DNA from: Maridesulfovibrio sp.
Lineage (GTDB): Bacteria > Desulfobacterota > Desulfovibrionia > Desulfovibrionales > Desulfovibrionaceae
Reading direction: 5' to 3'
DNA: 64,000 bases
Assembly: GCF_963678865.1 (NCBI RefSeq)
Contig: NZ_OY787459.1
Span: 1,826,501 to 1,890,500 of the forward strand
Below the pieces are notes generated by a model. It did not search any database and was not told where the DNA came from. It saw nothing but the letters and a program-made list of their open reading frames with translations. Both the position numbers and the translations under genes were made by a program. Positions within the stretch are counted from its first letter, which is position 1; every line of letters starts with the position of its first letter. This document shows positions 1-64,000 of this stretch, in pieces.

Positions 1-713
1 AACAGCTGCAGAATGACCCGTGGGATGAAGTCGGCGACAAATTCAAGGCCGGTGATAAAATCAGCGGTACTGTTGTCCGCTGTGCCGATTTCGGCGCATT
101 CGTTGAAATCGCACCCGGCATTGAAGGGCTGGTCCACGTATCCGAGATGAGCTACACCAAGCGCGTCCATAAGCCGGAAGACGAAGTATCCCCCGGCCAG
201 GAAGTAGCTGTGATGATCAAGGAGATCGATCCGGTAAAACGTCGTATCGGCCTGTCCATGAAAGACGCTGCAGGTGATCCTTGGATGGACATGGCTGACA
301 CCTTCAAGGTTGGTCAGGAAGTGGAAGGAACAGTGGAGAACCGTGCTGAATTCGGTATCTTCATCAACCTCGCTCCCGGCATAACCGGACTGCTGCCCAT
401 GTCCCGCATCACCCGCTCCGGCAAACAGGCCGAGCTGGAAGCACTGAAGCCCGGCGACAAGGTTACCATCTCCATTGAAGAGATCAATACTGCAGACCGC
501 AAGGTAACCCTCACCGCAGGTGAAGCCAAAAAAGACGATGGAGACAAAGACTGGAAAGAATACGCCAAGTCCGCACCCAAAAAGCCTGCCCCGCGCAAAT
601 CCGCTCCCAAAACCAGCTCCACAACAAGTAGTTCCGGTGGTTCTGGTGGTTCCGGTGGATTCGGCGGCCTGCTCGGCGACAAGCTTCAGGAAGCCATGAA
701 GAACAAAAAATAA
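1..713 (+). CDS. S1 RNA-binding domain protein (ribosomal protein S1-like), C-terminal part
   Basis: The reading frame is already open at base 3, so the gene starts outside the window and only about 236 C-terminal residues are present. Two consecutive S1 (OB-fold) repeats are visible. Each has the G-x-V-x-x-x-x-x-FG-x-F-V/I-x-x-x-PG-I-x-GL-x-x-S pattern and ends in a basic/acidic LSMKDAAGDPW-like linker. The last 60 residues are Lys/Pro-rich and then Ser/Gly-rich, ending in a helical, basic tail. S1 repeats bind single-stranded RNA in ribosomal protein S1 and related translation or decay factors. Whether this is rpsA itself or a paralogue cannot be decided without the N-terminus. A terminator hairpin follows immediately. 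Confidence 0.85.
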   Translation, partial: QLQNDPWDEVGDKFKAGDKISGTVVRCADFGAFVEIAPGIEGLVHVSEMSYTKRVHKPEDEVSPGQEVAVMIKEIDPVKRRIGLSMKDAAGDPWMDMADTFKVGQEVEGTVENRAEFGIFINLAPGITGLLPMSRITRSGKQAELEALKPGDKVTISIEEINTADRKVTLTAGEAKKDDGDKDWKEYAKSAPKKPAPRKSAPKTSSTTSSSGGSGGSGGFGGLLGDKLQEAMKNKK

Positions 714-720
714 TTACCCT

Positions 721-760
721 AAAGGCCGGGCATTCCTTTGGGAAGTCCGGCCTTTATATT
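721..760 (+). terminator. Rho-independent terminator behind the S1-domain gene
   Basis: Perfect 9-bp stem AAAGGCCGG (721-729) / CCGGCCTTT (747-755) with a 17-nt loop, 7 nt after the stop codon. The downstream tract is only weakly T-rich (TATATT). The same TATATT (755-760) could act as a -10 box for the next gene. Confidence 0.7.
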
Positions 761-766
761 TCTGCC

Positions 767-991
767 ATGGATAACAACAAGACCATCAAATGCTGGAGAG
801 ATTGTTGAACAGGATTCAAGGAGGTGAGTTCGCACCTTCAAGAGATCCAATCCGGCATGAGTGTAAAAGCCGAAATCCGCGCAGACCAGCGCTCCAACAT
901 TGACATTATCTGCCGGGTCAGAAAATCGGAAATAATCGCAGAAGAGAACATCCCTGAAAACCTTATCCTGCTGACCCTGCGTAAAAAATAA
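767..991 (+). CDS. Candidate small selenoprotein, TusA/SirA-like fold (in-frame TGA at 806-808)
   Basis: Seen: from ATG 767 the frame reads MDNNKTIKCWRDC, then TGA (806-808), then 60 more sense codons to TAA 989-991. With the TGA read as selenocysteine the product is 74 residues. Eighteen bases after the TGA lies a hairpin: AGGTG (822-826) / CACCT (833-837), loop AGTTCG with G at the second loop position, and an outer helix GGAT (812-815) / ATCC (845-848). This geometry fits the bacterial SECIS model (apical loop with an early G, roughly 16-37 nt from the UGA). The predicted order (strand with Cys-x-x-x-Cys-Sec, helix, strands) resembles small TusA-like sulfur carriers. The next gene, a TSUP transporter, begins 5 nt later without its own Shine-Dalgarno, which argues that this frame is translated. 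Weak points: no Shine-Dalgarno before ATG 767 (possibly leaderless), and no homologue comparison. The alternative is a 44-residue ORF from ATG 857 or a decayed gene. Confidence 0.6.
811..848 (+). promoter_or_regulatory. Putative bacterial SECIS-like hairpin
   Basis: Two-part helix directly 3' of the in-frame TGA at 806-808: outer GGAT (812-815) / ATCC (845-848), an internal loop, inner AGGTG (822-826) / CACCT (833-837), loop AGUUCG. The loop starts 18 nt after the TGA. This is the place and shape expected for the SelB-binding element of bacterial selenoprotein mRNAs. It is a prediction by eye only. Confidence 0.5.
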
Positions 992-996
992 AAATC

Positions 997-1722
997 ATGT
1001 CCGCTTTCCTGCTTGTACCTGCAATCTTCCTTATCGCGGGCCTGCTCCAAGGCCTTACCGGATTCGGCTCAGCCCTTATAGCCATGCCGTTGCTTGCGTT
1101 CATTATCGACATCAAAACAGCAGTAGCGGCCTGCACCCTTTGCGGAATAACCATAAACCTGAAAATGTGCTGCAACCTGCGCTCTAATATGGACTCGCGC
1201 AAAATATTACCCCTGATTATAGGCAGCATTCCGGGAGCAGTCTTCGGCACACTTGCCCTCAAGGAAGTGGACGGCAACCTAATAACTTTCTTTCTGGGAT
1301 TTCTGGTCGCCGGTTACGCCGGGTACTCACTGCTGGTGCGCCCCATTGTTCTCAAACTGAACCCGGCATGGGGTTATCTTTCCGGATTCCTGACCGGTGC
1401 CATAACTGCGGCAGTAAGTGCCGGTGGTCCCCCCACCATCATATATTCATCTCTCATGGGATGGAAAAAAGATGACTTCAAAGCAACGCTCTCCGGCTTC
1501 TTTCTGGCGGCTGCGTCTATGGCTGCACTCGGGCATCTGATCAGCGGACTCACAACATTTTATTCCTTCCAGCTCTTCCTTGCTTCCCTGTTACCGGTTC
1601 AGGCGGGAGTCTTCATCGGACACAGGCTTGCAGGAAAGGTCTCGGAAGACCTTTACAGAAGAATAATCATGATTTTGCTTGTCTTCATGGGAATCATGCT
1701 TATTTTTCAAAGCACAGGTTAA
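997..1722 (+). CDS. TSUP (TauE/SafE) family membrane transporter
   Basis: A 241-residue polytopic membrane protein of the sulfite exporter TauE/SafE family, whose members move sulfite, thiosulfate, sulfoacetate or other small anions. The N-terminus has the family hallmark LLQGLTGFGSALIAMPLL. A second half-repeat follows near residues 125-150 (GxLTGAITAAVSAGGPP), as expected from the internal duplication of TSUP proteins. About seven or eight hydrophobic segments are visible. The start at ATG 997 lies 5 nt after the stop of the candidate selenoprotein and has no Shine-Dalgarno, suggesting translational coupling. TusA-like carriers and TSUP-type permeases are often paired, so a role in sulfur or selenium anion handling is plausible. 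The substrate is unknown. Confidence 0.85.
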   Translation: MSAFLLVPAIFLIAGLLQGLTGFGSALIAMPLLAFIIDIKTAVAACTLCGITINLKMCCNLRSNMDSRKILPLIIGSIPGAVFGTLALKEVDGNLITFFLGFLVAGYAGYSLLVRPIVLKLNPAWGYLSGFLTGAITAAVSAGGPPTIIYSSLMGWKKDDFKATLSGFFLAAASMAALGHLISGLTTFYSFQLFLASLLPVQAGVFIGHRLAGKVSEDLYRRIIMILLVFMGIMLIFQSTG

Positions 1723-1750
1723 GATATATAAGCACGGGAGTTTGTTTTAA

Positions 1751-2251
1751 ATGTTCGCTAAAATTTTTCTGGGTTTTGTCCTTATTCCCCTGATTGATCT
1801 CTACATTCTGGTACAGATCGGTTCCAAAATCGGGACACTCAATGCCATTGCCCTCTGCCTGCTGACCGCCTTTGTGGGCGCGGCTCTCGCTAAATCACAA
1901 GGCGTGGCCACCATGCAAAAAGTTCAGGAAAACCTGAACAAAGGCATCATGCCCGCCGAAGATATCCTTGACGCGGTGCTGATTTTCCTCGCCGGACTGG
2001 TCCTGCTGACCCCCGGATTCATGACCGATATTTTTGGTCTGCTCATCCTCTTCCCGGTAACACGCGGCTACTTCAAAAAGATGCTCCGCAAACAGTTTGA
2101 AAACATGAAAAACAACCCGAACATCCATGTGGTTCACCACAACTCCGAATTCACTGCCTGGACCAACCAAGACCAGCCCAAACGCCGCATTGACCACGAT
2201 GTCATCGATGTTGAGGTGGAAGACAGAAAGGATAATAAGCCGCTGCAGTAG
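1751..2251 (+). CDS. fxsA: FxsA family membrane protein
   Basis: A 166-residue protein of the FxsA family. In E. coli FxsA is an inner-membrane protein whose overproduction relieves phage T7 exclusion by the F plasmid; its native role is unknown. The N-terminal hydrophobic hairpin (about residues 1-45), the conserved LLTPGFMTDIFGLLILFP segment (about 78-97) and the following basic stretch are characteristic. The C-terminal 50 residues are hydrophilic and acidic. The start ATG 1751 follows GGAG at 1737-1740. It lies 28 bp behind the TSUP gene, so cotranscription is likely, and a strong terminator follows. Confidence 0.85.
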   Translation: MFAKIFLGFVLIPLIDLYILVQIGSKIGTLNAIALCLLTAFVGAALAKSQGVATMQKVQENLNKGIMPAEDILDAVLIFLAGLVLLTPGFMTDIFGLLILFPVTRGYFKKMLRKQFENMKNNPNIHVVHHNSEFTAWTNQDQPKRRIDHDVIDVEVEDRKDNKPLQ

Positions 2252-2271
2252 TGACGGCTATATATTGTACG

Positions 2272-2316
2272 AAAAGACAGCCCCCGCACTTTGCTTAGTG
2301 CGAGGGCTGTCTTTTT
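2272..2316 (+). terminator. Rho-independent terminator, usable in both directions
   Basis: Long GC-rich stem AAAAGACAGCCC-CGCACT (2272-2290) / AGTGCGAGGGCTGTCTTTT (2297-2315) with a TTGCTT loop and T-run. It separates fxsA (+) from the convergent channel gene (-). Confidence 0.9.
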
Positions 2317-2333
2317 GCCTTTTAAAAAAGTCC

Positions 2334-3131
2334 CTAACCATCAACAATCGTACATAATTTTTTACTATTCTTTCTGTTTTTAGGCATTCCGGTATACACA
2401 GTAAAACTCACAACCAAAAGGATAATACCGCAAAGGACTTCATATACAGACAAAAATTGGGGCCACCAATGGGTGGGACTGATATCACCATAACCCAAGG
2501 TAGTTATTGTCACCCCGCTAAAATAAAGAAAATCAGAAAGGAGCTTGGGAGCATTGGCCAAATTTTTCACCATCTCGCAAGGGCATGGCGAGGCTGAAAC
2601 CCAAAATCTTACAGGAAGCATCAAATAGAGCAAAGCAAAATTAAAAATCAGTTCCAAATAACTTTTTAATGCTAATTGAATACGTTCGTAGGGTAAAAGA
2701 AAACTTCTACTATATGCATAAGGTTTCATCCTTACACAAGCATCGGAATAGAAAGCTATAAAAATTTCATTACAGCGTGAAAATAAAAACCATCCCCACA
2801 AAAAATTAAAAAAAATTTTGACCGTTTCGTTTAGAGGGGAATTTATACTGACAAAACGTTGCCACGCCAGAATACCCCCGACACTAAGAATGGATATCAT
2901 CAAATATCTAGTGTTCAAACGCCGTATAATCTCTGCCCTTTGAATTTTGCTCTCCCCTTTCTTTAATTTATGTGCGACAAACCACGTAGGGGAAAATATA
3001 CATCTTAATACTGGCCAAATTTTTTTATTTAATGCTAAAAAAAAAGCATCCTCAAACACCCGAAATTTCTTTTTGTTTAATACCAAAAAATTATCCTTAT
3101 TTAACATCCTCAACTTATTTTTCTTTAACAT
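2334..3131 (-). CDS. Two-TM-pore potassium channel-like protein with N-terminal octad repeats
   Basis: About 265 residues if started at ATG 3129-3131, 4 nt after the rlpA stop; longer versions would overlap rlpA. The C-terminal third has a pore loop with the K+ selectivity signature TTLGYGD, followed by a final hydrophobic helix, as in ion-channel (Ion_trans_2) proteins. Further hydrophobic segments lie upstream (at least three). The first ~45 residues form an eight-residue repeat of the type hydrophobic-L-N-K-x-x-F-x. The gene is much more AT-rich than its neighbours (long A/T runs), which suggests recent acquisition or relaxed selection. It probably conducts K+ across the inner membrane; the gating signal is unknown. 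Confidence 0.7.
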   Translation of the reverse strand: MLKKNKLRMLNKDNFLVLNKKKFRVFEDAFFLALNKKIWPVLRCIFSPTWFVAHKLKKGESKIQRAEIIRRLNTRYLMISILSVGGILAWQRFVSINSPLNETVKIFFNFLWGWFLFSRCNEIFIAFYSDACVRMKPYAYSRSFLLPYERIQLALKSYLELIFNFALLYLMLPVRFWVSASPCPCEMVKNLANAPKLLSDFLYFSGVTITTLGYGDISPTHWWPQFLSVYEVLCGIILLVVSFTVYTGMPKNRKNSKKLCTIVDG

Positions 3132-3135
3132 AATA

Positions 3136-3855
3136 TTAATCTTGAATAACATCTGCCAGAATAAAAGTTCCCGGAAAGCCTTTGCCCATGGAAATGTGGG
3201 CCTTTCTGGCCTTATCCAAAGATTTATACATGCCCAGTTGCACCTTGAAAATCTGAGCACTGTCGGTAACGACTCGAACTGTGCGGGTGTTGTGAAAACC
3301 GGCCTTGTGTAACTTTTCGATCAGACGGTCGGCATTGGCCTTGACCTTGTATGCCCCGGCCTGAATGTAAAAAGCTCCGTAGAGTTTTTTCTGAACCGGG
3401 GCAGGAGCGGCTGCTGATTGCGGTTCAGGCTCCGGGCGATATGGTTCGATGAGCACCTTGGCTTTTCCGGAATCAATAAAACCGAGTTCCTGAGCGGCGG
3501 CACGTGAAAGATCAATGATACGGTCCGGAACAAAAGGACCACGGTCATTGATGGTCACTGCAGCTTTCTTGTTGTTGCCGAGATTGGTAACCGTAACTTT
3601 CACTCCCAGCGGAAGATAATTGTGAGCAGCGGTCATTTTTTTCATGTCATAAGGCTCACCGCTGGCCGTCAATTTACCCTGAAATTTTTCCCCATACCAT
3701 GACGCCATGCCTTCTTCCCGATAATCTGCAGGAATGACGACTGTTTCAGAGGCAGACAAGGCTTCATCTGTTTTATTATGAAATCCATCCTGCGCATATG
3801 CGTTAACCGCAACCGTCAGCAGCAAAAGCTGCACCATAAAAAACCGTTTGATCAT
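3136..3855 (-). CDS. rlpA: RlpA-like septal ring lytic transglycosylase with SPOR domain
   Basis: A 239-residue exported protein: signal peptide (residues 1-21, cleaved after AYA), then a double-psi beta-barrel RlpA domain (about 48-140). That domain carries ASWYGEKFQGKLTASGEPYD, the AAH motif and the VTINDRGPF catalytic-region motif. A Pro/Ala linker follows, and a C-terminal SPOR domain (about 158-238) that binds denuded septal glycan. RlpA cleaves peptidoglycan strands lacking stem peptides at the division site. There is no Cys at the signal peptide end, so it is probably periplasmic rather than a lipoprotein. The Shine-Dalgarno is CAGGAGAT just upstream of the minus-strand ATG. Confidence 0.9.
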   Translation of the reverse strand: MIKRFFMVQLLLLTVAVNAYAQDGFHNKTDEALSASETVVIPADYREEGMASWYGEKFQGKLTASGEPYDMKKMTAAHNYLPLGVKVTVTNLGNNKKAAVTINDRGPFVPDRIIDLSRAAAQELGFIDSGKAKVLIEPYRPEPEPQSAAAPAPVQKKLYGAFYIQAGAYKVKANADRLIEKLHKAGFHNTRTVRVVTDSAQIFKVQLGMYKSLDKARKAHISMGKGFPGTFILADVIQD

Positions 3856-3964
3856 TTATATCTCCTGCCGAATTTAGTATAATCCAAAACATCCTTATGC
3901 AGAATTACGGTCGCTGGCAAGCTTTCAAACATCCAGACTAAGGAGAATACAGGTTGCAAGGCAT

Positions 3965-4273
3965 CTATAATTTTTTCATCTCACGAAGATGCTTCTCTTC
4001 ATTGTACTCGCCAAGTTCGTACATACGGATTTTGTTGCTGCGTGGAAATTCTCTTTTGAATAAGATCTTGAGAAGCTTTTTAATACCCTTGAGTTCGGAT
4101 TGATGCTCGATTGTTTCATAACCGTCTTCGTAAATAATGTATTCCTGCTCGCGAACGTGCAAAATTAACAGGGAACGGTTGCGTTTATAGGTGCGCAGGT
4201 CTATGCAATGGCCCACAGGGAGCTTTTTGAGCTTCCGTAAAACCGATTCAAGTGCTGTTGCTTTATCAATCAT
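3965..4273 (-). CDS. Conserved-looking hypothetical protein (102 aa)
   Basis: I do not recognise a family. The product is a small, basic, soluble protein without signal peptide or membrane segment. It is predicted to be mixed alpha/beta, with two central strands (RSLLILHVREQEYIIYEDGYE) and a charged C-terminal helix. It lies 109 bp upstream of rlpA on the same strand and is divergent from rlmD, with only 39 bp between start codons, so the two must share a very compact promoter region. Codon use matches the neighbours, supporting a real gene. Confidence 0.6.
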   Translation of the reverse strand: MIDKATALESVLRKLKKLPVGHCIDLRTYKRNRSLLILHVREQEYIIYEDGYETIEHQSELKGIKKLLKILFKREFPRSNKIRMYELGEYNEEKHLREMKKL

Positions 4274-4312
4274 GGACCGGAGCGTACAGCGGCCAAAGGA
4301 GAACTGTCAAAC

Positions 4313-5710
4313 ATGAGTAATAATACCAGCCCCATCCGCAAAGGCGATATAGTTGAAACCCGGATAGAATCTCTGGCCTTCGGCGGCAGGGGGATCGGGC
4401 GTTTTGAGGGATTGACCCTTTTTGTGGAAGGCGTTGTGCCGGGCCAGACAGTGCGCTGCGAAATAACCAAACTCAAAAAAAGGTTCGGAGAAGCCCGCCG
4501 CACAGAGATCATCGACCATGCTGAAAATGAGCAGACTCCAGCCTGTGAATACTTCGGTTCCTGCGGGGGATGTCTGCATCAGGATATCAAATATCCGGCC
4601 CAATCCTTTTGGAAAGGCCGCCAGGTATGCGAAACACTTGAGCGTATCGGCAAAATTCCCGCAAACACACCGGGCATGGGCGAAAATGCACTCTCTTCTC
4701 CGCTGGAATACGGATACCGCAATAAGATGGAATTCTCCTTCCATGGTATTGATGATTCCCTGAAGCTGGGTTTTAAGCGGCGAGGTTCTGAAACCGAGGT
4801 CATCAATATTTCCAGCTGTCCGCTGCTGCCTGCAGAGTGTACCGGAATCCCGGCCCTTGTGCGTGACTACTGTGCCCGGACCGGAATCGGGACATACCGC
4901 CACAACCGGGGCGGCTACTGGCGCAAACTTGTAGTACGATTCTCCCATCACAGCGGAGAAATGATGATCCACCTGCTCACCGGGCCGGCCAAATCACATC
5001 ATGCCGTAAAAGGACTGGGCAAGCTCCTTTTTGAAAACTATCCGCAGCTGAAGAGTTTTGTGCATTCCACCCGTAAGGGGCGGGCTGATCTGGCCACCGG
5101 AGAAAGATTGATTTCACTGACCGGTCAGAAATTTATCACCGAAACACTGACCCGTGCGGACGGCACAGAAATCAACTACCGTATCACCCCCAATGCCTTT
5201 TTCCAAACTAACTCCAAAGGCGCGGAGGAACTCTACCGCAAAAGCGTGGAACTGGCTGCACCCGGACCGGATGATGTTGTCTGGGACCTTTTCTGCGGTT
5301 CCGGGGGCATCGGTATGTTCATGGCAAAAGACGTGGGTAGAATGATCGGCATTGAAGTTTCCGAAGAATCCGTGCTGTCGGCAAAAGAAAATGCCAAACT
5401 CAACGGGTTGGAGAATACGCAATATATCGTCGGCAACCTCGCCTCTGCTAAGGGACTTCCCGAGGACCTGCCCCGACCTGATATGGTTATTGTGGACCCT
5501 CCCCGTTCCGGCGTTCCTGAACCTTCCCTGCAAAAACTTCTCGAATTGGGACCGCAAAAGATCCTCTATATATCCTGCAACCCCGCGACCCTTGCCCGTG
5601 ATGTTGCGAAAATGCACGAAAAGTACAGTCTGGAGCGTTTTGCCGCAGTGGATATGTTTCCACATACGGCACATGTGGAATCCATCGCGCTGTTGACGAA
5701 AACGGGCTAA
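4313..5710 (+). CDS. rlmD: 23S rRNA (uracil-C5)-methyltransferase, RlmD/RumA type
   Basis: A 465-residue SAM-dependent RNA m5U methyltransferase. An N-terminal TRAM domain (about 7-66) is followed by the iron-sulfur cysteines C78, C84 and C87 (CEYFGSCGGC) plus a fourth Cys near 168. The C-terminal half is a Rossmann methyltransferase domain with DLFCGSGGIGM as SAM-binding motif I, VDPPRSG, and the catalytic nucleophile C422 in SCNPATLARD. Family members methylate U1939 (RlmD) or U747 (RlmC) of 23S rRNA or U54 of tRNA (TrmA). The cluster and length favour RlmD, but the exact target is inference. The start is set by GGAGAA 11 nt upstream. Confidence 0.85.
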   Translation: MSNNTSPIRKGDIVETRIESLAFGGRGIGRFEGLTLFVEGVVPGQTVRCEITKLKKRFGEARRTEIIDHAENEQTPACEYFGSCGGCLHQDIKYPAQSFWKGRQVCETLERIGKIPANTPGMGENALSSPLEYGYRNKMEFSFHGIDDSLKLGFKRRGSETEVINISSCPLLPAECTGIPALVRDYCARTGIGTYRHNRGGYWRKLVVRFSHHSGEMMIHLLTGPAKSHHAVKGLGKLLFENYPQLKSFVHSTRKGRADLATGERLISLTGQKFITETLTRADGTEINYRITPNAFFQTNSKGAEELYRKSVELAAPGPDDVVWDLFCGSGGIGMFMAKDVGRMIGIEVSEESVLSAKENAKLNGLENTQYIVGNLASAKGLPEDLPRPDMVIVDPPRSGVPEPSLQKLLELGPQKILYISCNPATLARDVAKMHEKYSLERFAAVDMFPHTAHVESIALLTKTG

Positions 5711-5727
5711 ACAGGTCAGGATATTAT

Positions 5728-8700
5728 ATGGCTGAGACCGAAACACATGATACCCTGCTTGAAGAGCTGCGCAGGCTGAATATTTACCCTCCTGACGAGC
5801 GGCAACTGGCTGAGTTGCGCTTTAAGATCGACGCTAAATTCAGTAGGGACCAGACATCCCCTGACAGTCTGGAAGCCGCCAAATATGCCACGCTGTTCTA
5901 CGGTCTGGCCATGAAGGCTCTTGAGCAGGAAGCTGAGCAGAGCAGCAAGCCCTCCCTTGTCCCTGAAACCACCGACTCTACAGCAGCAGTCTGTCTCGAC
6001 AACCTTGCCTTAATTGGTACCTGCGGTAAAAATCTTGCAGCTCTTATCCTCTGCAACCGTTTGCTGCCTTATTCTCGAGCCAAGGAATGGCTTTCCAATC
6101 AAAAAGACAAAACAGCCATTGCAGTGGCTGACCGTATGCTGGCCGTTCACACCGGGGATGTACCGGAACGGATTAAATATGCTGAATCCGTACTGGAACG
6201 CGTGGCAAACCTCGACCTGCGGGAATCAGTTGATTTCTTTGCCGGAAACGGAACCCGCAAGGGGCAGCTTTCTTTCAGCTCTTTAGAAAAATTCATGTCC
6301 GGCACCTACGGCAGAACATGCCGCGCAAGGTTGCGGACGCCAGAAAGTCTTGAAGAAATCACCCTTTGCACCGAAACCATGCCCCCCTACCCGGACAAAG
6401 ACATGGTTGCAGATGTTTCTTTCCACCTGAAAACCATGGACCCCATCATCATGGAAAAGGTGCTCCGGGCTGTGGAAAGACTCGCTGACGAAATAGATGA
6501 TGAACTGCTTAAAGAAATTCTGCCTCTGGCCCAGTCGCCTTCCCTGCCTCTCGCCAAAGCGTCGATGGACATTATCACCAAATTCGCAGGTCCCAGAAGA
6601 GGGCGTATCTTCGCCCAGCTTTTTAATGAAGCCCCTAAGTTGAGGGCGGAACTGATTAACCGGGTTCCGCTGCTGGGCAGTGATAGCTTCGCCCGTTTCA
6701 TGAATGGAATTTCAGAAGTATTCCACACTCCGGTGTTGGCGGTTTTATTTTCCACAATAAGCGAAGAAGATCCGCAATGCTTCGGCAGCATTCTAAATCT
6801 TGTTCTCAGGCAGTCCCGCAGCCAAAAAAAGAACAGCCTTAAATCCGTGCTGGCCCGGATAATGAACACGGAAAACCTAGCCGAACCGGTCAGGAAGGAA
6901 ATGCCCGAAGGCAAAAACGTTCCAGGTGTGGACTTTGTTAAACAAGGCGGCCCTATTATGCTCAATCTTGAGCATAAAGAGCAGGAACAGACCGGGTTCA
7001 AACGCATTTTCGGCAAACCTGCTGTGCAATCAGACGCTATGCCCGATATCTATACAGACGGACAGTTGACCAATCAGCGGCTACACAAATTAAACAAATG
7101 GAAAAGCCTTTCTCAAGGGCTGGCTTTCCAGAATTGCGTTTTTTCGGCTTGTGAATTCAGGGAATCATTCATGGAGGAATGCTCGTTCAAAGGATGTACC
7201 TTTGAAGCCTGCACCTTTGCTGATGCCTTTTTTCTGGAAGCGGAATTCACGGATTGTACTTTTATCAGCTGTTCCCTGAACGAAACCACATTTTATGACT
7301 GCTCTTTTAAAGATTGTTCCTTTCAATACTCACACTTTGATTCAGCAGTCACTTTCCTCAGTACTTTTAAGAACTGCCGTTTTAAAGCAACCGCATCTCC
7401 GGGAGCATATTTCTGCCGTACCAGTTTTACGGCAACCATGTTCCATACCTGTGATTTACGCGGGACCGTGTTTTACAAAGGAAGTGTGAAGGGTTCTGAT
7501 TTTTGTTTCTCCGATTTTACCGCTACCATGTTCAGAGACGGAATCGTCAGCAGCTCATACTTTACAGAATGCAGCACAAGTCATTGCCGGGCCATGAACA
7601 TGAAGACAGACTCCACGGAACTGCTCAAGGCCATGGTCTGGACCTTTACGGCCCGGCTTGCAGAGAGGGAGCAATTACGGAAAAGATCAACCGGATTCGG
7701 AAATATCGATGAATATGGAAAAGGCGTACTTCATAAAACGCTCAAGCGATGGTTTGTCCTCAAGGAAATAGAACGCAACCATGCCAATTTTTCCGAAAAC
7801 AACAGACGCAGGCTGGACTGGACAGCGGCAAAACTTGAGGGAAAAGGCAGAAGATTCCTGAGCATACTGCCAGCCCTGCTGCACACCAATGCTTTTGAAG
7901 TCAGGTCGGGTATGGACCACCGCAGTACCGCTTCAAAAATAAACGGTTTCGAGCTTACCCCGCAGACAACAGACCTTCTGGAAGAATTCTTTCCTGAAAC
8001 AAAATACGAAGAAAGCGGAAAAGACGCCATTCCCATTGAAGCTTTCATGTCTATCGGCAGCACCGGGACCATTGCCCAGACCGCTGATTCCGACCTTGAT
8101 TGCTGGGTCTGCTGCAACTTCAAAGACATACATCCGGAAAGCAGGGAAAAACTGGGAATAAAGCTCAAAAGCATTGAGGAATGGGCCTTACATGAATTCG
8201 GTCTTGAAATTCATTTTTTCATCATGGACACTCTTGAAATCCGCCATAATAAGTTCGGGTTGAGTGATGAAGAGAGTTCCGGTTCCGCTCAAAGCGCAAT
8301 TCTGAAAGAAGAATTTTACCGCACCGCCCTGCTGCTGGCCGGACGCCCTCCTCTGTGGTGGTTCACTCCTCCGGAATCAGGGCCCAAGACTTATGAAAAC
8401 AGCAAAAAGAAAGTAAACCTGCTCAAGGGCAAAGATTTTTACGTTGATCTCGGCAATGTCCCGAAAATACCGGTAGAAGAATTCTTCGGCGCATCCCTGT
8501 GGCAGATAGTAAAAGGAATCAAGAGTCCGTTTAAATCTATTATGAAGTTCGGACTGCTGGAACTGTATACATCGGACAGCAAATATTCCCTGCTCTGTGA
8601 AAAGCTCAAGAAAAACATCCAGAATGGAAAACGCCGGCTGCATAGGGTTGATCCGTACATGCTCCTCTACCGTGAACTTGCTGACTTTTACGCTAAACGG

Positions 8701-9660
8701 GGACAGACCGACTGCATCTGGCTTACGGCCATGGCCCTGCGCCTGAAATGCGGACTTGTGGGTGAGAAAGGGATTGAAGGCAGTCCGGCCCGTGCTGAAG
8801 AAATTGAACTGATGAACTTCGCCTCAAGCCTGTCCGGTGAAACACCGGAAGGAGCTTTTGAAGGATTCAGGGGACTTACAGATTTCAGCTCCGTGGCCGA
8901 ACTTGGCAAACAGATCAACCAGTTCATGATCAACACCTATATAAAAATTCGTGGCGAACAGGATAGAATTCCCGGAGTTGCCATTACCCCCGAAGACCTG
9001 ACCAGACTCGGCAGGGTGGTTTTTTCTGCTTTTGCAAAACGCAAAGACAAGATTCAGCATCTATCCCTGCCCGGTCCCAAAACCCATTTTTTCAAGACCT
9101 TAATTATTTCACGCACGGAACAAGGGGACATATGGCAAATTCACGGTGAATTTCCAGATGAATCCGGAGCCCGGAACATCCTGACCCCAATTGAATCAGG
9201 GCAGGACCTCAACTGTATGCTGGTCTGGCTGGCCCTGAACAGACTCTACGATAAGGAGATGCAGGTCAAAACCGATATCAATTCCGGCCCACTACGGGAA
9301 AGGGATCTAAAAAGACTGTTCAGCGAACTGATGCTTTTCTTTCCGCAAAAAACGACTTTCAAAGTCCCCATTGAAGAAACCCTGAATGCTGAACGCATAA
9401 CCAAAGGTTTCTTTATAGTTAACCTGTGCGTCCCCCCGGAAAGCAAAAAAATTCATGAGGTGAATCTGGTATACAGCACCAACTGGGGCGAAATATTCTG
9501 CTCTCCCCTCAAGGTGAACCGCAAACTGATTGAAAAACCTGAAATATTTCTGAAAGAACATATGGGTGCGCTTTACGATGGGAAAGTTGAACTGGGACAG
9601 TTTCTTCCCCAGAGCGCGGAGTGCCCCTTCCTGAAAATACCGGTCGGATTAGGGCACTAA
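5728..9660 (+). CDS. cyaA: Class I adenylate cyclase with internal pentapeptide-like domain
   Basis: A very large protein of 1310 residues; enterobacterial CyaA is about 850. Residues ~1-380 are helical, possibly HEAT-like (the EILPLAQSPSLPLAKASMDIITKF pattern). Residues ~465-625 form a run of short Cys/Phe-rich repeats (CxFxxC, A/D-x-F), resembling a pentapeptide-repeat beta-helix. Residues ~720-1300 match class I adenylate cyclase: SIGSTGTIAQTADSDLDCWVC with catalytic D789 and D791, the EIHFFIMD motif, and the EEFYRTALLLAGRPPLWW segment. It should convert ATP to cAMP in the cytoplasm. The N-terminal regions probably sense or dock something. It lies 17 bp after rlmD and 47 bp before an HD-domain gene, so the three may form one transcript. 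Confidence 0.85.
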   Translation: MAETETHDTLLEELRRLNIYPPDERQLAELRFKIDAKFSRDQTSPDSLEAAKYATLFYGLAMKALEQEAEQSSKPSLVPETTDSTAAVCLDNLALIGTCGKNLAALILCNRLLPYSRAKEWLSNQKDKTAIAVADRMLAVHTGDVPERIKYAESVLERVANLDLRESVDFFAGNGTRKGQLSFSSLEKFMSGTYGRTCRARLRTPESLEEITLCTETMPPYPDKDMVADVSFHLKTMDPIIMEKVLRAVERLADEIDDELLKEILPLAQSPSLPLAKASMDIITKFAGPRRGRIFAQLFNEAPKLRAELINRVPLLGSDSFARFMNGISEVFHTPVLAVLFSTISEEDPQCFGSILNLVLRQSRSQKKNSLKSVLARIMNTENLAEPVRKEMPEGKNVPGVDFVKQGGPIMLNLEHKEQEQTGFKRIFGKPAVQSDAMPDIYTDGQLTNQRLHKLNKWKSLSQGLAFQNCVFSACEFRESFMEECSFKGCTFEACTFADAFFLEAEFTDCTFISCSLNETTFYDCSFKDCSFQYSHFDSAVTFLSTFKNCRFKATASPGAYFCRTSFTATMFHTCDLRGTVFYKGSVKGSDFCFSDFTATMFRDGIVSSSYFTECSTSHCRAMNMKTDSTELLKAMVWTFTARLAEREQLRKRSTGFGNIDEYGKGVLHKTLKRWFVLKEIERNHANFSENNRRRLDWTAAKLEGKGRRFLSILPALLHTNAFEVRSGMDHRSTASKINGFELTPQTTDLLEEFFPETKYEESGKDAIPIEAFMSIGSTGTIAQTADSDLDCWVCCNFKDIHPESREKLGIKLKSIEEWALHEFGLEIHFFIMDTLEIRHNKFGLSDEESSGSAQSAILKEEFYRTALLLAGRPPLWWFTPPESGPKTYENSKKKVNLLKGKDFYVDLGNVPKIPVEEFFGASLWQIVKGIKSPFKSIMKFGLLELYTSDSKYSLLCEKLKKNIQNGKRRLHRVDPYMLLYRELADFYAKRGQTDCIWLTAMALRLKCGLVGEKGIEGSPARAEEIELMNFASSLSGETPEGAFEGFRGLTDFSSVAELGKQINQFMINTYIKIRGEQDRIPGVAITPEDLTRLGRVVFSAFAKRKDKIQHLSLPGPKTHFFKTLIISRTEQGDIWQIHGEFPDESGARNILTPIESGQDLNCMLVWLALNRLYDKEMQVKTDINSGPLRERDLKRLFSELMLFFPQKTTFKVPIEETLNAERITKGFFIVNLCVPPESKKIHEVNLVYSTNWGEIFCSPLKVNRKLIEKPEIFLKEHMGALYDGKVELGQFLPQSAECPFLKIPVGLGH

Positions 9661-9707
9661 GAAAATCCACCGCTACCGGAGAAAGTCCAACAAAAGGAAT
9701 ATCTTAA

Positions 9708-10952
9708 ATGCCTATTATTCGCAAAAGCCTGCTGCAGTTGATTTTTTCCGGTTCGTTCATGAAAAGGTGGAATGACAAACTCCGCCCCATGGAACTGGTG
9801 GAGGTGGACAAACAAGCCCACAAAATGATTGCCGCCTGGATTCTTTTTATTCTGAACCGGGAAAATCTGGAACCACGTGATAGAATCAAGCTGGGTGACG
9901 AAATCGTTGAAGGCGGAATATTCGAATACCTCTTCCGCATGGTCATTACCGATATCAAACCTCCCGTGTTTTACCGCATTAAGGAAAACCCTGAACACTA
10001 CCGCAAACTTTCGGAGTGGGTGCTCAAGCAGCTCCGCCCACGACTAATGCCTCTGGGTCTGGAATTCTGGGAGCGGCTTACAGAATACCACCTAAGCCCT
10101 GACGAGGGTTCTCTTGCCCGGCAGATACTCGATGCATCACACATGTATGCCAGCTACTCGGAATTTAAACTGCTCAAGCATCTCAACCAGATGGATGATG
10201 AACTGGTCGGGATCGAACAAAATTTTGTAGACCGTCTGGAAAGCTGCTCCGTTCTGAACGGAGTCAACGAGCTGCTGCACTCGGAAGCAACCCCTCTGGG
10301 ACGTTTCGCCGACTTATGCGGTCGTTTGCGTTTTCAAACCCGCTGGTCCCAGACCCCGCGAATCCCGGAAACATCAGTGCTGGGCCATGTGTTTATCGTA
10401 GCCACCTTCGCGTGGTTCTTCAGTCTTGAGAAAGGAGCCTGTCCGGCTAGAAGGCAAAACAATTTTTTTACCGGACTGTTCCACGACATCCCCGAACTGC
10501 TTACCCGCGACATAATTTCCCCGGTCAAAAAATCAGATCCCACCATAGGTGAGCTTATCCGCGAATACGAAGATCAGGAAATGGAAAGGCGAATCATGGC
10601 TCCGCTTAAGGAGAACGGATATTCCATCGTCGCAGACAGGCTGGGGTATTTTCTGGGGGTTGAAACAGGTTCGGAATTCGATGCCGCAGCCATAGTCGGA
10701 GGATTTGCCAAAAAAATATCCACAGAGGAGCTGGATGCCCGGTACAATGACGATTCATACGACCCCAAAGACGGAGAACTGCTTAAACTATGTGATCATC
10801 TGGCCGCTTTCATGGAAGCGTACAACGCCATGCAGAACGGCATAACTTCCCCGCACCTGCATCAGGCATACTGGCGTATAAGCCAGAGCTATATGGAAAC
10901 CCCGGTCGTAGCCGGAATACATGTCGGGCCTCTGCTGGCGGACTTTGAATAA
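9708..10952 (+). CDS. HD-domain phosphohydrolase-like protein
   Basis: A 414-residue cytoplasmic protein with a metal-binding HD signature: H227 (GHVF), H259-D260 (LFHDIPE) and D363 (CDHLAAF). Its layout resembles YfbR-type HD hydrolases, which act on nucleotides. The N-terminal ~200 residues are predicted helical and unassigned. It follows the adenylate cyclase by 47 bp, so a role in nucleotide or cyclic-nucleotide metabolism is suggested by context but not shown. The start ATG 9708 follows AAAAGGAAT. No signal peptide or membrane segment is visible. Confidence 0.75.
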   Translation: MPIIRKSLLQLIFSGSFMKRWNDKLRPMELVEVDKQAHKMIAAWILFILNRENLEPRDRIKLGDEIVEGGIFEYLFRMVITDIKPPVFYRIKENPEHYRKLSEWVLKQLRPRLMPLGLEFWERLTEYHLSPDEGSLARQILDASHMYASYSEFKLLKHLNQMDDELVGIEQNFVDRLESCSVLNGVNELLHSEATPLGRFADLCGRLRFQTRWSQTPRIPETSVLGHVFIVATFAWFFSLEKGACPARRQNNFFTGLFHDIPELLTRDIISPVKKSDPTIGELIREYEDQEMERRIMAPLKENGYSIVADRLGYFLGVETGSEFDAAAIVGGFAKKISTEELDARYNDDSYDPKDGELLKLCDHLAAFMEAYNAMQNGITSPHLHQAYWRISQSYMETPVVAGIHVGPLLADFE

Positions 10953-11055
10953 TCCGCCTTTGCGTGAACGCTGGAAATGTGGTTTAACTATGGTGAATGA
11001 TTGCAAGCCGGCTTTGTTCAACCGCTAACAACTACAGTTCAACAGGAGAGAATCG

Positions 11056-11541
11056 ATGCTGCTGAGAAAAAGAGCATGGGATATAATGAATGAAGATTTT
11101 TCCACCATTGAAGACTCTGCAAGCCTCGCCGAGGCTATACGCGCACTGCGCGACAGCATGAAGGAAGCTCCCGACAATCACGTTGTGGTGGTAAAAAAGA
11201 AAAACGGCTCCCTGCGCGGAGTGGTATCCATCTGGACAATGCTAAAGGCAGTCGAAGAAATGGTGCTAAAGGATGAAGACCTGAGCCTGACCGAAGAAGC
11301 GGACTGGGACCGTGCTTTCAAACGGGCCGGAACCGCCTGCTGTTCCACTGCTCTTGATGAGCACATCGAGGAAGACGTCGCGATCCTCAAACCTACGGAC
11401 CCAATGCTGGTTGTACTGGAAATTTTCCGCAAAAAGAAAAGATCATGGGCTCTGGTTCAGGAAGGCGGAAACATCATCGGAGTGGTGCTTTTAAGTGATG
11501 TCTACCGCGAAATTACCCGAGATCTTGTTCAGCAGTTTTAA
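11056..11541 (+). CDS. CBS-domain pair protein
   Basis: A 161-residue stand-alone protein made of two CBS motifs (about 9-75 and 95-158), including VVSIWTM and GNIIGVVLLSDVYREI. Such Bateman modules bind adenosine nucleotides and regulate partner proteins. The Shine-Dalgarno is AACAGGAGAG before ATG 11056. It lies 103 bp behind the HD gene, with nothing recognisable between them. The partner is unknown; the adjacent adenylate cyclase/HD proteins make a nucleotide-responsive role plausible. Confidence 0.85.
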   Translation: MLLRKRAWDIMNEDFSTIEDSASLAEAIRALRDSMKEAPDNHVVVVKKKNGSLRGVVSIWTMLKAVEEMVLKDEDLSLTEEADWDRAFKRAGTACCSTALDEHIEEDVAILKPTDPMLVVLEIFRKKKRSWALVQEGGNIIGVVLLSDVYREITRDLVQQF

Positions 11542-11548
11542 TGGAAAT

Positions 11549-11631
11549 CTGATGCGCTTCCAGCCAAATGGCCAGTGCAAAAATCCCAAAACTTTTTTAT
11601 CCGGGCTTTGCCGCTTCGTTAATTAAATCGT
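11549..11631 (+). repeat. Fragment of the dispersed palindromic repeat family
   Basis: Contains AATCCCAAAACTT followed by GGGCTTTGCCGCTTCGTTAA and AAATCG. It closely follows 62586-62636 (AATCCCAAAAACTT ... GGGCTTCGCCGCTTTGTATGA ... AAATCG). A GATGCGCTTC piece at 11551 resembles the reverse complement of the GCGCGAAGCGCA module seen elsewhere. It lies between the CBS gene and its terminator. Confidence 0.55.
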
Positions 11632-11641
11632 CATAAATAAG

Positions 11642-11681
11642 ACGGCCCTGTCTCCATCCAGGAAACAGGGCCGTTAATTTT
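11642..11681 (+). terminator. Bidirectional rho-independent terminator
   Basis: ACGGCCCTGT (11642-11651) / ACAGGGCCGT (11665-11674), then TAATTTTT. It sits between the convergent CBS gene (+) and HD-GYP gene (-). Confidence 0.85.
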
Positions 11682-11695
11682 TATAAGGGGTAAAT

Positions 11696-12718
11696 CTATT
11701 TTTTCTTCAAAGTAAGCGCCCAAGCCTGAATATTCTTTGTCACTTCCGGGTCGTAACCTTTATCCTGAGAAATAGCCGCAGCAGCCTGAAGAGGGTCCAC
11801 GGCTTCTGCAAAAGGACGCTTGCAGATCATGGCACAGTATGAATCAACAGCGGCAATGATCCGACCCAACTGGGTAATCTCCCGGCCTGATTTTTTCTGG
11901 GGATATCCCTTGCCGTTCAATCTTTCATGATGCTCAATGACACAGGCCTCAATCTCTTTGTATTTGAGGTCCAGCTTGCTGAGCATTTCATATCCCAGCA
12001 TGGGATGCTTATCCACTTTCTGACGCTCATCAGTGGTCAGCGGCTTGGGCTTTTCGCGGATAAACAGGGGAATCTTGCTCATCCCCAGATCATGCAGAAA
12101 AAAACCTGCTGTCAGCCGATCAAAATGGGTACGGCTGATATCCCCGTCGGTAAAGTTCTTGCCTTTCATACGGATAAAAATTGATAAGGCGAGCACACCG
12201 CAATTCACGCTGTGCTGAGAAAGGGTATGCTCCCTGTGCAACCTTTTGGCCAGCGCTTTGATACGGTAAGGATCGTTCCATAGATATTCAGTCAAAACCA
12301 TCAGGTCGGTCCAGAGCTTGTCCATGACTACTGCAACAGGCTGGTCCAGAAACTCGCTCATACGCATGGTCAGGGCTTCTATGAAAATATCCGCTATCTC
12401 GCTTTCCTTGAGGTTGCGGTCAACCAGCACAAGGTCCAACTGATAAGAGATGTGCTTCACGTATACCGGATGATCCTTGCGGGACACAAAAATGATGCCT
12501 TCCTTGACCATCCCGGCCAATTGCTCAATCTGTTCCTTGCTCAGCCTGCCTCCCACCTTGTAATATGGAGCAATACGGGCAACGTCCTCTTTGAACATGA
12601 AAATATCCAGTGGGGGTCTGAACTTATTGAAACTCTGAAGGATATCAGAACTGATCTGATAATACTCTTCGTTCAGACCTTCGGGAACATCCATTCTACC
12701 TTTTGCATGCATATTCAA
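11696..12718 (-). CDS. HD-GYP-domain protein (putative cyclic-di-GMP phosphodiesterase)
   Basis: A 340-residue protein. The C-terminal HD-GYP domain shows HDLGMSKIPLFIREKP, KHPMLGYEML, CVIEHHERLNGKGYP and the AAVDSYCAM motif. The GYP motif is intact, with Asn in place of the usual Asp in HHERxDGxGYP. HD-GYP proteins hydrolyse c-di-GMP to pGpG or GMP. The N-terminal ~130 residues have no recognised receiver or PAS domain; they resemble the uncharacterised N-terminal part often found on these proteins. It is transcribed toward the cyclase block and ends at a shared terminator. Confidence 0.85.
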   Translation of the reverse strand: MNMHAKGRMDVPEGLNEEYYQISSDILQSFNKFRPPLDIFMFKEDVARIAPYYKVGGRLSKEQIEQLAGMVKEGIIFVSRKDHPVYVKHISYQLDLVLVDRNLKESEIADIFIEALTMRMSEFLDQPVAVVMDKLWTDLMVLTEYLWNDPYRIKALAKRLHREHTLSQHSVNCGVLALSIFIRMKGKNFTDGDISRTHFDRLTAGFFLHDLGMSKIPLFIREKPKPLTTDERQKVDKHPMLGYEMLSKLDLKYKEIEACVIEHHERLNGKGYPQKKSGREITQLGRIIAAVDSYCAMICKRPFAEAVDPLQAAAAISQDKGYDPEVTKNIQAWALTLKKK

Positions 12719-12739
12719 ACCTTACCCCGTAACTTGTAA

Positions 12740-13080
12740 TCGACTTAAACCATTAGATTTACGTAGCAAACCGTAATAAAACAAAAGTTCCCATCCCGCA
12801 CCCACTACGGCGGGACCGGACATAAAAAAATTAATTTGAATCCCGGTTTTCCATTGCCTATAGCACTCATATCTATGTTCGTGAAGTCTGTGTCCTGCAA
12901 GTTACAATTTTTATCTATTATTTTTAAAAAAAATATAAACTTTTTTTCTGCTTTTCTTAATTCTTTCTAAGGGCCGTATATATAAGCTTTTAGGAGAAGC
13001 AAAACAGGCTTCGACCATTGAAAACAGCCTGTTTTCGACCCTTTTATTTTGCTGGAGGGCCTTGACTTTTTCGTCAATTT
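12740..13080. other. Intergenic region between the HD-GYP gene and mraZ
   Basis: About 400 bp without a gene separate the divergent HD-GYP gene and mraZ. The central part (12900-12990) is strongly AT-rich, as in a promoter region. A clear hairpin lies at 13001-13035 and MraZ-type boxes at 13091-13137, both listed separately. A TTGACT at 13062-13067 could be a -35 box, but no convincing -10 is seen. Confidence 0.5.
13001..13035 (+). terminator. Strong hairpin in the mraZ leader (terminator or attenuator-like)
   Basis: Perfect 10-bp stem AAAACAGGCT (13001-13010) / AGCCTGTTTT (13026-13035), 15-nt loop, followed by CGACCCTTTTATTTT. It lies about 110 bp upstream of mraZ, in the direction of transcription of the dcw cluster. 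It could end upstream transcripts or act as an attenuator. Confidence 0.5.
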
Positions 13081-13090
13081 CACACACAGG

Positions 13091-13137
13091 TGGTGAGACG
13101 GGGGGAATTGGTGGTAAATCTGTGTGATTGAGTGGTA
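13091..13137 (+). promoter_or_regulatory. Putative MraZ operator: G-rich boxes every 10-11 bp
   Basis: TGGTG (13091), GGGGG (13101), TGGTA (13112), TGTGA (13123) and TGGTA (13133) recur at 10-11 bp, directly before the mraZ start. In E. coli and other bacteria MraZ represses its own operon by binding TGGGN repeats with a 10-bp period. The boxes here are degenerate, so this is an inference from position and periodicity. Confidence 0.55.
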
Positions 13138-13142
13138 GAAAA

Positions 13143-13592
13143 ATGAAGTTTAGAGGTCACGCACATAGAAGCATGGATGCCAAAGGCAGACTTATGCTTA
13201 CGCCGGAGTACCGGGATCAGGTTTATTCTGATTCCCCGGAAGGCTGCGTGACATTGACTATTTTCGAAGGAAACATAGTCGGCTTCACACCACCGGACTG
13301 GACGGTACTTGAAGAGAAACTTACCAGTATCAAAAGCCCCAGCCGGAAACTCAGGAATTTCATCCGTATAATCATTTCAGGTTCCGAAGAAGTCTACCTT
13401 GATAAACAAGGCAGAATCACCATCCCTTCCTATTTGCGGAAAAGCGGCAAGCTGGACAAGGAAGTAGTCCTTGCCGGAGTCGGCGACAGATTTGAGATCT
13501 GGGACAAGCGGGAATACGAAGCCCTGCTTGAACAGGATTTTGATGATGTTTCCGATGAATTGGCTGAATGCGGAGTTGAACTCCCGTTCTAG
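13143..13592 (+). CDS. mraZ: Transcriptional regulator MraZ
   Basis: A 149-residue protein with two AbrB/MraZ-type swapped-hairpin repeats: MKFRGHAHRSMDAKGRLMLTP (first, split around residues 1-20) and LDKQGRITIPSYLR (second, about residues 84-97). It forms ring oligomers and controls the division/cell-wall cluster from its own promoter. ATG 13143 is preferred over an in-frame TTG at 13128, because family members begin with M-x-F-R-G. G-rich repeats in front fit autoregulation. Confidence 0.92.
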   Translation: MKFRGHAHRSMDAKGRLMLTPEYRDQVYSDSPEGCVTLTIFEGNIVGFTPPDWTVLEEKLTSIKSPSRKLRNFIRIIISGSEEVYLDKQGRITIPSYLRKSGKLDKEVVLAGVGDRFEIWDKREYEALLEQDFDDVSDELAECGVELPF

Positions 13593-13729
13593 CCTGTTTT
13601 GCTGTTTCCGCCCCACTGACACGCATTTTTACTGATTTTTAAAACTTGATTTTCAAGACCGTCACGGTTAACCCCAACTCCCCCCCAGAGTGCGGTTATA
13701 ACCGACAAACGTTTTTGAATCAGGAAATT
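13593..13729. other. mraZ-rsmH spacer with two palindromes
   Basis: The 137-bp gap holds GGTTAACC (13666-13673) and CGGTTATAACCG (13693-13704), two short palindromes sharing the GGTTA core, and a C-run. No terminator is seen. They may bind a regulator or be chance. Confidence 0.3.
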
Positions 13730-14704
13730 ATGGAAAGCAAGAAATTAAAGCCTGAACAGGTCCACACTTCCGTTCTGCTGAATGAAGTCATTGAATGGCT
13801 GGCTCCCAAACCCGGAGGCCGCTACCTTGATGGAACTCTCGGCATGGCCGGGCACTCCAGTGCAATACTCAAAGCAGCCGGCGAAGGTGCCGAACTGGCC
13901 GGGCTGGACCGCGACGAGCAGGCCCTTGAACTGGCCGGGGAACGGTTGGCCCCGTTCGGAAAAAACGCGCACAGGTTCCACCTTGCTTTCAGTAAGTTTG
14001 AAGCGGCCCTCAATGAACTGGGCTGGGATACTGTTGACGGTGTTGTTCTCGACCTCGGAGTATCCTCCCTGCATCTGGACCACGCCGAGCGTGGATTCAG
14101 TTTTATCAAGGACGGTCCGCTGGATATGCGCATGGACCCGGCAGGCGGCATGCCTCCGGCCTCTTCCATTGTAAACAAAGGTTCGTATTCCGACCTGAAC
14201 AGAATCCTGAAGCTTTACGGCGAAGAACCTTTGGCCTCCAAGATCACCAAGGCGATCATTGCGGCCCGGGAAGAAGAAAAAATTACCACCACCCTGCAAC
14301 TGGCCTCAATTGTGGAAAAAGCATACCCGGCCAAACGCAGGGCGCTGTCCCGGACTCATCCGGCGACTAAAACCTTTCAGGGCCTCCGTATTGCCGTGAA
14401 TTCCGAACTTGAAGAGTTACAGACTTTTCTTGACCGGATTCCGGAAAGACTCAGTCCCGGAGCCAGGGTCGCGATCATATCCTTCCATTCACTGGAAGAC
14501 CGTATCGTGAAAAAGACCTTCAAGGCCAAGTCGCAAGGCTGTGACTGTCCGCCCATGCAGCCCATGTGCACCTGCGGGAAGGTCAGGAAGTTGAAAGTAC
14601 TGACCAGAAAGCCGGTCCTTCCCACTGAGGAAGAGATGAAAGTAAACACCCGCAGCCGCAGCGCGAAACTCCGCGTAGCCGAAAGGATAGGGGAGGACGG
14701 GTAA
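13730..14704 (+). CDS. rsmH: 16S rRNA (cytosine1402-N4)-methyltransferase
   Basis: A 324-residue RsmH (MraW), which N4-methylates C1402 of 16S rRNA in the ribosomal P site. Visible motifs: HTSVLLNEVIEWL at the start, GRYLDGTLGMAGHS (SAM site), GVVLDLGVSSLHLD, GPLDMRMD, and ISFHSLEDRIVKKTF near the C-terminus, with a Cys-rich CDCPPMQPMCTCG stretch. The start at ATG 13730 is chosen because AGGAAA lies just upstream and similarity begins there; an in-frame TTG at 13646 is less likely. Six bases separate it from ftsL. Confidence 0.95.
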   Translation: MESKKLKPEQVHTSVLLNEVIEWLAPKPGGRYLDGTLGMAGHSSAILKAAGEGAELAGLDRDEQALELAGERLAPFGKNAHRFHLAFSKFEAALNELGWDTVDGVVLDLGVSSLHLDHAERGFSFIKDGPLDMRMDPAGGMPPASSIVNKGSYSDLNRILKLYGEEPLASKITKAIIAAREEEKITTTLQLASIVEKAYPAKRRALSRTHPATKTFQGLRIAVNSELEELQTFLDRIPERLSPGARVAIISFHSLEDRIVKKTFKAKSQGCDCPPMQPMCTCGKVRKLKVLTRKPVLPTEEEMKVNTRSRSAKLRVAERIGEDG

Positions 14705-14710
14705 ACTGCC

Positions 14711-14986
14711 ATGAGTGATTCCAAGGGAATAGCCATGGCCCTGGCCCTGACCATGGGATCGGCACTGATACTTGGGCTGGTCTCGGTCTGGCTGAACATC
14801 GAGCGGGTCGACAAGGCATACGACCTGAGGCGCATGGAAAAAAGACTCGATGAACAGGATTCTCTGGCTGCGAAGCTGGAAGTGGAAAAAAACAACCTGC
14901 TCTCCCCCATAAGACTGAGAGAGCTGGCAAAAAAATACGGTTTCGGACCGGCCTCACAGGGGCAGATAAGAAGACCGAAACCATAG
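14711..14986 (+). CDS. ftsL: Cell division protein FtsL
   Basis: A 91-residue bitopic protein: one hydrophobic segment at about residues 8-28 followed by a heptad-patterned coiled coil (about 32-65). It sits exactly between rsmH and ftsI, where ftsL always lies. FtsL bridges FtsQ/FtsB and FtsW/FtsI at the septum. Sequence identity to known FtsL is typically low, so the call rests on topology, size and position. Confidence 0.85.
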   Translation: MSDSKGIAMALALTMGSALILGLVSVWLNIERVDKAYDLRRMEKRLDEQDSLAAKLEVEKNNLLSPIRLRELAKKYGFGPASQGQIRRPKP

Positions 14987-15011
14987 AAGACAAAACAGGG
15001 AGCCCTAAACA

Positions 15012-16955
15012 ATGGCTAAAAGGAAAAAAGAAAGCCTGAAGGCGAGCAGAACAAAGCTGCTCTTCGTCATGTTCCTTTTCGCCCTTGTATGGACAGGACT
15101 TCTGGGCAGGGCAGCATGGCTGCAACTTTTCAAAGGGGCAGACCTGTCGCGCATGGTTTCCCGTCAGCACCTTGCAGCGGAACTGGAACGCGGCGAACGC
15201 GGGTCCATTTATGACCGTAACGGCAATCTACTGGCAACCAGTGTAGAAGCTTCATCCGTGTACATTCGCCCGGTCAAGGTTACCGATGTTGGCGGCACGG
15301 CTTACAAACTTTCAAAAATTCTCGGCATCTCACAGGAGAAGCTGAGAAAAAAATTGTCCCGCAAGTCGAATTTCATCTGGATCAAACGGCAGATCAATGA
15401 CCGTGTTGCCCAGAAGATCAAGCAGGCTGATCTGCCCGGCGTATATCTGACTACAGAATACGTCAGGCTTTATCCCAACAACTACCTTGCAGGGCAACTG
15501 CTCGGTTTTTCCGGGATAGACGGTAAAGGGCTCGAAGGGCTTGAAAAGGAATTCAACGACCGTCTTGCAGGGCGCAAGGCACAATTTGTTGTGCAGCGCG
15601 ACGCTTCAGGCCGCAGGCTCTACCTTGATGCCATGGGCCGGGAAATGGACGTGCGCGGCAAGGACATCCACCTGACCATTGATTCTCACCTGCAGTCGGT
15701 AACAGAAAATGCTCTGGCCGAGGCGGTAAAAAAATACAACGGCAAGTGGGGCTCAGCTATAGTTGTTGAAGTTGCCAGCGGCGATATTCTGGCTATTGCC
15801 AACTGCCCTCGCTTCAACCCAAATATTTTCCGCACCAGTTCTCCCAACATATGGAGGAACCGTGCGGCTCTCGACGTTGTCGAGCCGGGATCAACTTTCA
15901 AGCCATTTCTCATGGCTGCAGCTCTTGAGCACAAGGTTGTAACCCCCGAAAAGCTCTTTGACTGTGAAAACGGACGCTGGAAGATCAATGGCAAGTACAT
16001 CAAGGACACCCACAAGGAAGGCTGGCTTCCGGTGCACAAAATACTTCGCTATTCTAGCAACATCGGCTGTGCGAAGATCGGTCTTGAGCTGGGCGTGCAG
16101 AACTATCATAAGTTCATCAACGACCTCGGCTTCGGACACAAAACCGGACTGCCTATTCCCGGCGACCGCAAAGGACTGATCCGTCCTGCTGCCAAGTGGA
16201 ATGAAATTGACCTGGCTGCAGGATCGTTCGGACAGGGTATCGGTGTAACCACCGTGCAGATGGCAAAAGCCTACCTGACTATTGCCAACAAAGGAGTTGA
16301 GAAACCGCTCCGCCTGGTACAATTCCCCCGCTCCGAGCAGGAAGAAGCACCCAGGCGGATATTCAGTGCGGAAGTGGCTGAAAAAGTACTCTCCATGATG
16401 CGCGAGGTTGTGCAGGACGACGGTACCGGCAGTAAAGCCCGTATCAGCGGAACCACTGTAGCGGGCAAGACCGGGACCGCCCAGAAAGCACATAAGGGCG
16501 GCTACGGCACCGAGTTTATTGCCTCTTTCGTAGCACTGGTTCCCGGCTACAACCCGGATTACATCGTCTACATGATGGTGGATGATCCCAAGCCGAACCA
16601 TTACGGAAGCACCGTTGTTGCCCCGGCGGTTAAAAAGATCATGACCCAGACCCTTGCCTATTACGGCAAGCTGCCGGAACACCGTAATCCGACCCCGGTC
16701 ATTGCTGCGGGAGAGAATTACACAGCAATGCCCAAAAAGGCATTGCGGGCCACCCCGGTTAAAATAACCGTTTCCGGGGACAATGTTCCTGATTTAAAAG
16801 GAATGCCCATTCGCAGGGCAATTGAAATATTAGTCCAGAAAGGCTTCGTCCCCAAACTTAAAGGTCAGGGGATGACCGTAACCAAACAGCTTCCAGCCGC
16901 AGGCAACAAATGGCCTGAGGACAAAAAAGCTGAAATGGTTTTATGGGTTTCTTAG
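15012..16955 (+). CDS. ftsI: Peptidoglycan D,D-transpeptidase FtsI (PBP3) with C-terminal PASTA domain
   Basis: A 647-residue class B penicillin-binding protein. It has an N-terminal membrane anchor (about 15-35), a pedestal domain with RGSIYDRNGNLLATS, and a transpeptidase domain with catalytic S294-T-F-K297 (PGSTFKPF), SSN at 348-350 and KTGTAQ at 486-491. A C-terminal PASTA domain occupies about 583-647 (VPDLKGMPIRRAIEIL). It cross-links septal peptidoglycan together with FtsW. PASTA domains on FtsI are unlike E. coli but occur in many other phyla, including Desulfovibrionaceae. The stop codon lies 15 nt before the murE start. Confidence 0.95.
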   Translation: MAKRKKESLKASRTKLLFVMFLFALVWTGLLGRAAWLQLFKGADLSRMVSRQHLAAELERGERGSIYDRNGNLLATSVEASSVYIRPVKVTDVGGTAYKLSKILGISQEKLRKKLSRKSNFIWIKRQINDRVAQKIKQADLPGVYLTTEYVRLYPNNYLAGQLLGFSGIDGKGLEGLEKEFNDRLAGRKAQFVVQRDASGRRLYLDAMGREMDVRGKDIHLTIDSHLQSVTENALAEAVKKYNGKWGSAIVVEVASGDILAIANCPRFNPNIFRTSSPNIWRNRAALDVVEPGSTFKPFLMAAALEHKVVTPEKLFDCENGRWKINGKYIKDTHKEGWLPVHKILRYSSNIGCAKIGLELGVQNYHKFINDLGFGHKTGLPIPGDRKGLIRPAAKWNEIDLAAGSFGQGIGVTTVQMAKAYLTIANKGVEKPLRLVQFPRSEQEEAPRRIFSAEVAEKVLSMMREVVQDDGTGSKARISGTTVAGKTGTAQKAHKGGYGTEFIASFVALVPGYNPDYIVYMMVDDPKPNHYGSTVVAPAVKKIMTQTLAYYGKLPEHRNPTPVIAAGENYTAMPKKALRATPVKITVSGDNVPDLKGMPIRRAIEILVQKGFVPKLKGQGMTVTKQLPAAGNKWPEDKKAEMVLWVS

Positions 16956-16969
16956 TTAAAGGAATTTTT

Positions 16970-18430
16970 ATGTCTGAAACAGTACTGAACAAAGCAAAAT
17001 GGGACAAACTCCTCGCCAGAGTAGACGAAGGGTTGATGGTCCGCTCTGATTCACGGAAAGTCTGCGAAGGCGATGTCTTTGTCGCTATTTCAGGCCCTCT
17101 GCGTGACGGTGCTGATTTCGTACCTCAGGCCCTGAAGCAGGGAGCAGCATACATTGTCTGCGAAAAAGAAGTGGAAACCGGGTCCGCCGAACTGATACCC
17201 CATCCTTCCCCACGTGAAGCTCTGGGCGAACTGGCCATGACTTACTTCAAAACCGCAGACAGCAAAATCAGGCTGGTGGGAATAACCGGAACAAACGGTA
17301 AAACCACTACCTCCTACCTGATTGAACAACTGCTTTCAGCCGCCGGAATGAAGGTGGGCGTACTCGGTACTGTAAGTTACCGCTGGCCCGGCTTTGAACA
17401 GGAAGCTCCTCTGACCACTCCCGGTTGCTGGGAGCTGCATGAAATGCTGTCCAAAATGGATGCGGCAGGCGTTGAGGTTGTTGTCATGGAAGTTTCCTCC
17501 CATGCCCTGCACCAGAACCGTGTCTGCGGACTCAGCTTCGATGCGGCGGTAATAACCAATGTCACGCAGGACCACCTCGATTACCACGGGGACATGGAAA
17601 AATATTTCAAAGCAAAATGTATGCTTTTCCAGCATTATCCCAGTGCACTTAAGCGTGGAATTATCAACTTCGATGATCCTTACGGCAAACGCCTGCTCGA
17701 GTGTTATTCCCCGGCCATAGGTTATGGAATGGACGCATCCTGCGCCACAGGCTGCAAATCCCTGTGCGGGGAAATGGTCTCCTGCTCCGGTGACGGAATG
17801 CGCCTGAAAATGACCTGCGGCGGTGAACAATGGGAAATCGAAACCGACCTTATCGGTAAGTTCAACGGCTCCAACCTGCTGGCGGCACAGGCCATCGGAC
17901 TGCACTTCGGTCTTACTCCCGATCAGATGGACGTATTCAAGGAGTTTGACGGTGTTCCCGGCAGACTTGAGCGGGTCCGCAATGATCAGGGACTCAATAT
18001 TTTCGTGGACTATGCCCACACCCCGGATGCGCTGGACAATGTTCTGCGTACCCTGAAAGACCTTGATTTTAAAAGGGTCATCACCGTATTCGGTTGCGGC
18101 GGCGACAGAGACAGGGCCAAACGCCCGCTCATGGCTGAGGCCGCCTGCCGCTATTCCGATGTAGCCGTGCTGACATCGGATAATCCGCGTACTGAAGATC
18201 CCATGCAGATCATCGAAGATGTACGTCCCGGCCTCAAAGGCTGTGACCACATTATCGAAGAAGTCGACCGCGCAGCAGCCATCAGGAAAGCGGTAGCGGA
18301 AATGAATGCAGACGATGTGCTGCTCATTGCAGGCAAAGGACACGAAACATACCAGATCATCGGAACAGAAAAGCGGGACTTCAGCGACAGCGAAGAAGTC
18401 TCAAAGGCGATCAAGGAGATTTACGGTTGA
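16970..18430 (+). CDS. murE: UDP-MurNAc-tripeptide synthetase MurE (meso-DAP-adding)
   Basis: A 486-residue Mur ligase that adds the third stem-peptide residue to UDP-MurNAc-L-Ala-D-Glu. The ATP-binding loop GTNGKTTTSY has K111. VSSHAL and the C-terminal FVDYAHTPDAL and SDNPRTEDP motifs are present; DNPR is the signature for meso-diaminopimelate specificity. ATG 16970 with AAAGGAA upstream is preferred over an in-frame ATG 16943 that would overlap ftsI. The stop overlaps the murF start (TTGA). Confidence 0.95.
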   Translation: MSETVLNKAKWDKLLARVDEGLMVRSDSRKVCEGDVFVAISGPLRDGADFVPQALKQGAAYIVCEKEVETGSAELIPHPSPREALGELAMTYFKTADSKIRLVGITGTNGKTTTSYLIEQLLSAAGMKVGVLGTVSYRWPGFEQEAPLTTPGCWELHEMLSKMDAAGVEVVVMEVSSHALHQNRVCGLSFDAAVITNVTQDHLDYHGDMEKYFKAKCMLFQHYPSALKRGIINFDDPYGKRLLECYSPAIGYGMDASCATGCKSLCGEMVSCSGDGMRLKMTCGGEQWEIETDLIGKFNGSNLLAAQAIGLHFGLTPDQMDVFKEFDGVPGRLERVRNDQGLNIFVDYAHTPDALDNVLRTLKDLDFKRVITVFGCGGDRDRAKRPLMAEAACRYSDVAVLTSDNPRTEDPMQIIEDVRPGLKGCDHIIEEVDRAAAIRKAVAEMNADDVLLIAGKGHETYQIIGTEKRDFSDSEEVSKAIKEIYG

Positions 18431-19818
18431 AGCTGACCTTATGTGAACTCGAAGAACAGCTCATGGGGAGCAGCGATCTACCCTCTGCGGCAGACATCGA
18501 AATAGCAGCTGTGCGTACTGACAGCAGGCTGGTAAAAGAAGGTGATGTCTTTTTCTGCATTGCAGGGGAAAATTTCGACGGCCACAACTTTGCAGAACAG
18601 GCTTTTGAAGCCGGAGCAGTTGCGGTGGTTGTTTCCCAGTTCATGCCCGAACTTGAGGGCAAACAAACCATCATGGTTCGCGACACCGTACAGGCCCTTG
18701 GCCGGATTGCCGCGTACTGGCGGTTGAAATCCCATGCCCGAATGATCGCAGTAACTGGCTCTGCCGGTAAGACAACCGTAAAAGAAATGCTGGCCCACGT
18801 GCTTTCCGGTTCCCATTCCGTGCATAAGAACTTCATGAACATGAACAACCAGCTAGGTCTGCCTCTCTCCATGCTTGAAGCAACAGGAGAAGAGACTTAC
18901 TGGGTCATGGAGCTGGGCATCAGCCTGCCTCATGATATGGGTGAGCTCGGTCCCATTGCACAGCCTGACATGGCAATTATCCACAATATCGGTCCCGCAC
19001 ACCTTGAAGGGCTGGGCTCGCTGGAAAATGTTGCTATCCAGAAGTCATCACTTTTCAAATACATCCGTCCCGAAGGGAAGGCCCTGTGCTGCAAGGATCA
19101 CGAACTGCTCTGGAACGCAGCCAATGAAATAAGCACGCCTGTTGCCTTTTCCTCTCAGGATGAAACCGCAGAATACTACAGCACCCTGCTGCACACCCTT
19201 CCTGACGGGTCAGGGCGTTTCCTGATTAAGGCCGGAGAGGAGACAGCGGAAGTGATTCTGCCCACCTGCGGCTCACATTTCGCGGAAAACGCAGCTGCGG
19301 TCACTTGTGCCGCTCATCAACTGGGAATGGAATTAACTGAGATTGCTGAAAGACTTTCTACAGTAGAGCTGCCCAAGCAGCGCTTCCACTGCCATACCCA
19401 TGGGGAATGGACGCTTATCGACGACTCCTACAATGCCAACCCGCTCTCTATGGACCGGGCAATCGACACCGCAAAGCACATTGCCGGAGAAAGACCGCTG
19501 GTGCTGGTGCTAGGCGATATGCTGGAACTTGGCGAGGAGGCCGGATGCGCACATTGCGACCTCGGCACTAAAATCGCGTCAGTCAAGCCTGATGCAACTT
19601 TCTACCACGGTATGCACTATGCCGAAGTAGCCGCCAATACCAATGGATCTACCCTCGTTCCGGTAAATAAACCTGCTGAATTTTTGAATGGAATACATGA
19701 ACTTGGTCTCAATGACGCGGTGGTCCTTTTCAAAGGATCAAGGTCCTGCCACATGGAAGACTACTTCAACGCATTGAGCAGCGATATCAACAGGGAGAGC
19801 GGAGGAAACAAAGCATGA
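18427..19818 (+). CDS. murF: UDP-MurNAc-pentapeptide synthetase MurF
   Basis: A 463-residue Mur ligase adding D-Ala-D-Ala to the UDP-MurNAc-tripeptide. The phosphate loop [13 protein letters not shown] lies at about 115-127, with [10 protein letters not shown] and [13 protein letters not shown] after it and [12 protein letters not shown] in the C-terminal domain. The start is TTG 18427, which shares 4 nt (TTGA) with the murE stop, giving translational coupling. The dipeptide substrate needs a D-Ala ligase that is not encoded here. Confidence 0.93.
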
Positions 19819-20894
19819 TCTATCATTTTCTAGTCCCCCTGAGCGCACAGTTGGGAGTGCTTAACGTATTCCGGTACATAACCTTTCGCTCCATCTACGC
19901 CCTGCTTACCGCGCTGGTGATCACCATCGTACTCGGCCCCATGATGATGCGCTGGCTGCAAAAAATCAAATGCGGCCAGTATATTCAGGACGAAGTCGGT
20001 GAATTGCACAAATGCAAAGCCGGAACACCGACTATGGGCGGGTTGCTGCTCGGTTTCGGAGTGCTGGTTTCCACCATGCTCTGGGCAGACCTGAGCAACA
20101 TGTACGTCTGGCTGACCATGCTGGTCTTCGCCGGGTTCGGTCTGGTGGGATTCGTTGACGACTACACCAAAATAAGAGGCAAACAGAACAAAGGGATTTC
20201 CCCTAAAGCCAAACTTTTCGGGCAATTGCTGGTGGCAGGAATTGCTGTAGGCCTGCTGATCATGCAACCTGCATATTCAACAGAACTGGCTGTGCCGTTC
20301 TTTAAAAATTTCACCCCGAACCTCGGCTGGCTCTATCTGCCCTTTGCCCTGCTGGTCATGATCGGGGCTTCCAACGGGGTTAACCTCACAGACGGATTGG
20401 ACGGTTTGGCAATCGGGCCATCCATCACCAGTGCCACCTGTTACGCTTTTTTTATTTACATTGCCGGGCATGTGGGCATGGCTAACTATCTGAATGTTCC
20501 CCATGTACCGGGAGTAGGTGAAGTTACGGTCTTCTGCGGGGCTCTTGTGGGCGCAGGACTTGGCTTCCTCTGGTACAACGCATACCCGGCCCAGTTATTC
20601 ATGGGAGATGTAGGTTCGCTCAGCATCGGCGGCGTGCTTGGTTTTATAGCCGTGCTCTGCAAACAGGAACTGCTGCTGATTATCGTCGGCGGAGTCTTCG
20701 TATTTGAGACCATCTCGGTAATCATGCAGGTTAGTTATTTCAAAGTCAGCGGCGGCAAACGGATTTTCCGCATGGCCCCCCTGCACCATCATTTTGAACA
20801 CAAGGGAGTTCCGGAATCCAAGATAGTAATCAGGTTCTGGATCATCTCAATATTAATGGCTCTTATGGCTCTTAGTACCCTGAAAATCAGGTAA
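19815..20894 (+). CDS. mraY: Phospho-MurNAc-pentapeptide translocase MraY
   Basis: A 359-residue integral membrane protein with about ten hydrophobic segments. It transfers phospho-MurNAc-pentapeptide to undecaprenyl phosphate to make lipid I. Family motifs: GTPTMGGLL (about 71-79), FVDDYTKI with catalytic aspartates, [13 protein letters not shown], and the HHHFEHKG cytoplasmic loop near the C-terminus. The start codon overlaps the murF stop as ATGA. Confidence 0.96.
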
Positions 20895-20901
20895 GGATGT
20901 T

Positions 20902-22206
20902 ATGGACAGCGCATTTGTAGAACAGGTCACCTCGACCCGCATGTTCACCGGCAGGTTGGCAGTAGTCGCCGGGGCCGGAAGATCAGGTCTTGCTGCAGCA
21001 AAACTGCTGCACAAGCTCAAGGCCACCGTGCGCATTGTGGACAGTAATGAAAATCTGAGCACTGACATCCTTGAAGGATTGGGACCGGATACAGAACTCA
21101 TGACCGGACCCTTCTGCGAAGAACAATTTGCCGGAGCGGATGTGATAATAGCCAGCCCCGGAATCCCGGCCCGCAAAATAGCTCCGTTTATCGGTAACCT
21201 TCCGGAACGGGCCATCATTTCCGAGCTGGAACTCGCTTCGTGGTTTGCAAATGAGCCCAAAATCGCAATCACCGGGACCAACGGCAAAACAACAACAACC
21301 GCGCTGATCAAACACATTCTGGAAAGCGCAGGCCGCAAAGCTTTTGCCGGGGCCAACTATGGCACTCCCCTTTCGGAATTTATCGCCGCTGACGGCAAAG
21401 CGGATGTCCTTGTACTTGAAGTTTCAAGCTTCCAGCTCCAGAACTGCCGTTTATTCAGACCGCAGGCCGCCATCCTGCTCAATATTTCTCCCAACCACCT
21501 CAATTACCATGAGGACATGGACGAATATCTGCAGGCAAAACTCAAGATTTTCGAACGCCAGAGTGAAGACGAACTGGCCATCCTGCCTGCAGACATGAAA
21601 AATGAACTCGACCCGGCCACCTTCACCAAAGCCGAAGTAAAATGGTTTGACGGTTCAACCTTTGAAGAGCAGCCAAACCTGCCCGGATTCCACAACCGCC
21701 TGAACATTGAAGCGGCGTGGCTGGCTCTCGAAAAGATAGGTCTGACCCGCGAAGAATTTGAAGCAGGGCTGAAAACATTTGAAGGCAAACCGCACCGGGT
21801 GCAGGAGATCGGCTCTGTAGACGGAATCCGCTTCATTGATGACTCCAAGGGCACCAACCTTGATGCTGTACGCGCAGCACTTGATACCTTTGAAGGACCA
21901 GTCCGTTTACTTCTCGGCGGTGTATTCAAAGGCGGAGATGTAAGCGAGATTATCCCGGCCATGCGAGGAAAAGTTGCAGAAGTAGGGCTTTTCGGTGCAG
22001 GACGCGAGTACTTCGAACCCGCTCTCAAGGATGAATTTAAAATTTCCTGGTACGAAAATCTTGAAAAAGCAGTGCGTGCCCTTTTTGCAAATGCACAGGC
22101 AGGAGACATCATCCTGCTTTCCCCGGCAACAGCGAGCTTTGACGCTTACTCCGGGTACGAGGCTAGAGGCGATGATTTTAAACGGATCATGGAGGAACTA
22201 TCTTGA
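20902..22206 (+). CDS. murD: UDP-MurNAc-L-Ala:D-Glu ligase MurD
   Basis: A 434-residue Mur ligase adding D-glutamate to UDP-MurNAc-L-Ala. Visible are an N-terminal Rossmann-like domain (VVAGAGRSGLAAAKLL), the ATP loop TGTNGKTTTTALI (about 128-140), NISPNHLNYH, and the C-terminal FIDDSKGTN and LLLGGVFKGGD motifs. It lies 7 bp after mraY. The stop overlaps the ftsW start. Confidence 0.95.
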   Translation: MDSAFVEQVTSTRMFTGRLAVVAGAGRSGLAAAKLLHKLKATVRIVDSNENLSTDILEGLGPDTELMTGPFCEEQFAGADVIIASPGIPARKIAPFIGNLPERAIISELELASWFANEPKIAITGTNGKTTTTALIKHILESAGRKAFAGANYGTPLSEFIAADGKADVLVLEVSSFQLQNCRLFRPQAAILLNISPNHLNYHEDMDEYLQAKLKIFERQSEDELAILPADMKNELDPATFTKAEVKWFDGSTFEEQPNLPGFHNRLNIEAAWLALEKIGLTREEFEAGLKTFEGKPHRVQEIGSVDGIRFIDDSKGTNLDAVRAALDTFEGPVRLLLGGVFKGGDVSEIIPAMRGKVAEVGLFGAGREYFEPALKDEFKISWYENLEKAVRALFANAQAGDIILLSPATASFDAYSGYEARGDDFKRIMEELS

Positions 22207-23318
22207 ACAAGAAAAAGAACCTCTCCGGCAAACCGGAACGGCTTGATTACTGGCTGTTGGGCGCAGCGCTGCTGCTGGCCTGCTTCGGACTGATGATGGT
22301 CCTTTCCGCCAGTGGAATCATGGCTGAGCGTTTCTTCGACGACAAATACATCTTCTTCAAGAAGCAGGCGGTATTTCTCGTGGCCGGAACCTTCATGATG
22401 TATATCAGCTCCCGTCTGCCTAAAGCCGTTTTCTATAATATGGTCTATGTCTGGCTTATGGCAGCTTTTGTGCTCCTGCTGCTCTGCGACTTCTCGCCCC
22501 TGTCGGTTGCTGCCGGCGGTGCGAAACGCTGGATAGCACTGGGGCCGATCCGCATCCAGCCGCTGGAATTCTGCAAACCGGCGCTGGTGCTCTATCTGGC
22601 TTACTTTTTCTCCCGTAAGCAGGAACTGATCAAGACCTTCAGCGTGGGCTTTCTGCCTCCCTTTGCCATTACCGGGGTGCTCTGCCTGCTGCTTATGATG
22701 CAACCTGATTTTGGCGGATCGGTCTTTTTATGCATGATCCTTTTCTTCATGAGTCTGGTCGGCGGAACCAGAATCAGCTACCTGCTAACTTCACTGATTT
22801 TCGCAGGCGGTGCCGGATACATGCTCATCACCAGCTCCCCGTACAGGCTGAAACGCATGACCGCGTTCATAGACCCCTTCAAATCCGCACATGAAGAAGG
22901 CTACCAGTTGGTTCAATCCCTGTACGCCTTTGGGTCGGGTAATGTCTTCGGGCAGGGGCTTGGGGCAGGTAAGCAGAAACTTTTCTTTCTCCCTGAAGCA
23001 CATAATGACTTCATCATGGCTGTTGTGGGTGAAGAGCTTGGCTTTATCGGCGTGGTGGCAGTATTTGCGGTTATCGGTTTTCTTGTCTGGCGCGGATTTA
23101 AAATAGCTCTGGCTCAGGAAGATCTGCAGGACCGTTTCACCGCCTACGGGCTGACCATCATGCTCGCGCTTGGTTTCTGCCTGAACCTTGCAGTTGTCAT
23201 GGGAACCGTACCGCCCAAGGGCGTGCCCATGCCTTTTGTTAGCTATGGCGGTTCAAGCCTGATGATTTCCTGTATCTGCATCGGCATCCTCCTCAATCTT
23301 TCAAGGGGGAAAGTCTGA
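22203..23318 (+). CDS. ftsW: Peptidoglycan glycosyltransferase FtsW
   Basis: A 371-residue SEDS-family polymerase with about ten transmembrane helices. It polymerises lipid II at the septum together with FtsI. Motifs: [21 protein letters not shown] in the extracytoplasmic loop, PQPDFGG-like [49 protein letters not shown], and [15 protein letters not shown]. The start is TTG 22203, overlapping the murD stop as TTGA. Confidence 0.95.
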
Positions 23319-24400
23319 TGAACCGCATTGTCCTGACCACCGGCGGCACCGGGGGACACGTTTTCCCCGCACTGGCCGTTGCCAACGAGATTAAAACCCG
23401 TTTCCCAAACTGCGAGATTCTCTTTATCGGCGGCAAGGGACCGGAACGGGAAATGGTCGAACAGGCGGGATTCTCTTTTAAGGGACTCCCGGCAAAAGGT
23501 GTAATGGGCGGCGGTTTGAAAAAAATTTTGAGTTCGCTCTGGATAGTAGCCGCGCTGGTTATGGCCCTGAGGGAAATCGCATCATTCAGGCCGGAAGCGG
23601 TAATCGGGTTCGGCGGATATGCCGGATTCTGCCCGGTGCTGGCGGCATGGATGCTGGGCATCCCCACAGCAATCCACGAGCAGAACAGTATTCCCGGAGT
23701 AACCAACCGCATTCTGGGAAGAATTGTAAAAAGAGTTTTCGCCTCATTTGAGGACCGCAACGGATCATTCCCCGCAGCCAAAACTGTTGTGGTGGGTAAT
23801 CCGGTTCGTAAAGAGATATTTAACTCCGGCAGAAATGCTGACTCCAAAGCAGTTCTGGTCTTCGGTGGAAGTCAGGGCGCGGCAGCCATCAATGATGCAA
23901 TTATCAGTGGCCTTGCCAAGCTCAAGGAAGCAGGAATAACCCTGCGCCACCAGACCGGGAAAAATGATTTTGAAAAAGTCCGCAAAGCATACGTGGAGAA
24001 CGGCATGGACACCGGTGCAGTATCCCCGTTCATCCATGATATGGGCAAAGCTTATGCCGAAGCTGCCCTCATCGTGTGCCGGGCCGGGGCTTCAACTGTT
24101 TTCGAGATAGCAGCAGCGGGTAAGCCGGCAATACTGATTCCGTTTCCGCAGGCCACCCACGATCACCAGACCGGCAACGCACGTTCATTGGCTGATCTGG
24201 GCGCGGCACTGTTGATTCCGCAGAACGAACTCGACGGACCAAAGCTGGCAGATGAAATTATTAAACTGATTACGGATCAGGACAGGCTGAAAGCCATGGG
24301 AAGCAAGGGGCTTTCATTTGCCAGAACTGATGCGGCCTCCGCCATCGCGGAAGGCATTGGAGATATTATTAGAATGAAAACAGTGAGAGGTGCAGCATGA
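23318..24400 (+). CDS. murG: Lipid I N-acetylglucosaminyltransferase MurG
   Basis: A 360-residue GT28 glycosyltransferase that adds GlcNAc to lipid I on the inner membrane's cytoplasmic face. It shows the [19 protein letters not shown]-terminal glycine loop, [24 protein letters not shown], and the UDP-GlcNAc-binding [24 protein letters not shown] stretch. Its first codon shares bases with the ftsW stop (TGATG). Confidence 0.96.
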
Positions 24401-25866
24401 TCGCAGCAGAAGGACCGAGTGTACCATTAGTTACGGACACCGCATGTCCCATTATGCGCAGCAGGGTTGGCAACATCCATATGATCGGTATCGGCGGCTC
24501 TGGTATGAGCGGCATTGCCGAGGTGTTGATCAACATGGGCTTCACTGTTACAGGTTCCGACCTCGCCGCAGGTGCTCCTGTAAAACGTCTGCTCAAAATG
24601 GGCGCGCAGGTCTTCATCGGACATGGAGCGGATAATGTCACTGACGCCGACGTAGTGGTCAAATCCACTGCAATTTCCGATGAAAACCCGGAATTGCTCA
24701 AGGCCCGCGAGCTGGGTATTCCCGTTATTCCCAGAGCGGAAATGCTTGCCGAACTCATGCGCTTGCGTACCGGAATCGCCGTGGCCGGAACCCACGGCAA
24801 GACCACTACGACATCTCTGCTGGCTACAATTTTCACTGAAGCAGAACTGGACCCCACGGTCATTATCGGCGGACGCCTGAACACCTTCGGCAGCAACGCC
24901 CGCCTCGGTGAAGGGCAATTCCTCATTGCCGAAGCGGATGAATCCGACGGTTCATTCCTCTGTCTTGCGCCGATCATTACTGTAGTTACCAACGTTGATA
25001 AAGATCACCTTGATTTTTACGGCGGGCAGGAAGCTATTGATGAATCATTCCGCAAATTCATGAACTCCATTCCCTTTTACGGAATGAATGTGGTCTGCGG
25101 GGATGATCCGGGTGTGCAACGGCTGCTGCCTTCCATCAAACGCCCCTGCATGACTTACGGACTGGCCGAAGGCAACAGACTGCGCGGGGAAATCCTGTCC
25201 TGTGAAGTGCGTTCCCTGTTCAAAGTCTACCTTGACGGAAAACTGCTTGGTGAAGTCTCACTGGCCCAGCCCGGTAAACACAACGTACTCAACGCGCTGG
25301 GAGCCATCGGGGTGTCGCTTGAGGCCGGACTTGATCCGAAAATTATCCTCTCCGGTCTGTCGAACTTCATGGGCGTGGGCCGCAGGTTTGAAAAGAAAGG
25401 TGAAAGCAAAGGCATCCTCGTTGTTGACGACTACGGACACCATCCGGCAGAAATTAAGGCCACCATTGAAACCGCCAAATCCTGCTTCCCGCACCGCAGG
25501 CTGGTGGTGGCATTCCAGCCGCACAGGTTCACCCGTACTCAAGCGCTGTTCGGTGAATTCTGCAAAACCTTTGAAAAAGCGGATGAACTGCTGCTGACTG
25601 AAATCTACCCCGCATCAGAAGACCCTATTCCGGGCGTAAACGGAATGTCACTGGCGCAGGGAATAAGACAGGTCAGCGACACTAAAGTCCGCTTTTACCC
25701 TGATTTTGAAATGATGCAGAACGAACTCCCCAACATTCTCAAACCCGGTGACCTGTTCATCACGCAGGGGGCGGGGTCCATCTACACTGTTGGCGAGAAA
25801 TTTTTAGAGTATCTGGGAGAGGATGGAGAAAAAGTTCTCAAACCAGAAGAAATAACAGCATTTTAA
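24397..25866 (+). CDS. murC: UDP-MurNAc:L-alanine ligase MurC
   Basis: A 489-residue Mur ligase catalysing the first stem-peptide step. It has [16 protein letters not shown] (Rossmann domain), the ATP loop [14 protein letters not shown] (about 129-142), [32 protein letters not shown] and the QPHRFTRT motif. About 25 N-terminal residues before the Rossmann domain look extra; internal starts exist, but the ATGA overlap with murG supports the long form. Confidence 0.95.
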
Positions 25867-25879
25867 CGGATAAAAAGGC

Positions 25880-26752
25880 ATGACACTGGAACTGCTTCAT
25901 AAACCGGGCTTGGCTCAGCTCACCTCACTAGGCATTGGCGGAAACGCCCGTGTACTGGCAAAGGTGCGTGACGAAGCCGGACTGGACGAACTTTCCCGCT
26001 TCATTGAGCGCGAGGGTTCTAGCCTGCTTGCCATCGGTGAAGGAAGCAACATGCTGGCCTTAGACGGGGAACTGAATATTGCCCTCGTACAGGTGGCCTG
26101 CCAGCGTAAAGCCGAAGCCGTTATATCCGGAAACAGCGTCCTGGTTCCCGCAGATATGCGGCTGCCGGGACTGCTTTCAATACTCATTAAGAATGGTCTT
26201 TCCGGTATGGAAGGACTGGCAGGAATTCCCGGTTCGGTGGGCGGTTCCATCGCCATGAATTCCGGATCATACGGAACCGACATGCAGGCTTCCGTTAAAA
26301 GAATCCGGCTCTGGACTCCTTCCAAGGGACTTTTCTGGAAGGACGCGGCTGAATTGAATTGGGGCTACAGGCACTTTTCAACTGGTCACGATGAATTCTT
26401 TCTGGTCTGGGAAGTTGAGTTTGAACTTTCCCGTTCCACAGAGGAAGAGGTCCGCTCCGGAATCAAAAAAACTTTTGAAAAAAAGAAAGCTACCCAGCCG
26501 GTCACCGCAAAAACTGCCGGGTGCGTTTTCAAGAATCCGGAAGGACACAGTGCGGGCAAATTGCTCGACGATGCCGGATTCAGGGGCAGAAACCTCGGAG
26601 GCATGGGCTTTTCCGAAATGCACGCCAACTTCCTTGAGAACAAAGGAGGCGGCACCGCAACACAGGCACTGGAGCTCATGGCTAAGGCAAGCGAAGCCGT
26701 GGCTGACAAGTTCGGCGTAACCTTAGAGCCGGAGGTCATAATACTGTCATGA
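25880..26752 (+). CDS. murB: UDP-N-acetylenolpyruvoylglucosamine reductase MurB
   Basis: A 290-residue FAD flavoenzyme reducing UDP-GlcNAc-enolpyruvate to UDP-MurNAc with NADPH. It has the short type-II layout. Motifs: TSLGIGGNARVL, IGEGSNML, GMEGLAGIPGSVGGSIAMNSGSYG (FAD binding), AGCVFKNPEGHSAGKLLDDAGFRG, and HANFLENKGGGTA. The start lies 13 bp after murC; the stop overlaps ftsQ as ATGA. Confidence 0.95.
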   Translation: MTLELLHKPGLAQLTSLGIGGNARVLAKVRDEAGLDELSRFIEREGSSLLAIGEGSNMLALDGELNIALVQVACQRKAEAVISGNSVLVPADMRLPGLLSILIKNGLSGMEGLAGIPGSVGGSIAMNSGSYGTDMQASVKRIRLWTPSKGLFWKDAAELNWGYRHFSTGHDEFFLVWEVEFELSRSTEEEVRSGIKKTFEKKKATQPVTAKTAGCVFKNPEGHSAGKLLDDAGFRGRNLGGMGFSEMHANFLENKGGGTATQALELMAKASEAVADKFGVTLEPEVIILS

Positions 26753-27603
26753 GCGTAGCAGGACTGAACAAAAGCAGGTTGAACCTGAGTAAATCAGGAA
26801 AGAAACGGGTCAGCCGCAACAAACCTATGAAACGCAAGAATACTTCGCAGCCCATAGGCGGTGTTTTCGCCGCCATGTTGCGCAAGCTCTGCATTTCCGG
26901 GGTTTGCCTGTTGATTCTGGCTGTTGTGGGTCTCGGCTGCCTTGCAGGATACCGCTGGGTAACCGCCCTGCCTTATTTTGCATTGCAGGATATCAAAGTC
27001 AGCGGCAACCACCGTTTGAGCTACGGAGAGATATTGTCCATCGCCGACGTCAGCCTGAATAAAAACAGCCTCGCGGTTAATATCAGTGAAGTGGAAAACA
27101 GACTCAGCGAAAACCTGTGGATCAAATCCGCTACGGTGCGCAGACAACTTCCGGGGAAAATGCAGATTCATGTGCATGAAAAAAATCCCCGTTTCATGGT
27201 TCGTCACAATGACGTCCTTTACTATTGTGACAGCAAGGGAGAACTGATCGCTCCGGTCGCTCCTGGCAAGTTCAGTTCCCTGCCCTTCCTGAATATTGAG
27301 TCCGAAGCCATGGACAAGGCGGGAATCCTGCCTGAGTTCATGAACAAGCTCAGCAGACGGGAACTCCCCTTTGATCCGGGCCAGATAGCATGGATTGATA
27401 TCAAGGGCGGCAACCGCATGGAAATTTTTATGGACAGACTTGGCCTTACGGTGCTGCTGGGTCTGGACAACTGGCAAGAACAGCTTTCACACCTGAACAC
27501 AGTTTGGAAAGACCTCAAGAACAGGGGAGAGTTCAGGGATGTGGCAGTCATTTCAACCGGGAAGAACAGGGTCTGGGTTGAAAAACGCAGTTCCGGGAAA
27601 TGA
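26749..27603 (+). CDS. ftsQ: Cell division protein FtsQ (DivIB)
   Basis: A 284-residue bitopic membrane protein. It has a Lys/Arg-rich cytoplasmic tail (1-46), one transmembrane helix (about 47-70), then a POTRA domain (YFALQDIKVSGNHRLSYGEIL, about 75-145) and the FtsQ beta domain. It recruits FtsL/FtsB and downstream septal proteins. The start overlaps the murB stop. Confidence 0.92.
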   Translation: MSVAGLNKSRLNLSKSGKKRVSRNKPMKRKNTSQPIGGVFAAMLRKLCISGVCLLILAVVGLGCLAGYRWVTALPYFALQDIKVSGNHRLSYGEILSIADVSLNKNSLAVNISEVENRLSENLWIKSATVRRQLPGKMQIHVHEKNPRFMVRHNDVLYYCDSKGELIAPVAPGKFSSLPFLNIESEAMDKAGILPEFMNKLSRRELPFDPGQIAWIDIKGGNRMEIFMDRLGLTVLLGLDNWQEQLSHLNTVWKDLKNRGEFRDVAVISTGKNRVWVEKRSSGK

Positions 27604-27655
27604 TTGCCTCAAACGGCAATACCCCGAATTACAATGATGATGAGGAGAAAAAGTT

Positions 27656-28885
27656 ATGGCCAAGTCTGATCTGATCGTCGGCCTCGATGTCGGCACTACC
27701 AAGATCTGCGCAGTTGTGGGAGAACCAACTGCGGACGGAGTTGACATTGTCGGTATAGGCACTGCCCCGTCCACCGGGTTGCGCAAGGGCGTGGTGGTCA
27801 ACATCGAACAGACCGTACAGTCCATCAAAAAGGCGCTTGAAGAGGCTGAACTGATGGCCGGTTGCGAAATCCGCTCCGTATACGCGGGAATTGCAGGCAG
27901 CCACATCAAAGGTTTCAACAGCCACGGCGTTATCGCTGTAAAAGGCGGTGAAGTGACCCAGAAAGATGTTGACCGGGTTATTGATGCGGCCAAAGCTGTA
28001 GCCATTCCGCTGGACAGGGAAGTTATTCACACCCTGCCGCAGGAATACATTGTCGACGATCAACGCGGCATTGCAGATCCGCTGGGCATGGCCGGAGTAC
28101 GACTCGAAGTAAAGGTCCACATCGTTACCGGTGCTGTTACCTCCGCGCAAAACATCATCCGTTCCTGCCACCGTTCAGGACTGGATGTTTCTGACATCGT
28201 TCTTGAATCACTTGCTTCCAGCAAGGCCGTTCTTTCCGAAGAAGAAAGAGAGATCGGCGTTGCCATTGTGGATATCGGGGGAGGTACCACCGATCTGGCA
28301 ATTTTCGCAAATGATTCAATTAAACATACTTCAGTTATCGCTCTCGGCGGTAACAACCTGACTAACGACATAGCGTTCGGGCTGAGAACGCCCATGGGGT
28401 CTGCGGAACAGATCAAGGTCAAATACGGAACTGCACTCACCGATCTGGTCACTACTGACGAGACCATTGACGTGCCCTCCGTAGGCGGACGTGATCACCG
28501 CAAAATGTCTAAAAGGGTTCTGGCTGAAATCTGCGAACCACGCTGCGAGGAAATCCTTTCTCTGGTGGATCAGGAGCTGGTACGCAGCGGATATAAGAAC
28601 ATGATCGCCGCAGGCGTTGTTCTTACCGGCGGAACCTCTTTAGTGGACGGCATGCAGGAACTGGCGGAACAGATTTTCGATCTGCCGGTACGCATCGGTT
28701 ATCCGGCAGGAATGGGAGGCCTGAAGGATGTTGTCAACAGTCCCAAATTTGCCACAGCAGTGGGACTGCTCATGTACGGTGCGGAAAAAGAAGGCAGCTC
28801 TGAGCAGGTCTTCAGAATCCGTGACGAAAATGTTTTCAACCGCATTCTGGGCAGGATGCGTAAATGGTTTACTGATATTGCGTAA
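27656..28885 (+). CDS. ftsA: Cell division protein FtsA
   Basis: A 409-residue actin-like ATPase that tethers FtsZ to the membrane. GLDVGTTKICAVVGE (phosphate 1), the 1C-domain region ending in the IVDIGGGTTDLAIF phosphate-2 motif, and the adenosine motif GVVLTGGTSLVDGM are visible. A short C-terminal amphipathic segment (NRILGRMRKWFTDIA) is the likely membrane-targeting helix. The Shine-Dalgarno GAGGAGAA lies just upstream. Confidence 0.96.
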   Translation: MAKSDLIVGLDVGTTKICAVVGEPTADGVDIVGIGTAPSTGLRKGVVVNIEQTVQSIKKALEEAELMAGCEIRSVYAGIAGSHIKGFNSHGVIAVKGGEVTQKDVDRVIDAAKAVAIPLDREVIHTLPQEYIVDDQRGIADPLGMAGVRLEVKVHIVTGAVTSAQNIIRSCHRSGLDVSDIVLESLASSKAVLSEEEREIGVAIVDIGGGTTDLAIFANDSIKHTSVIALGGNNLTNDIAFGLRTPMGSAEQIKVKYGTALTDLVTTDETIDVPSVGGRDHRKMSKRVLAEICEPRCEEILSLVDQELVRSGYKNMIAAGVVLTGGTSLVDGMQELAEQIFDLPVRIGYPAGMGGLKDVVNSPKFATAVGLLMYGAEKEGSSEQVFRIRDENVFNRILGRMRKWFTDIA

Positions 28886-28978
28886 TTAGCAGAATTATAA
28901 ATCAGTAGACTCAGGCATTAAGTTACTTTCCGGCCCCGATCACCGGAAAATATTCTCAGCAAAAGTTTAACAGGGGAA

Positions 28979-30271
28979 ATGAAAATGATGATGGATTACA
29001 TGGAAATTGAAAATGACGGTCAGGCCCGCATCAAAGTTATCGGTTGTGGTGGTGGTGGCGGTAACGCTATCAACAACATGATTCAGTCCGCCCTTTCCGG
29101 CGTGCGCTTCATCGTAGCCAATACCGATGCACAGGACATCAATAAATCCCTCGCTGAATACAAAATTCAGCTCGGTGACAAACTTACCAAAGGCCTCGGC
29201 GCTGGTGCCAACCCCGATGTAGGTAAAAACGCAGCCCTCGAATCCGTAGAACAGATCCGCGAACTGGTAAGTGACTGCGACATGGTTTTCGTCACCGCAG
29301 GTATGGGCGGCGGAACCGGTACCGGTGCTGCACCCGTTATCGCTGAAATTGCCAAAGAGGCCGGCGCATTGACCGTTGCCGTTGTAACCAAACCTTTCTA
29401 TTTCGAAGGCAAACGCAGACTGCTGCAGGCAGAAAAAGGCATTGAGGAACTCAAGAACGTGGTTGACTCCATCATCACCATTCCCAATGACCGTCTGCTC
29501 CAGCTTGCCGCCAAAAAAGCAGCTTTCTCCGAAATGCTGAAAAAAGCGGACGAAGTTCTTTACTACGGCGTAAAAGGTATTGCCGACCTCATCACTGTTC
29601 ACGGCTTAATCAACCTTGACTTCGCTGACGTACAGGCCGTCATGTCCAGCTCCGGTCTGGCCCTCATGGGTACCGGTATCGCACGCGGAGAAAACAGGGC
29701 CCGTGAAGCTGCCATGAAAGCAATCACCAGTCCGCTGCTTGAAGATGTTTCCATTGAAGGCGCAAAAGGCGTGCTCATCAACATCACCTGCTCCCCTGAC
29801 ATGACCATTGATGAGGTCAGCGAAGCAGCCAACATTATCTACGAAGAAGCTCATGAAGAAGCTCAGATCTTCTTCGGTACTGTTTTCGACGCTGAAGTAG
29901 GCGATGAAATGCGCATCACCGTTATTGCCACCGGAATCGACAGCGCTGTAGAACAGACTGTTACCCCGCCTGTTGAGCAGCAGTCTTTCGGTCAGCCCCA
30001 GCGTCCCAACCTCACTCCCAGAGGCATGGCTCCAAGGAATAAAGAAGCTACCACCAACGTGCGTCAGATGGGCAGTGCACATGCTGAAGAAGACCGTTCC
30101 ATCCCGGCTTACCTGCGCCACACAGCCAGCAAGCCCACAGATGCGGCAGGTGCCACCGAACCGGTACAGCTCAAGCCCAAACAGGCTGCCAATGCAGGTG
30201 GTGAAGAATTCATCTTCCATGATGACGATGATTTTGAAGTACCGACATTCATCCGCAAGCAGGCAGACTAA
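28979..30271 (+). CDS. ftsZ: Cell division GTPase FtsZ
   Basis: A 430-residue tubulin homologue forming the Z-ring. The N-terminal [17 protein letters not shown], the GTP-binding [16 protein letters not shown] tubulin signature (about 103-118), the [12 protein letters not shown]7 loop and an acidic C-terminal conserved tail ([13 protein letters not shown], binding FtsA) are present. The linker of about 90 residues is Pro/Gln/Ala-rich. A 93-bp gap after ftsA could hold an extra promoter; none is obvious. ATG 28979 and ATG 28985/28988 are all possible starts. Confidence 0.97.
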
Positions 30272-30346
30272 TAACATAGGCTCCTGACTGTGATGAACAT
30301 AAAACGGAAACAGTACGGGCCAAACGGTCCGCACCGGAAATAATTC

Positions 30347-32035
30347 ATGCCCGTGAATGAAGAATTCTTCTATTACGGCAAGGAAGAACCTTCGCCTGAG
30401 GAAACCGGAGGCCGTCTGCCCACGGCTCTAGTCTTCCCCGGACGAAAGGGGTCTGCCCTCTCAACCTTAGGCTGGCAGGCCGTCTACCGACTTCTTGCTC
30501 CGGACGCGGAACTTGCAGTAGAAAGATTCTTCCTCGGCGAACCGGGTAAACCGTCTGTTTCCATGGACAGCAGTAAAGAACTGTCCGAGTTTCCCCTGAT
30601 CGGTTTCAGCATCAACTTTGAGGAGGAATATCTCCACCTCGTCAGGATGCTGAAAGATTCGGGCGTTCCGCCTCTGGCGGCGGAACGCCCGGACTTCCCG
30701 CTGGTCATGGGCGGAGGTCCGGTTGCCTTTCTCAATCCTGCTCCCATAGCTCCCTTCTTCGATTTTTTCTGGGTCGGTGAAGCAGAAGCCGGGTTGAAAG
30801 AATTGTGCCTCGAACTGAAGCAGCATATTTACAACGGGGGAAGCAAAAAAGAATTTCTGGATCGAATAAAAGACCGGGACTCCGTCTACGTTCCCGGTAT
30901 GACCAAAGGTCAGGTCCGCAGAGCCGTTCTGCCTCCGGGGCCGATAGGCGAAGGACACGGGGTTCCGCTCTTAAGCGAACCAGCGTATTCCTGTTTCATC
31001 AGTCCGGAAGCTGTCTTCAAGGACATGTTCCTTGTTGAAGTCAACCGGGGCTGTCCTTACGGTTGCCGTTTCTGCGCTGCCGGATATGTCTACCGTCCAC
31101 CCCGGCACGCATCCATCGACCAGCTCAAGAAAATTGTGGAACTCGCCGACCCGCCTAAAGTGGGACTGGTGGGCACAGCTCTCACCGACTGGCCGGATTT
31201 AATCCCCTATATTGAATGGCTCAAAAAACGTAAGACCAAATTCTCCCTCTCTTCCGTACGTGCCGACGGACTGACAGAAGAACTGCTGGATATCCTGCGC
31301 GCCTCGGGAGTACGCACTGTGACTCTTGCTCTGGAAGGCGCCAGCAAGAAATTGCGCGATGCCGCCAGCAAAAACCTTGAAGAAGAGGACTTCCTCCGCG
31401 CTGTCGAGCTATGCGCCGCTAAGGGAGTTAATCATCTGCGAGTATATGTCATTGTGGGCTGGCCCGGCGAAACGGACGAAGACTACGATGAACTGGCCTG
31501 CATGCTCGATAAAATGGATGCTGCCCGCATGCGTGGACAAGGTAAAAAGAAAAAGCAGTTCATGCGTATAACCTTCGGGGCCAGTTGCCTTGTACCCAAG
31601 CCCTGGACTCCACTGCAATGGGCTCCTATGCCCTCGGAAAAAGAACTCAAAGCCGTGCTTTCCAAGGTAAAAGGATTTACTAAAAAATACAAAGGCATGG
31701 CTTTTTCCGGTGACAATCCATTTCAGGCCCGTTTACAGGGCATTCTTTCCCGCGGAGACGAATCTCTGGCTGAATTTATCATTTATGCCGCAGATAACGG
31801 CGGCTGGAAAAAAGCTTCCAAGTTCTGCAAGGGCGACTTTGAACGTTTCGTGGACAAAGAACTCCATAAAGATTCCCCCCTGCCCTGGGATTTTATCGAT
31901 ACCGGTGTAAAAAAGAGTTACCTTTGGCGTGAATGGCAGCGCTTTCAGAAAGCCGAGAAGTCTCCGGTTTGCCCCCCTGCAGGCTGCGCTGACTGCAAAA
32001 GCTGCGGCATGCACCAATGGCTTGATGATAGCTAA
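30347..32035 (+). CDS. Radical SAM protein, uncharacterised, with possible B12-binding-like N-terminus
   Basis: A 562-residue protein. The radical SAM cluster motif C-x3-C-x2-C is seen in VNRGCPYGCRFCAAGY (about 236-251), followed by a TIM-barrel pattern (LVGTALTDWPDLIPYIEWL, RVYVIVGWPGETDEDY). Residues ~20-150 contain LIGFSINFEEEYLHLVRML and VMGGGPVAFLNPAP, reminiscent of the cobalamin-binding domain of methylthiotransferase-like radical SAM enzymes. A Cys-rich tail (CPPAGCADCKSCGMHQW) may bind a further cluster. The substrate is unknown. It lies 75 bp after ftsZ and ends at a terminator at 32154. Confidence 0.8.
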   Translation: MPVNEEFFYYGKEEPSPEETGGRLPTALVFPGRKGSALSTLGWQAVYRLLAPDAELAVERFFLGEPGKPSVSMDSSKELSEFPLIGFSINFEEEYLHLVRMLKDSGVPPLAAERPDFPLVMGGGPVAFLNPAPIAPFFDFFWVGEAEAGLKELCLELKQHIYNGGSKKEFLDRIKDRDSVYVPGMTKGQVRRAVLPPGPIGEGHGVPLLSEPAYSCFISPEAVFKDMFLVEVNRGCPYGCRFCAAGYVYRPPRHASIDQLKKIVELADPPKVGLVGTALTDWPDLIPYIEWLKKRKTKFSLSSVRADGLTEELLDILRASGVRTVTLALEGASKKLRDAASKNLEEEDFLRAVELCAAKGVNHLRVYVIVGWPGETDEDYDELACMLDKMDAARMRGQGKKKKQFMRITFGASCLVPKPWTPLQWAPMPSEKELKAVLSKVKGFTKKYKGMAFSGDNPFQARLQGILSRGDESLAEFIIYAADNGGWKKASKFCKGDFERFVDKELHKDSPLPWDFIDTGVKKSYLWREWQRFQKAEKSPVCPPAGCADCKSCGMHQWLDDS

Positions 32036-32050
32036 CCCCCTTTTTCACCG

Positions 32051-32073
32051 TTTGTGCAAAGACATTGCACAAA
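32051..32073. promoter_or_regulatory. Palindromic site 1, putative enhancer for the ZraR-like regulator
   Basis: Perfect 9-bp inverted repeat TTTGTGCAA (32051-32059) / TTGCACAAA (32065-32073), spacer 5 nt. The core GTGCAA...TTGCAC recurs at 32201-32216. It is centred about 255 bp upstream of the predicted sigma-54 start site. Confidence 0.6.
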
Positions 32074-32153
32074 CCGCCTTATCTTAACCGACTGCAAAAT
32101 TAATCAAGCACTTAAAACAGCCACAGGTATCGAAATGCGCATGCGCGGATTCG

Positions 32154-32181
32154 GAGGTCCATCTACGGGCCTCTTTTTTTT
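32154..32181 (+). terminator. Rho-independent terminator behind the radical SAM gene
   Basis: GAGGTCC (32154-32160) / GGGCCTC (32167-32173, one G-T pair), loop ATCTAC, then eight T. Confidence 0.8.
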
Positions 32182-32200
32182 GCCGTGAGTATGCACTTTC

Positions 32201-32216
32201 GTGCAACACTTTGCAC
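32201..32216. promoter_or_regulatory. Palindromic site 2, putative enhancer for the ZraR-like regulator
   Basis: GTGCAA (32201-32206) / TTGCAC (32211-32216), spacer 4 nt, flanked by TTTC and AAAA. Same core as 32051-32073. It is centred about 110 bp upstream of the predicted transcription start, the normal place for an NtrC-type activator site. Confidence 0.6.
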
Positions 32217-32290
32217 AAAAAAACTGCACCTGCAAACCATCACGCCTTGCACTCTCAACACAAGACACTTAAATAAAGGGATAATTTTTT

Positions 32291-32306
32291 TGGCACGCCA
32301 CATGCT
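32291..32306 (+). promoter_or_regulatory. Sigma-54 (RpoN) promoter of the ZraP-like gene
   Basis: TGGCACG-CCAC-ATGCT: the -24 element TGGCAC (GG at 32292-32293) and -12 element ATGC (GC at 32304-32305) with correct spacing; one mismatch to TGGCAC-N5-TTGC. The predicted start is near 32317, 39 nt before the ATG. Confidence 0.75.
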
Positions 32307-32355
32307 TAGTGGTTAACTGAGAGGGCAACAACTTTTAACCACATCAGGAGACAAT

Positions 32356-32853
32356 ATGAAGAAAAAAAACCTGATTCCGTTGATCGTCGTGATGATTCTG
32401 GCAGTCGCATCTGTCGCCATGGCACGAGGCGGATACCGGAATGCAGGATACCACAACGGTAACTGGGCAGCTTATAACCAGCTTACCCCTGAAAAACAGC
32501 AGCAGGTTCAGGACATAATCCAAAAATATGAATCCTCATTTCAGAACCTGAAAAGTCAGCAGTGGGCCAAACGTACAGAGCTCAATGCGTTGGTGGATTC
32601 CGGTAAAGCTGATAAGGACACCATCCATGCTCTGGTCAAAGATCTTTCCGGTATCAGAGACAAGCTTTACGCCGAACATAACAAAATGGCTGCTGAAATT
32701 GAAAAAGAAACCGGCCTGACCTTCCCGTCCATGGGACAGGGTTACGGTAAGGGCGGAAGAGGTTGCGGAAATTACAAGCAGGGATGCCCCGGTGCTGCCG
32801 GAGACTGCGGAAATTTCCAGCAGAGAAATTGCCCCGGAGGCAATTGTTACTAA
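32356..32853 (+). CDS. zraP: ZraP-like periplasmic zinc/envelope-stress protein
   Basis: A 165-residue exported protein with a signal peptide (1-23, cleaved after AMA). A helical hairpin of the CpxP/ZraP type follows (about 40-118, with LTPEKQQQVQDIIQKYE and a second long helix). The last 35 residues are Gly-rich with five cysteines (GCGNYKQGCPG..DCGN..NCPGGNC), a probable metal-binding tail. ZraP binds zinc, has chaperone-like activity and in enterobacteria represses its own ZraSR system. Here the gene has a sigma-54 promoter and lies upstream of a matching sensor and regulator. Confidence 0.82.
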   Translation: MKKKNLIPLIVVMILAVASVAMARGGYRNAGYHNGNWAAYNQLTPEKQQQVQDIIQKYESSFQNLKSQQWAKRTELNALVDSGKADKDTIHALVKDLSGIRDKLYAEHNKMAAEIEKETGLTFPSMGQGYGKGGRGCGNYKQGCPGAAGDCGNFQQRNCPGGNCY

Positions 32854-32900
32854 AATCCTTTAAATAATGTTCATCTACACTTAATTACAGGAAAACGGGT

Positions 32901-32933
32901 AAAAAGGAGGACTGACCGGTCCTCCTTTTTTTA
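32901..32933 (+). terminator. Rho-independent terminator behind the ZraP-like gene
   Basis: AAAAAGGAGGAC (32901-32912) / GTCCTCCTTTTT (32919-32930), loop TGACCG, T-run. Confidence 0.9.
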
Positions 32934-32999
32934 TTAAAGAGCTTTCAAATACGCACCTGTTTAAGTTATCAATGTCAGAGCAAAACCAAGGAGAGCAGC

Positions 33000-33842
33000 A
33001 TGTTAAGAAAAATCACCTCACTGACCAGCTTTTTTTCTTTTATCGTCCTGATCAGTACCAGTTTAGTTCTGTACATTGTGCCACAGGGACGCGTCGCTTA
33101 CTGGGCAGACTGGACCCTTTTCGGCTTGAGCAAGGAACAATGGGGCGATATCCACATTTGTACCGGTGTACTTTTCCTTGTCATTTCCATCCTGCACATC
33201 TGGTTAAACTGGAAACCCATTCTAGCTTACCTGAAAAAGAAAGCCGGAGAAGCAAACTTCACCTCCCCGGCATTTTTCATCAGTCTGGGTATCACACTGT
33301 TTGTTGCATTTGGAACTCTGGCTAATCTGCCGCCCATGAAGCAGGTACTTGAACTAACCCAGGATTTTCAGGCTATGGGGGAGGCCAAGTACGGCACACC
33401 TCCCTATGGCCATGCCGAACTCAGCCCGCTGCAGATTTTCTGCAAACGAATGGGACTTGATGTGGACAAAGCTTCCGCATCAATCAAAAATGCCGGGATT
33501 GAGCTGGAATCACCAAGAGAAACCATCAAATCCATTGCCAACAAAGCAGGACTGACCCCCAAAGAAATTCATGAAATCATTCTCAAGGACCAACCGCAAA
33601 AGGACTCTTCCGTGACCGATAAAAGTGTTGAATTCAAACAGCATTCAGGACAGTCCGGAACCGGAATCGGGCGAATGAATCTTGAACAATACTGCACCAG
33701 ATTTAATCTGGACCTGAACACCGCGCTGGGGATTCTGCGCGAACAAGGAGTGGTTGTTGACAAAGCCACCCCCATCAAGGAAATTGCAGGGGCACTCGGC
33801 CTTGATTCGCCCCGTGCAATCGCTGACCTGCTCAATCCGTAA
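33000..33842 (+). CDS. DUF4405-like membrane protein with two C-terminal helical repeats
   Basis: A 280-residue protein. Three or so hydrophobic segments (about 8-30, 55-77 and 96-118), with His in the second (IHICTGVLFLVISILHIWLNW), match the DUF4405-type membrane domain, a small relative of b-type cytochrome membrane subunits. Residues ~140-196 and ~226-279 are a tandem duplication: each begins with a Cys-containing helix (LQIFCKRMGLD / LEQYCTRFNLD) and continues with an I-x-x-x-A-x-x-x-G-L/LD helix pair. It lies 12 bp upstream of the sensor kinase, so it probably feeds signal or redox information to it. The function is otherwise unknown. Confidence 0.65.
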   Translation: MLRKITSLTSFFSFIVLISTSLVLYIVPQGRVAYWADWTLFGLSKEQWGDIHICTGVLFLVISILHIWLNWKPILAYLKKKAGEANFTSPAFFISLGITLFVAFGTLANLPPMKQVLELTQDFQAMGEAKYGTPPYGHAELSPLQIFCKRMGLDVDKASASIKNAGIELESPRETIKSIANKAGLTPKEIHEIILKDQPQKDSSVTDKSVEFKQHSGQSGTGIGRMNLEQYCTRFNLDLNTALGILREQGVVVDKATPIKEIAGALGLDSPRAIADLLNP

Positions 33843-33854
33843 CAATTGTATTAA

Positions 33855-35606
33855 ATGGAATTAAGCTCACAGAAATCCCATAAGCTTCCTCTTGCTCTGG
33901 CTCTTCTGGCCCTGATACTTCTCGGGGCCGGAAGTTTATATCTTACGTGGCATAACCTGCGCCAGATGCACCAGACCGTGTTTGAACATATGCTGCTTTC
34001 AGCACGCTCCATTGCGCGCGGGCTGGATATCCAGCTGGTAGAAGGCGCACGGCTTATGAGGCCTCCGGGCAGGCATAACAGGCGTATGCCTCAAGAGCTG
34101 CTACCGGACGCAAGGGAGTTGTTTCAGGAAATGGTTGCCGAGGGAGACCTGCTCTACATCGCCCTTTACGGTCCTGATCATAAACCATTACTGGTCGTCG
34201 AGCAGGATGAAGGGGACCATACGGTTTATACCCCTCCTCCCGGTCTTTTCAACATGATTACCAGCATGCGTGAATCAAGCACCCCGGTTATGATCAAAGG
34301 AAAGGCTGCTCTTCTTTACGGCACTGTGGGCCAGCCCATCCTGCAACGATTGTACGGACACCAAAAGCACAGACGCGGCTTCATGCCCCCTCCTGAGCAG
34401 GAAACGTACCTGTTGCTGGGACTGAGTGCGGAAAAGCATCTGCGCCAGTTCAACCAGTACCGCAGGGCCGCGCTGTTGCAGACAAGTTACATTTTTCTGG
34501 CCGGATTAGTACTCTGGCTGCTGGCTGTCGCCTATTTCCAGCGCCGCGAACAAGGCAAAAAGCTAACCCGTCTGGAACGTTTTCAGGCCAACCTGCTGGA
34601 CAACATGCCTGACGGACTGCTGACCCTTTCACCGCAGGGAGCTATTCTGGCGGCAAACGGTTCAGCGCATAAACTACTGCAAAGCCCGCAGGATGGTGTT
34701 CTGGTAAGTAAAAACTGGAATGATTTTTCCTATGAATCACTACAGAAATTCAAACGCGGCAACGTTGTCTGGGAACATGTCCGACTGGGTGAAAAAAACC
34801 TTGAACTCATTTTTTTTCCTTACATTGAAAGCATGGAGGAAAAAAGGAACATGGTCATCATCCGCGACCGTACCGATATTGCCGGATTGGAAGAGGATCT
34901 TTATGAAGCACGCAGGCTGGCTTCCATCGGTTCGCTTGCAGCCGGGGTGGCCCATGAAATCCGCAATCCATTGAGTTCCCTGCGTGGCTTCGCCCAACTC
35001 TTTGCCGACAAATTCAAGGATGAACAACCTTACGGCACCTACGCAACCACTATGCTTACCGAGGCGGACCGCTTGAACAGGGTAGTTACAGACCTGCTCT
35101 ACCTGTCCAAACCCCACGAGCTTAACCCGGAACATCTTGACCTGAGGGAACTATGCGACTCAATGCAGACCTTATTGGGGTTCGACCTTGAGCACAAAGG
35201 GACCAGATTACAGACAGAACTAAACACTGACCGGGTCTATGCTGATCCTGACGGAATCAGACAGGTGATGCTCAACCTGCTGGTCAACAGTCTTGATGCT
35301 GTAGCCGACAAAACAGGAAAAATCTCGATCTTTGCCGAAAAGACCGAACACGGAGTCTGGATAAGTGTCTGCGATAACGGACCGGGAATGCCGGAGGATA
35401 TACGCAAACATGCGCTTGAACCATTTTTTACCGACAAGCCCAAAGGAACCGGTTTAGGGCTTGCCATTGTCAATACAATCATGCGTGGACATAACGGCAG
35501 GGTAACCATCTCCGCGCCGGAACTGGACGGACCGCAGGAAATCCATTTCGACGGGACCTGCGTAAAACTGTTCTTCCCCGAACCGCGTAATGAAGGATCA
35601 GAATAA
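33855..35606 (+). CDS. zraS: ZraS-like sensor histidine kinase
   Basis: A 583-residue membrane kinase. It has TM1 (about 12-33), a ~180-residue periplasmic domain rich in His/Arg/Met patches ([25 protein letters not shown]), TM2 (about 207-228), then a PAS-like domain ([25 protein letters not shown]). The HisKA H-box has phospho-acceptor H367 ([14 protein letters not shown]), and a HATPase_c domain follows with N-, G1- and G2-boxes ([24 protein letters not shown]). It should phosphorylate the adjacent NtrC-type regulator. Its stop and the regulator's start overlap (TAATGA). Confidence 0.88.
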
Positions 35607-37006
35607 TGAACTCCTCAGGAAAAAACGTACTAATAGTTGATGACGAACCGTCACTGCGCATGCTCATCCGGGCTGTGCTGGAAAGTGACGGCTGGACAGT
35701 GCACGAAGCCCAATCAGGCGAACAGGCTCTTGAAATACTTCCCGGCCTGACCTTGAACGCAGCCCTGATCGACATGCGTATGGACGGCATGGACGGCATG
35801 ACACTGCTTAAAGAGCTGAACTCTATCATGCCGGGATTGCCGGTGATCATGCTGACCGCATACGGAAACGTCAACTCCGCAGTGGTAGCCATGAAGCACG
35901 GTGCTTTCGATTACCTGACCAAACCTGCCGACAACGAAGAACTGAAAGCGGTCATGGCCAAGGCACTGGATTATTCCCGGCTGGTGGATGAAAATGAAAA
36001 ACTGAAATCCGCAGCCGGAGCAACAGAGGAAATGATCGGCAGTTCACAAGGGATGCTGCATGTAAAAGATCTTATCGAACAGGCCGGACCCTCGGAAGCT
36101 ACAATTCTGGTATTAGGTGAATCCGGCACGGGTAAGGAACTTGTTGCCGAAGGCCTGCACCGGGCCAGCCTGCGTGCGGGCAAGCCGCTGATCAAAGTCA
36201 ACTGTGCGGCACTTCCTGCGGATCTGCTGGAAAGTGAACTTTTCGGATACATGAAAGGGGCCTTCACCGGGGCCAATGCCAATAAACCGGGAAGATTCCA
36301 GCTTGCTTCAGGAGGAACTCTTTTCCTTGATGAAATCGGCGAAATGGACCCGGTACTGCAGGCCAAAATTCTACGCGCACTGCAGGAAAAGGTGGTCGAA
36401 CCGTTGGGCAGTGTTTCTCCGGTTGAAACGGACGTACGCATAATTGCCGCTACCAACCGGGACCTGAAAAAGGAAGTTGAAATAGGAAATTTCCGCGAAG
36501 ACCTTTATTACCGTTTAAGCGTCCTTGAAATACGCATTCCGCCACTGCGGGAACGTGTAGGCGACCTGCCCGCGCTGGTAGCCTACCTGCTGGAAAAACT
36601 GGGCCGCAAAAACAATAAAAAAGTCCGCTCGGTGAGTCCCTCATTTCTCGATGTACTTAGCAGCTATGACTGGCCCGGTAATGTCCGTGAATTGGAGAAT
36701 GTTCTGGAACGGGCCATTATTCTGAGCCGTAGCGAAGTGCTCGGCCAGGAACTGTTGCCCCCGCAGGTTCATAATCCTAGCCCCCGGATACCTGCGCCGG
36801 AACCGGTTTCGCAACAACAATCTCAGCAGCAGCCGGCACCACCATCGCCTCCAGGTCCCACCACTCTGGATGATGCTGAACGTCAGGCCCTGATCTCGGC
36901 CCTTGAAGCCAATCAGCATCACCGCGAACGTACAGCTGATGCTCTAGGAATCAGCCGCAGGACGTTGCAGTACAAGCTGAAAAAATACGGATTGACCCGT
37001 CGATAA
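35606..37006 (+). CDS. zraR: ZraR-like sigma-54-dependent response regulator
   Basis: A 466-residue NtrC-family activator. Its receiver domain (about 8-120) has phospho-acceptor D56 in LIDMRMDG. Its AAA+ domain (about 140-375) has Walker A GESGTGKE, the sigma-54-contacting GAFTGA loop, Walker [12 protein letters not shown] and an Arg finger region. A Pro/Gln-rich linker leads to a C-terminal Fis-type helix-turn-helix ([21 protein letters not shown]). It probably binds the GTGCAA...TTGCAC palindromes upstream of the ZraP-like gene and activates the sigma-54 promoter there. Confidence 0.9.
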
Positions 37007-37032
37007 TAAAATCAAGAGTTAGATTCTCAAAT

Positions 37033-37065
37033 AAGCCCGGATTTATATTTCCGGGCTTTTTTTTG
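37033..37065 (+). terminator. Rho-independent terminator behind the two-component operon
   Basis: AAGCCCGGA (37033-37041) / TCCGGGCTT (37050-37058), then a T-run. Confidence 0.92.
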
Positions 37066-37621
37066 AATTAAAGCGATTAATCCCGATTATCACCAATCTC
37101 ATCCATTCTACGCCGATAATCTATTCTGACCTCTCCTCAGCTTAAAAACATTGCTGAAACGGTTTAAAACGAACAGCTCTCGAACAAAAATCTATCTTAT
37201 TTGACACAAGCACATATTTTATCTACCCTTAAAACTCGAGCTTATTAATTTTTAAACTCGACAAAGATGCTGAAAACGTCATTTTAACTCAGCTTTAACA
37301 ATCGACAGGCAATGGTTTTTGCTTCAACGAAAAGCAGCTTATACAAACTGTACTTTACCTAAGTAAAAACAGTACTTTTAAAAAACAACATTAAACACTA
37401 CTGCAAAACTAGCATACTGCAGAAAAAAATGCATTTCACACTACTACACTACATTAATCCTACCGGCACACCCGTTCAGGAGCTCAACCCCAATTCCGCT
37501 CCGGAAAAAATCCCAGTTCTTCATCTGTCTTCGGCATCTCACTCAGCTTCCAACTAGTTTTTTTTTAACCGCACTTCTTTTGACCGGAAGGCGGTGTTTA
37601 GTTTTATTTAACGGAGAAGAC
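37066..37621 (+). promoter_or_regulatory. Long AT-rich leader/promoter region of the betaine transporter
   Basis: About 555 bp without a gene. A perfect -35 hexamer TTGACA (37201-37206) has a weak -10 (TACCCT, 37224-37229). Two near-identical motifs, AAACTGTACTTTA (about 37346) and AAACAGTACTTTT (about 37367), lie 21 bp apart and look like operator half-sites. If the promoter at 37201 is used, the 5' leader is about 385 nt. No known riboswitch is recognised. Confidence 0.35.
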
Positions 37622-38812
37622 ATGGAAAAAATCAGAGTAGAAAACCTCTACAAAATCTTTGGCAACACCCCTAAAAAAATCATCCCCATGCTGAAAAAGG
37701 GCGCCACCAAAGAAGAAATTATGGAAAAAACCAGACACGGAGTAGGCGTGAACAATGCCTCCTTCAGTGTTGAAGAAGGTGAAATAGTTGTAGTCATGGG
37801 GCTTTCCGGTAGCGGAAAATCAACTCTTGTCCGCTGCATCAACAGACTTATTGATCCCACCGGGGGTAAAATTTTCATAGATGGCGAAGACATCACCACC
37901 CTGAGCAAGGACAAACTGCGCAAAATACGTCTGGAAAAACTGGGTATGGTTTTCCAGAACTTCGCCCTTTTCCCTCATCGCACAGTCCTGAAAAACACAG
38001 AATACGGGTTGGAAATCGGCGAGGTAAATCCGGAGACAAGAAAACAAAAGGCCATGGAAGCTCTTGAACTGGTTGGTCTTGCAGGATGGGAAGACTCCTT
38101 CCCCTCACAGCTTTCGGGCGGTATGCAGCAAAGGGTAGGTCTGGCCCGCGCCCTCGCCCTCGACCCGGACATTCTGCTCATGGACGAAGCCTTCAGTGCG
38201 CTCGACCCGCTCATCCGCCGCGACATGCAGGATGAACTGATCAATCTGCAGGAACGCATGCACAAAACTATCGTTTTCATCAGTCATGACCTTGATGAAG
38301 CCCTTAAGCTCGGCGACCGCATTGTACTCATGAAAGATGGCGAAATAGTACAGATCGGCACACCGGAGGAAATTCTTACCGAACCTGCCACAGACTACGT
38401 ACGCCGTTTTGTGGAAGATGTTGACATTACCAAAGTGCTTACAGCTGAATCAGTCATGAAAAAGATTGACGCCGTGGCTTACATTAGAACCGACGGCCCA
38501 AGGGCGTCTCTACGCAAAATGCGCAAAAACAATATCTCTAATCTCTTTGTACTTAATGAAAAGCACGAACTGATCGGCATGCTCAATGCCGCAGATTGCG
38601 CTAAGCAAGTGGAAGAGGGAGGTAAGGATATCCGGGAAATTATGCATAAAGACCTGCAGGCGGTGGAACTGGAATGCCCGGCACAGGAATTATTTAATAT
38701 AATGCAGGACCGCGTACTGCCCCTCCCGGTTATCAATGGAGAAAACAAACTCAAAGGAGTTATTGTCCGGGGAACGCTGATCGGGGCACTGGCTGAAAGA
38801 GGAGGCAACTAG
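37622..38812 (+). CDS. proV: Glycine betaine/proline ABC transporter ATPase with CBS domains
   Basis: A 396-residue ATPase of the ProV/OpuAA type. Walker A GLSGSGKST, the LSGGMQQRVGLARAL signature, Walker B ILLMDEAFSALDP and the His-switch FISHDLDEA are followed by two CBS motifs (about 285-395). In OpuA-type transporters CBS domains sense ionic strength and gate activity. It energises osmoprotectant uptake. ATG 37622 (CGGAGAAGAC upstream) is preferred over an in-frame ATG 37580. Confidence 0.93.
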   Translation: MEKIRVENLYKIFGNTPKKIIPMLKKGATKEEIMEKTRHGVGVNNASFSVEEGEIVVVMGLSGSGKSTLVRCINRLIDPTGGKIFIDGEDITTLSKDKLRKIRLEKLGMVFQNFALFPHRTVLKNTEYGLEIGEVNPETRKQKAMEALELVGLAGWEDSFPSQLSGGMQQRVGLARALALDPDILLMDEAFSALDPLIRRDMQDELINLQERMHKTIVFISHDLDEALKLGDRIVLMKDGEIVQIGTPEEILTEPATDYVRRFVEDVDITKVLTAESVMKKIDAVAYIRTDGPRASLRKMRKNNISNLFVLNEKHELIGMLNAADCAKQVEEGGKDIREIMHKDLQAVELECPAQELFNIMQDRVLPLPVINGENKLKGVIVRGTLIGALAERGGN

Positions 38813-38813
38813 C

Positions 38814-39647
38814 ATGAATATTCCACGCATTCCCGTAGGGGACGTAATAGAATCTTCCATTGATTTTCTGGTGGAACATTTTTCATTTGCCACCAAGGCT
38901 TTCTCCGCCTTTCTCGAAGCCGGACTGGATGTTGTAGAAGGTGTCATGAAAGCCTGCCCACCATGGGCGTTTATCATCATCGTGGGACTGATCACCTGGA
39001 AGCTGGCCAAAAGCAAGCGTACAACAACTTTTGCCGTGGCCGGCTTACTGCTCATCTGGAACATAGGACTCTGGAAAGCAACAGTCAGCACCATTGCGCT
39101 GGTCATCGTCGCAACCATGCTGGCGTTGATGATCGGAATCCCCATCGGCATTCTGGCGGCCATGAACAAACACATCAACCGGGTCGTTATGCCCGTTCTG
39201 GATGTAATGCAGACCATGCCCGCCTTTGTCTATCTCATCCCCGCAATACCTTTTTTCGGGCTGGGCAAGGTGGCCGCAATATTCTCAACAATCATCTTTG
39301 CCATGCCTCCGTCAATCAGGCTGACCTGCCTCGGAATCAAGCAGGTTCCGAGTGAATTGGTGGAGTGTGCCGAAGCTTTCGGCTCCAACCGCTGGCAGAG
39401 ACTTTTCAAGCTTGAGCTTCCCATTGCCACTCCGACCATCATGGCCGGGGTAAACCAGACAGTCATGCTGGCCCTCTCCATGGTGGTTATCGCCGCCATG
39501 ATCGGTGCCAAGGGACTGGGCGGTGAGGTCTGGAAAGCTATCCAGAGACTGCAGATGGGCAAGGGATTTGAAGCAGGAATTGGCATCGTTATTGTCGCCA
39601 TGATAATGGATCAGGTACTTCAAAAACTCGGGTCAGGTAAAAAATAG
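38814..39647 (+). CDS. proW: Glycine betaine/proline ABC transporter permease
   Basis: A 277-residue inner-membrane permease with about six or seven hydrophobic segments. The EAA loop motif VECAEAFGSNRWQRLFKLELPIATPTIMAGVNQTVMLALSM (positions about 180-220) contacts the ATPase. The PVLDVMQTMPAFVYLIP segment is typical of ProW/OpuAB. It begins 1 nt after the proV stop. Confidence 0.93.
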   Translation: MNIPRIPVGDVIESSIDFLVEHFSFATKAFSAFLEAGLDVVEGVMKACPPWAFIIIVGLITWKLAKSKRTTTFAVAGLLLIWNIGLWKATVSTIALVIVATMLALMIGIPIGILAAMNKHINRVVMPVLDVMQTMPAFVYLIPAIPFFGLGKVAAIFSTIIFAMPPSIRLTCLGIKQVPSELVECAEAFGSNRWQRLFKLELPIATPTIMAGVNQTVMLALSMVVIAAMIGAKGLGGEVWKAIQRLQMGKGFEAGIGIVIVAMIMDQVLQKLGSGKK

Positions 39648-39676
39648 CCGGGTTAAAACCAATCAGGAGTTTACTT

Positions 39677-40528
39677 ATGAAAAAATTATTAGTCTTGTCT
39701 CTCGCTGTACTTCTTTTCGCAGCATTCAGCTCTGCAGCTTTCGCTGGGGATAAGAAAGTCAAACTGGCATATGTTGAGTGGGATTGTGCAACGGCCACCA
39801 CCAACGTCATCAAAGCCGTACTTGAAGAACGCATGGGCGTAGAATGCGAGATAATTCCCGTTGCCGCAGCTGTAATGTGGCAGGGCGTTGCTTCCGGTGA
39901 TGTGGACGGCATGGCCACTGCATGGCTGCCCGTAACCCACGCAGACTACCTCAAACGTCTTAAAAAAGACGTTGTCAACCTCGGTCCTATCATGAGCGGG
40001 GCAAGATTAGGCTGGGCTGTTCCTTCATACGTCACAGCCGAGTCCATTGCCGACCTCAACAAATACGCCGACAAATTTGACGGCAAGATCATCGGCATTG
40101 ATCCCGGCGCAGGACTTATGATGCGTTCAGAAGAAGCCATCGACAAATACGGTCTTGATAAATTCGAACTCATGGAAGGTTCCGGCGCAACCATGACCGC
40201 AGCTCTGGGTGACGCTATTAAAAACAACGAGTGGATTGTCGTTACCGCGTGGTCTCCGCACTGGATGTTCGGCCGCTGGGATCTCAAATACCTCGATGAC
40301 CCCAAGAAAGTTCTCGGTGAATCCGAAACCATCAACACTGTCGTCCGTAAGGGACTCGATAAAGACATGCCCAAAGTATACGCTTTCCTCGACAAATTTG
40401 CATGGAAAGATGCCAATCAGATGCAGATGGTTATGGCCTGGAACCAGGAAAAGGGTGCCGATCCTTATGAAAACGCCAAGCGTTTCATCAAGGAAAACAA
40501 AGAACTGGTTGATTCCTGGCTGAAATAA
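39677..40528 (+). CDS. proX: Glycine betaine/choline-type substrate-binding protein
   Basis: A 283-residue protein: signal peptide (1-23, cleaved after AFA), then an OpuAC/ProX-type fold with VKLAYVEWDCATATTNVIKAVLE, WLPVTHADYL, GIDPGAGLM and VTAWSPHWMFGRWDLKYLDDP. Tryptophan-rich segments supply the aromatic cage for a quaternary ammonium ligand. It is a periplasmic partner of the preceding permease. The absence of a lipobox Cys suggests a soluble periplasmic protein. Confidence 0.92.
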   Translation: MKKLLVLSLAVLLFAAFSSAAFAGDKKVKLAYVEWDCATATTNVIKAVLEERMGVECEIIPVAAAVMWQGVASGDVDGMATAWLPVTHADYLKRLKKDVVNLGPIMSGARLGWAVPSYVTAESIADLNKYADKFDGKIIGIDPGAGLMMRSEEAIDKYGLDKFELMEGSGATMTAALGDAIKNNEWIVVTAWSPHWMFGRWDLKYLDDPKKVLGESETINTVVRKGLDKDMPKVYAFLDKFAWKDANQMQMVMAWNQEKGADPYENAKRFIKENKELVDSWLK

Positions 40529-40555
40529 TCCAGTCACATTATATCAGGATGCATG

Positions 40556-40588
40556 GCCTCCCGGATATTTCGTCCGGGGGGCTTTTTA
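40556..40588 (+). terminator. Rho-independent terminator of the betaine transporter operon
   Basis: GCCTCCCGGA (40556-40565) / TCCGGGGGGC (40573-40582, one G-T), followed by TTTTTATTTTTT. Confidence 0.9.
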
Positions 40589-40672
40589 TTTTTTGCGAGG
40601 AAAACTTCCCCTGAAACAGCTTTTAATATATGATAAATTTAAGAAATCTATAGAAATCCAAGGCGGTTGACC

Positions 40673-41728
40673 ATGACTGATAACATCTCCATTCCAGAAG
40701 AAATCATGCACAGGGCCGACACATTGATGGAAGACCGTTTTGCCCGCACAGACCGGAACCTGCCTGTGGTGGCAACACTTTTTGAGCTGGGCCTCTCCCA
40801 CGTGACCCGTGATCTGATGGAGAACCCGGATCTGTATAAACCGCAGGCCGACATGTCCATGCCTAAGGAAAAATTTGAGCCGGTAGATCCAATCGCGCTC
40901 ATGCGGAAAGAAATCAAACTTCCCTCCCTGCCGCAGGTTTTCATTGAAATGCGCCAGGTAATCAATGACCCTTCAAGCTCGGCATCCGACCTTGCAAAGG
41001 TAATCTCGCAGGATACGGCCCTGTCCGCCTTTCTGCTTCGCATGGTGAACAGCGCTTTTTACAGTTTCCCCGCCCAGATTGATACCATTTCAAGAGCTGT
41101 GGCAGTCATCGGCACCAACCAGCTCTCCACGCTTGCGATGGGAACATCGGTTATGGATATGTTCAAAGGCCTGCCTGCGGATATCATCGATCTTGAACTT
41201 TTCTGGCGGCATAGTTTTTCCTGCGGAATCATTGCCAGCCATCTCTCCAAGACTTTTAAACAAGGAACCCCGGAAAAATGTTTTGTGGCCGGTCTGCTGC
41301 ACGATATCGGCCGACCTGTAATGATGATGACCCTGCCGGATCGGGCCGTTGCCGCGACTGCAATTTCCCGCAACAAAAAAGCCCTGATGTTCAAAGCAGA
41401 ACAAATTGTAACAGGCTTTGACCACGCTGAACTGGGAGGCATGCTTCTCCGTAAATGGAACCTGCCGTTTTCACTGGTAAATGCCGTATTAAATCACCAC
41501 AACCCTGCCAAAGCTTCCAAGTCACCGGAAGCCCTTTACGTCTATTTTGCTAATATTATCGCTAAAACCATGGGCATCGGTGGAAGCGGAGATTTCTTCA
41601 TCCGCAATGTTAATAACGAAAGATGGGAAAAACATGGCCTCACTCCCGATAAATTACGGCAACTGGACTCCGAACTGACCCCCATTCTGGACGAAGCATT
41701 TTCCATATTAAAAAACATGAACGCTTAA
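40673..41728 (+). CDS. HDOD-domain signalling protein
   Basis: A 351-residue cytoplasmic protein with an HDOD domain (about 80-280): LPSLPQVFIEMRQVINDPSSSASDLAKVISQDTALSAFLLRMVNSAFY, the HD-like LLHDIGRPVMMM and the NHHNPAKA motif. HDOD proteins are regulatory relatives of HD phosphohydrolases, often tied to c-di-GMP and chemotaxis-type control. The start is ATG 40673 with AAGGCGG upstream; an in-frame TTG at 40667 is less likely. No partner gene is adjacent. Confidence 0.82.
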   Translation: MTDNISIPEEIMHRADTLMEDRFARTDRNLPVVATLFELGLSHVTRDLMENPDLYKPQADMSMPKEKFEPVDPIALMRKEIKLPSLPQVFIEMRQVINDPSSSASDLAKVISQDTALSAFLLRMVNSAFYSFPAQIDTISRAVAVIGTNQLSTLAMGTSVMDMFKGLPADIIDLELFWRHSFSCGIIASHLSKTFKQGTPEKCFVAGLLHDIGRPVMMMTLPDRAVAATAISRNKKALMFKAEQIVTGFDHAELGGMLLRKWNLPFSLVNAVLNHHNPAKASKSPEALYVYFANIIAKTMGIGGSGDFFIRNVNNERWEKHGLTPDKLRQLDSELTPILDEAFSILKNMNA

Positions 41729-41816
41729 GCGATACATATCTGTAATTAAACAACTTTTACAAATAAATAAAATTGCTGACATTATAAAAAAACACTGAAA
41801 ACAGGTACCGACGGGT

Positions 41817-41845
41817 TTGACAAGGCGGTTTAAAGAAAGTACTTG
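41817..41845 (+). promoter_or_regulatory. Possible sigma-70 promoter of the NifU-like gene
   Basis: Perfect -35 TTGACA (41817-41822); a weak -10 (TACTTG, 41840-41845) at 17 bp. Only the -35 is convincing. Confidence 0.3.
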
Positions 41846-41873
41846 AGCGGGCATAGCAAACGGAGGATTTACC

Positions 41874-42098
41874 ATGCTCGATAAAGTCGAAGCCGCTCTT
41901 AACAAGGTCAGACCTCTTCTTCAGGCTGACGGCGGCAACGTAGAACTCGTTGAGGTAACAGACAAAGGCATCGCCAAAGTGCGCCTTCAGGGTGCCTGCA
42001 AAGGCTGTCCCATGTCCCAGATCACCTTGAGAAACGCCATTGAGCGTACCTTGCTCAAGGAGATTCCCGAGCTCAAAGGCGTAGAGCCTGCTGAATAG
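41874..42098 (+). CDS. NifU C-terminal-like Fe-S scaffold protein (Nfu type)
   Basis: A 74-residue single-domain protein of the NifU C-terminal/Nfu family. LQADGGNVELVEVTDKGIAKVRLQGACKGCPMSQITLRNAIERTL contains the C-x2-C cluster-binding motif (about residues 43-46). It assembles or carries [4Fe-4S] clusters to apo-proteins, which suits an anaerobe with many Fe-S enzymes. The Shine-Dalgarno is CGGAGGA. Confidence 0.93.
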   Translation: MLDKVEAALNKVRPLLQADGGNVELVEVTDKGIAKVRLQGACKGCPMSQITLRNAIERTLLKEIPELKGVEPAE

Positions 42099-42105
42099 AA
42101 TCTTG

Positions 42106-42129
42106 CCGGCCGGAGCATGCTCCGGCCGG
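42106..42129. terminator. 24-bp perfect palindrome behind the NifU-like gene
   Basis: CCGGCCGGAGCA (42106-42117) is mirrored by TGCTCCGGCCGG (42118-42129), with GCC/GGC extensions. It lies 7 nt after the stop codon. No clear T-run follows (CGGCAATTTA), so termination may be factor-assisted. Confidence 0.55.
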
Positions 42130-42250
42130 TCGGCAATTTAAAGATTCGCGAACTTTCAGGTTCAACCTAAATACCGCCCCTGATGGCGGATTTTTTACTT
42201 TTATTTACCGCAAAATTTACTCGCCTCAGTGGTGAAGCCCTACTTAAGAT

Positions 42251-42312
42251 TTTGGGATTCTGAAAGTTTCTTCCCAAAAGAGTTTAAGACCTAGGCAGGG
42301 CCGCTGAAGGCA
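42251..42312 (+). repeat. Degenerate copy of the dispersed palindromic repeat upstream of gltX
   Basis: TTTGGGATTCTGAAA ... AGTTTAAGACCTAGGCAGGG ... CCGCTGAAGGCA corresponds position by position to 56291-56355. It is the most diverged of the long copies. It lies 20 bp before the gltX start codon. Confidence 0.6.
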
Positions 42313-42331
42313 GCGTTCAGGAGATAAAAAC

Positions 42332-43726
42332 ATGGCTAAAACCGTAACCAGATTCGCACCCAGTCCTACCGGGCATCTGCATATCGGCGGCGCACGCACC
42401 GCTCTTTTTGCATGGCTTCTTGCTAAACACGACGGCGGAGAATTCGTGCTGCGCATTGAAGACACTGACCGCGAACGCTCCAAGCAGGAATACACTGACG
42501 CCATCCTCGCTTCCATGAAATGGCTGGGCATGGACTGGAATGACGATCCCATCTACCAGAGTGACCGCTTCGACCTTTACAACAGCTACATCGACCAACT
42601 GCTGGAGGAAGGCAAAGCCTACTGGTGCGACTGCACTCCAGAGCAGGTTGACGCCATGCGCGAAAAGGCCATGAAAGAAAAACGCAAACCCAAGTACGAC
42701 GGTTCATGCCGTGAGAAAAATCTCGGCCCCGGCGAAAACAGGGTAGTACGTTTCAAGGCCCCCCTTGAAGGACGCACCAGCTTCACAGATATGATCAAAG
42801 GCCCCATCAGCGTTGAAAATGCTGAAATGGACGATATGATTCTGCGCCGTTCCGACGGTTCGCCCACCTATAACCTCGCAGTTGTAGTGGATGACCACAC
42901 CATGGGAGTAACCAGTGTGCTGCGTGGAGATGACCACGTGAACAACACTCCGCGCCAGATTCTGATTTATCAGGCTCTTGGCTGGGATATACCCAGATTC
43001 GGGCATGTTCCGATGATTCTCGGTCCGGACAAAAAGAAATTGTCTAAACGTCACGGCGCTCTTTCCGTAATGGAATATGAAAAAATGGGTTACCTGCCGG
43101 AAGCGGTAGTCAACTACCTCGTCCGTCTGGGCTGGTCCCACGGAGATCAGGAAATCTTCTCCCGCGAAGAACTGATCGAACTTTTCAACACAGACAACCT
43201 CGGCAACTCCCCGTCCGTTTTTGATACCAAAAAGCTGGACTGGGTTAACAGCGAATACATCAAAACCAAAGCTCCTGCTGATCTCATTCCCGGCATGCGG
43301 ACTTTCCTGCCTGAAGGCGTAGACGCGGAGGACGCTTACCTCGAAAAAATCATCCCCCTGCTGCAGCCCCGCTCCACCACCTACAAGGATATGGCCGATA
43401 TGTGCGACTTCTTCCTCGTAGACAGTGCTGCACTGGAATACGATGAGAAAGACGTGACAAAAGTGCTCAAGCCCGAAGCAGTGGAAATCCTCAAGGAATT
43501 GACCGCACGCATCGAAGCGGATGAAGAATACAGCCACGATTCACTGGAAGCAGTCTGCAAAGGTTTTCTTGAAGAAAAAGAACTCAAATTCAAGGCCATC
43601 GGTCAGCCTGTTCGTTTTGCTCTCTGCGGACGCACCCAGTCCCCCGGAGGACTCTACGATCTAATGCTCGTGCTGGGCAAAGACGAGACCATTGCACGCA
43701 TGAACCGTGCTGTAACTTTGGTCTAA
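42332..43726 (+). CDS. gltX: Glutamyl-tRNA synthetase
   Basis: A 464-residue class I aminoacyl-tRNA synthetase charging tRNA(Glu). The HIGH motif is in PSPTGHLHIGGARTALF (near residue 14) and the KMSKS-equivalent is KKLSKRHGAL (about 237-246). The C-terminal anticodon-binding domain is complete. The zinc-region cysteines of the E. coli enzyme are represented by the WCDCTPEQVD stretch. It probably also supplies Glu-tRNA for haem synthesis by the C5 route. Confidence 0.96.
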   Translation: MAKTVTRFAPSPTGHLHIGGARTALFAWLLAKHDGGEFVLRIEDTDRERSKQEYTDAILASMKWLGMDWNDDPIYQSDRFDLYNSYIDQLLEEGKAYWCDCTPEQVDAMREKAMKEKRKPKYDGSCREKNLGPGENRVVRFKAPLEGRTSFTDMIKGPISVENAEMDDMILRRSDGSPTYNLAVVVDDHTMGVTSVLRGDDHVNNTPRQILIYQALGWDIPRFGHVPMILGPDKKKLSKRHGALSVMEYEKMGYLPEAVVNYLVRLGWSHGDQEIFSREELIELFNTDNLGNSPSVFDTKKLDWVNSEYIKTKAPADLIPGMRTFLPEGVDAEDAYLEKIIPLLQPRSTTYKDMADMCDFFLVDSAALEYDEKDVTKVLKPEAVEILKELTARIEADEEYSHDSLEAVCKGFLEEKELKFKAIGQPVRFALCGRTQSPGGLYDLMLVLGKDETIARMNRAVTLV

Positions 43727-43845
43727 CGGTCATCCTGCTGCAGTTATCGCTGACACCGGATTGAAAACCGTTAGCCCAAGGGCGAAAACAACAACCCCAA
43801 AAAATCTTACGGCTTCATCACGTGTGAGCCATAATTAATCAGATA

Positions 43846-43885
43846 AAAAAAGCTCCGTACATCGCAGTATGTACGGAGCTTTTTC
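43846..43885. terminator. Bidirectional rho-independent terminator
   Basis: AGCTCCGTACAT (43851-43862) / ATGTACGGAGCT (43869-43880), loop CGCAGT, with A5 before and T5 after. It serves gltX (+) and the solute-binding gene (-). Confidence 0.92.
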
Positions 43886-43899
43886 GTGGCTTTAAAAAA

Positions 43900-44658
43900 T
43901 CAGTTCAACCTTTCAGGCGGGAAATATTTATCCGCTATTTTCTGCCATTCCCCTTCCGCTTTCAACTCGTCCAGAGCTGCCTGCCATTTCAGAATAAGCT
44001 CATCTGGGGTCTTTAATGCAAAAGCGATATAGTTCGTGGTAAAAAAAACAGAAGGGCCAACCCTTTCCAGCTGGTTCAGATCAAGCTCAGGGTTGTGTTC
44101 AAAAAAATATGAAATCGCTTTTCTCCCCATGGGCACAAGGTCCACCCGGCCCCGCATCAGTTTTAAAAAATCACACTTCTGAGCCGAGCTTACGTCAAGA
44201 TTGGTGTATCCCATAGCAACCAGATTCTGATGATAAACATCAAACCTTGTTACAGCAATTTTACCAACCTTTCTCGCATCATCAAGCCCCTTTAAATCAA
44301 TGGAACTTCCTTTCCTCCTGTAGAAATAAACGTCATCCCAAAAAACAGGGCCTACAAATTTAAAGAGCGCCGAACGCTCCGAAGTCATGCACATTGGTAA
44401 AAGGATATCTCCAACCCCGCCCTTCAGCATTTCATATCCGCGCGCCCAAGGATAAAAACTTATCTCAGCCGGCTTCTCGCCAAGCTTCACCTGAATCCGG
44501 CGCACAAGTTCAACGAAAAGACCCTTTGTAGCACCATCCTCCCGATAACTGTACGGAGGATATTGTTCCGCCATTATCTTGAGATCTGAAGCGTGGGCAA
44601 AAGGGGGTAAGAATAAAAGGCAAAAGAGCAACCCGATAATTTGTACACTTGTAGGCAT
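43900..44658 (-). CDS. Periplasmic amino-acid-type solute-binding protein (SBP family 3)
   Basis: About 252 residues if started at the minus-strand ATG ending at 44658, which places a signal peptide at the N-terminus (cleaved after AHA); longer frames exist. The mature part opens with LKIMAEQYPPYSYRE and GLFVELVRRI, typical of family-3 binding proteins for polar amino acids. AVTRFDVYHQNL and the C-terminal WQAALDELKAEGEWQKIADKYF also fit. No permease lies next to it, so it may serve a distant ABC transporter or act as a sensor. The ligand is unknown. It is divergent from the gamma-glutamyltransferase gene. Confidence 0.78.
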   Translation of the reverse strand: MPTSVQIIGLLFCLLFLPPFAHASDLKIMAEQYPPYSYREDGATKGLFVELVRRIQVKLGEKPAEISFYPWARGYEMLKGGVGDILLPMCMTSERSALFKFVGPVFWDDVYFYRRKGSSIDLKGLDDARKVGKIAVTRFDVYHQNLVAMGYTNLDVSSAQKCDFLKLMRGRVDLVPMGRKAISYFFEHNPELDLNQLERVGPSVFFTTNYIAFALKTPDELILKWQAALDELKAEGEWQKIADKYFPPERLN

Positions 44659-44832
44659 GGTATACATTAGGCATAACAGCAAATAAAAGCAATAAGGGAG
44701 CCATCCCGGAGCGACAGCACCTATTTCCACATAAATCCGGCATCTTAAACTGTTAACACTATACTACTATTGCTTTTTATCGGCAATTTACTCTATCATT
44801 ACGCAAATACAATACAAAAACGGAGCACAAAA

Positions 44833-46500
44833 ATGTCTACCTATGAAATATACAACTATACAAAACCTGCCTTCACCTTCAATTCCCGCCGCTCCCCAGT
44901 ATACGCTACTAAAGGAATTGTTGCCTCAAGCCAGCCGCTGGCCACTGAAGCCGGACTGGAAATTCTTCGTGCCGGGGGCAATGCCGCAGATGCCGCTATT
45001 GCCGTAGCCGCTGCCCTTGCCGTGGTGGAACCATGCAGTACAGGCCTTGGGGGAGATGCTTTCGCACTCTTTTACAATGCGGCAGATAAAAAAGTTACCG
45101 CTTTGAACGGATCAGGTAAATCGGCCCGGAACATTTCGCTTAAAAAAATATCCTCCATGGGAATTACCGGCGCTCTTCCCATGCGCCACGCCATGACCGT
45201 AAATGTTCCCGGAGCCATGGCTCTCTGGGCTGATCTGTTAGAACAGCACGGCAGCCAGCCTCTTTCCACTGTACTCGGCCCGGCCATCCGTTATGCCATG
45301 CAGGGCTTTCCGGTCAGTCCGGTGACAGCCCGTCTCTGGGCTGAAGGAGCTGAAATTCTGCAGCACAGTCCCGGCGGAGAACAGCTGCTTTTGCAAGGTA
45401 AAGCACCCCGTTGCGGAGAAATTATGCTCAACCGCAATCTGGGACTGACTCTTGCCCGTCTGGCGGATTGCACCCCGGAAAAAGCAAAAGGACTTTTCTA
45501 TCAGGGAACAATCGCTGAAAAAATAATCAAAGCAGTTCGCGATAACGGCGGTTTTCTTTCTGAAATGGATATGGGGTCCCATGCCGGTATATTTCAGGAA
45601 TCCATCAGTGTTAATTACCGTGGGTATGAAATCCACGAATGCCCGCCCAACGGACAGGGGCTGGCAGCGCTTCTGGCCCTGAACACCCTTACAGAGATTG
45701 ATGTCGCCGGGCTTGGCACCCCGGACTCGCCTGAATGCCTGCACCATCTCATCGAAGCCATGCGGCTGGCCTTTGCCGATGCGCGCCGACATGTAGCTGA
45801 TCCGCAGCAATATTTTCCGCCGCTTGAAAAACTGCTCTCGCCTTCATACGGAGCCCAACGGGCCTCGCTGATTCTCCCGGATCGGGCCGAAACGGAGAAC
45901 GTAAGCGGCGTGCCTGTCAACTCATCAGATACAGTCTACTTCTGCGTAGTGGATAAAGACGGTAACGGCTGTTCCATGGTCAATTCCAACTATATGGGCT
46001 TCGGAACCGGAATAGTACCGGACGGGCTTGGCTTCTCCCTGCAGAACCGAGGGCACAACTTCTCCCTCGACCCGGACCATCCCAATGTTCTGGCCGGGGG
46101 CAAACGCAGCTACCACACGATCATCCCCGGCATATGTCTGCGCGAGGACAAATCGCTGCACTCAACATTCGGGGTCATGGGCGGTTTCATGCAGCCCCAA
46201 GGACATATGCAGGTAATATCTGCCATGCTTGATGACGGAGCAGACCCGCAGGAAGCCCTGAACAGGCTGCGTTTCTGCATTGAACCGGGGGAAGCTGGCG
46301 GCAAGGTCTGCCTTGAGGAAGGACTGCCCATTGAAACAGTGGACAAACTGACCGCCATGGGCCACGCCACTGAAATACGCGGAGGATACAAGAGAACTCT
46401 TTTCGGGCGCGGACAGATAATTGTGCGCAATCAGGACAATGGTATTCTATGCGCAGGCTGCGACCCACGGTCTGACGGATATGCAGCAGGTCTTTGCTAA
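44833..46500 (+). CDS. Gamma-glutamyltransferase-family protein, apparently cytoplasmic
   Basis: A 555-residue Ntn-hydrolase of the gamma-glutamyltranspeptidase family. Features: VASSQPLATEAGLEILRAGGNAADAAIAVAAALAVVEPCSTGLGGD near the N-terminus, ECPPNGQGLAALLALN, and the predicted autoprocessing/catalytic T367 in DTVYFCVVDKDGN. SMVNSNYMGFGTGIV follows. The residue after the catalytic Thr is Val instead of the usual Thr. No signal peptide is visible, unlike the periplasmic E. coli enzyme, so it may act on imported gamma-glutamyl compounds, or be an oxamate-amidohydrolase-type relative. ATG 44833 is favoured by CGGAGCA upstream. A TAXI-TRAP transporter follows. Confidence 0.85.
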   Translation: MSTYEIYNYTKPAFTFNSRRSPVYATKGIVASSQPLATEAGLEILRAGGNAADAAIAVAAALAVVEPCSTGLGGDAFALFYNAADKKVTALNGSGKSARNISLKKISSMGITGALPMRHAMTVNVPGAMALWADLLEQHGSQPLSTVLGPAIRYAMQGFPVSPVTARLWAEGAEILQHSPGGEQLLLQGKAPRCGEIMLNRNLGLTLARLADCTPEKAKGLFYQGTIAEKIIKAVRDNGGFLSEMDMGSHAGIFQESISVNYRGYEIHECPPNGQGLAALLALNTLTEIDVAGLGTPDSPECLHHLIEAMRLAFADARRHVADPQQYFPPLEKLLSPSYGAQRASLILPDRAETENVSGVPVNSSDTVYFCVVDKDGNGCSMVNSNYMGFGTGIVPDGLGFSLQNRGHNFSLDPDHPNVLAGGKRSYHTIIPGICLREDKSLHSTFGVMGGFMQPQGHMQVISAMLDDGADPQEALNRLRFCIEPGEAGGKVCLEEGLPIETVDKLTAMGHATEIRGGYKRTLFGRGQIIVRNQDNGILCAGCDPRSDGYAAGLC

Positions 46501-46742
46501 TATAATTGTTCACGTGTAAAAAACAGCACCGCCTGCAAAGGCTATCTTTCTTGTTATTGCGAATCACCGCAGAGAAAAACACTCAATTATCTTTTTTACT
46601 CAAAACACCAGCGTTATTTTCGTGGATTTCGCAAAAATTCAGCTTTCTGGATTTTTTGTACATTCTATACTATACCACTTGCACAATCCATTGATCTGTA
46701 CATTACACACCCACCTGATTAACATCCAACATAGGAGGAAGA

Positions 46743-47732
46743 ATGTTCAAAAAATTCTCATGCCTCGTGCTTACCTGTATGCTATGTCTGACCTTTACAG
46801 CCGCACCTTCACAGGCAAGTGACAACAACCTGATCATCGCCACCGCCACCACAGGCGGAACCTACTATCCGGTAGGCGTTGCCATTGGTACGCTGGTCAG
46901 CATCAAGCTCGCCCAATCCGAAAAAATCACCGCTACTGCCATCAACTCTGCAGGTTCCGGTGAAAACATTCAAATGCTTAAAAACAAGGAAGCGGACCTC
47001 GCTATCCTGCAGGCTCTCTTCGGCCTTAACGCATACAAAGGTGAAGGACCATACAAAGATAAAGCTTTCAAGGGATTCCGCTCCATCACCATGCTCTGGG
47101 AAAATGTTGAACACTTTCCGCTGCTGAATAAATATGTAAAAAAAGGTGACATCTCCGACCTCAAGGGGCTGGACAAGAAATTCTCCATCGGTAAACGAGG
47201 AAGCGGCACCGAAGGTTCAGGCCGCACCCTGCTCAAGCTGATGGGTGTTGATGTAAGCAAAGACCTTGTACTTGAGTTCCTCGGCTACACTCCTTCGGCT
47301 CAAGCCATGATGGATGGACGCATTGCCGGCGCCAACATCCCTGCAGGCCCTCCTGCAGCAGCAATCACCCAGCTCTACGCCCAGCTTGGCGCGGATGACG
47401 TATCCGTTCTGGAATTCACCGACGACCAGTTGGCGGAAATCCAGAAAAGCTACCCCATCTGGAGCCGCTACGTGATCCCCGCAGGGACCTATCCTTCACA
47501 GAAGAAAGACATCAGGACCATTGCCCAGCCCAACTTTCTGGCCTGCCGTGCTGATCTGCCCGATGAAGTGGTCTACAAACTTACCAAAACCATTTATGAA
47601 AACCTGCCTTTCCTGAACAACATCCACAAAGCCACAAAAGCAATGTCTCTTGAACGTGCTACCGCGGGGCTGCCCGCTCCTCTGCATCCGGGTGCTGAGA
47701 AATATTACCGTGAAGTCGGTGTGATTAAATAA
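46743..47732 (+). CDS. TAXI-family TRAP transporter substrate-binding protein
   Basis: A 329-residue exported protein with a signal peptide (1-25, cleaved after SQA), then TATTGGTYYPVGVAIGTLVS and the FSIGKRGSGTEGSGRTLLKLMG region typical of TRAP-associated extracytoplasmic immunogenic (TAXI) proteins. Characterised TAXI receptors bind glutamate/glutamine or dicarboxylates. The Shine-Dalgarno AGGAGGA is perfect. It is followed 124 bp later by its membrane component. Confidence 0.92.
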   Translation: MFKKFSCLVLTCMLCLTFTAAPSQASDNNLIIATATTGGTYYPVGVAIGTLVSIKLAQSEKITATAINSAGSGENIQMLKNKEADLAILQALFGLNAYKGEGPYKDKAFKGFRSITMLWENVEHFPLLNKYVKKGDISDLKGLDKKFSIGKRGSGTEGSGRTLLKLMGVDVSKDLVLEFLGYTPSAQAMMDGRIAGANIPAGPPAAAITQLYAQLGADDVSVLEFTDDQLAEIQKSYPIWSRYVIPAGTYPSQKKDIRTIAQPNFLACRADLPDEVVYKLTKTIYENLPFLNNIHKATKAMSLERATAGLPAPLHPGAEKYYREVGVIK

Positions 47733-47814
47733 GCATACAGGAGGTCTCCGGAGTTCATGCCGGAGACCTCAAACACTGAAGATGAACCTCTTTGTCCGCA
47801 GCAGGCGAAATTAT

Positions 47815-47846
47815 CTATCAAAAGCGCGAAGCGCATCAAATTTCCA
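47815..47846 (+). repeat. GCGCGAAGCGCA repeat module upstream of the TRAP permease
   Basis: TATCAAAAGCGCGAAGCGCA followed by TCAAATTTCC. The core AATCAAAAGCGCGAAGCGCA recurs at 57680-57700, and in altered form at 62699-62716. It forms a small hairpin (GCGC...GCGC) just before the Shine-Dalgarno. Confidence 0.6.
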
Positions 47847-47856
47847 AGGATTTCAT

Positions 47857-49785
47857 ATGGCCGACACCACCTCCCCAAAGCCGGCAGTCAAAAAAGATTC
47901 AGGCGGGGAAACCCTTGCGATCAAACGTGTGATCGAAGGGCGTACCGCAAAGCTTTTATACGCCACGGGCATCATCTGTTCCCTGTTTCATCTCTGGGTC
48001 AATACCATCGGCATCATGCCGGAGATTCAGCGTAACGCTGTTCACTACTCATTCATGCTCTTCATCGGTTTCCTGCAATACCCAATGCTTAAACGGCATG
48101 CCCGTGAGACTCTGCCTATTGACTACTTTCTGGCAATCTTGTCGTTTGCCACCGGATTCTATCTGGTCTTCTTCGAAGATGCCCTGCACATGCGTAATGA
48201 AGTGCCGATCATGGCCGACCTTATTGCTGCAGGGCTGGCAATGGTTCTTTTGATGGAAATCACCAGACGGACAACAGGGCTGCTTATCCCCTGTCTGGCT
48301 GCTATCTTTCTGGCCTACGGACTGGGCGGGGGACAATATCTGAACGGACTTTGGCATTTCCCCGGTGTGACTGTACAGCGCATGCTCTACCGCATGTATT
48401 TTGCGCCGGACGGCATATTCGGAACCATTGCCACTATTTCGAGTACGTTTGTATTTCTGTTCGTGCTATTTGCCTCGTTCCTCATCAAATCGGGGGCCGG
48501 GGAATTCATTATCCAGCTGGCCATGGCAACGATGGGACGCACCATCGGCGGCCCGGCTAAAATGGCTGTTTTTGCATCCGGTTTTATGGGATCGGTTTCA
48601 GGAAGCGCGGTTGCAAACACCGTTGGAACCGGCTCCATTACCATCCCCATGATGAAAAAGACAGGGTTTCCCAGCAAATTTGCCGGTGCAGTAGAAGCTG
48701 CGGCTTCAACCGGCGGACAGCTCATGCCGCCCATTATGGGTGCCGGAGCATTCATCATGAGCCAGTGGACCCAGATTCCCTACCTGACCATTGTCGGCGT
48801 CGCCTTCATTCCGGCAATCATGTATTTTGTCAGCGTGGCCTTCTTTGTGCATTTGCGGGCCAAAAAGCTGGGCATCAAGCCGATTCCTGAAGAAGATATC
48901 CCACGCATAGGCGAAGTAATGAAGAAGGGCTGGAACTTCTTCATTCCCATCGGTGCACTCATGGGTCTGCTCATGTATGGATTCACCCCGACCTTTGCCG
49001 CCTGCGGCGGTATTGCTGCCATCGTGGTTTCCAGCTGGCTTAATCCCAAGACACGCATGTCCGGCAAAGATATCCTCGATGCCCTTGCTGCCGGCGGCCA
49101 GAACATGGTCACCACCGGGGTTATCCTGCTTTGCTCCGGCATCGTGGTCGGCGTTGTGCTCATGGTCGGTATGGGAATCAAGTTCTCCATGCTCATCACC
49201 ATGATCGCAGGAAACAGCCTGCTGCTGACGATTGTCATGGTTGCGCTGGCATCACTCGTATTGGGCATGGGACTGCCTGTAACAGCCTCCTACATCGTTT
49301 TGGCTGTCCTTGCTGCCCCGGCTATGCAAATGCTCGGCACAAGCCTTCTAGCGGCCCATATGCTCATATTCTGGTATTCTCAGGACGCAAACGTTACCCC
49401 GCCGGTCTGTCTTGCAGCCTACAGTGCCTCGGGCATATCCGGTTCCAAACCGTTGGAAACCGGATTTGAGTCGTGGAAAATTGCCAAGGGACTGTACATA
49501 ATCCCTCTTCTTTTCTGCTACACCCCGATCCTTTTCGAAGGTCCGCTCTGGCAGGTAGCTGAGACTGTAGTCTGCGCCACTGCCGGTTTGTACTGTTTCG
49601 CGGTCTTCTTCGAAGGTTTCAACACATATGCTCTGAATATCATCCAGCGGGCTCTCTATCTTGGTGCTGCCACAATGCTCGTCTGGCCTGACATGCGGCT
49701 GCATGCTGCCGGAGCTGCTTTACTGATCGCAATGATGCTGCGGGAACGCTCTGTGTTCAAAAAGCAGGCTTTTGAAGCAGCCTGA
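47857..49785 (+). CDS. TRAP transporter 4TM/12TM fusion permease (DctQM type)
   Basis: A 642-residue integral membrane protein in which the small (4-TM) and large (12-TM) TRAP subunits are fused, as is usual for TAXI systems. Motifs: LAAIFLAYGLGGGQYLNGLWHFPG, GSVSGSAVANTVGTGSITIPMMKKTGF, AAASTGGQLMPPIMGAGAFIMS, and LVLGMGLPVTASYIVLAVLAAPA. It uses an ion gradient (Na+ in marine bacteria) to import the ligand delivered by the preceding binding protein. ATG 47857 with AAGGA upstream is preferred over an in-frame ATG at 47782. Confidence 0.93.
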   Translation: MADTTSPKPAVKKDSGGETLAIKRVIEGRTAKLLYATGIICSLFHLWVNTIGIMPEIQRNAVHYSFMLFIGFLQYPMLKRHARETLPIDYFLAILSFATGFYLVFFEDALHMRNEVPIMADLIAAGLAMVLLMEITRRTTGLLIPCLAAIFLAYGLGGGQYLNGLWHFPGVTVQRMLYRMYFAPDGIFGTIATISSTFVFLFVLFASFLIKSGAGEFIIQLAMATMGRTIGGPAKMAVFASGFMGSVSGSAVANTVGTGSITIPMMKKTGFPSKFAGAVEAAASTGGQLMPPIMGAGAFIMSQWTQIPYLTIVGVAFIPAIMYFVSVAFFVHLRAKKLGIKPIPEEDIPRIGEVMKKGWNFFIPIGALMGLLMYGFTPTFAACGGIAAIVVSSWLNPKTRMSGKDILDALAAGGQNMVTTGVILLCSGIVVGVVLMVGMGIKFSMLITMIAGNSLLLTIVMVALASLVLGMGLPVTASYIVLAVLAAPAMQMLGTSLLAAHMLIFWYSQDANVTPPVCLAAYSASGISGSKPLETGFESWKIAKGLYIIPLLFCYTPILFEGPLWQVAETVVCATAGLYCFAVFFEGFNTYALNIIQRALYLGAATMLVWPDMRLHAAGAALLIAMMLRERSVFKKQAFEAA

Positions 49786-49812
49786 TAACAGTCGCCTAAA
49801 AAAAACTGAATT

Positions 49813-49850
49813 GAAGGGAAAGTTTCATTCTTTGAGACTTTCCCTTTTTT
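49813..49850 (+). terminator. Rho-independent terminator of the TRAP operon
   Basis: AAGGGAAAGT (49813-49822) / ACTTTCCCTT (49836-49845), loop of 13 nt, T-run. Confidence 0.9.
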
Positions 49851-49910
49851 CAGCTCTCATGGTAAATGTGATTAAATGTTTCCTATCCACTTTTTTCAAG
49901 GAGCAGAACA

Positions 49911-50273
49911 ATGATCACAATTATGAAAGAGAGCAGCGGTCCTATGCTGGCGGTGACAGCCACAGGTACGGTGACCGGCGAAGATTACACAGAAGTCTGG
50001 ATTCCGGCATTGCAGAAAACAATCTCCGAATTCGGCAAGTGTAACTGCCTGCTTTACATGGATGAAAATTTTAAGGGCTGGGATTTGAAAGCCATGTGGG
50101 AAGACACCAAATTCGGATTTGCCCACCGTAATGACTTTGAAAAACTTTCTGTAGTCGGCGGCCCTTCATGGGTGGAATGGGGGACAAAAGTAGCCGGAAA
50201 ACTGGTCAGTGGCGAGGTAAAAACCTATCCAGCTGAAGAGCTTGAAGCAGCTCTTAAGTGGACTGCAGAATAA
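49911..50273 (+). CDS. SpoIIAA-like (STAS-related) protein
   Basis: A 120-residue soluble protein resembling the SpoIIAA-like family: MITIMKESSGPMLAVTATGTVTGEDYTEVWIPALQKTI, then LLYMDENFKGWDLKAMWEDTKFGFAHRNDFEKLSVVGG, ending in a short helix with AEELEAALKW. The fold is STAS-like but lacks the phosphorylated Ser of true anti-anti-sigma factors. Members are common and functionally undefined; lipid binding has been suggested for relatives. The Shine-Dalgarno is AAGGAGC. It is a single-gene unit ending in a terminator. Confidence 0.82.
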   Translation: MITIMKESSGPMLAVTATGTVTGEDYTEVWIPALQKTISEFGKCNCLLYMDENFKGWDLKAMWEDTKFGFAHRNDFEKLSVVGGPSWVEWGTKVAGKLVSGEVKTYPAEELEAALKWTAE

Positions 50274-50280
50274 ACATGAA

Positions 50281-50316
50281 AAAGCCCCAGCCATATAAAA
50301 TATGACCGGGGCTTTC
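50281..50316. terminator. Bidirectional terminator between the SpoIIAA-like gene and rpmB
   Basis: AAAGCCCC (50281-50288) / GGGGCTTT (50308-50315) with an inner AT-rich hairpin (ATAT/ATAT). Confidence 0.8.
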
Positions 50317-50359
50317 TACACGAACGAATCGTGTGAAAAATAAAAAGATAAGAACTAGC

Positions 50360-50563
50360 TTACTTTTTAGCTACGGGCTTAACAACAGCGCCGGAGCGGA
50401 TGCAGCGGGTGCAAGCTTTGATGCTTTTCACTTCACCGCTGGGAAGCTGAGTGCGGACTTTCTGCAGGTTGGGCATGAAACGTCTCTTGGTCTTGTTGTG
50501 AGCGTGGGAAACGTTATTGCCAGTCTGAGGACCTTTACCGCATATATCGCATACCTGGGACAT
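50360..50563 (-). CDS. rpmB: 50S ribosomal protein L28
   Basis: A 67-residue L28 starting [20 protein letters not shown]. It keeps the zinc-ribbon cysteines (C-x2-C near the N-terminus and C-x2-C in ACTRCIR), so it is the zinc-binding (C+) form. The Shine-Dalgarno AAGGAGG lies upstream on the minus strand. It is divergent from the yceD-rpmF operon. Confidence 0.96.
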
Positions 50564-50695
50564 GTTGAACCTCCTTGATGGTAGTCACTTATTTAGATTG
50601 CCGGAAAGCATGATTTCCCGCAAGAGAAATTGCTCTACCCGAACAAAAGAGGTATCATTTAAACGCTCGCTCTGGAAAATGCAAGCTCTTTTTCC

Positions 50696-50723
50696 TTGAC
50701 ATAAGAAAAAAAACTCATATAGA
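50696..50723 (+). promoter_or_regulatory. Sigma-70-type promoter of the yceD-rpmF-plsX operon
   Basis: TTGACA (50696-50701), 16-bp spacer, TATAGA (50718-50723), leading into a short leader before ATG 50746. It is the best -35/-10 pair seen in the window. Confidence 0.65.
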
Positions 50724-50745
50724 AACGCCTTCCGCGAGGAAAAAT

Positions 50746-51264
50746 ATGTCTGAACTCTGGATTACACTGAATGACATCCCCGAAGAGGGACAAAATTTCG
50801 TTTTCGAGGACCAGAATTTCTGGGCCGAAGCATGGAAACAATTTAAAATAGACGTCAAACCCGGCGATGCGCTGGTGTCTGAAGTCTATGTCCTTCCGCA
50901 GGATAAAGGATGCCTTATCAGAGGCGGAACCAAAGGTTCCGTCACAATTGCATGCGACAGATGTACGGCGGACTACAAGCACAATATTTCAACCGAATTC
51001 GAGGAGTACGAACAGGTTGCAGAAGATGGGGATGAAGAAGAAACCCCTGTCGTCAAAACCAAAGAAGGACTCAAACTCGACATCGGTGCCCTCCTCTGGG
51101 AGCATTTTGTAATAGCACTTCCGATCAAACCCCTGTGCAAGGAAAATTGTAAGGGGCTTTGCGCCAAGTGCGGAGCCGACCTGAACAAGGGCGGATGCGA
51201 CTGCGAAAAAGAAGAGGGCGATCCAAGGCTTGCGGTTTTCCGCAATCTTAAGATAAAGAACTAA
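50746..51264 (+). CDS. yceD: YceD/DUF177 family protein (23S rRNA accumulation protein)
   Basis: A 172-residue acidic protein of the DUF177 family. The central IACDRCTADYKHNI strand-Cys motif and the C-terminal Cys-rich PLCKENCKGLCAKCGADLNKGGCDCEKEEGDPRLAVFRNL are characteristic. E. coli YceD and its plant homologue are needed for 23S rRNA processing or accumulation. It is always next to rpmF, as here (51 bp upstream). Confidence 0.92.
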   Translation: MSELWITLNDIPEEGQNFVFEDQNFWAEAWKQFKIDVKPGDALVSEVYVLPQDKGCLIRGGTKGSVTIACDRCTADYKHNISTEFEEYEQVAEDGDEEETPVVKTKEGLKLDIGALLWEHFVIALPIKPLCKENCKGLCAKCGADLNKGGCDCEKEEGDPRLAVFRNLKIKN

Positions 51265-51315
51265 ATTCCGGTCCGTACGGATCGGGTTAAAAAAAACTCT
51301 TTAGGAGACTTAGTC

Positions 51316-51495
51316 ATGGCACAGCCGAAAAAGAAAACATCCAAATCCCGCAGAAACATGCGTCGTTCCCACGACCACGTAGCAACCCCCAACGTAGTAT
51401 ACTGCGAGTGCGGTGAACCTATCATCCCTCACAGAGCCTGCTCTTCTTGCGGTTCCTACAAAGGTCGTCAGGTAATCAATTCCGAAGATGCCTAG
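51316..51495 (+). CDS. rpmF: 50S ribosomal protein L32
   Basis: A 59-residue protein: MAQPKKKTSKSRRNMRRSHD, then a four-Cys zinc ribbon (C-x-C ... C-x2-C) and GSYKGRQVIN. The Shine-Dalgarno is AGGAGA. The last 8 nt overlap the plsX start, so the two are translationally coupled. Confidence 0.97.
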   Translation: MAQPKKKTSKSRRNMRRSHDHVATPNVVYCECGEPIIPHRACSSCGSYKGRQVINSEDA

Positions 51496-52513
51496 CATAA
51501 TACCCCGCATTGCCGTAGACGCCATGGGTGGCGATTACGGTCTTTCGGTTATAGTTCCCGCAGCGGTCAATGCCGCCAAAACGGGGCTCCCGATTACGCT
51601 GGTAGGTGATGAGCACATGATCCGGTCCGAGCTTGAAAAGCTTGATACCGGATCATGTGCTATTGATATTGTCCACGCTTCTCAGGTTGTCACAATGGAA
51701 GACAAGCCTGCCGACGCTATGCGCAAGAAGAAGGACTCATCAATTCAGGTCGCATGCAGACTGGTCAAGGAGGGCAAGGCCGACGGAGTCGTCAGTGCCG
51801 GAAACTCCGGGGCCACTGTCGCCTGCGGCATGTTTACCATCGGCCGGATCAAAGGTGTCCTGCGTCCGGGAATGGCCGGAATTCTGCCCACTGAAAAAAA
51901 ACCCATGGTCCTACTTGATGTTGGTGCCAACGTAGATTCCAAGCCCGAACACCTCTTTCAGTTCGGCCTCATGGCCGACGTGCTTGCCCGAGACGTGCTG
52001 GGATACAAAACCCCGCGCATCGGTCTGCTGACCATCGGCGAAGAGGAAGGCAAAGGCAATTCACTGGTAAAAACCACCTACGAAATGCTCAAGAATTCTT
52101 CCCTGAATTTTGTGGGCAATATCGAAGGCCGTGATATTTTTACCGGAGATGTTGACATTGCCGTTTGTGACGGTTTCGTAGGAAACGTTGCACTCAAGCT
52201 GGCTGAGGGACTGGCTACCAGCTTCGGCAGCCTGCTGAAGGGAGAGCTCAAACGAGACATTGTTTCCAAATTGGGAGCCATGCTTGCAATGAAAGCTTTC
52301 AAAAGATTCAGCAGACTGTTAGATAAGTCTGAGTATGGCGGAGCTCCGGTTCTCGGATTGAAAGGAATTGTCCTTGTCTGCCACGGTAAAGCCGATTCCC
52401 GGGCAGTGGAAAAAGCCATTGAAATGGCTGCCACTTTTGTCAAAAACGATGCTGTCGCCCACCTGAAAGAAGGACTGGCCGCTCATAAGGAAATCACCGC
52501 ACGCGAATTTTAG
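51488..52513 (+). CDS. plsX: Phosphate acyltransferase PlsX
   Basis: A 341-residue enzyme making acyl-phosphate from acyl-ACP, the first step of phosphatidic acid synthesis in the PlsX/PlsY route. Motifs: RIAVDAMGGDYG, GVVSAGNSGATVA, LLDVGANVDSKPEHL, GNIEGRDIFTGDVDIAVCDGFVGNV, and LGLKGIVLVCHGKAD. It overlaps rpmF by 8 nt and is followed by fabH after 91 bp. Confidence 0.95.
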   Translation: MPSIIPRIAVDAMGGDYGLSVIVPAAVNAAKTGLPITLVGDEHMIRSELEKLDTGSCAIDIVHASQVVTMEDKPADAMRKKKDSSIQVACRLVKEGKADGVVSAGNSGATVACGMFTIGRIKGVLRPGMAGILPTEKKPMVLLDVGANVDSKPEHLFQFGLMADVLARDVLGYKTPRIGLLTIGEEEGKGNSLVKTTYEMLKNSSLNFVGNIEGRDIFTGDVDIAVCDGFVGNVALKLAEGLATSFGSLLKGELKRDIVSKLGAMLAMKAFKRFSRLLDKSEYGGAPVLGLKGIVLVCHGKADSRAVEKAIEMAATFVKNDAVAHLKEGLAAHKEITAREF

Positions 52514-52604
52514 TCCAATGCGGTATTCCTGCGACCTTACTTCGGACTATGGACGCATCCCGGATTAGTCAGCTCTCTTTCCATCCTAAAACAGGAATGG
52601 CGCA

Positions 52605-53591
52605 ATGAGTACTTTCTCGTACATCAAGGGTCTTGGTTTCCATGTCCCTGAACGGATATATACAAATACTGACCTTGAAAAGATTGTCGATACCAACGAC
52701 GAATGGATAACCTCCCGCACCGGAATCAAACAGCGCCACGTTGTTGAAGACGAGACCTGTCATGATCTTGCCTATGAAGCATCCTTAAAGGCTCTTCAAG
52801 AAGCAGACATGGAAGCGGAAGAACTCACCCACGTAATCGTCGCCACCTTCACCGGCGATATGCCTATTCCCAGCACATCCTGCCTGCTCATGGAACGTCT
52901 GGGTATCAAAAACATAGCAGCCATGGACCTTTCCGCGGCCTGCTCCGGTTTTGTCTACGCTGTAGAGGTAGCCCGGGCACTCATCAATCTCGATCCCACT
53001 GCAAAAATTCTGGTCTGCGGCGCTGAAGTTGTCACCAGCAGGGTAAACTGGGAAGACCGCTCAACCTGCGTACTCTTCGGAGACGGCGCGGGAGCCGCAG
53101 TAATGGTTGCAGGAACGGGCGATGAATCCGGAAAAATACTCGATACCCTTGTCCGCGCCGACGGAAATCATGGTATGAACCTGACCGTCAAGGGTGGCGG
53201 TTCTGCATATTCCTATAAAGCCGGCGACACCGTAGGTGTTGAAAACTTCGTGGAAATGCAGGGACGTGAAATTTACAAACACGCAGTACGCTCCATGACC
53301 TCCATCTCCAATGAAATTTTAAAGAGACAGGGACTGAGCATCGATGATGTAGACGTGCTGCTGCCCCATCAGGCCAACATGCGCATCATTGAGGCCGTGG
53401 GTAAAAAACTGGGTATCCTTCGGGAAAAAGTTTTCGCGAACGTGGATAAATACGGCAACACATCTGCCGCATCCATCCCCATCGCACTTGCTGATGCCAG
53501 GGAATCCGGCTTCATCAAGGACGGTGATCTGGTCCTGCTGGCCACCTTCGGAGGCGGACTGACCTGGGGTTCTTCACTGATACAGTTTTAA
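52605..53591 (+). CDS. fabH: Beta-ketoacyl-ACP synthase III
   Basis: A 328-residue condensing enzyme that starts fatty acid synthesis from acetyl-CoA and malonyl-ACP. The catalytic triad is visible: Cys in DLSAACSGFVYA (about 113), His in LLPHQANMRI (about 250), and Asn in KYGNTSAASIPIAL (about 282). The GGGLTWGSSLI C-terminus is standard. No fabD (malonyl-CoA:ACP transacylase) follows. Confidence 0.95.
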   Translation: MSTFSYIKGLGFHVPERIYTNTDLEKIVDTNDEWITSRTGIKQRHVVEDETCHDLAYEASLKALQEADMEAEELTHVIVATFTGDMPIPSTSCLLMERLGIKNIAAMDLSAACSGFVYAVEVARALINLDPTAKILVCGAEVVTSRVNWEDRSTCVLFGDGAGAAVMVAGTGDESGKILDTLVRADGNHGMNLTVKGGGSAYSYKAGDTVGVENFVEMQGREIYKHAVRSMTSISNEILKRQGLSIDDVDVLLPHQANMRIIEAVGKKLGILREKVFANVDKYGNTSAASIPIALADARESGFIKDGDLVLLATFGGGLTWGSSLIQF

Positions 53592-53776
53592 TCGGTGTCT
53601 TAATATTTTTTGTTCTTTTCACAGAAAATTAACAACACTGCTGTATTAAAGGGAAAAACAACATTGTGCAAACGCACATGTATGTTTAAACAAATTAATT
53701 TCGATTAAATTTGCAGTCACAGCCGCTTTAGGCTATGAGACGCATGACCGGATTAATTTAACATAGAGGAAACTAA
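53592..53776 (+). promoter_or_regulatory. fabH-fabG spacer, probable promoter region
   Basis: The 185-bp AT-rich gap holds an imperfect inverted repeat CAAATT (53691-53696) / AATTTG (53708-53713) and a small AGCC...GGCT hairpin (53721-53734), but no terminator. A separate promoter and operator for fabG-acpP-fabF is plausible; no consensus boxes are convincing. Confidence 0.3.
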
Positions 53777-54520
53777 ATGAGTGAACTGCCAAGTACCGCC
53801 CTTGTGACGGGCGGTTCCAGAGGAATCGGAGAAGCCTGCGCCAAGAGGCTTGCCAAAGACGGTTTTGAGGTTATCATTACGTACGTAAGCCGTCCCGACG
53901 GAGCTGAAAAAGTCTGCGCTGAAATTGAAGCTGCAGGCGGCAAAGCCCGCTCATTCAAGCTTGATTCTTCCGACCGTGAAGCTGTTACTGCTTTCTTCAA
54001 AGAGGAAATCAAAGGCAAAGTAAAGCTTGATGTTCTGGTAAACAATGCCGGAATCACCCGCGACGGACTTCTTGTCCGCATGAAAGACGAGGACTGGGAC
54101 AAAGTCCTGGACATCAACCTGACCGGGGCCTTCACCTGTCTGCGTGAATCTGCAAAGATCATGATGAAGCAGCGTTACGGACGGATCATCAACATTTCCT
54201 CAGTAGTTGGGCAGGCCGGTAATGCCGGACAGGCCAACTACGTATCGGCCAAGGCCGGCCTCATCGGGCTGACCAAGGCCAGCGCCATCGAGCTTGCTCC
54301 GCGCGGTGTCACTGTGAATGCCGTTACCCCGGGATTCATTCAGACCGACATGACCGCAGAACTGCCTGAAAAAGTCATGGCGCAGATGATGGACAATATA
54401 CCGCTGAAAAAACTCGGCACATCCGATGATATAGCGAATGCGGTTTCATTCCTTGCCAAGGATGAATCCGGTTATATCACAGGCCAGACTCTCGCTGTTA
54501 ACGGCGGGATGTACATGTAA
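53777..54520 (+). CDS. fabG: 3-oxoacyl-ACP reductase FabG
   Basis: A 247-residue classical short-chain dehydrogenase. It has an NADP(H) loop TGGSRGIGEACAK, NNAG (NNAGITRDGLL), catalytic Ser in NISSVVGQ, and the Y-x3-K in NYVSAKAG. It reduces beta-ketoacyl-ACP in fatty acid elongation. The C-terminal GYITGQTLAVNGGMYM is typical. It lies 35 bp before acpP. Confidence 0.95.
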   Translation: MSELPSTALVTGGSRGIGEACAKRLAKDGFEVIITYVSRPDGAEKVCAEIEAAGGKARSFKLDSSDREAVTAFFKEEIKGKVKLDVLVNNAGITRDGLLVRMKDEDWDKVLDINLTGAFTCLRESAKIMMKQRYGRIINISSVVGQAGNAGQANYVSAKAGLIGLTKASAIELAPRGVTVNAVTPGFIQTDMTAELPEKVMAQMMDNIPLKKLGTSDDIANAVSFLAKDESGYITGQTLAVNGGMYM

Positions 54521-54555
54521 TCAAGAAACACTAAAATAATGATCTGGAGGGGACT

Positions 54556-54786
54556 ATGTCCGCAGCTGAAAAAGTAAAAGCAATTATCGTAGACCAGCTT
54601 GGCGTATCTGAAGACGAAATCAAAGACGAGGCTTCCTTTGTTGAAGATCTCGGCGCTGACTCTCTCGACCTCACTGAACTCATCATGGCCATGGAAGAAG
54701 AGTTCGACGTTGAAATCGAAGACGAAGAAGCTCAGAAGATCCTCAAAGTCAAGGATGCTATCGCATTCGTAGAAAGCAAGCAGTAG
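54556..54786 (+). CDS. acpP: Acyl carrier protein
   Basis: A 76-residue acidic four-helix protein with the phosphopantetheine attachment serine in [10 protein letters not shown] (Ser at about 37). It carries growing acyl chains for fatty acid and lipid synthesis. The Shine-Dalgarno CTGGAGGGG is strong. A terminator-like hairpin follows, likely making an abundant short transcript. Confidence 0.97.
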
Positions 54787-54815
54787 AGCTGATTGCTTCA
54801 CAGGGTTTTTGAAAA

Positions 54816-54857
54816 GAGCGCCTTATTGCTCCTCACGGGCGTAAGGCGCTCCTTTTG
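54816..54857 (+). terminator. Hairpin/terminator between acpP and fabF
   Basis: GAGCGCCTTA (54816-54825) / TAAGGCGCTC (54842-54851), 16-nt loop, then CTTTT. It may partly terminate to raise acpP over fabF expression. Confidence 0.75.
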
Positions 54858-54907
54858 TATTACCCTCCCAAAAGATTAACCCCAACATATTTTACAGGTT
54901 TAAATAT

Positions 54908-56146
54908 ATGAACAGGGTAGTAGTAACCGGCGTTTCCGCCATCACCCCCCTTGGTAACAGCATTGATACCAGTTGGGACAACCTCCTTGCGGGGAAGTCC
55001 GGTATTGCCGAAGTTACCGCCTTTGATGCCAGCGAATTTACTTCCCGCATCGCAGGTGAAGTTAAAGGCTTTGACGCTAAAGATTTCATCCCCGTTAAAC
55101 AAGCCAAACGCATGGAAAGGTTCACACAGTTCGCTGTAGCAGCCAACCAGATGCTCATGGAGTCCACCGGACTCAAGCTTGAAGGGGATGAACGTGAACG
55201 TGCCGGAGTTGTCATCGGTGTAGGCCTTGGCGGTCTCGACACCATTGAAAAACAGCACGCCAAACTGGTGAAATCCGGTCCCAAAAAAATCACCCCCTTC
55301 TTCATCCCGATCATCATCGGCAACATGGCAGCCGGCCAGGTTTCCATCTTCGCTGAAGCGCAGGGTCCGAACCTGTGCATGTGTACTGCATGCGCATCCG
55401 GCACCCACGCCATCGGTCAGGCTTACACCGACATCATGCTCGGCCGCGCCGATGTGATGATCTGCGGTGGCGCTGAATCCACCATAACCCCGCTGGGTTT
55501 TGCCGGATTCACCGCTATGAAGGCTCTCTCCACACGCAATGATGATCCTGAAACCGCCTCCCGTCCCTTTGACAATGGCCGTGACGGTTTTGTCATGGGT
55601 GAAGGCGCAGGCCTGCTGCTGCTCGAATCCCTTGAGCACGCCCAGAAACGCGGTGTCGAGATTCTGGCTGAAGTTGTAGGTTTCGGTGCATCTTCCGATG
55701 CCTACCACATGACCGCACCGCCGGAAGACGGCGCAGGCGCGGCCCGGGCCATGAACGCAGCCATCCGTGAAGCCAAGATCGATCCTTCCGAGATTGATCA
55801 CATCAACGCCCACGGAACTTCCACCAAACTGAACGACTTCTGCGAAACCAAAGCCATCTACAAAGTCTTTGGTGACCACGCGAAGAATATTGCTATCAGT
55901 GCCAACAAATCCCAGATGGGACACCTTCTCGGCGGTGCAGGCGGGGTTGAAGCAGCTTTTGCTGTCAAAACCCTTTCAACCGGAATTATCCCCGGTACTG
56001 CAAACCAGATCGAAGCTGACCCCGACTGTGATCTCGATTACTGTAAAGACGGTAAACGCGAGCAGCAGGTCAACTACGTACTGAGCAACTCGTTCGGCTT
56101 CGGCGGAACAAACGGCTGCATGCTGTTTAAAAGATTCGAAGAATAA
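54908..56146 (+). CDS. fabF: Beta-ketoacyl-ACP synthase II
   Basis: A 412-residue elongating condensing enzyme. It shows RVVVTGVSAITPLGN at the N-terminus, active-site Cys in CTACASGTHAIGQA (about 164), and the two catalytic histidines in NAHGTSTKLND and SQMGHLLGGAGGVEA. The C-terminal NSFGFGGTNG is present. No Shine-Dalgarno of note precedes ATG 54908. Confidence 0.96.
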   Translation: MNRVVVTGVSAITPLGNSIDTSWDNLLAGKSGIAEVTAFDASEFTSRIAGEVKGFDAKDFIPVKQAKRMERFTQFAVAANQMLMESTGLKLEGDERERAGVVIGVGLGGLDTIEKQHAKLVKSGPKKITPFFIPIIIGNMAAGQVSIFAEAQGPNLCMCTACASGTHAIGQAYTDIMLGRADVMICGGAESTITPLGFAGFTAMKALSTRNDDPETASRPFDNGRDGFVMGEGAGLLLLESLEHAQKRGVEILAEVVGFGASSDAYHMTAPPEDGAGAARAMNAAIREAKIDPSEIDHINAHGTSTKLNDFCETKAIYKVFGDHAKNIAISANKSQMGHLLGGAGGVEAAFAVKTLSTGIIPGTANQIEADPDCDLDYCKDGKREQQVNYVLSNSFGFGGTNGCMLFKRFEE

Positions 56147-56155
56147 GAGTAAATG

Positions 56156-56355
56156 ATGCCTTCGGCGACTCTCCGAGGGCCCCTTCAGGGGGACCAAAGG
56201 GACTAAGCCCCTTTGGAATCCCTGAAGGTTTATATTCTGTACGTTTAAGTAAAAATTTTCACTTGCCTTGGCAAAGGCCTATTAAAAGTTTTTGGGATTC
56301 TTAAACCCTTTTTTCAAAAAGGGTTTAAGGCCCCCGGCAGGGTCGCCGAAGGCAT
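56156..56355. repeat. 200-bp palindromic repeat element with 14-bp terminal inverted repeats
   Basis: Ends are perfect inverted repeats: ATGCCTTCGGCGAC (56156-56169) and GTCGCCGAAGGCAT (56342-56355). Inside are two further hairpins: CCAAAGGGACTAAGCCCCTTTGG (56199-56221, imperfect) and TTAAACCCTTTTTT / AAAAAGGGTTTAA (56301-56328). The same modules recur in the opposite orientation at 62530-62753. No coding capacity. It has the build of a MITE or BIME-type element, filling the fabF-glyA gap. No target-site duplication is evident. Confidence 0.75.
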
Positions 56356-56371
56356 AAAAAAGGAGCTTGTC

Positions 56372-57610
56372 ATGGAAGAATTAATGATGAGAGACCCGGC
56401 AGTAGCGGCTGCGATCGGACAGGAAGTAACCCGCCAGATGACCAAGCTTGAACTCATCGCTTCGGAGAACTTTACCTCCACAGCGGTACGTCAGGCCATG
56501 GGCAGTGTAATGACCCACAAATACGCTGAAGGTTACCCCGGCAAGCGTTACTACGGCGGCTGCGAATTCGTTGACCTCGCGGAAGATCTCGCCCGTGACC
56601 GTGCAAAAGAAATTTTCGGCTGCGAATACGTTAACGTACAGCCCCACTCCGGTTCCCAGGCAAACATGGCTGTCTACTTCGCAGCCCTCAAGCCCGGCGA
56701 CACTGTCCTCGGCATGGACCTCTCCCACGGCGGCCACCTGACCCACGGTTCCCCGGTAAACTTCTCCGGTAAGCTCTTTGACATCAAATTCTACGGTGTC
56801 GACCCCGAGACCAAGACCATCAACTACGACAATGTTCTTAAGATTGCCAAAGAGTGCAAACCCAAGATGATCATTGCAGGTGCATCAGCATACCCCCGTA
56901 TCATCGACTTTGCCCGCTTCCGCCAGATCGCTGACGAAGTAGGCGCTGTACTCATGGTGGACATGGCCCACATCGCCGGTCTCATCGCAGCAGGCGTTCA
57001 TCCCTCCTGCATCGAGCACGCCCACTACACCACTACCACCACCCACAAGACCCTTCGCGGTCCCAGAGGCGGTATGATCCTCTCCACCGAGGAACACGGC
57101 AAGGCACTTAACTCCAACATTTTTCCCGGTATTCAGGGCGGCCCGCTCATGCACGTTATAGCTGCTAAAGCTGTTGCTTTCGGCGAAGCGCTCAGGCCCT
57201 CTTATGTTGAATACCAGAAGCAGGTTGTAGCCAACGCTCAGGCTCTGGCCAAGAACCTTATGGACGCAGGTTTCGACCTCGTATCCGGCGGTACTGACAA
57301 CCACCTGATGATGCTGGACCTGACCAACAAGGACATCACCGGTAAAGACGCCGAGCATGCTCTTGACGAAGCAGGCATCACTGTCAATAAAAACACCATC
57401 CCCTTTGAAACCCGTTCCCCGTTTGTTACCTCCGGTGTACGTATCGGTACCCCGGCCCTGACCACCCGCGGAATGAAAGAAGAAGAAATGGTAAAAGTCG
57501 CAGGCTGGATCAACGCCGCCATCGACTCCATCGGCAACGACACCAAGCTGAAGCAGATCAGCAAAGAAGTTGCCGAGTTCGCAAAAGAATACCCGCTCTT
57601 CGCATACTAG
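56372..57610 (+). CDS. glyA: Serine hydroxymethyltransferase
   Basis: A 412-residue PLP enzyme converting serine and tetrahydrofolate to glycine and methylene-THF. [41 protein letters not shown] and the PLP-lysine motif [14 protein letters not shown] (about 222-235) are present. The Shine-Dalgarno AAGGAGC lies 17 bp after the end of the repeat element, so the element forms most of the untranslated leader. Confidence 0.97.
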
Positions 57611-57619
57611 GATCACGAG

Positions 57620-57704
57620 ATTTGCCAAGCAAAGCGGCAAGGCCTGATAAAAGGGTTTAAGCCGCCGGAGGCAAACTCTTGAATCAAAAGCGCGAAGCGC
57701 AACA
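57620..57704 (+). repeat. Partial copy of the dispersed palindromic repeat, plus GCGCGAAGCGCA module
   Basis: AAAGCGGCAAGGCCTGATAAAAGGGTTTAAG, written here in pieces (57635-57660), matches the reverse complement of the 62560-62620 region. CCGCCGGAGGCA (57663-57674) matches the right end of the leuS copy. AATCAAAAGCGCGAAGCGCA (57682-57701) matches 47816-47835. Confidence 0.6.
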
Positions 57705-57715
57705 TAATACCAATA

Positions 57716-57745
57716 AAAACGGGCCCGAATATTCGGGTCCGTTTT
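57716..57745 (+). terminator. Rho-independent terminator behind glyA
   Basis: AAAACGGGCCCGAAT (57716-57730) / ATTCGGGTCCGTTTT (57731-57745, one G-T). It ends in T4 and precedes the dCMP deaminase gene by 28 bp. Confidence 0.8.
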
Positions 57746-57772
57746 CTCAGCTTCAAAGAGGGGAGCAATTTC

Positions 57773-58228
57773 ATGGATAACAGAATGCCTTGGCCGGACT
57801 ATTTTATGCGCATAGCACACCTTGTCGCAGAGCGTTCCACCTGCACCCGCCGCAAAGTCGGTGCTGTGGCAGTTCTGGATAAACGCATCCTTGCCACCGG
57901 CTACAACGGACCGCCGTCCGGTACCGCCCATTGCAAAGATGTAGGCTGTATCCGTGAGACTCTCGGAGTTCCTTCCGGTGAGCGCCATGAACTTTGCCGG
58001 GGACTTCATGCGGAGCAAAACGTCATCATCCAAGGCGCAACACATGGCGTATCTCTAAAAGGCGCAGAAATTTACTGCACCACCCAGCCCTGCCTGATCT
58101 GCACTAAAATGCTGATCAACACCGGGGTCAGTGCAATCTACTATTCCGAAAGCTACCCGGACGAACTTTCAGAACAGATGCTCAAAGAAGCCGGAGTTGA
58201 ATTTGCTCTTCTTCAATTCGACAATTAG
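57773..58228 (+). CDS. dCMP deaminase (ComEB-type cytidine/deoxycytidylate deaminase)
   Basis: A 151-residue zinc deaminase: [29 protein letters not shown], the H-A-E active site in [13 protein letters not shown], and P-C-x2-C in [10 protein letters not shown]. It deaminates dCMP to dUMP for thymidylate synthesis. The Shine-Dalgarno is GAGGGGAGC. Its 3' end probably overlaps the ribD start, tying pyrimidine and riboflavin genes into one operon. Confidence 0.92.
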
Positions 58229-59345
58229 TCCCGAAGAAAAGTTCATGGCCCGTGCTGTGGAACTTGCCATGCGCGGTCGTAACCGGACCGCACCTAATCC
58301 GACAGTCGGAGCGGTAATGGTTCATGACGGGCAAATTGTGGCGGAAGGCTACCACCGTTTCTGCGGAGGGCTGCATGCCGAGAGGGAATGCATTGCCGAT
58401 GCTAAATCCAGAAATGTGGATATGAGCAAATGCACGATGTTCGTTACCCTTGAACCATGCAACCATCACGGTAAAACCCCACCCTGTACCGAAGGCATCC
58501 TTGAAGCGGGCATCCCGCACATTGTGGTCGGCACCCGCGACCCCAATCCCAAGGCAGCCGGGGGCATTGAATATCTAGAATCCAAGGGCGTAAAGGTGGA
58601 TCAGGGTGTGCTTGAAGAGCAGTGCAAAGATTTAATTTCCGATTTCCTGTGCTGGCAGTTCAAGGACCGTGCTTACTCCATCCTAAAGCTGGCCTGCACC
58701 ATCGACGGCAAAATAGCCGGTGCCACCGGAGCGCAGGAAGCGGTATCATGCCCGGAATCTTTTCAGGATGTGCAGAGGCTGCGCTCCATGGTCGGAGCGG
58801 TTATTGTCGGCGGCAATACCCTGCGCGAAGACAACCCCAGCCTCAATTGCAGACTTGATCCGCTGCCGGAAGGATTCAGCCAGCCTAAAGCCGTGGTGGT
58901 TACCAATCACCTCCCGCAAAACCACGATGAGCTTACTTTGACCACTGCCCGCGCAGAAGAGACAATTTTCTGGACCAGTAAAAGACAGGCCGACTCAAAA
59001 ACAGCCACTGAACTGAAAAACAAGGGAATTGAAGTTGTAGCCCTTCCCTGCTGTGAAAAAGGTCTTATATTTGAGAACGGATTCAAAATGCTGCGCCGGG
59101 AGCACGGCATCCTGCGCACTCTGTGCGAAGGCGGCGGCAAACTGGCCTGCTCCATGACGGAGCAGGGGTTGGTTGATGAATTTGTCATGTATCAGGCCCC
59201 TCGCATTCTGGGTAATGCGCTGGGCAGGCCGAATTTCGCAGGCTCCGGCAATACACTCATCAGTGAAGCCACGGACCTGCGGGTAAGCCGCGTAGAACAG
59301 AGTGGCCGTGACTTAAAAATAGTTTTCAAACCCGAAGGACAATAG
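58203..59345 (+). CDS. ribD: Bifunctional riboflavin deaminase/reductase RibD
   Basis: About 380 residues. The N-terminal deaminase domain has [21 protein letters not shown] and [16 protein letters not shown] (zinc). The C-terminal reductase domain has [26 protein letters not shown] and the [18 protein letters not shown] motif. It performs the second and third steps from GTP to the ribityl-aminouracil. Start: similarity ([15 protein letters not shown]) begins before ATG 58245, so a non-ATG start is likely. TTG 58203 with GGAG six bases upstream is chosen; TTG 58197 is also possible. Either overlaps the deaminase gene by about 25-30 nt. Confidence 0.9.
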
Positions 59346-59346
59346 C

Positions 59347-60003
59347 ATGTTCACCGGACTGATTCAGGGAAAAGGACGCATTGAAAACGCCGAAAACCGG
59401 GGAAACGAAACCCGCTTCAAGGTAAGTGCGCCCAAGATTAAAGATTACGAAAAAGGCGAATCAATCGCCATCAACGGCGTCTGCCTTACAGTTGAAACGT
59501 ACAGTGACAGCTGGTTCACCTGCTACGCCAGTAAGGAATCCATGTCGGTGACCAACCTCGGCAATCTCAAGCGCGGATCAATGATCAACTATGAGCGCGC
59601 ACTGGCCATGGGTGACCGTCTGGGGGGACATATTGTTTCCGGCCATGTGGATTGCCTCGGTACTGTGGATTCCGTACGTCCCGCAGGTGAATCCAAAATT
59701 TACCGCATCAAGTTTCCCGAAGAACACGGTAAATATGTCGTCACCAAAGGGTCCGTTGCGTTGGACGGCATCAGTCTGACGGTCAATGATTGCGGTTCTG
59801 ACTACCTCGAAGTAAACATCATCCCGGAAACTCAGGAAGAGACCACAATCTCGCTCTGGACTCCGGGATATGCCGTAAACATTGAGACTGACGTAATCGG
59901 CAAGTACGTGGAACGCATGGTCGCGCCTTGGACCGGACAAAAAGCTGCAGAAAAGCCGCAGAGCAAGCTTACTATGGACTTTTTACGCGAAAATGGATTT
60001 TAA
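59347..60003 (+). CDS. ribE: Riboflavin synthase alpha subunit
   Basis: A 218-residue enzyme made of two lumazine-binding repeats (1-~96 and ~97-200). It dismutates two 6,7-dimethyl-8-ribityllumazine molecules to riboflavin. [37 protein letters not shown] and [11 protein letters not shown] are diagnostic. It begins 1 nt after the ribD stop. Confidence 0.95.
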
Positions 60004-60178
60004 AAATCCCCCGGCATAACCGCCCGAGACTTTTACGAATCCAACATACTGATATAAAAGAATAAAAAAACATATTTCACCCTTTGTGCATTTTGATGTA
60101 TGAAGACAGACCTGTTTGCTTAAGTAGACAGCGATTTTTAAAAACCCCTCCGCATGTCGGAACACGAGGATAACGAAT
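60004..60178. other. ribE-ribBA spacer, 175 bp
   Basis: AT-rich, with no hairpin of terminator quality and no FMN riboswitch features (no conserved AGGGxA/GACGG core). A promoter for ribBA may lie here, but no clear -35/-10 pair was found. Confidence 0.4.
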
Positions 60179-61396
60179 ATGCCTTTCTGCACTATTGAAG
60201 AAGCAATTGAGGACCTCCGCGAAGGTAAAATGGTCATCATGGTTGATGATGAAGACCGTGAAAACGAAGGTGATCTTGTCTGCGCCGCAGAAAAAGTGAC
60301 CCCTGAAATCATCAATTTCATGGCAACTCACGGCAGGGGGCTTATCTGCCTCGCCATGTCCGGTGAAATGGTAGACCACCTGAAGCTGCCGCTCATGGCC
60401 CAGTCCAACGGTTCCCAGTTCGGAACCAACTTCACTGTTTCCATTGAAGCACGTGAAGGTGTAACCACCGGTATTTCAGCTGCCGACCGCGCCACCACCA
60501 TCCTTGCTGCCGTTAAGGACGGTGCCGAACCAGAGGATATTGTTTCCCCCGGCCACATTTTTCCGCTGCGCGCCAAAGACGGCGGTGTGCTGGTCCGTGC
60601 TGGACAGACTGAAGGCAGCGTTGACCTCGCCCGCCTTGCAGGCCTCAAACCTGCAGGTGTAATCTGCGAAATAATGAAGGATGACGGCACCATGGCCCGC
60701 CTTCCCGACCTTAAAGAATACGCCAAAGAGCACAACCTTAAAATCTGCTCCACTGAAGCCCTGATCAAATACCGCATGAAATTCGGCAGCCACACCGTTA
60801 CCCGTGAGGCTGATGCAGAACTTCCTACCCGTTGGGGGGATTTCAAGGCTTCCGCTTTCCATTCCAGCGAAGACAACCGCACCCATATCGCCCTGATCAT
60901 GGGCGATGTAAAACCCGGCGAACCTGTGCTGGTCCGCGTTCACTCAGAATGTTTGACCGGTGATGTTTTCGGTTCCCAGCGCTGCGACTGCGGTGATCAG
61001 TTGGCTTCCGCCATGTGCATGATCCGCAACGAAGGAAAAGGCGTGCTGCTCTACATGCGTCAGGAAGGCCGCGGTATCGGTCTCGGCAACAAGATCAAAG
61101 CCTATCACCTTCAGGACCTCGGTTGTGACACTGTTGAAGCCAACGAAAGACTCGGTTTCAAACCCGACCTCCGTGAATACGGAACCGGTGCCCAGATTCT
61201 GGTACAGCTCGGTATCACCAAAATGCGCCTCATGACCAACAACCCGAAAAAGATTGTCGGTCTTGAAGGTTACGGTCTCGAAGTTACCGAACGCGTACCC
61301 ATTGAGATGGACGCCTGTGAAATGAACTTCGATTACCTGAAAACCAAAAAAGACAAGATGGGCCACATGCTGGATCATCTCGAAGATAAAAAATAA
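60179..61396 (+). CDS. ribBA: Bifunctional DHBP synthase / GTP cyclohydrolase II
   Basis: A 405-residue fusion. The N-terminal RibB domain (1-~200) has [13 protein letters not shown] and [12 protein letters not shown] and makes the four-carbon unit from ribulose-5-phosphate. The C-terminal RibA domain (~205-400) has the zinc site [28 protein letters not shown] and [19 protein letters not shown], and opens GTP to the pyrimidine precursor. Both halves keep their catalytic motifs. It lies 15 bp before ribH. Confidence 0.95.
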
Positions 61397-61411
61397 AAAG
61401 GGAGAAGCTCC

Positions 61412-61882
61412 ATGCCTCATATCAAAACCATAGAAGGTCAGCTCGATTCCAAGGGTCTGAAAATCGCACTCGTAGCCGGACGTTTCAATGATATCATCGT
61501 TGACAGACTGGTAGGCGGAGCTGTTGATTACCTTGCCCGCCACGGCTGTGACAAGGACAACATGACCCTGATCAAAGTACCCGGTGCTTTTGAAATCCCC
61601 GTGGTAACCAAAAAACTTGCTGAATCCGGCAAATATGACGGTATCGTGGTTCTCGGTGCTGTTATCCGCGGTGCGACTCCCCACTTCGACTATGTCTGCA
61701 ACGAGTGCGCCAAAGGCGTAGCTCAGGTCAGCTTGGACAACGGACTGCCCATCGGTTTCGGGCTGCTTACCTGTGACACCATTGATCAGGCTGTTGAACG
61801 TGCCGGCTCCAAAGCAGGTAACAAAGGCGTTGAAGCAGCTTCCGCAATGCTGGAAACTGTCCGCGTTCTGGAACAGATTTAA
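61412..61882 (+). CDS. ribH: 6,7-dimethyl-8-ribityllumazine synthase
   Basis: A 156-residue lumazine synthase that joins the products of the RibA and RibB branches. [45 protein letters not shown] and [17 protein letters not shown] are typical. It forms icosahedral or decameric shells. The Shine-Dalgarno is AAGGGAGAAG. Confidence 0.96.
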
Positions 61883-61944
61883 CTGAAGCATAAATAATCA
61901 GGCTGATTCTTCGGAACAGGCCTTGATTATTAAACATAATTTGA

Positions 61945-61986
61945 AGGCATACGGTCTCCGGCCCGCAGTTTGGAGACCGTATGCCT
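61945..61986 (+). terminator. Strong hairpin between ribH and nusB
   Basis: Perfect 15-bp stem AGGCATACGGTCTCC (61945-61959) / GGAGACCGTATGCCT (61972-61986), loop of 12 nt. The 3' flank is GTTGTGTTGTTT, so termination is probable but may be partial. Confidence 0.75.
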
Positions 61987-62060
61987 GTTGTGTTGTTTAA
62001 ATAACAATTTAGATGTATCTTGCGTTGCACGGCACTTACGCCCGCAACCTCAGGATAGTG

Positions 62061-62528
62061 ATGCAGATGTCCCAGACTAAAGGTTTAAGAAGAAAAGGCC
62101 GCGTACTTGCTTTTCAGGTGCTTTACGGCCTGAGTTTTGTCCCCCCTCATGGAGGATGGACATGTGAACGTATATACAACCAGAGCCCTGCAGTAATCAG
62201 AGAAACCGAAGAAGACCTGATCCTCTTCGCCCGTGAACTGCTGATCGGAATCTGGAAAGCACAGGAAGAACTTGACGAAGTTATCGGTCGGTATTCCAAA
62301 CACTGGAAAATCGAAAGAATTGCAAAAGTGGAACTGGCCATACTCAGACTCGCTGTATACGAACTGATCCACAAACCTGACATCCCGCTCAAGGTGGGTA
62401 TCAATGAAGGTATTGAGCTGGCTAAAAAGTTCGGAGACGGCAATTCCCGCAACTTCATCAACGGCATCCTAGACGCTGTTGCCCGTGACATCGACACCGG
62501 CAAGTTCAAGGTTGAGAAGAATTTTTAA
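62061..62528 (+). CDS. nusB: Transcription antitermination factor NusB
   Basis: A 155-residue all-helical RNA-binding protein that joins NusE/S10 on boxA for rRNA antitermination. GLRRKGRVLAFQVLYGLSF (start), ISKHWKIERIAKVELAILRLAVYEL-like core, and IPLKVGINEGIELAKKFGDGNSRNFINGILDAV are clear family segments. ATG 62061 (AGGATAGTG upstream) is chosen over ATG 62013 and 62067. NusB next to ribH is a common arrangement. Confidence 0.94.
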   Translation: MQMSQTKGLRRKGRVLAFQVLYGLSFVPPHGGWTCERIYNQSPAVIRETEEDLILFARELLIGIWKAQEELDEVIGRYSKHWKIERIAKVELAILRLAVYELIHKPDIPLKVGINEGIELAKKFGDGNSRNFINGILDAVARDIDTGKFKVEKNF

Positions 62529-62529
62529 T

Positions 62530-62753
62530 TGCATTCGGCGACCCCTGCCGGGGAGGCCTTAAACCCTTTTTGCAAAAAGGGTTTAAGAATCCCAAAAACT
62601 TATCAGGGCTTCGCCGCTTTGTATGAATAAATCGTTGTAAACAATTAGGGATTCCAAAGGGACTTAGCTCCTTTGGCCGCCGGCGGCGAAATCAGTTTGT
62701 CAAAAGCGCGATGGCGCCTCTGGTCCAGCTCCCGACAGGGCCGCCGGAGGCAT
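62530..62753. repeat. Inverted copy of the palindromic repeat element upstream of leuS
   Basis: About 224 bp, in the opposite orientation to 56156-56355. Left end TGCATTCGGCGACCC (62530-62544) and right end GGGCCGCCGGAGGCAT (62738-62753) are imperfect inverted repeats. Inside: TTAAACCCTTTTT / AAAAAGGGTTTAA (62560-62586), AATCCCAAAAACTT, CCAAAGGGACTTAGCTCCTTTGG (62654-62676) and a GTCAAAAGCGCGATGGCGC module (62699-62717). No coding capacity. Confidence 0.7.
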
Positions 62754-62779
62754 AATCCCATATCAAAAGGATTTTCATA

Positions 62780-64000
62780 ATGGGTTTTGGGAAATACGAA
62801 CCGGAATTAATTGAAAACAAGTGGCAGAAGGAATGGACTGAAAAAGGAGCTTTCAATGTGGAAGCCGACGAGTCCCGCCCCAAATACTACGTGCTGGAAA
62901 TGTTTCCCTACCCTTCCGGGAAAATCCACATGGGGCATGTGCGCAACTACTCCATCGGTGATGTTGTCGCCCGTTACAAACGCATGAAAGGTTTCAACGT
63001 GCTCCACCCCATGGGCTGGGATGCATTCGGACTGCCCGCAGAAAACGCGGCCATCAAGAACAACACCCACCCTGCCGAGTGGACCTACGCCAATATTGAT
63101 GACATGCGAACCCAGCTCAAACGTTTGGGCTATTCCTACGACTGGCGCCGCGAACTGGCTACCTGCCACCCCGGCTACTACAAGTGGGAACAGCAGTTTT
63201 TTTTGAAATTTCTCGAAAAAGGGCTGATCTACCGCAAAAAGTCTCCGGTCAACTGGTGTGAAACCTGCCATACCGTTCTGGCTAACGAACAGGTTGAAGA
63301 AGGACTCTGCTGGCGTTGCGATACCGAAGTTGTGCAAAAAGAACTTTCACAGTGGTTCATGCGCATCACCGATTACGCAGAAGAACTGCTCGAAAGCCTG
63401 AACGAACTTGAAGGCGGCTGGCCTGAGCGCGTAATCACCATGCAGCGCAACTGGATCGGTAAATCCATCGGTGCGGAACTCGACTTTGAAGTTGAAAACT
63501 CCGAAGAAACCATCAGCGTTTTCACAACCCGGCCGGATACCCTTTTCGGTGCAACTTTCATGTCTCTGGCAGCCGAGCATCCCATGGTGGAGAAGCTCAT
63601 CGAAGGCAAGCCCGAAGCAGAAAAAGTCCGCGAATTCGTGCACAAGGTTTCCAACATGGACCGCATCGTACGCGGTGCGGATGACCTTGAAAAAGAAGGT
63701 GTCTTCACCGGCGCATACTGCATCAACCCGCTCAACGGCCTGAAAATGCCTATCTACGTGGCGAACTTCGTCCTCATGGGCTACGGTACCGGCGCAGTAA
63801 TGGCGGTTCCTGCACACGATCAGCGCGACTTTGAATTCGCCAAAAAATATGATCTGCCCCTGCAGGTGGTCATCCAGCCCGAAGGAGAAACCCTCAAGGT
63901 TGAAGATCTGGAAGAAGCATACTCCGCCCCCGGCGTACTGACCAATTCCGGTGAATTCGACAACATGCCCAATGAAGATGCCAAGGGCGCAATCGTTGAA
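62780..64000 (+). CDS. leuS: Leucyl-tRNA synthetase, N-terminal part (runs off the window)
   Basis: The first 407 residues of a class I synthetase charging tRNA(Leu). The HIGH motif lies in [20 protein letters not shown], with [21 protein letters not shown], the zinc-type [22 protein letters not shown] insertion, and the start of the CP1 editing domain ([37 protein letters not shown]). ATG 62780 follows AAAGGAT. The C-terminal catalytic KMSKS half and anticodon domain lie beyond 64000. Confidence 0.97.

Follow-up and report, generated by a model that had tools for sequence, protein, structure and literature searches.

The closest described relatives of the protein considered here belong to the TusA/SirA family (Pfam: PF01206; E. 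coli TusA, TsuB = YeeD), the known members of which use a cysteine to carry sulfur. A TusA-type domain is also tied to selenium metabolism in YedF (TIGR03527, sulfurtransferase-like selenium metabolism protein). In the part of PMC5322559 consulted, YedF is described as a TusA-DsrE two-domain protein and is linked to selenium use together with LysR regulators of the NF040786 type. The selenoproteins HgcA, SaoL and KCU-star possess adjacent Cys and Sec residues (Table 1 of PMC13188914). The accessible portion of this 2026 catalogue counts 119 prokaryotic selenoprotein families and subfamilies and states that nearly all known selenoproteins have Cys homologs. According to an excerpt of PMC12013277, Cys homologs now seem to exist for every known selenoprotein, and the method used there may miss selenoproteins without them. 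SirA, TusA and YedF are absent from the text of PMC13188914 as far as it was accessible, and no report of a TusA- or SirA-type selenoprotein family was found in the literature searched (including the accessible part of PMC4210487), where the family could be mentioned under another name. A Sec-containing 'sulfurtransferase', the kind of which is unstated in the section of PMC8318568 consulted, occurs in a deltaproteobacterium.

Our analysis focuses on a locus near the beginning of a 64,000-nucleotide stretch of a Maridesulfovibrio genome (the window). Its features are listed in Table 1. In the most likely reading, the gene represents a new family of selenoproteins, the role of which would be that of a C-U redox or chalcogen carrier. 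The best overall explanation, which we hold with considerable confidence, is a real small selenoprotein that is TusA-like in its predicted fold and belongs to a family undescribed in the sources checked. The TusA fold would thereby gain a selenoprotein family with members in at least 92 of the sampled Desulfobacterota genomes.

Table 1. Predicted selenoprotein locus and its surroundings; positions refer to the window.
Feature	Positions	Strand	Evidence
Upstream neighbor, S1 RNA-binding domain protein (rpsA-like), open at window start	3..713	+	Pfam S1, E 4.6e-32; same neighbor at 15/62 loci
Inverted repeat of 9 bp, rich in G+C, behind the S1-domain gene and probably the terminator of that gene	721..755	+	Found by eye; not listed on this strand by the consensus scan
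Predicted selenoprotein gene, 74-residue TusA-like protein with Sec at residue 14	767..991	+	TAA stop at 989-991; 92 distinct genomes have a member with a single in-frame TGA; AlphaFold mean pLDDT 88.8
In-frame UGA, predicted Sec14, directly after Cys13	806..808	+	Single TGA per genome in 92 member genomes; preceded by Cys in 73/73 unique and 18/18 further loci
Predicted SECIS apical hairpin, stem 820-826/833-839, loop 827-832 (AGUUCG)	820..839	+	Folding; pairing beyond synonymous-recoding control; within published limits
Downstream neighbor, TSUP (TauE/SafE) transporter, separated by 5 nt from the selenoprotein stop	997..1722	+	Pfam TauE, E 3.4e-32; same neighbor at 15/62 loci
FxsA family protein, next downstream	1751..2251	+	Pfam FxsA, E 5.1e-36; same neighbor at 14/62 loci

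The initial annotation of this locus, made from the DNA letters alone, had described a frame of 74 codons from ATG 767, interrupted solely by one TGA directly after a Cys (residues CWRDC, then U), as well as a 44-residue tail from an internal ATG at 857. Sequence and translation bear out all of these coordinates, and ATG 857 lies in the same frame; GTG 824 is another in-frame start able to yield a tail. The weak point conceded there is real as well: no Shine-Dalgarno sequence precedes ATG 767 in the window. A consensus scan of positions 560-1080 detects no sigma-70-like promoter. The ATG follows the inverted repeat behind the S1-domain gene by about 11 nt. Several members outside the window's genus do have a Shine-Dalgarno sequence, the choice of starts having favored such sites. 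Throughout the genus, the ATG stands soon after this terminator-like repeat (721-767 in the window), and the leader is often U-rich and without a Shine-Dalgarno sequence.

A lacking Shine-Dalgarno sequence and two internal starts, GTG 824 and ATG 857, whose frames could make the tail, would also fit ordinary termination at the UGA, with a short gene of its own or decayed sequence behind it and no Sec involved. The comparison with relatives argues strongly against it. When 58 relatives are searched with the read-through translation as query, 22 matches in 21 genomes result; 21 of the 22 contain exactly one TGA, which is retained at 28-80% identity, so that sequence decay is ruled out. Two profiles were derived for wider searches, namely A1 from the alignment of these 21 TGA-bearing matches and the broader A2 with 60 members. 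With A1, the order sample of 297 genomes yields matches in 53, of which 52 have one TGA, and the phylum sample of 395 genomes in 20 (18 with one TGA). A2, applied to the class of G479, finds matches with one TGA each in 18 of 55 genomes, and in the phylum sample it matches in 36 of the 395 genomes (32 with one TGA). The 52, 32 and 18 TGA-bearing genomes amount to 92 distinct ones among the Desulfobacterota samples. All 102 profile-found loci were located, and in the 73 distinct sequences among them the TGA is preceded by Cys without exception; the same single TGA after Cys is found in the 18 remaining members of the order sample.

Homologs aligned across the TGA, with either Cys or TGA at its column, had been proposed as a check; they exist, and the column is occupied by TGA in 92 genomes and by Cys in no member found. 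Neither of two observations named beforehand as counter-evidence was made. The region upstream of the TGA is conserved, in the form of CWxDC, DYRxDC or DSRxDC, and this conservation in relatives rules out a start at ATG 857. The order, class and phylum profile searches yield no match with TAA or TAG at the inner position. The final stop of the members, on the other hand, is TGA in 28, TAA in 17 and TAG in 17 of 62 loci, a set that includes 27 loci picked by a DNA pattern containing the TGA and AGTT and that is also used for the loop types below. TGA is thus still in use as a terminal stop, and since the final stops vary while the inner codon is always TGA, something must keep the inner one in place. 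The exact DNA pattern retrieves these 27 loci in named genomes of Desulfovibrio, Fundidesulfovibrio, Halodesulfovibrio, Desulfacinum, Desulforhabdus, Desulfoferrobacter, Syntrophobacteraceae, Desulfobulbaceae, Desulfobacterales, Desulfovibrionales and Deltaproteobacteria; it has no match in viral contigs, and tblastn finds no match in plasmids.

Coding constraint is visible on both sides of the TGA. Among 16 loci of the window's genus, differences are in excess at third codon positions: by codon position they amount to 0.31/0.15/0.44 upstream of the TGA, 0.27/0.18/0.50 in the hairpin region and 0.42/0.34/0.62 in the remainder of the gene. An ordinary stop followed by a separate downstream gene is ruled out by the TGA-only conservation, this two-sided coding signal and the one predicted fold across the TGA. 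Together with the single TGA after Cys in 92/92 member genomes and the pairing constraint on the hairpin described below, these results make termination at the UGA extremely improbable.

What is unusual in this family is the lack of a close Cys form. In the samples of order, class and phylum of Desulfobacterota, no close homolog with Cys at the Sec position was found; E-values are given per genome, a few chance matches at E <= 0.01 are expected in 300-400 genomes, and a Cys form in these samples is improbable rather than impossible. The profile searches at these three levels return five stop-free matches, i.e. two TusA-type domains with a Cys near the Sec column (L166, E 2.8e-4; L167, E 0.0027) and three partial matches that were judged spurious. 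Several candidates were rejected as members. L022 (E 0.008), considered as a member without stop, is a longer unrelated frame; L068 and L069 are unrelated short matches, the match in G563 being the same place as L068; and L170 (G228, E 0.0026) and L175 (G543, E 0.01) are partial and were judged spurious, both with a Cys near the Sec column. If the absence of a close Cys form is true, the family would be a concrete case of the blind spot stated in the accessible part of PMC12013277.

The initial annotation had further claimed a SECIS-like hairpin downstream of the TGA. RNA folding confirms it, with a 7-bp stem. The 6-nt loop begins at a distance of 18 nt from the TGA and carries G at its second position. 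The hairpin lies within all limits that the consulted part of PMC13188914 gives for bacterial SECIS elements (loop of 3-9 nt, upper stem of 4-16 bp, G in the first two loop positions, spacing of 16-37 nt, MFE <= -7.5). Folding energy alone is only mildly unusual: positions 800-860 fold at -18 kcal/mol (z -1.83), and 7 of 200 shuffles are at least as stable. It is the comparison of relatives that takes the finding beyond chance. Across the 73 unique profile-found loci, pairing of the upper stem is complete (6/6) in 65, five pairs form in 6 loci and four in 2, giving a mean of 5.86; when the same proteins are recoded synonymously at the codon usage of the window, the mean is 3.92 (sd 0.10) and the maximum of 1000 runs 4.30. 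Serine in the loop of these loci is encoded by AGT in 51 of 52 cases, compared with 12.3% of the Ser codons in the long frames of the window. G occupies one of the first two loop positions in 72/73 unique loci, and the MFE is <= -7.5 in 72/73. The loop has six nucleotides in 28 and four in 34 of the 62 loci (27 of them pattern-chosen), and at one stem position the same set shows compensatory pairs, among them GC, AT and CG; the hairpin is kept by compensatory change. Rfam returns chance matches only.

The genome of the window possesses the machinery that the initial annotation had proposed to look for: SelA and SelB are present, and a single tRNA-Sec, with anticodon TCA, exceeds the gathering score (82.5 bits). 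The absence of selB/selC, named there as an argument against the gene, was thus not found. Some match to the SelB model TIGR00475 occurs in 58/58 relatives and exceeds the cut-off in 54/58 whether they carry the gene or not, which makes SelB co-occurrence non-discriminating; one carrier, G029 with an assembly of 430 contigs, has SelB below the cut-off. From the conservation of codon and hairpin and from SelA, SelB and tRNA-Sec in the genome, we infer a selenoprotein gene, in which SelB and Sec-tRNA would almost certainly read UGA 806-808 as Sec, guided by the hairpin.

The initial guess of a TusA/SirA-type protein is supported by the predicted fold, by profile-profile comparison and by Pfam matches of some members, with the qualification that the signature motif is missing. 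The window protein has no match to PF01206 at E <= 1 in Pfam and none in NCBIfam 20.0 at E <= 10, and PF01206 matches 6 of the 60 members at E <= 0.1, the best at 2.1e-6. The selenoprotein models of NCBIfam 20.0 match no member; at E <= 0.1, the 60 members give eight stray weak families. AlphaFold applied to A2 predicts beta-alpha-beta-alpha-beta-beta (mean pLDDT 88.8, pTM 0.72), and this one fold covers both sides of the TGA. In structural comparison, VIA-align places the TsuB part of 8k1r first (Z 11.0 over 73 residues, 2.3 A), followed by SirA-like 3hz7 (Z 10.0) and TusA 3lvj (Z 9.2); the DNA-binding protein Alba, at Z 8.8, is tied with TusA by VIA-align's own rule, TsuB and 3hz7 being slightly above. 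Foldseek also ranks TsuB first, at E 2.7e-3, none reaching <= 1e-3. In profile-profile comparison, hhalign against 19 TusA sequences gives a probability of 93 and E 3.5e-7, and a profile of these 19 TusA finds members of the set of 60 with E-values as low as 5.3e-6. Among solved chains, a sequence-level profile search returns no TusA.

The protein thus shares with the TusA/SirA family the predicted whole-length fold, a chalcogen residue close to where helix 1 begins and profile similarity. It differs by the TGA in every member found and by the motif: CPxP is replaced by C-U-x-G in most members, with A or P for G in some, whereas CP is present in 19/19 TusA compared. The TusA cysteine aligns with Cys13 in some alignments and with Sec14 in one. 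The fold is very probably TusA/SirA/TsuB-like, and in the model the first helix would begin with Cys13-Sec14, no more than one residue away from the site of the sulfur-accepting cysteine of TusA. Because CPxP and a PF01206 match are missing, the window protein is TusA-like rather than TusA. It is likewise distinct from YedF, despite the shared TusA-type domain: YedF has two domains, and the genome's own copy (L070) has CPxP and no stop codon, whereas the window protein is a single domain with Sec.

A redox-active chalcogen carrier using the C-U pair is the likeliest mechanism, which we nonetheless judge to be somewhat short of probable. Sec14 would take up or reduce a sulfane-sulfur or selenium group, Cys13 would resolve the Sec14-bound group through a Cys-Sec bond, and the sulfur or selenium would then be passed on. 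The Cys-Sec pair could alternatively serve to bind a metal or mercury, as may hold for other proteins with CU motifs; such motifs are present in HgcA, in SaoL, which is MerB-like, and in MbdU, a metal-binding selenoprotein (Table 1 of PMC13188914, accessible part). We consider this very unlikely: the NCBIfam models of those families match 0/60 members, the same holds for HgcA, SaoL and KCU-star as the described proteins with adjacent Cys and Sec, and among 20 scanned neighbors the only metal-related ones encode the cobalt chelatase CbiK and a putative zinc-/iron-chelating protein with a CxxCxxCC domain.

Can the genomic context tell what such a carrier would deliver, and to whom? Within the window's genus, the S1-domain gene comes first, followed by the selenoprotein gene, TSUP and FxsA (15, 15 and 14 of 62 loci for the respective neighbors). 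The adjacency to the TSUP transporter, pointed out in the initial annotation, is correct as to position and weak as evidence of function, the TSUP neighbor occurring only in this genus (15/62 loci). It would suit a cytoplasmic partner of the transporter that moves a sulfur- or selenium-containing anion to or from the membrane, as TsuB does for the thiosulfate transporter TsuA; the top structural match is indeed the TsuB part of the TsuA-TsuB structures, and the close downstream TSUP gene recurs with the same layout in 15 loci of the genus. Yet neither the neighbor clustering of the 62 loci nor the 20 scanned neighbors reveal a TSUP gene outside the genus, and one genome of the genus (G016) keeps a TSUP without the selenoprotein, which renders this partnership quite unlikely. 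In G016 (L180), the S1-domain gene and a TSUP 62% identical to that of the window enclose no selenoprotein, i.e. a natural empty site.

In other lineages the neighbors are different. The upstream gene of 14 other loci falls into one cluster, the scanned member of which is a nucleotide-sugar dehydrogenase, and in five loci a gene of the CbiK cluster (one member scanned) lies within about 1.1 kb downstream. No fixed operon partner emerges when the neighbor clusters of the 62 loci are compared and neighbors scanned. Because neighbors differ between lineages, context does not fix the pathway.

In one branch, the gene is associated with a regulator. A LysR gene is located upstream on the same strand in 10 genomes, including those of L086, L064, L092 and L095 (tblastn, 58-76% identity to the L086 copy; for L080, only the last 58 residues are covered), and the four proteins scanned all score above the cut-off of NF040786, the model for LysR associated with selenium metabolism. 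From the LysR stop to the Asp-Cys-Sec codons, the distance is 19-38 nt in nine genomes and 176 nt in L156; as the 19-38 nt are counted to these codons, the start codons overlap or abut the LysR stop. The position behind a selenium-metabolism LysR in this branch favors selenium handling over general sulfur transfer, and the link provides a direct handle on how such bacteria sense or move selenium.

The same association underlies the main rival to the carrier, namely a sensor of selenium status that is made in full length only when Sec-tRNA is plentiful and then signals to the selenium-metabolism LysR or another partner. This would agree with the gene behind LysR in 10 genomes and the short spacing in nine of them, with the very small size of the protein and with the absence of a Cys form among the samples searched. 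Against it, the LysR link was observed in one branch only, the window's genus having the S1-domain gene, TSUP and FxsA instead, and the predicted fold is that of a known carrier family; we regard a sensor as unlikely.

The family may extend beyond the cytoplasm. Distant members (L158, L159, L161, L163, L165, L168 and L169) have in-frame N-terminal hydrophobic stretches, with lipobox-like motifs in L165 (LAGC) and L163 (VSSC), and their sequences suggest an exported lipoprotein branch. As a tentative wider reading, and with more doubt than about the redox mechanism, we propose a Sec-obligate TusA-like family without close Cys form, which would act with the selenium LysR in selenium homeostasis, be cytoplasmic mostly and a lipoprotein in one branch, and have gone unseen as homology-based finders rely on a Cys relative.

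Two members, L171 (G133) and L172 (G114), end long open frames of 571 and 589 codons, which could be fusions or chance frames. Nine loci have a downstream gene in one phosphorylase-superfamily cluster, of which the two scanned members (L083, L044) are futalosine hydrolases. In L084, L093, L040 and L021, the selenoprotein stop overlaps the gene of this cluster by 4 nt, hinting at possible translational coupling between the two.
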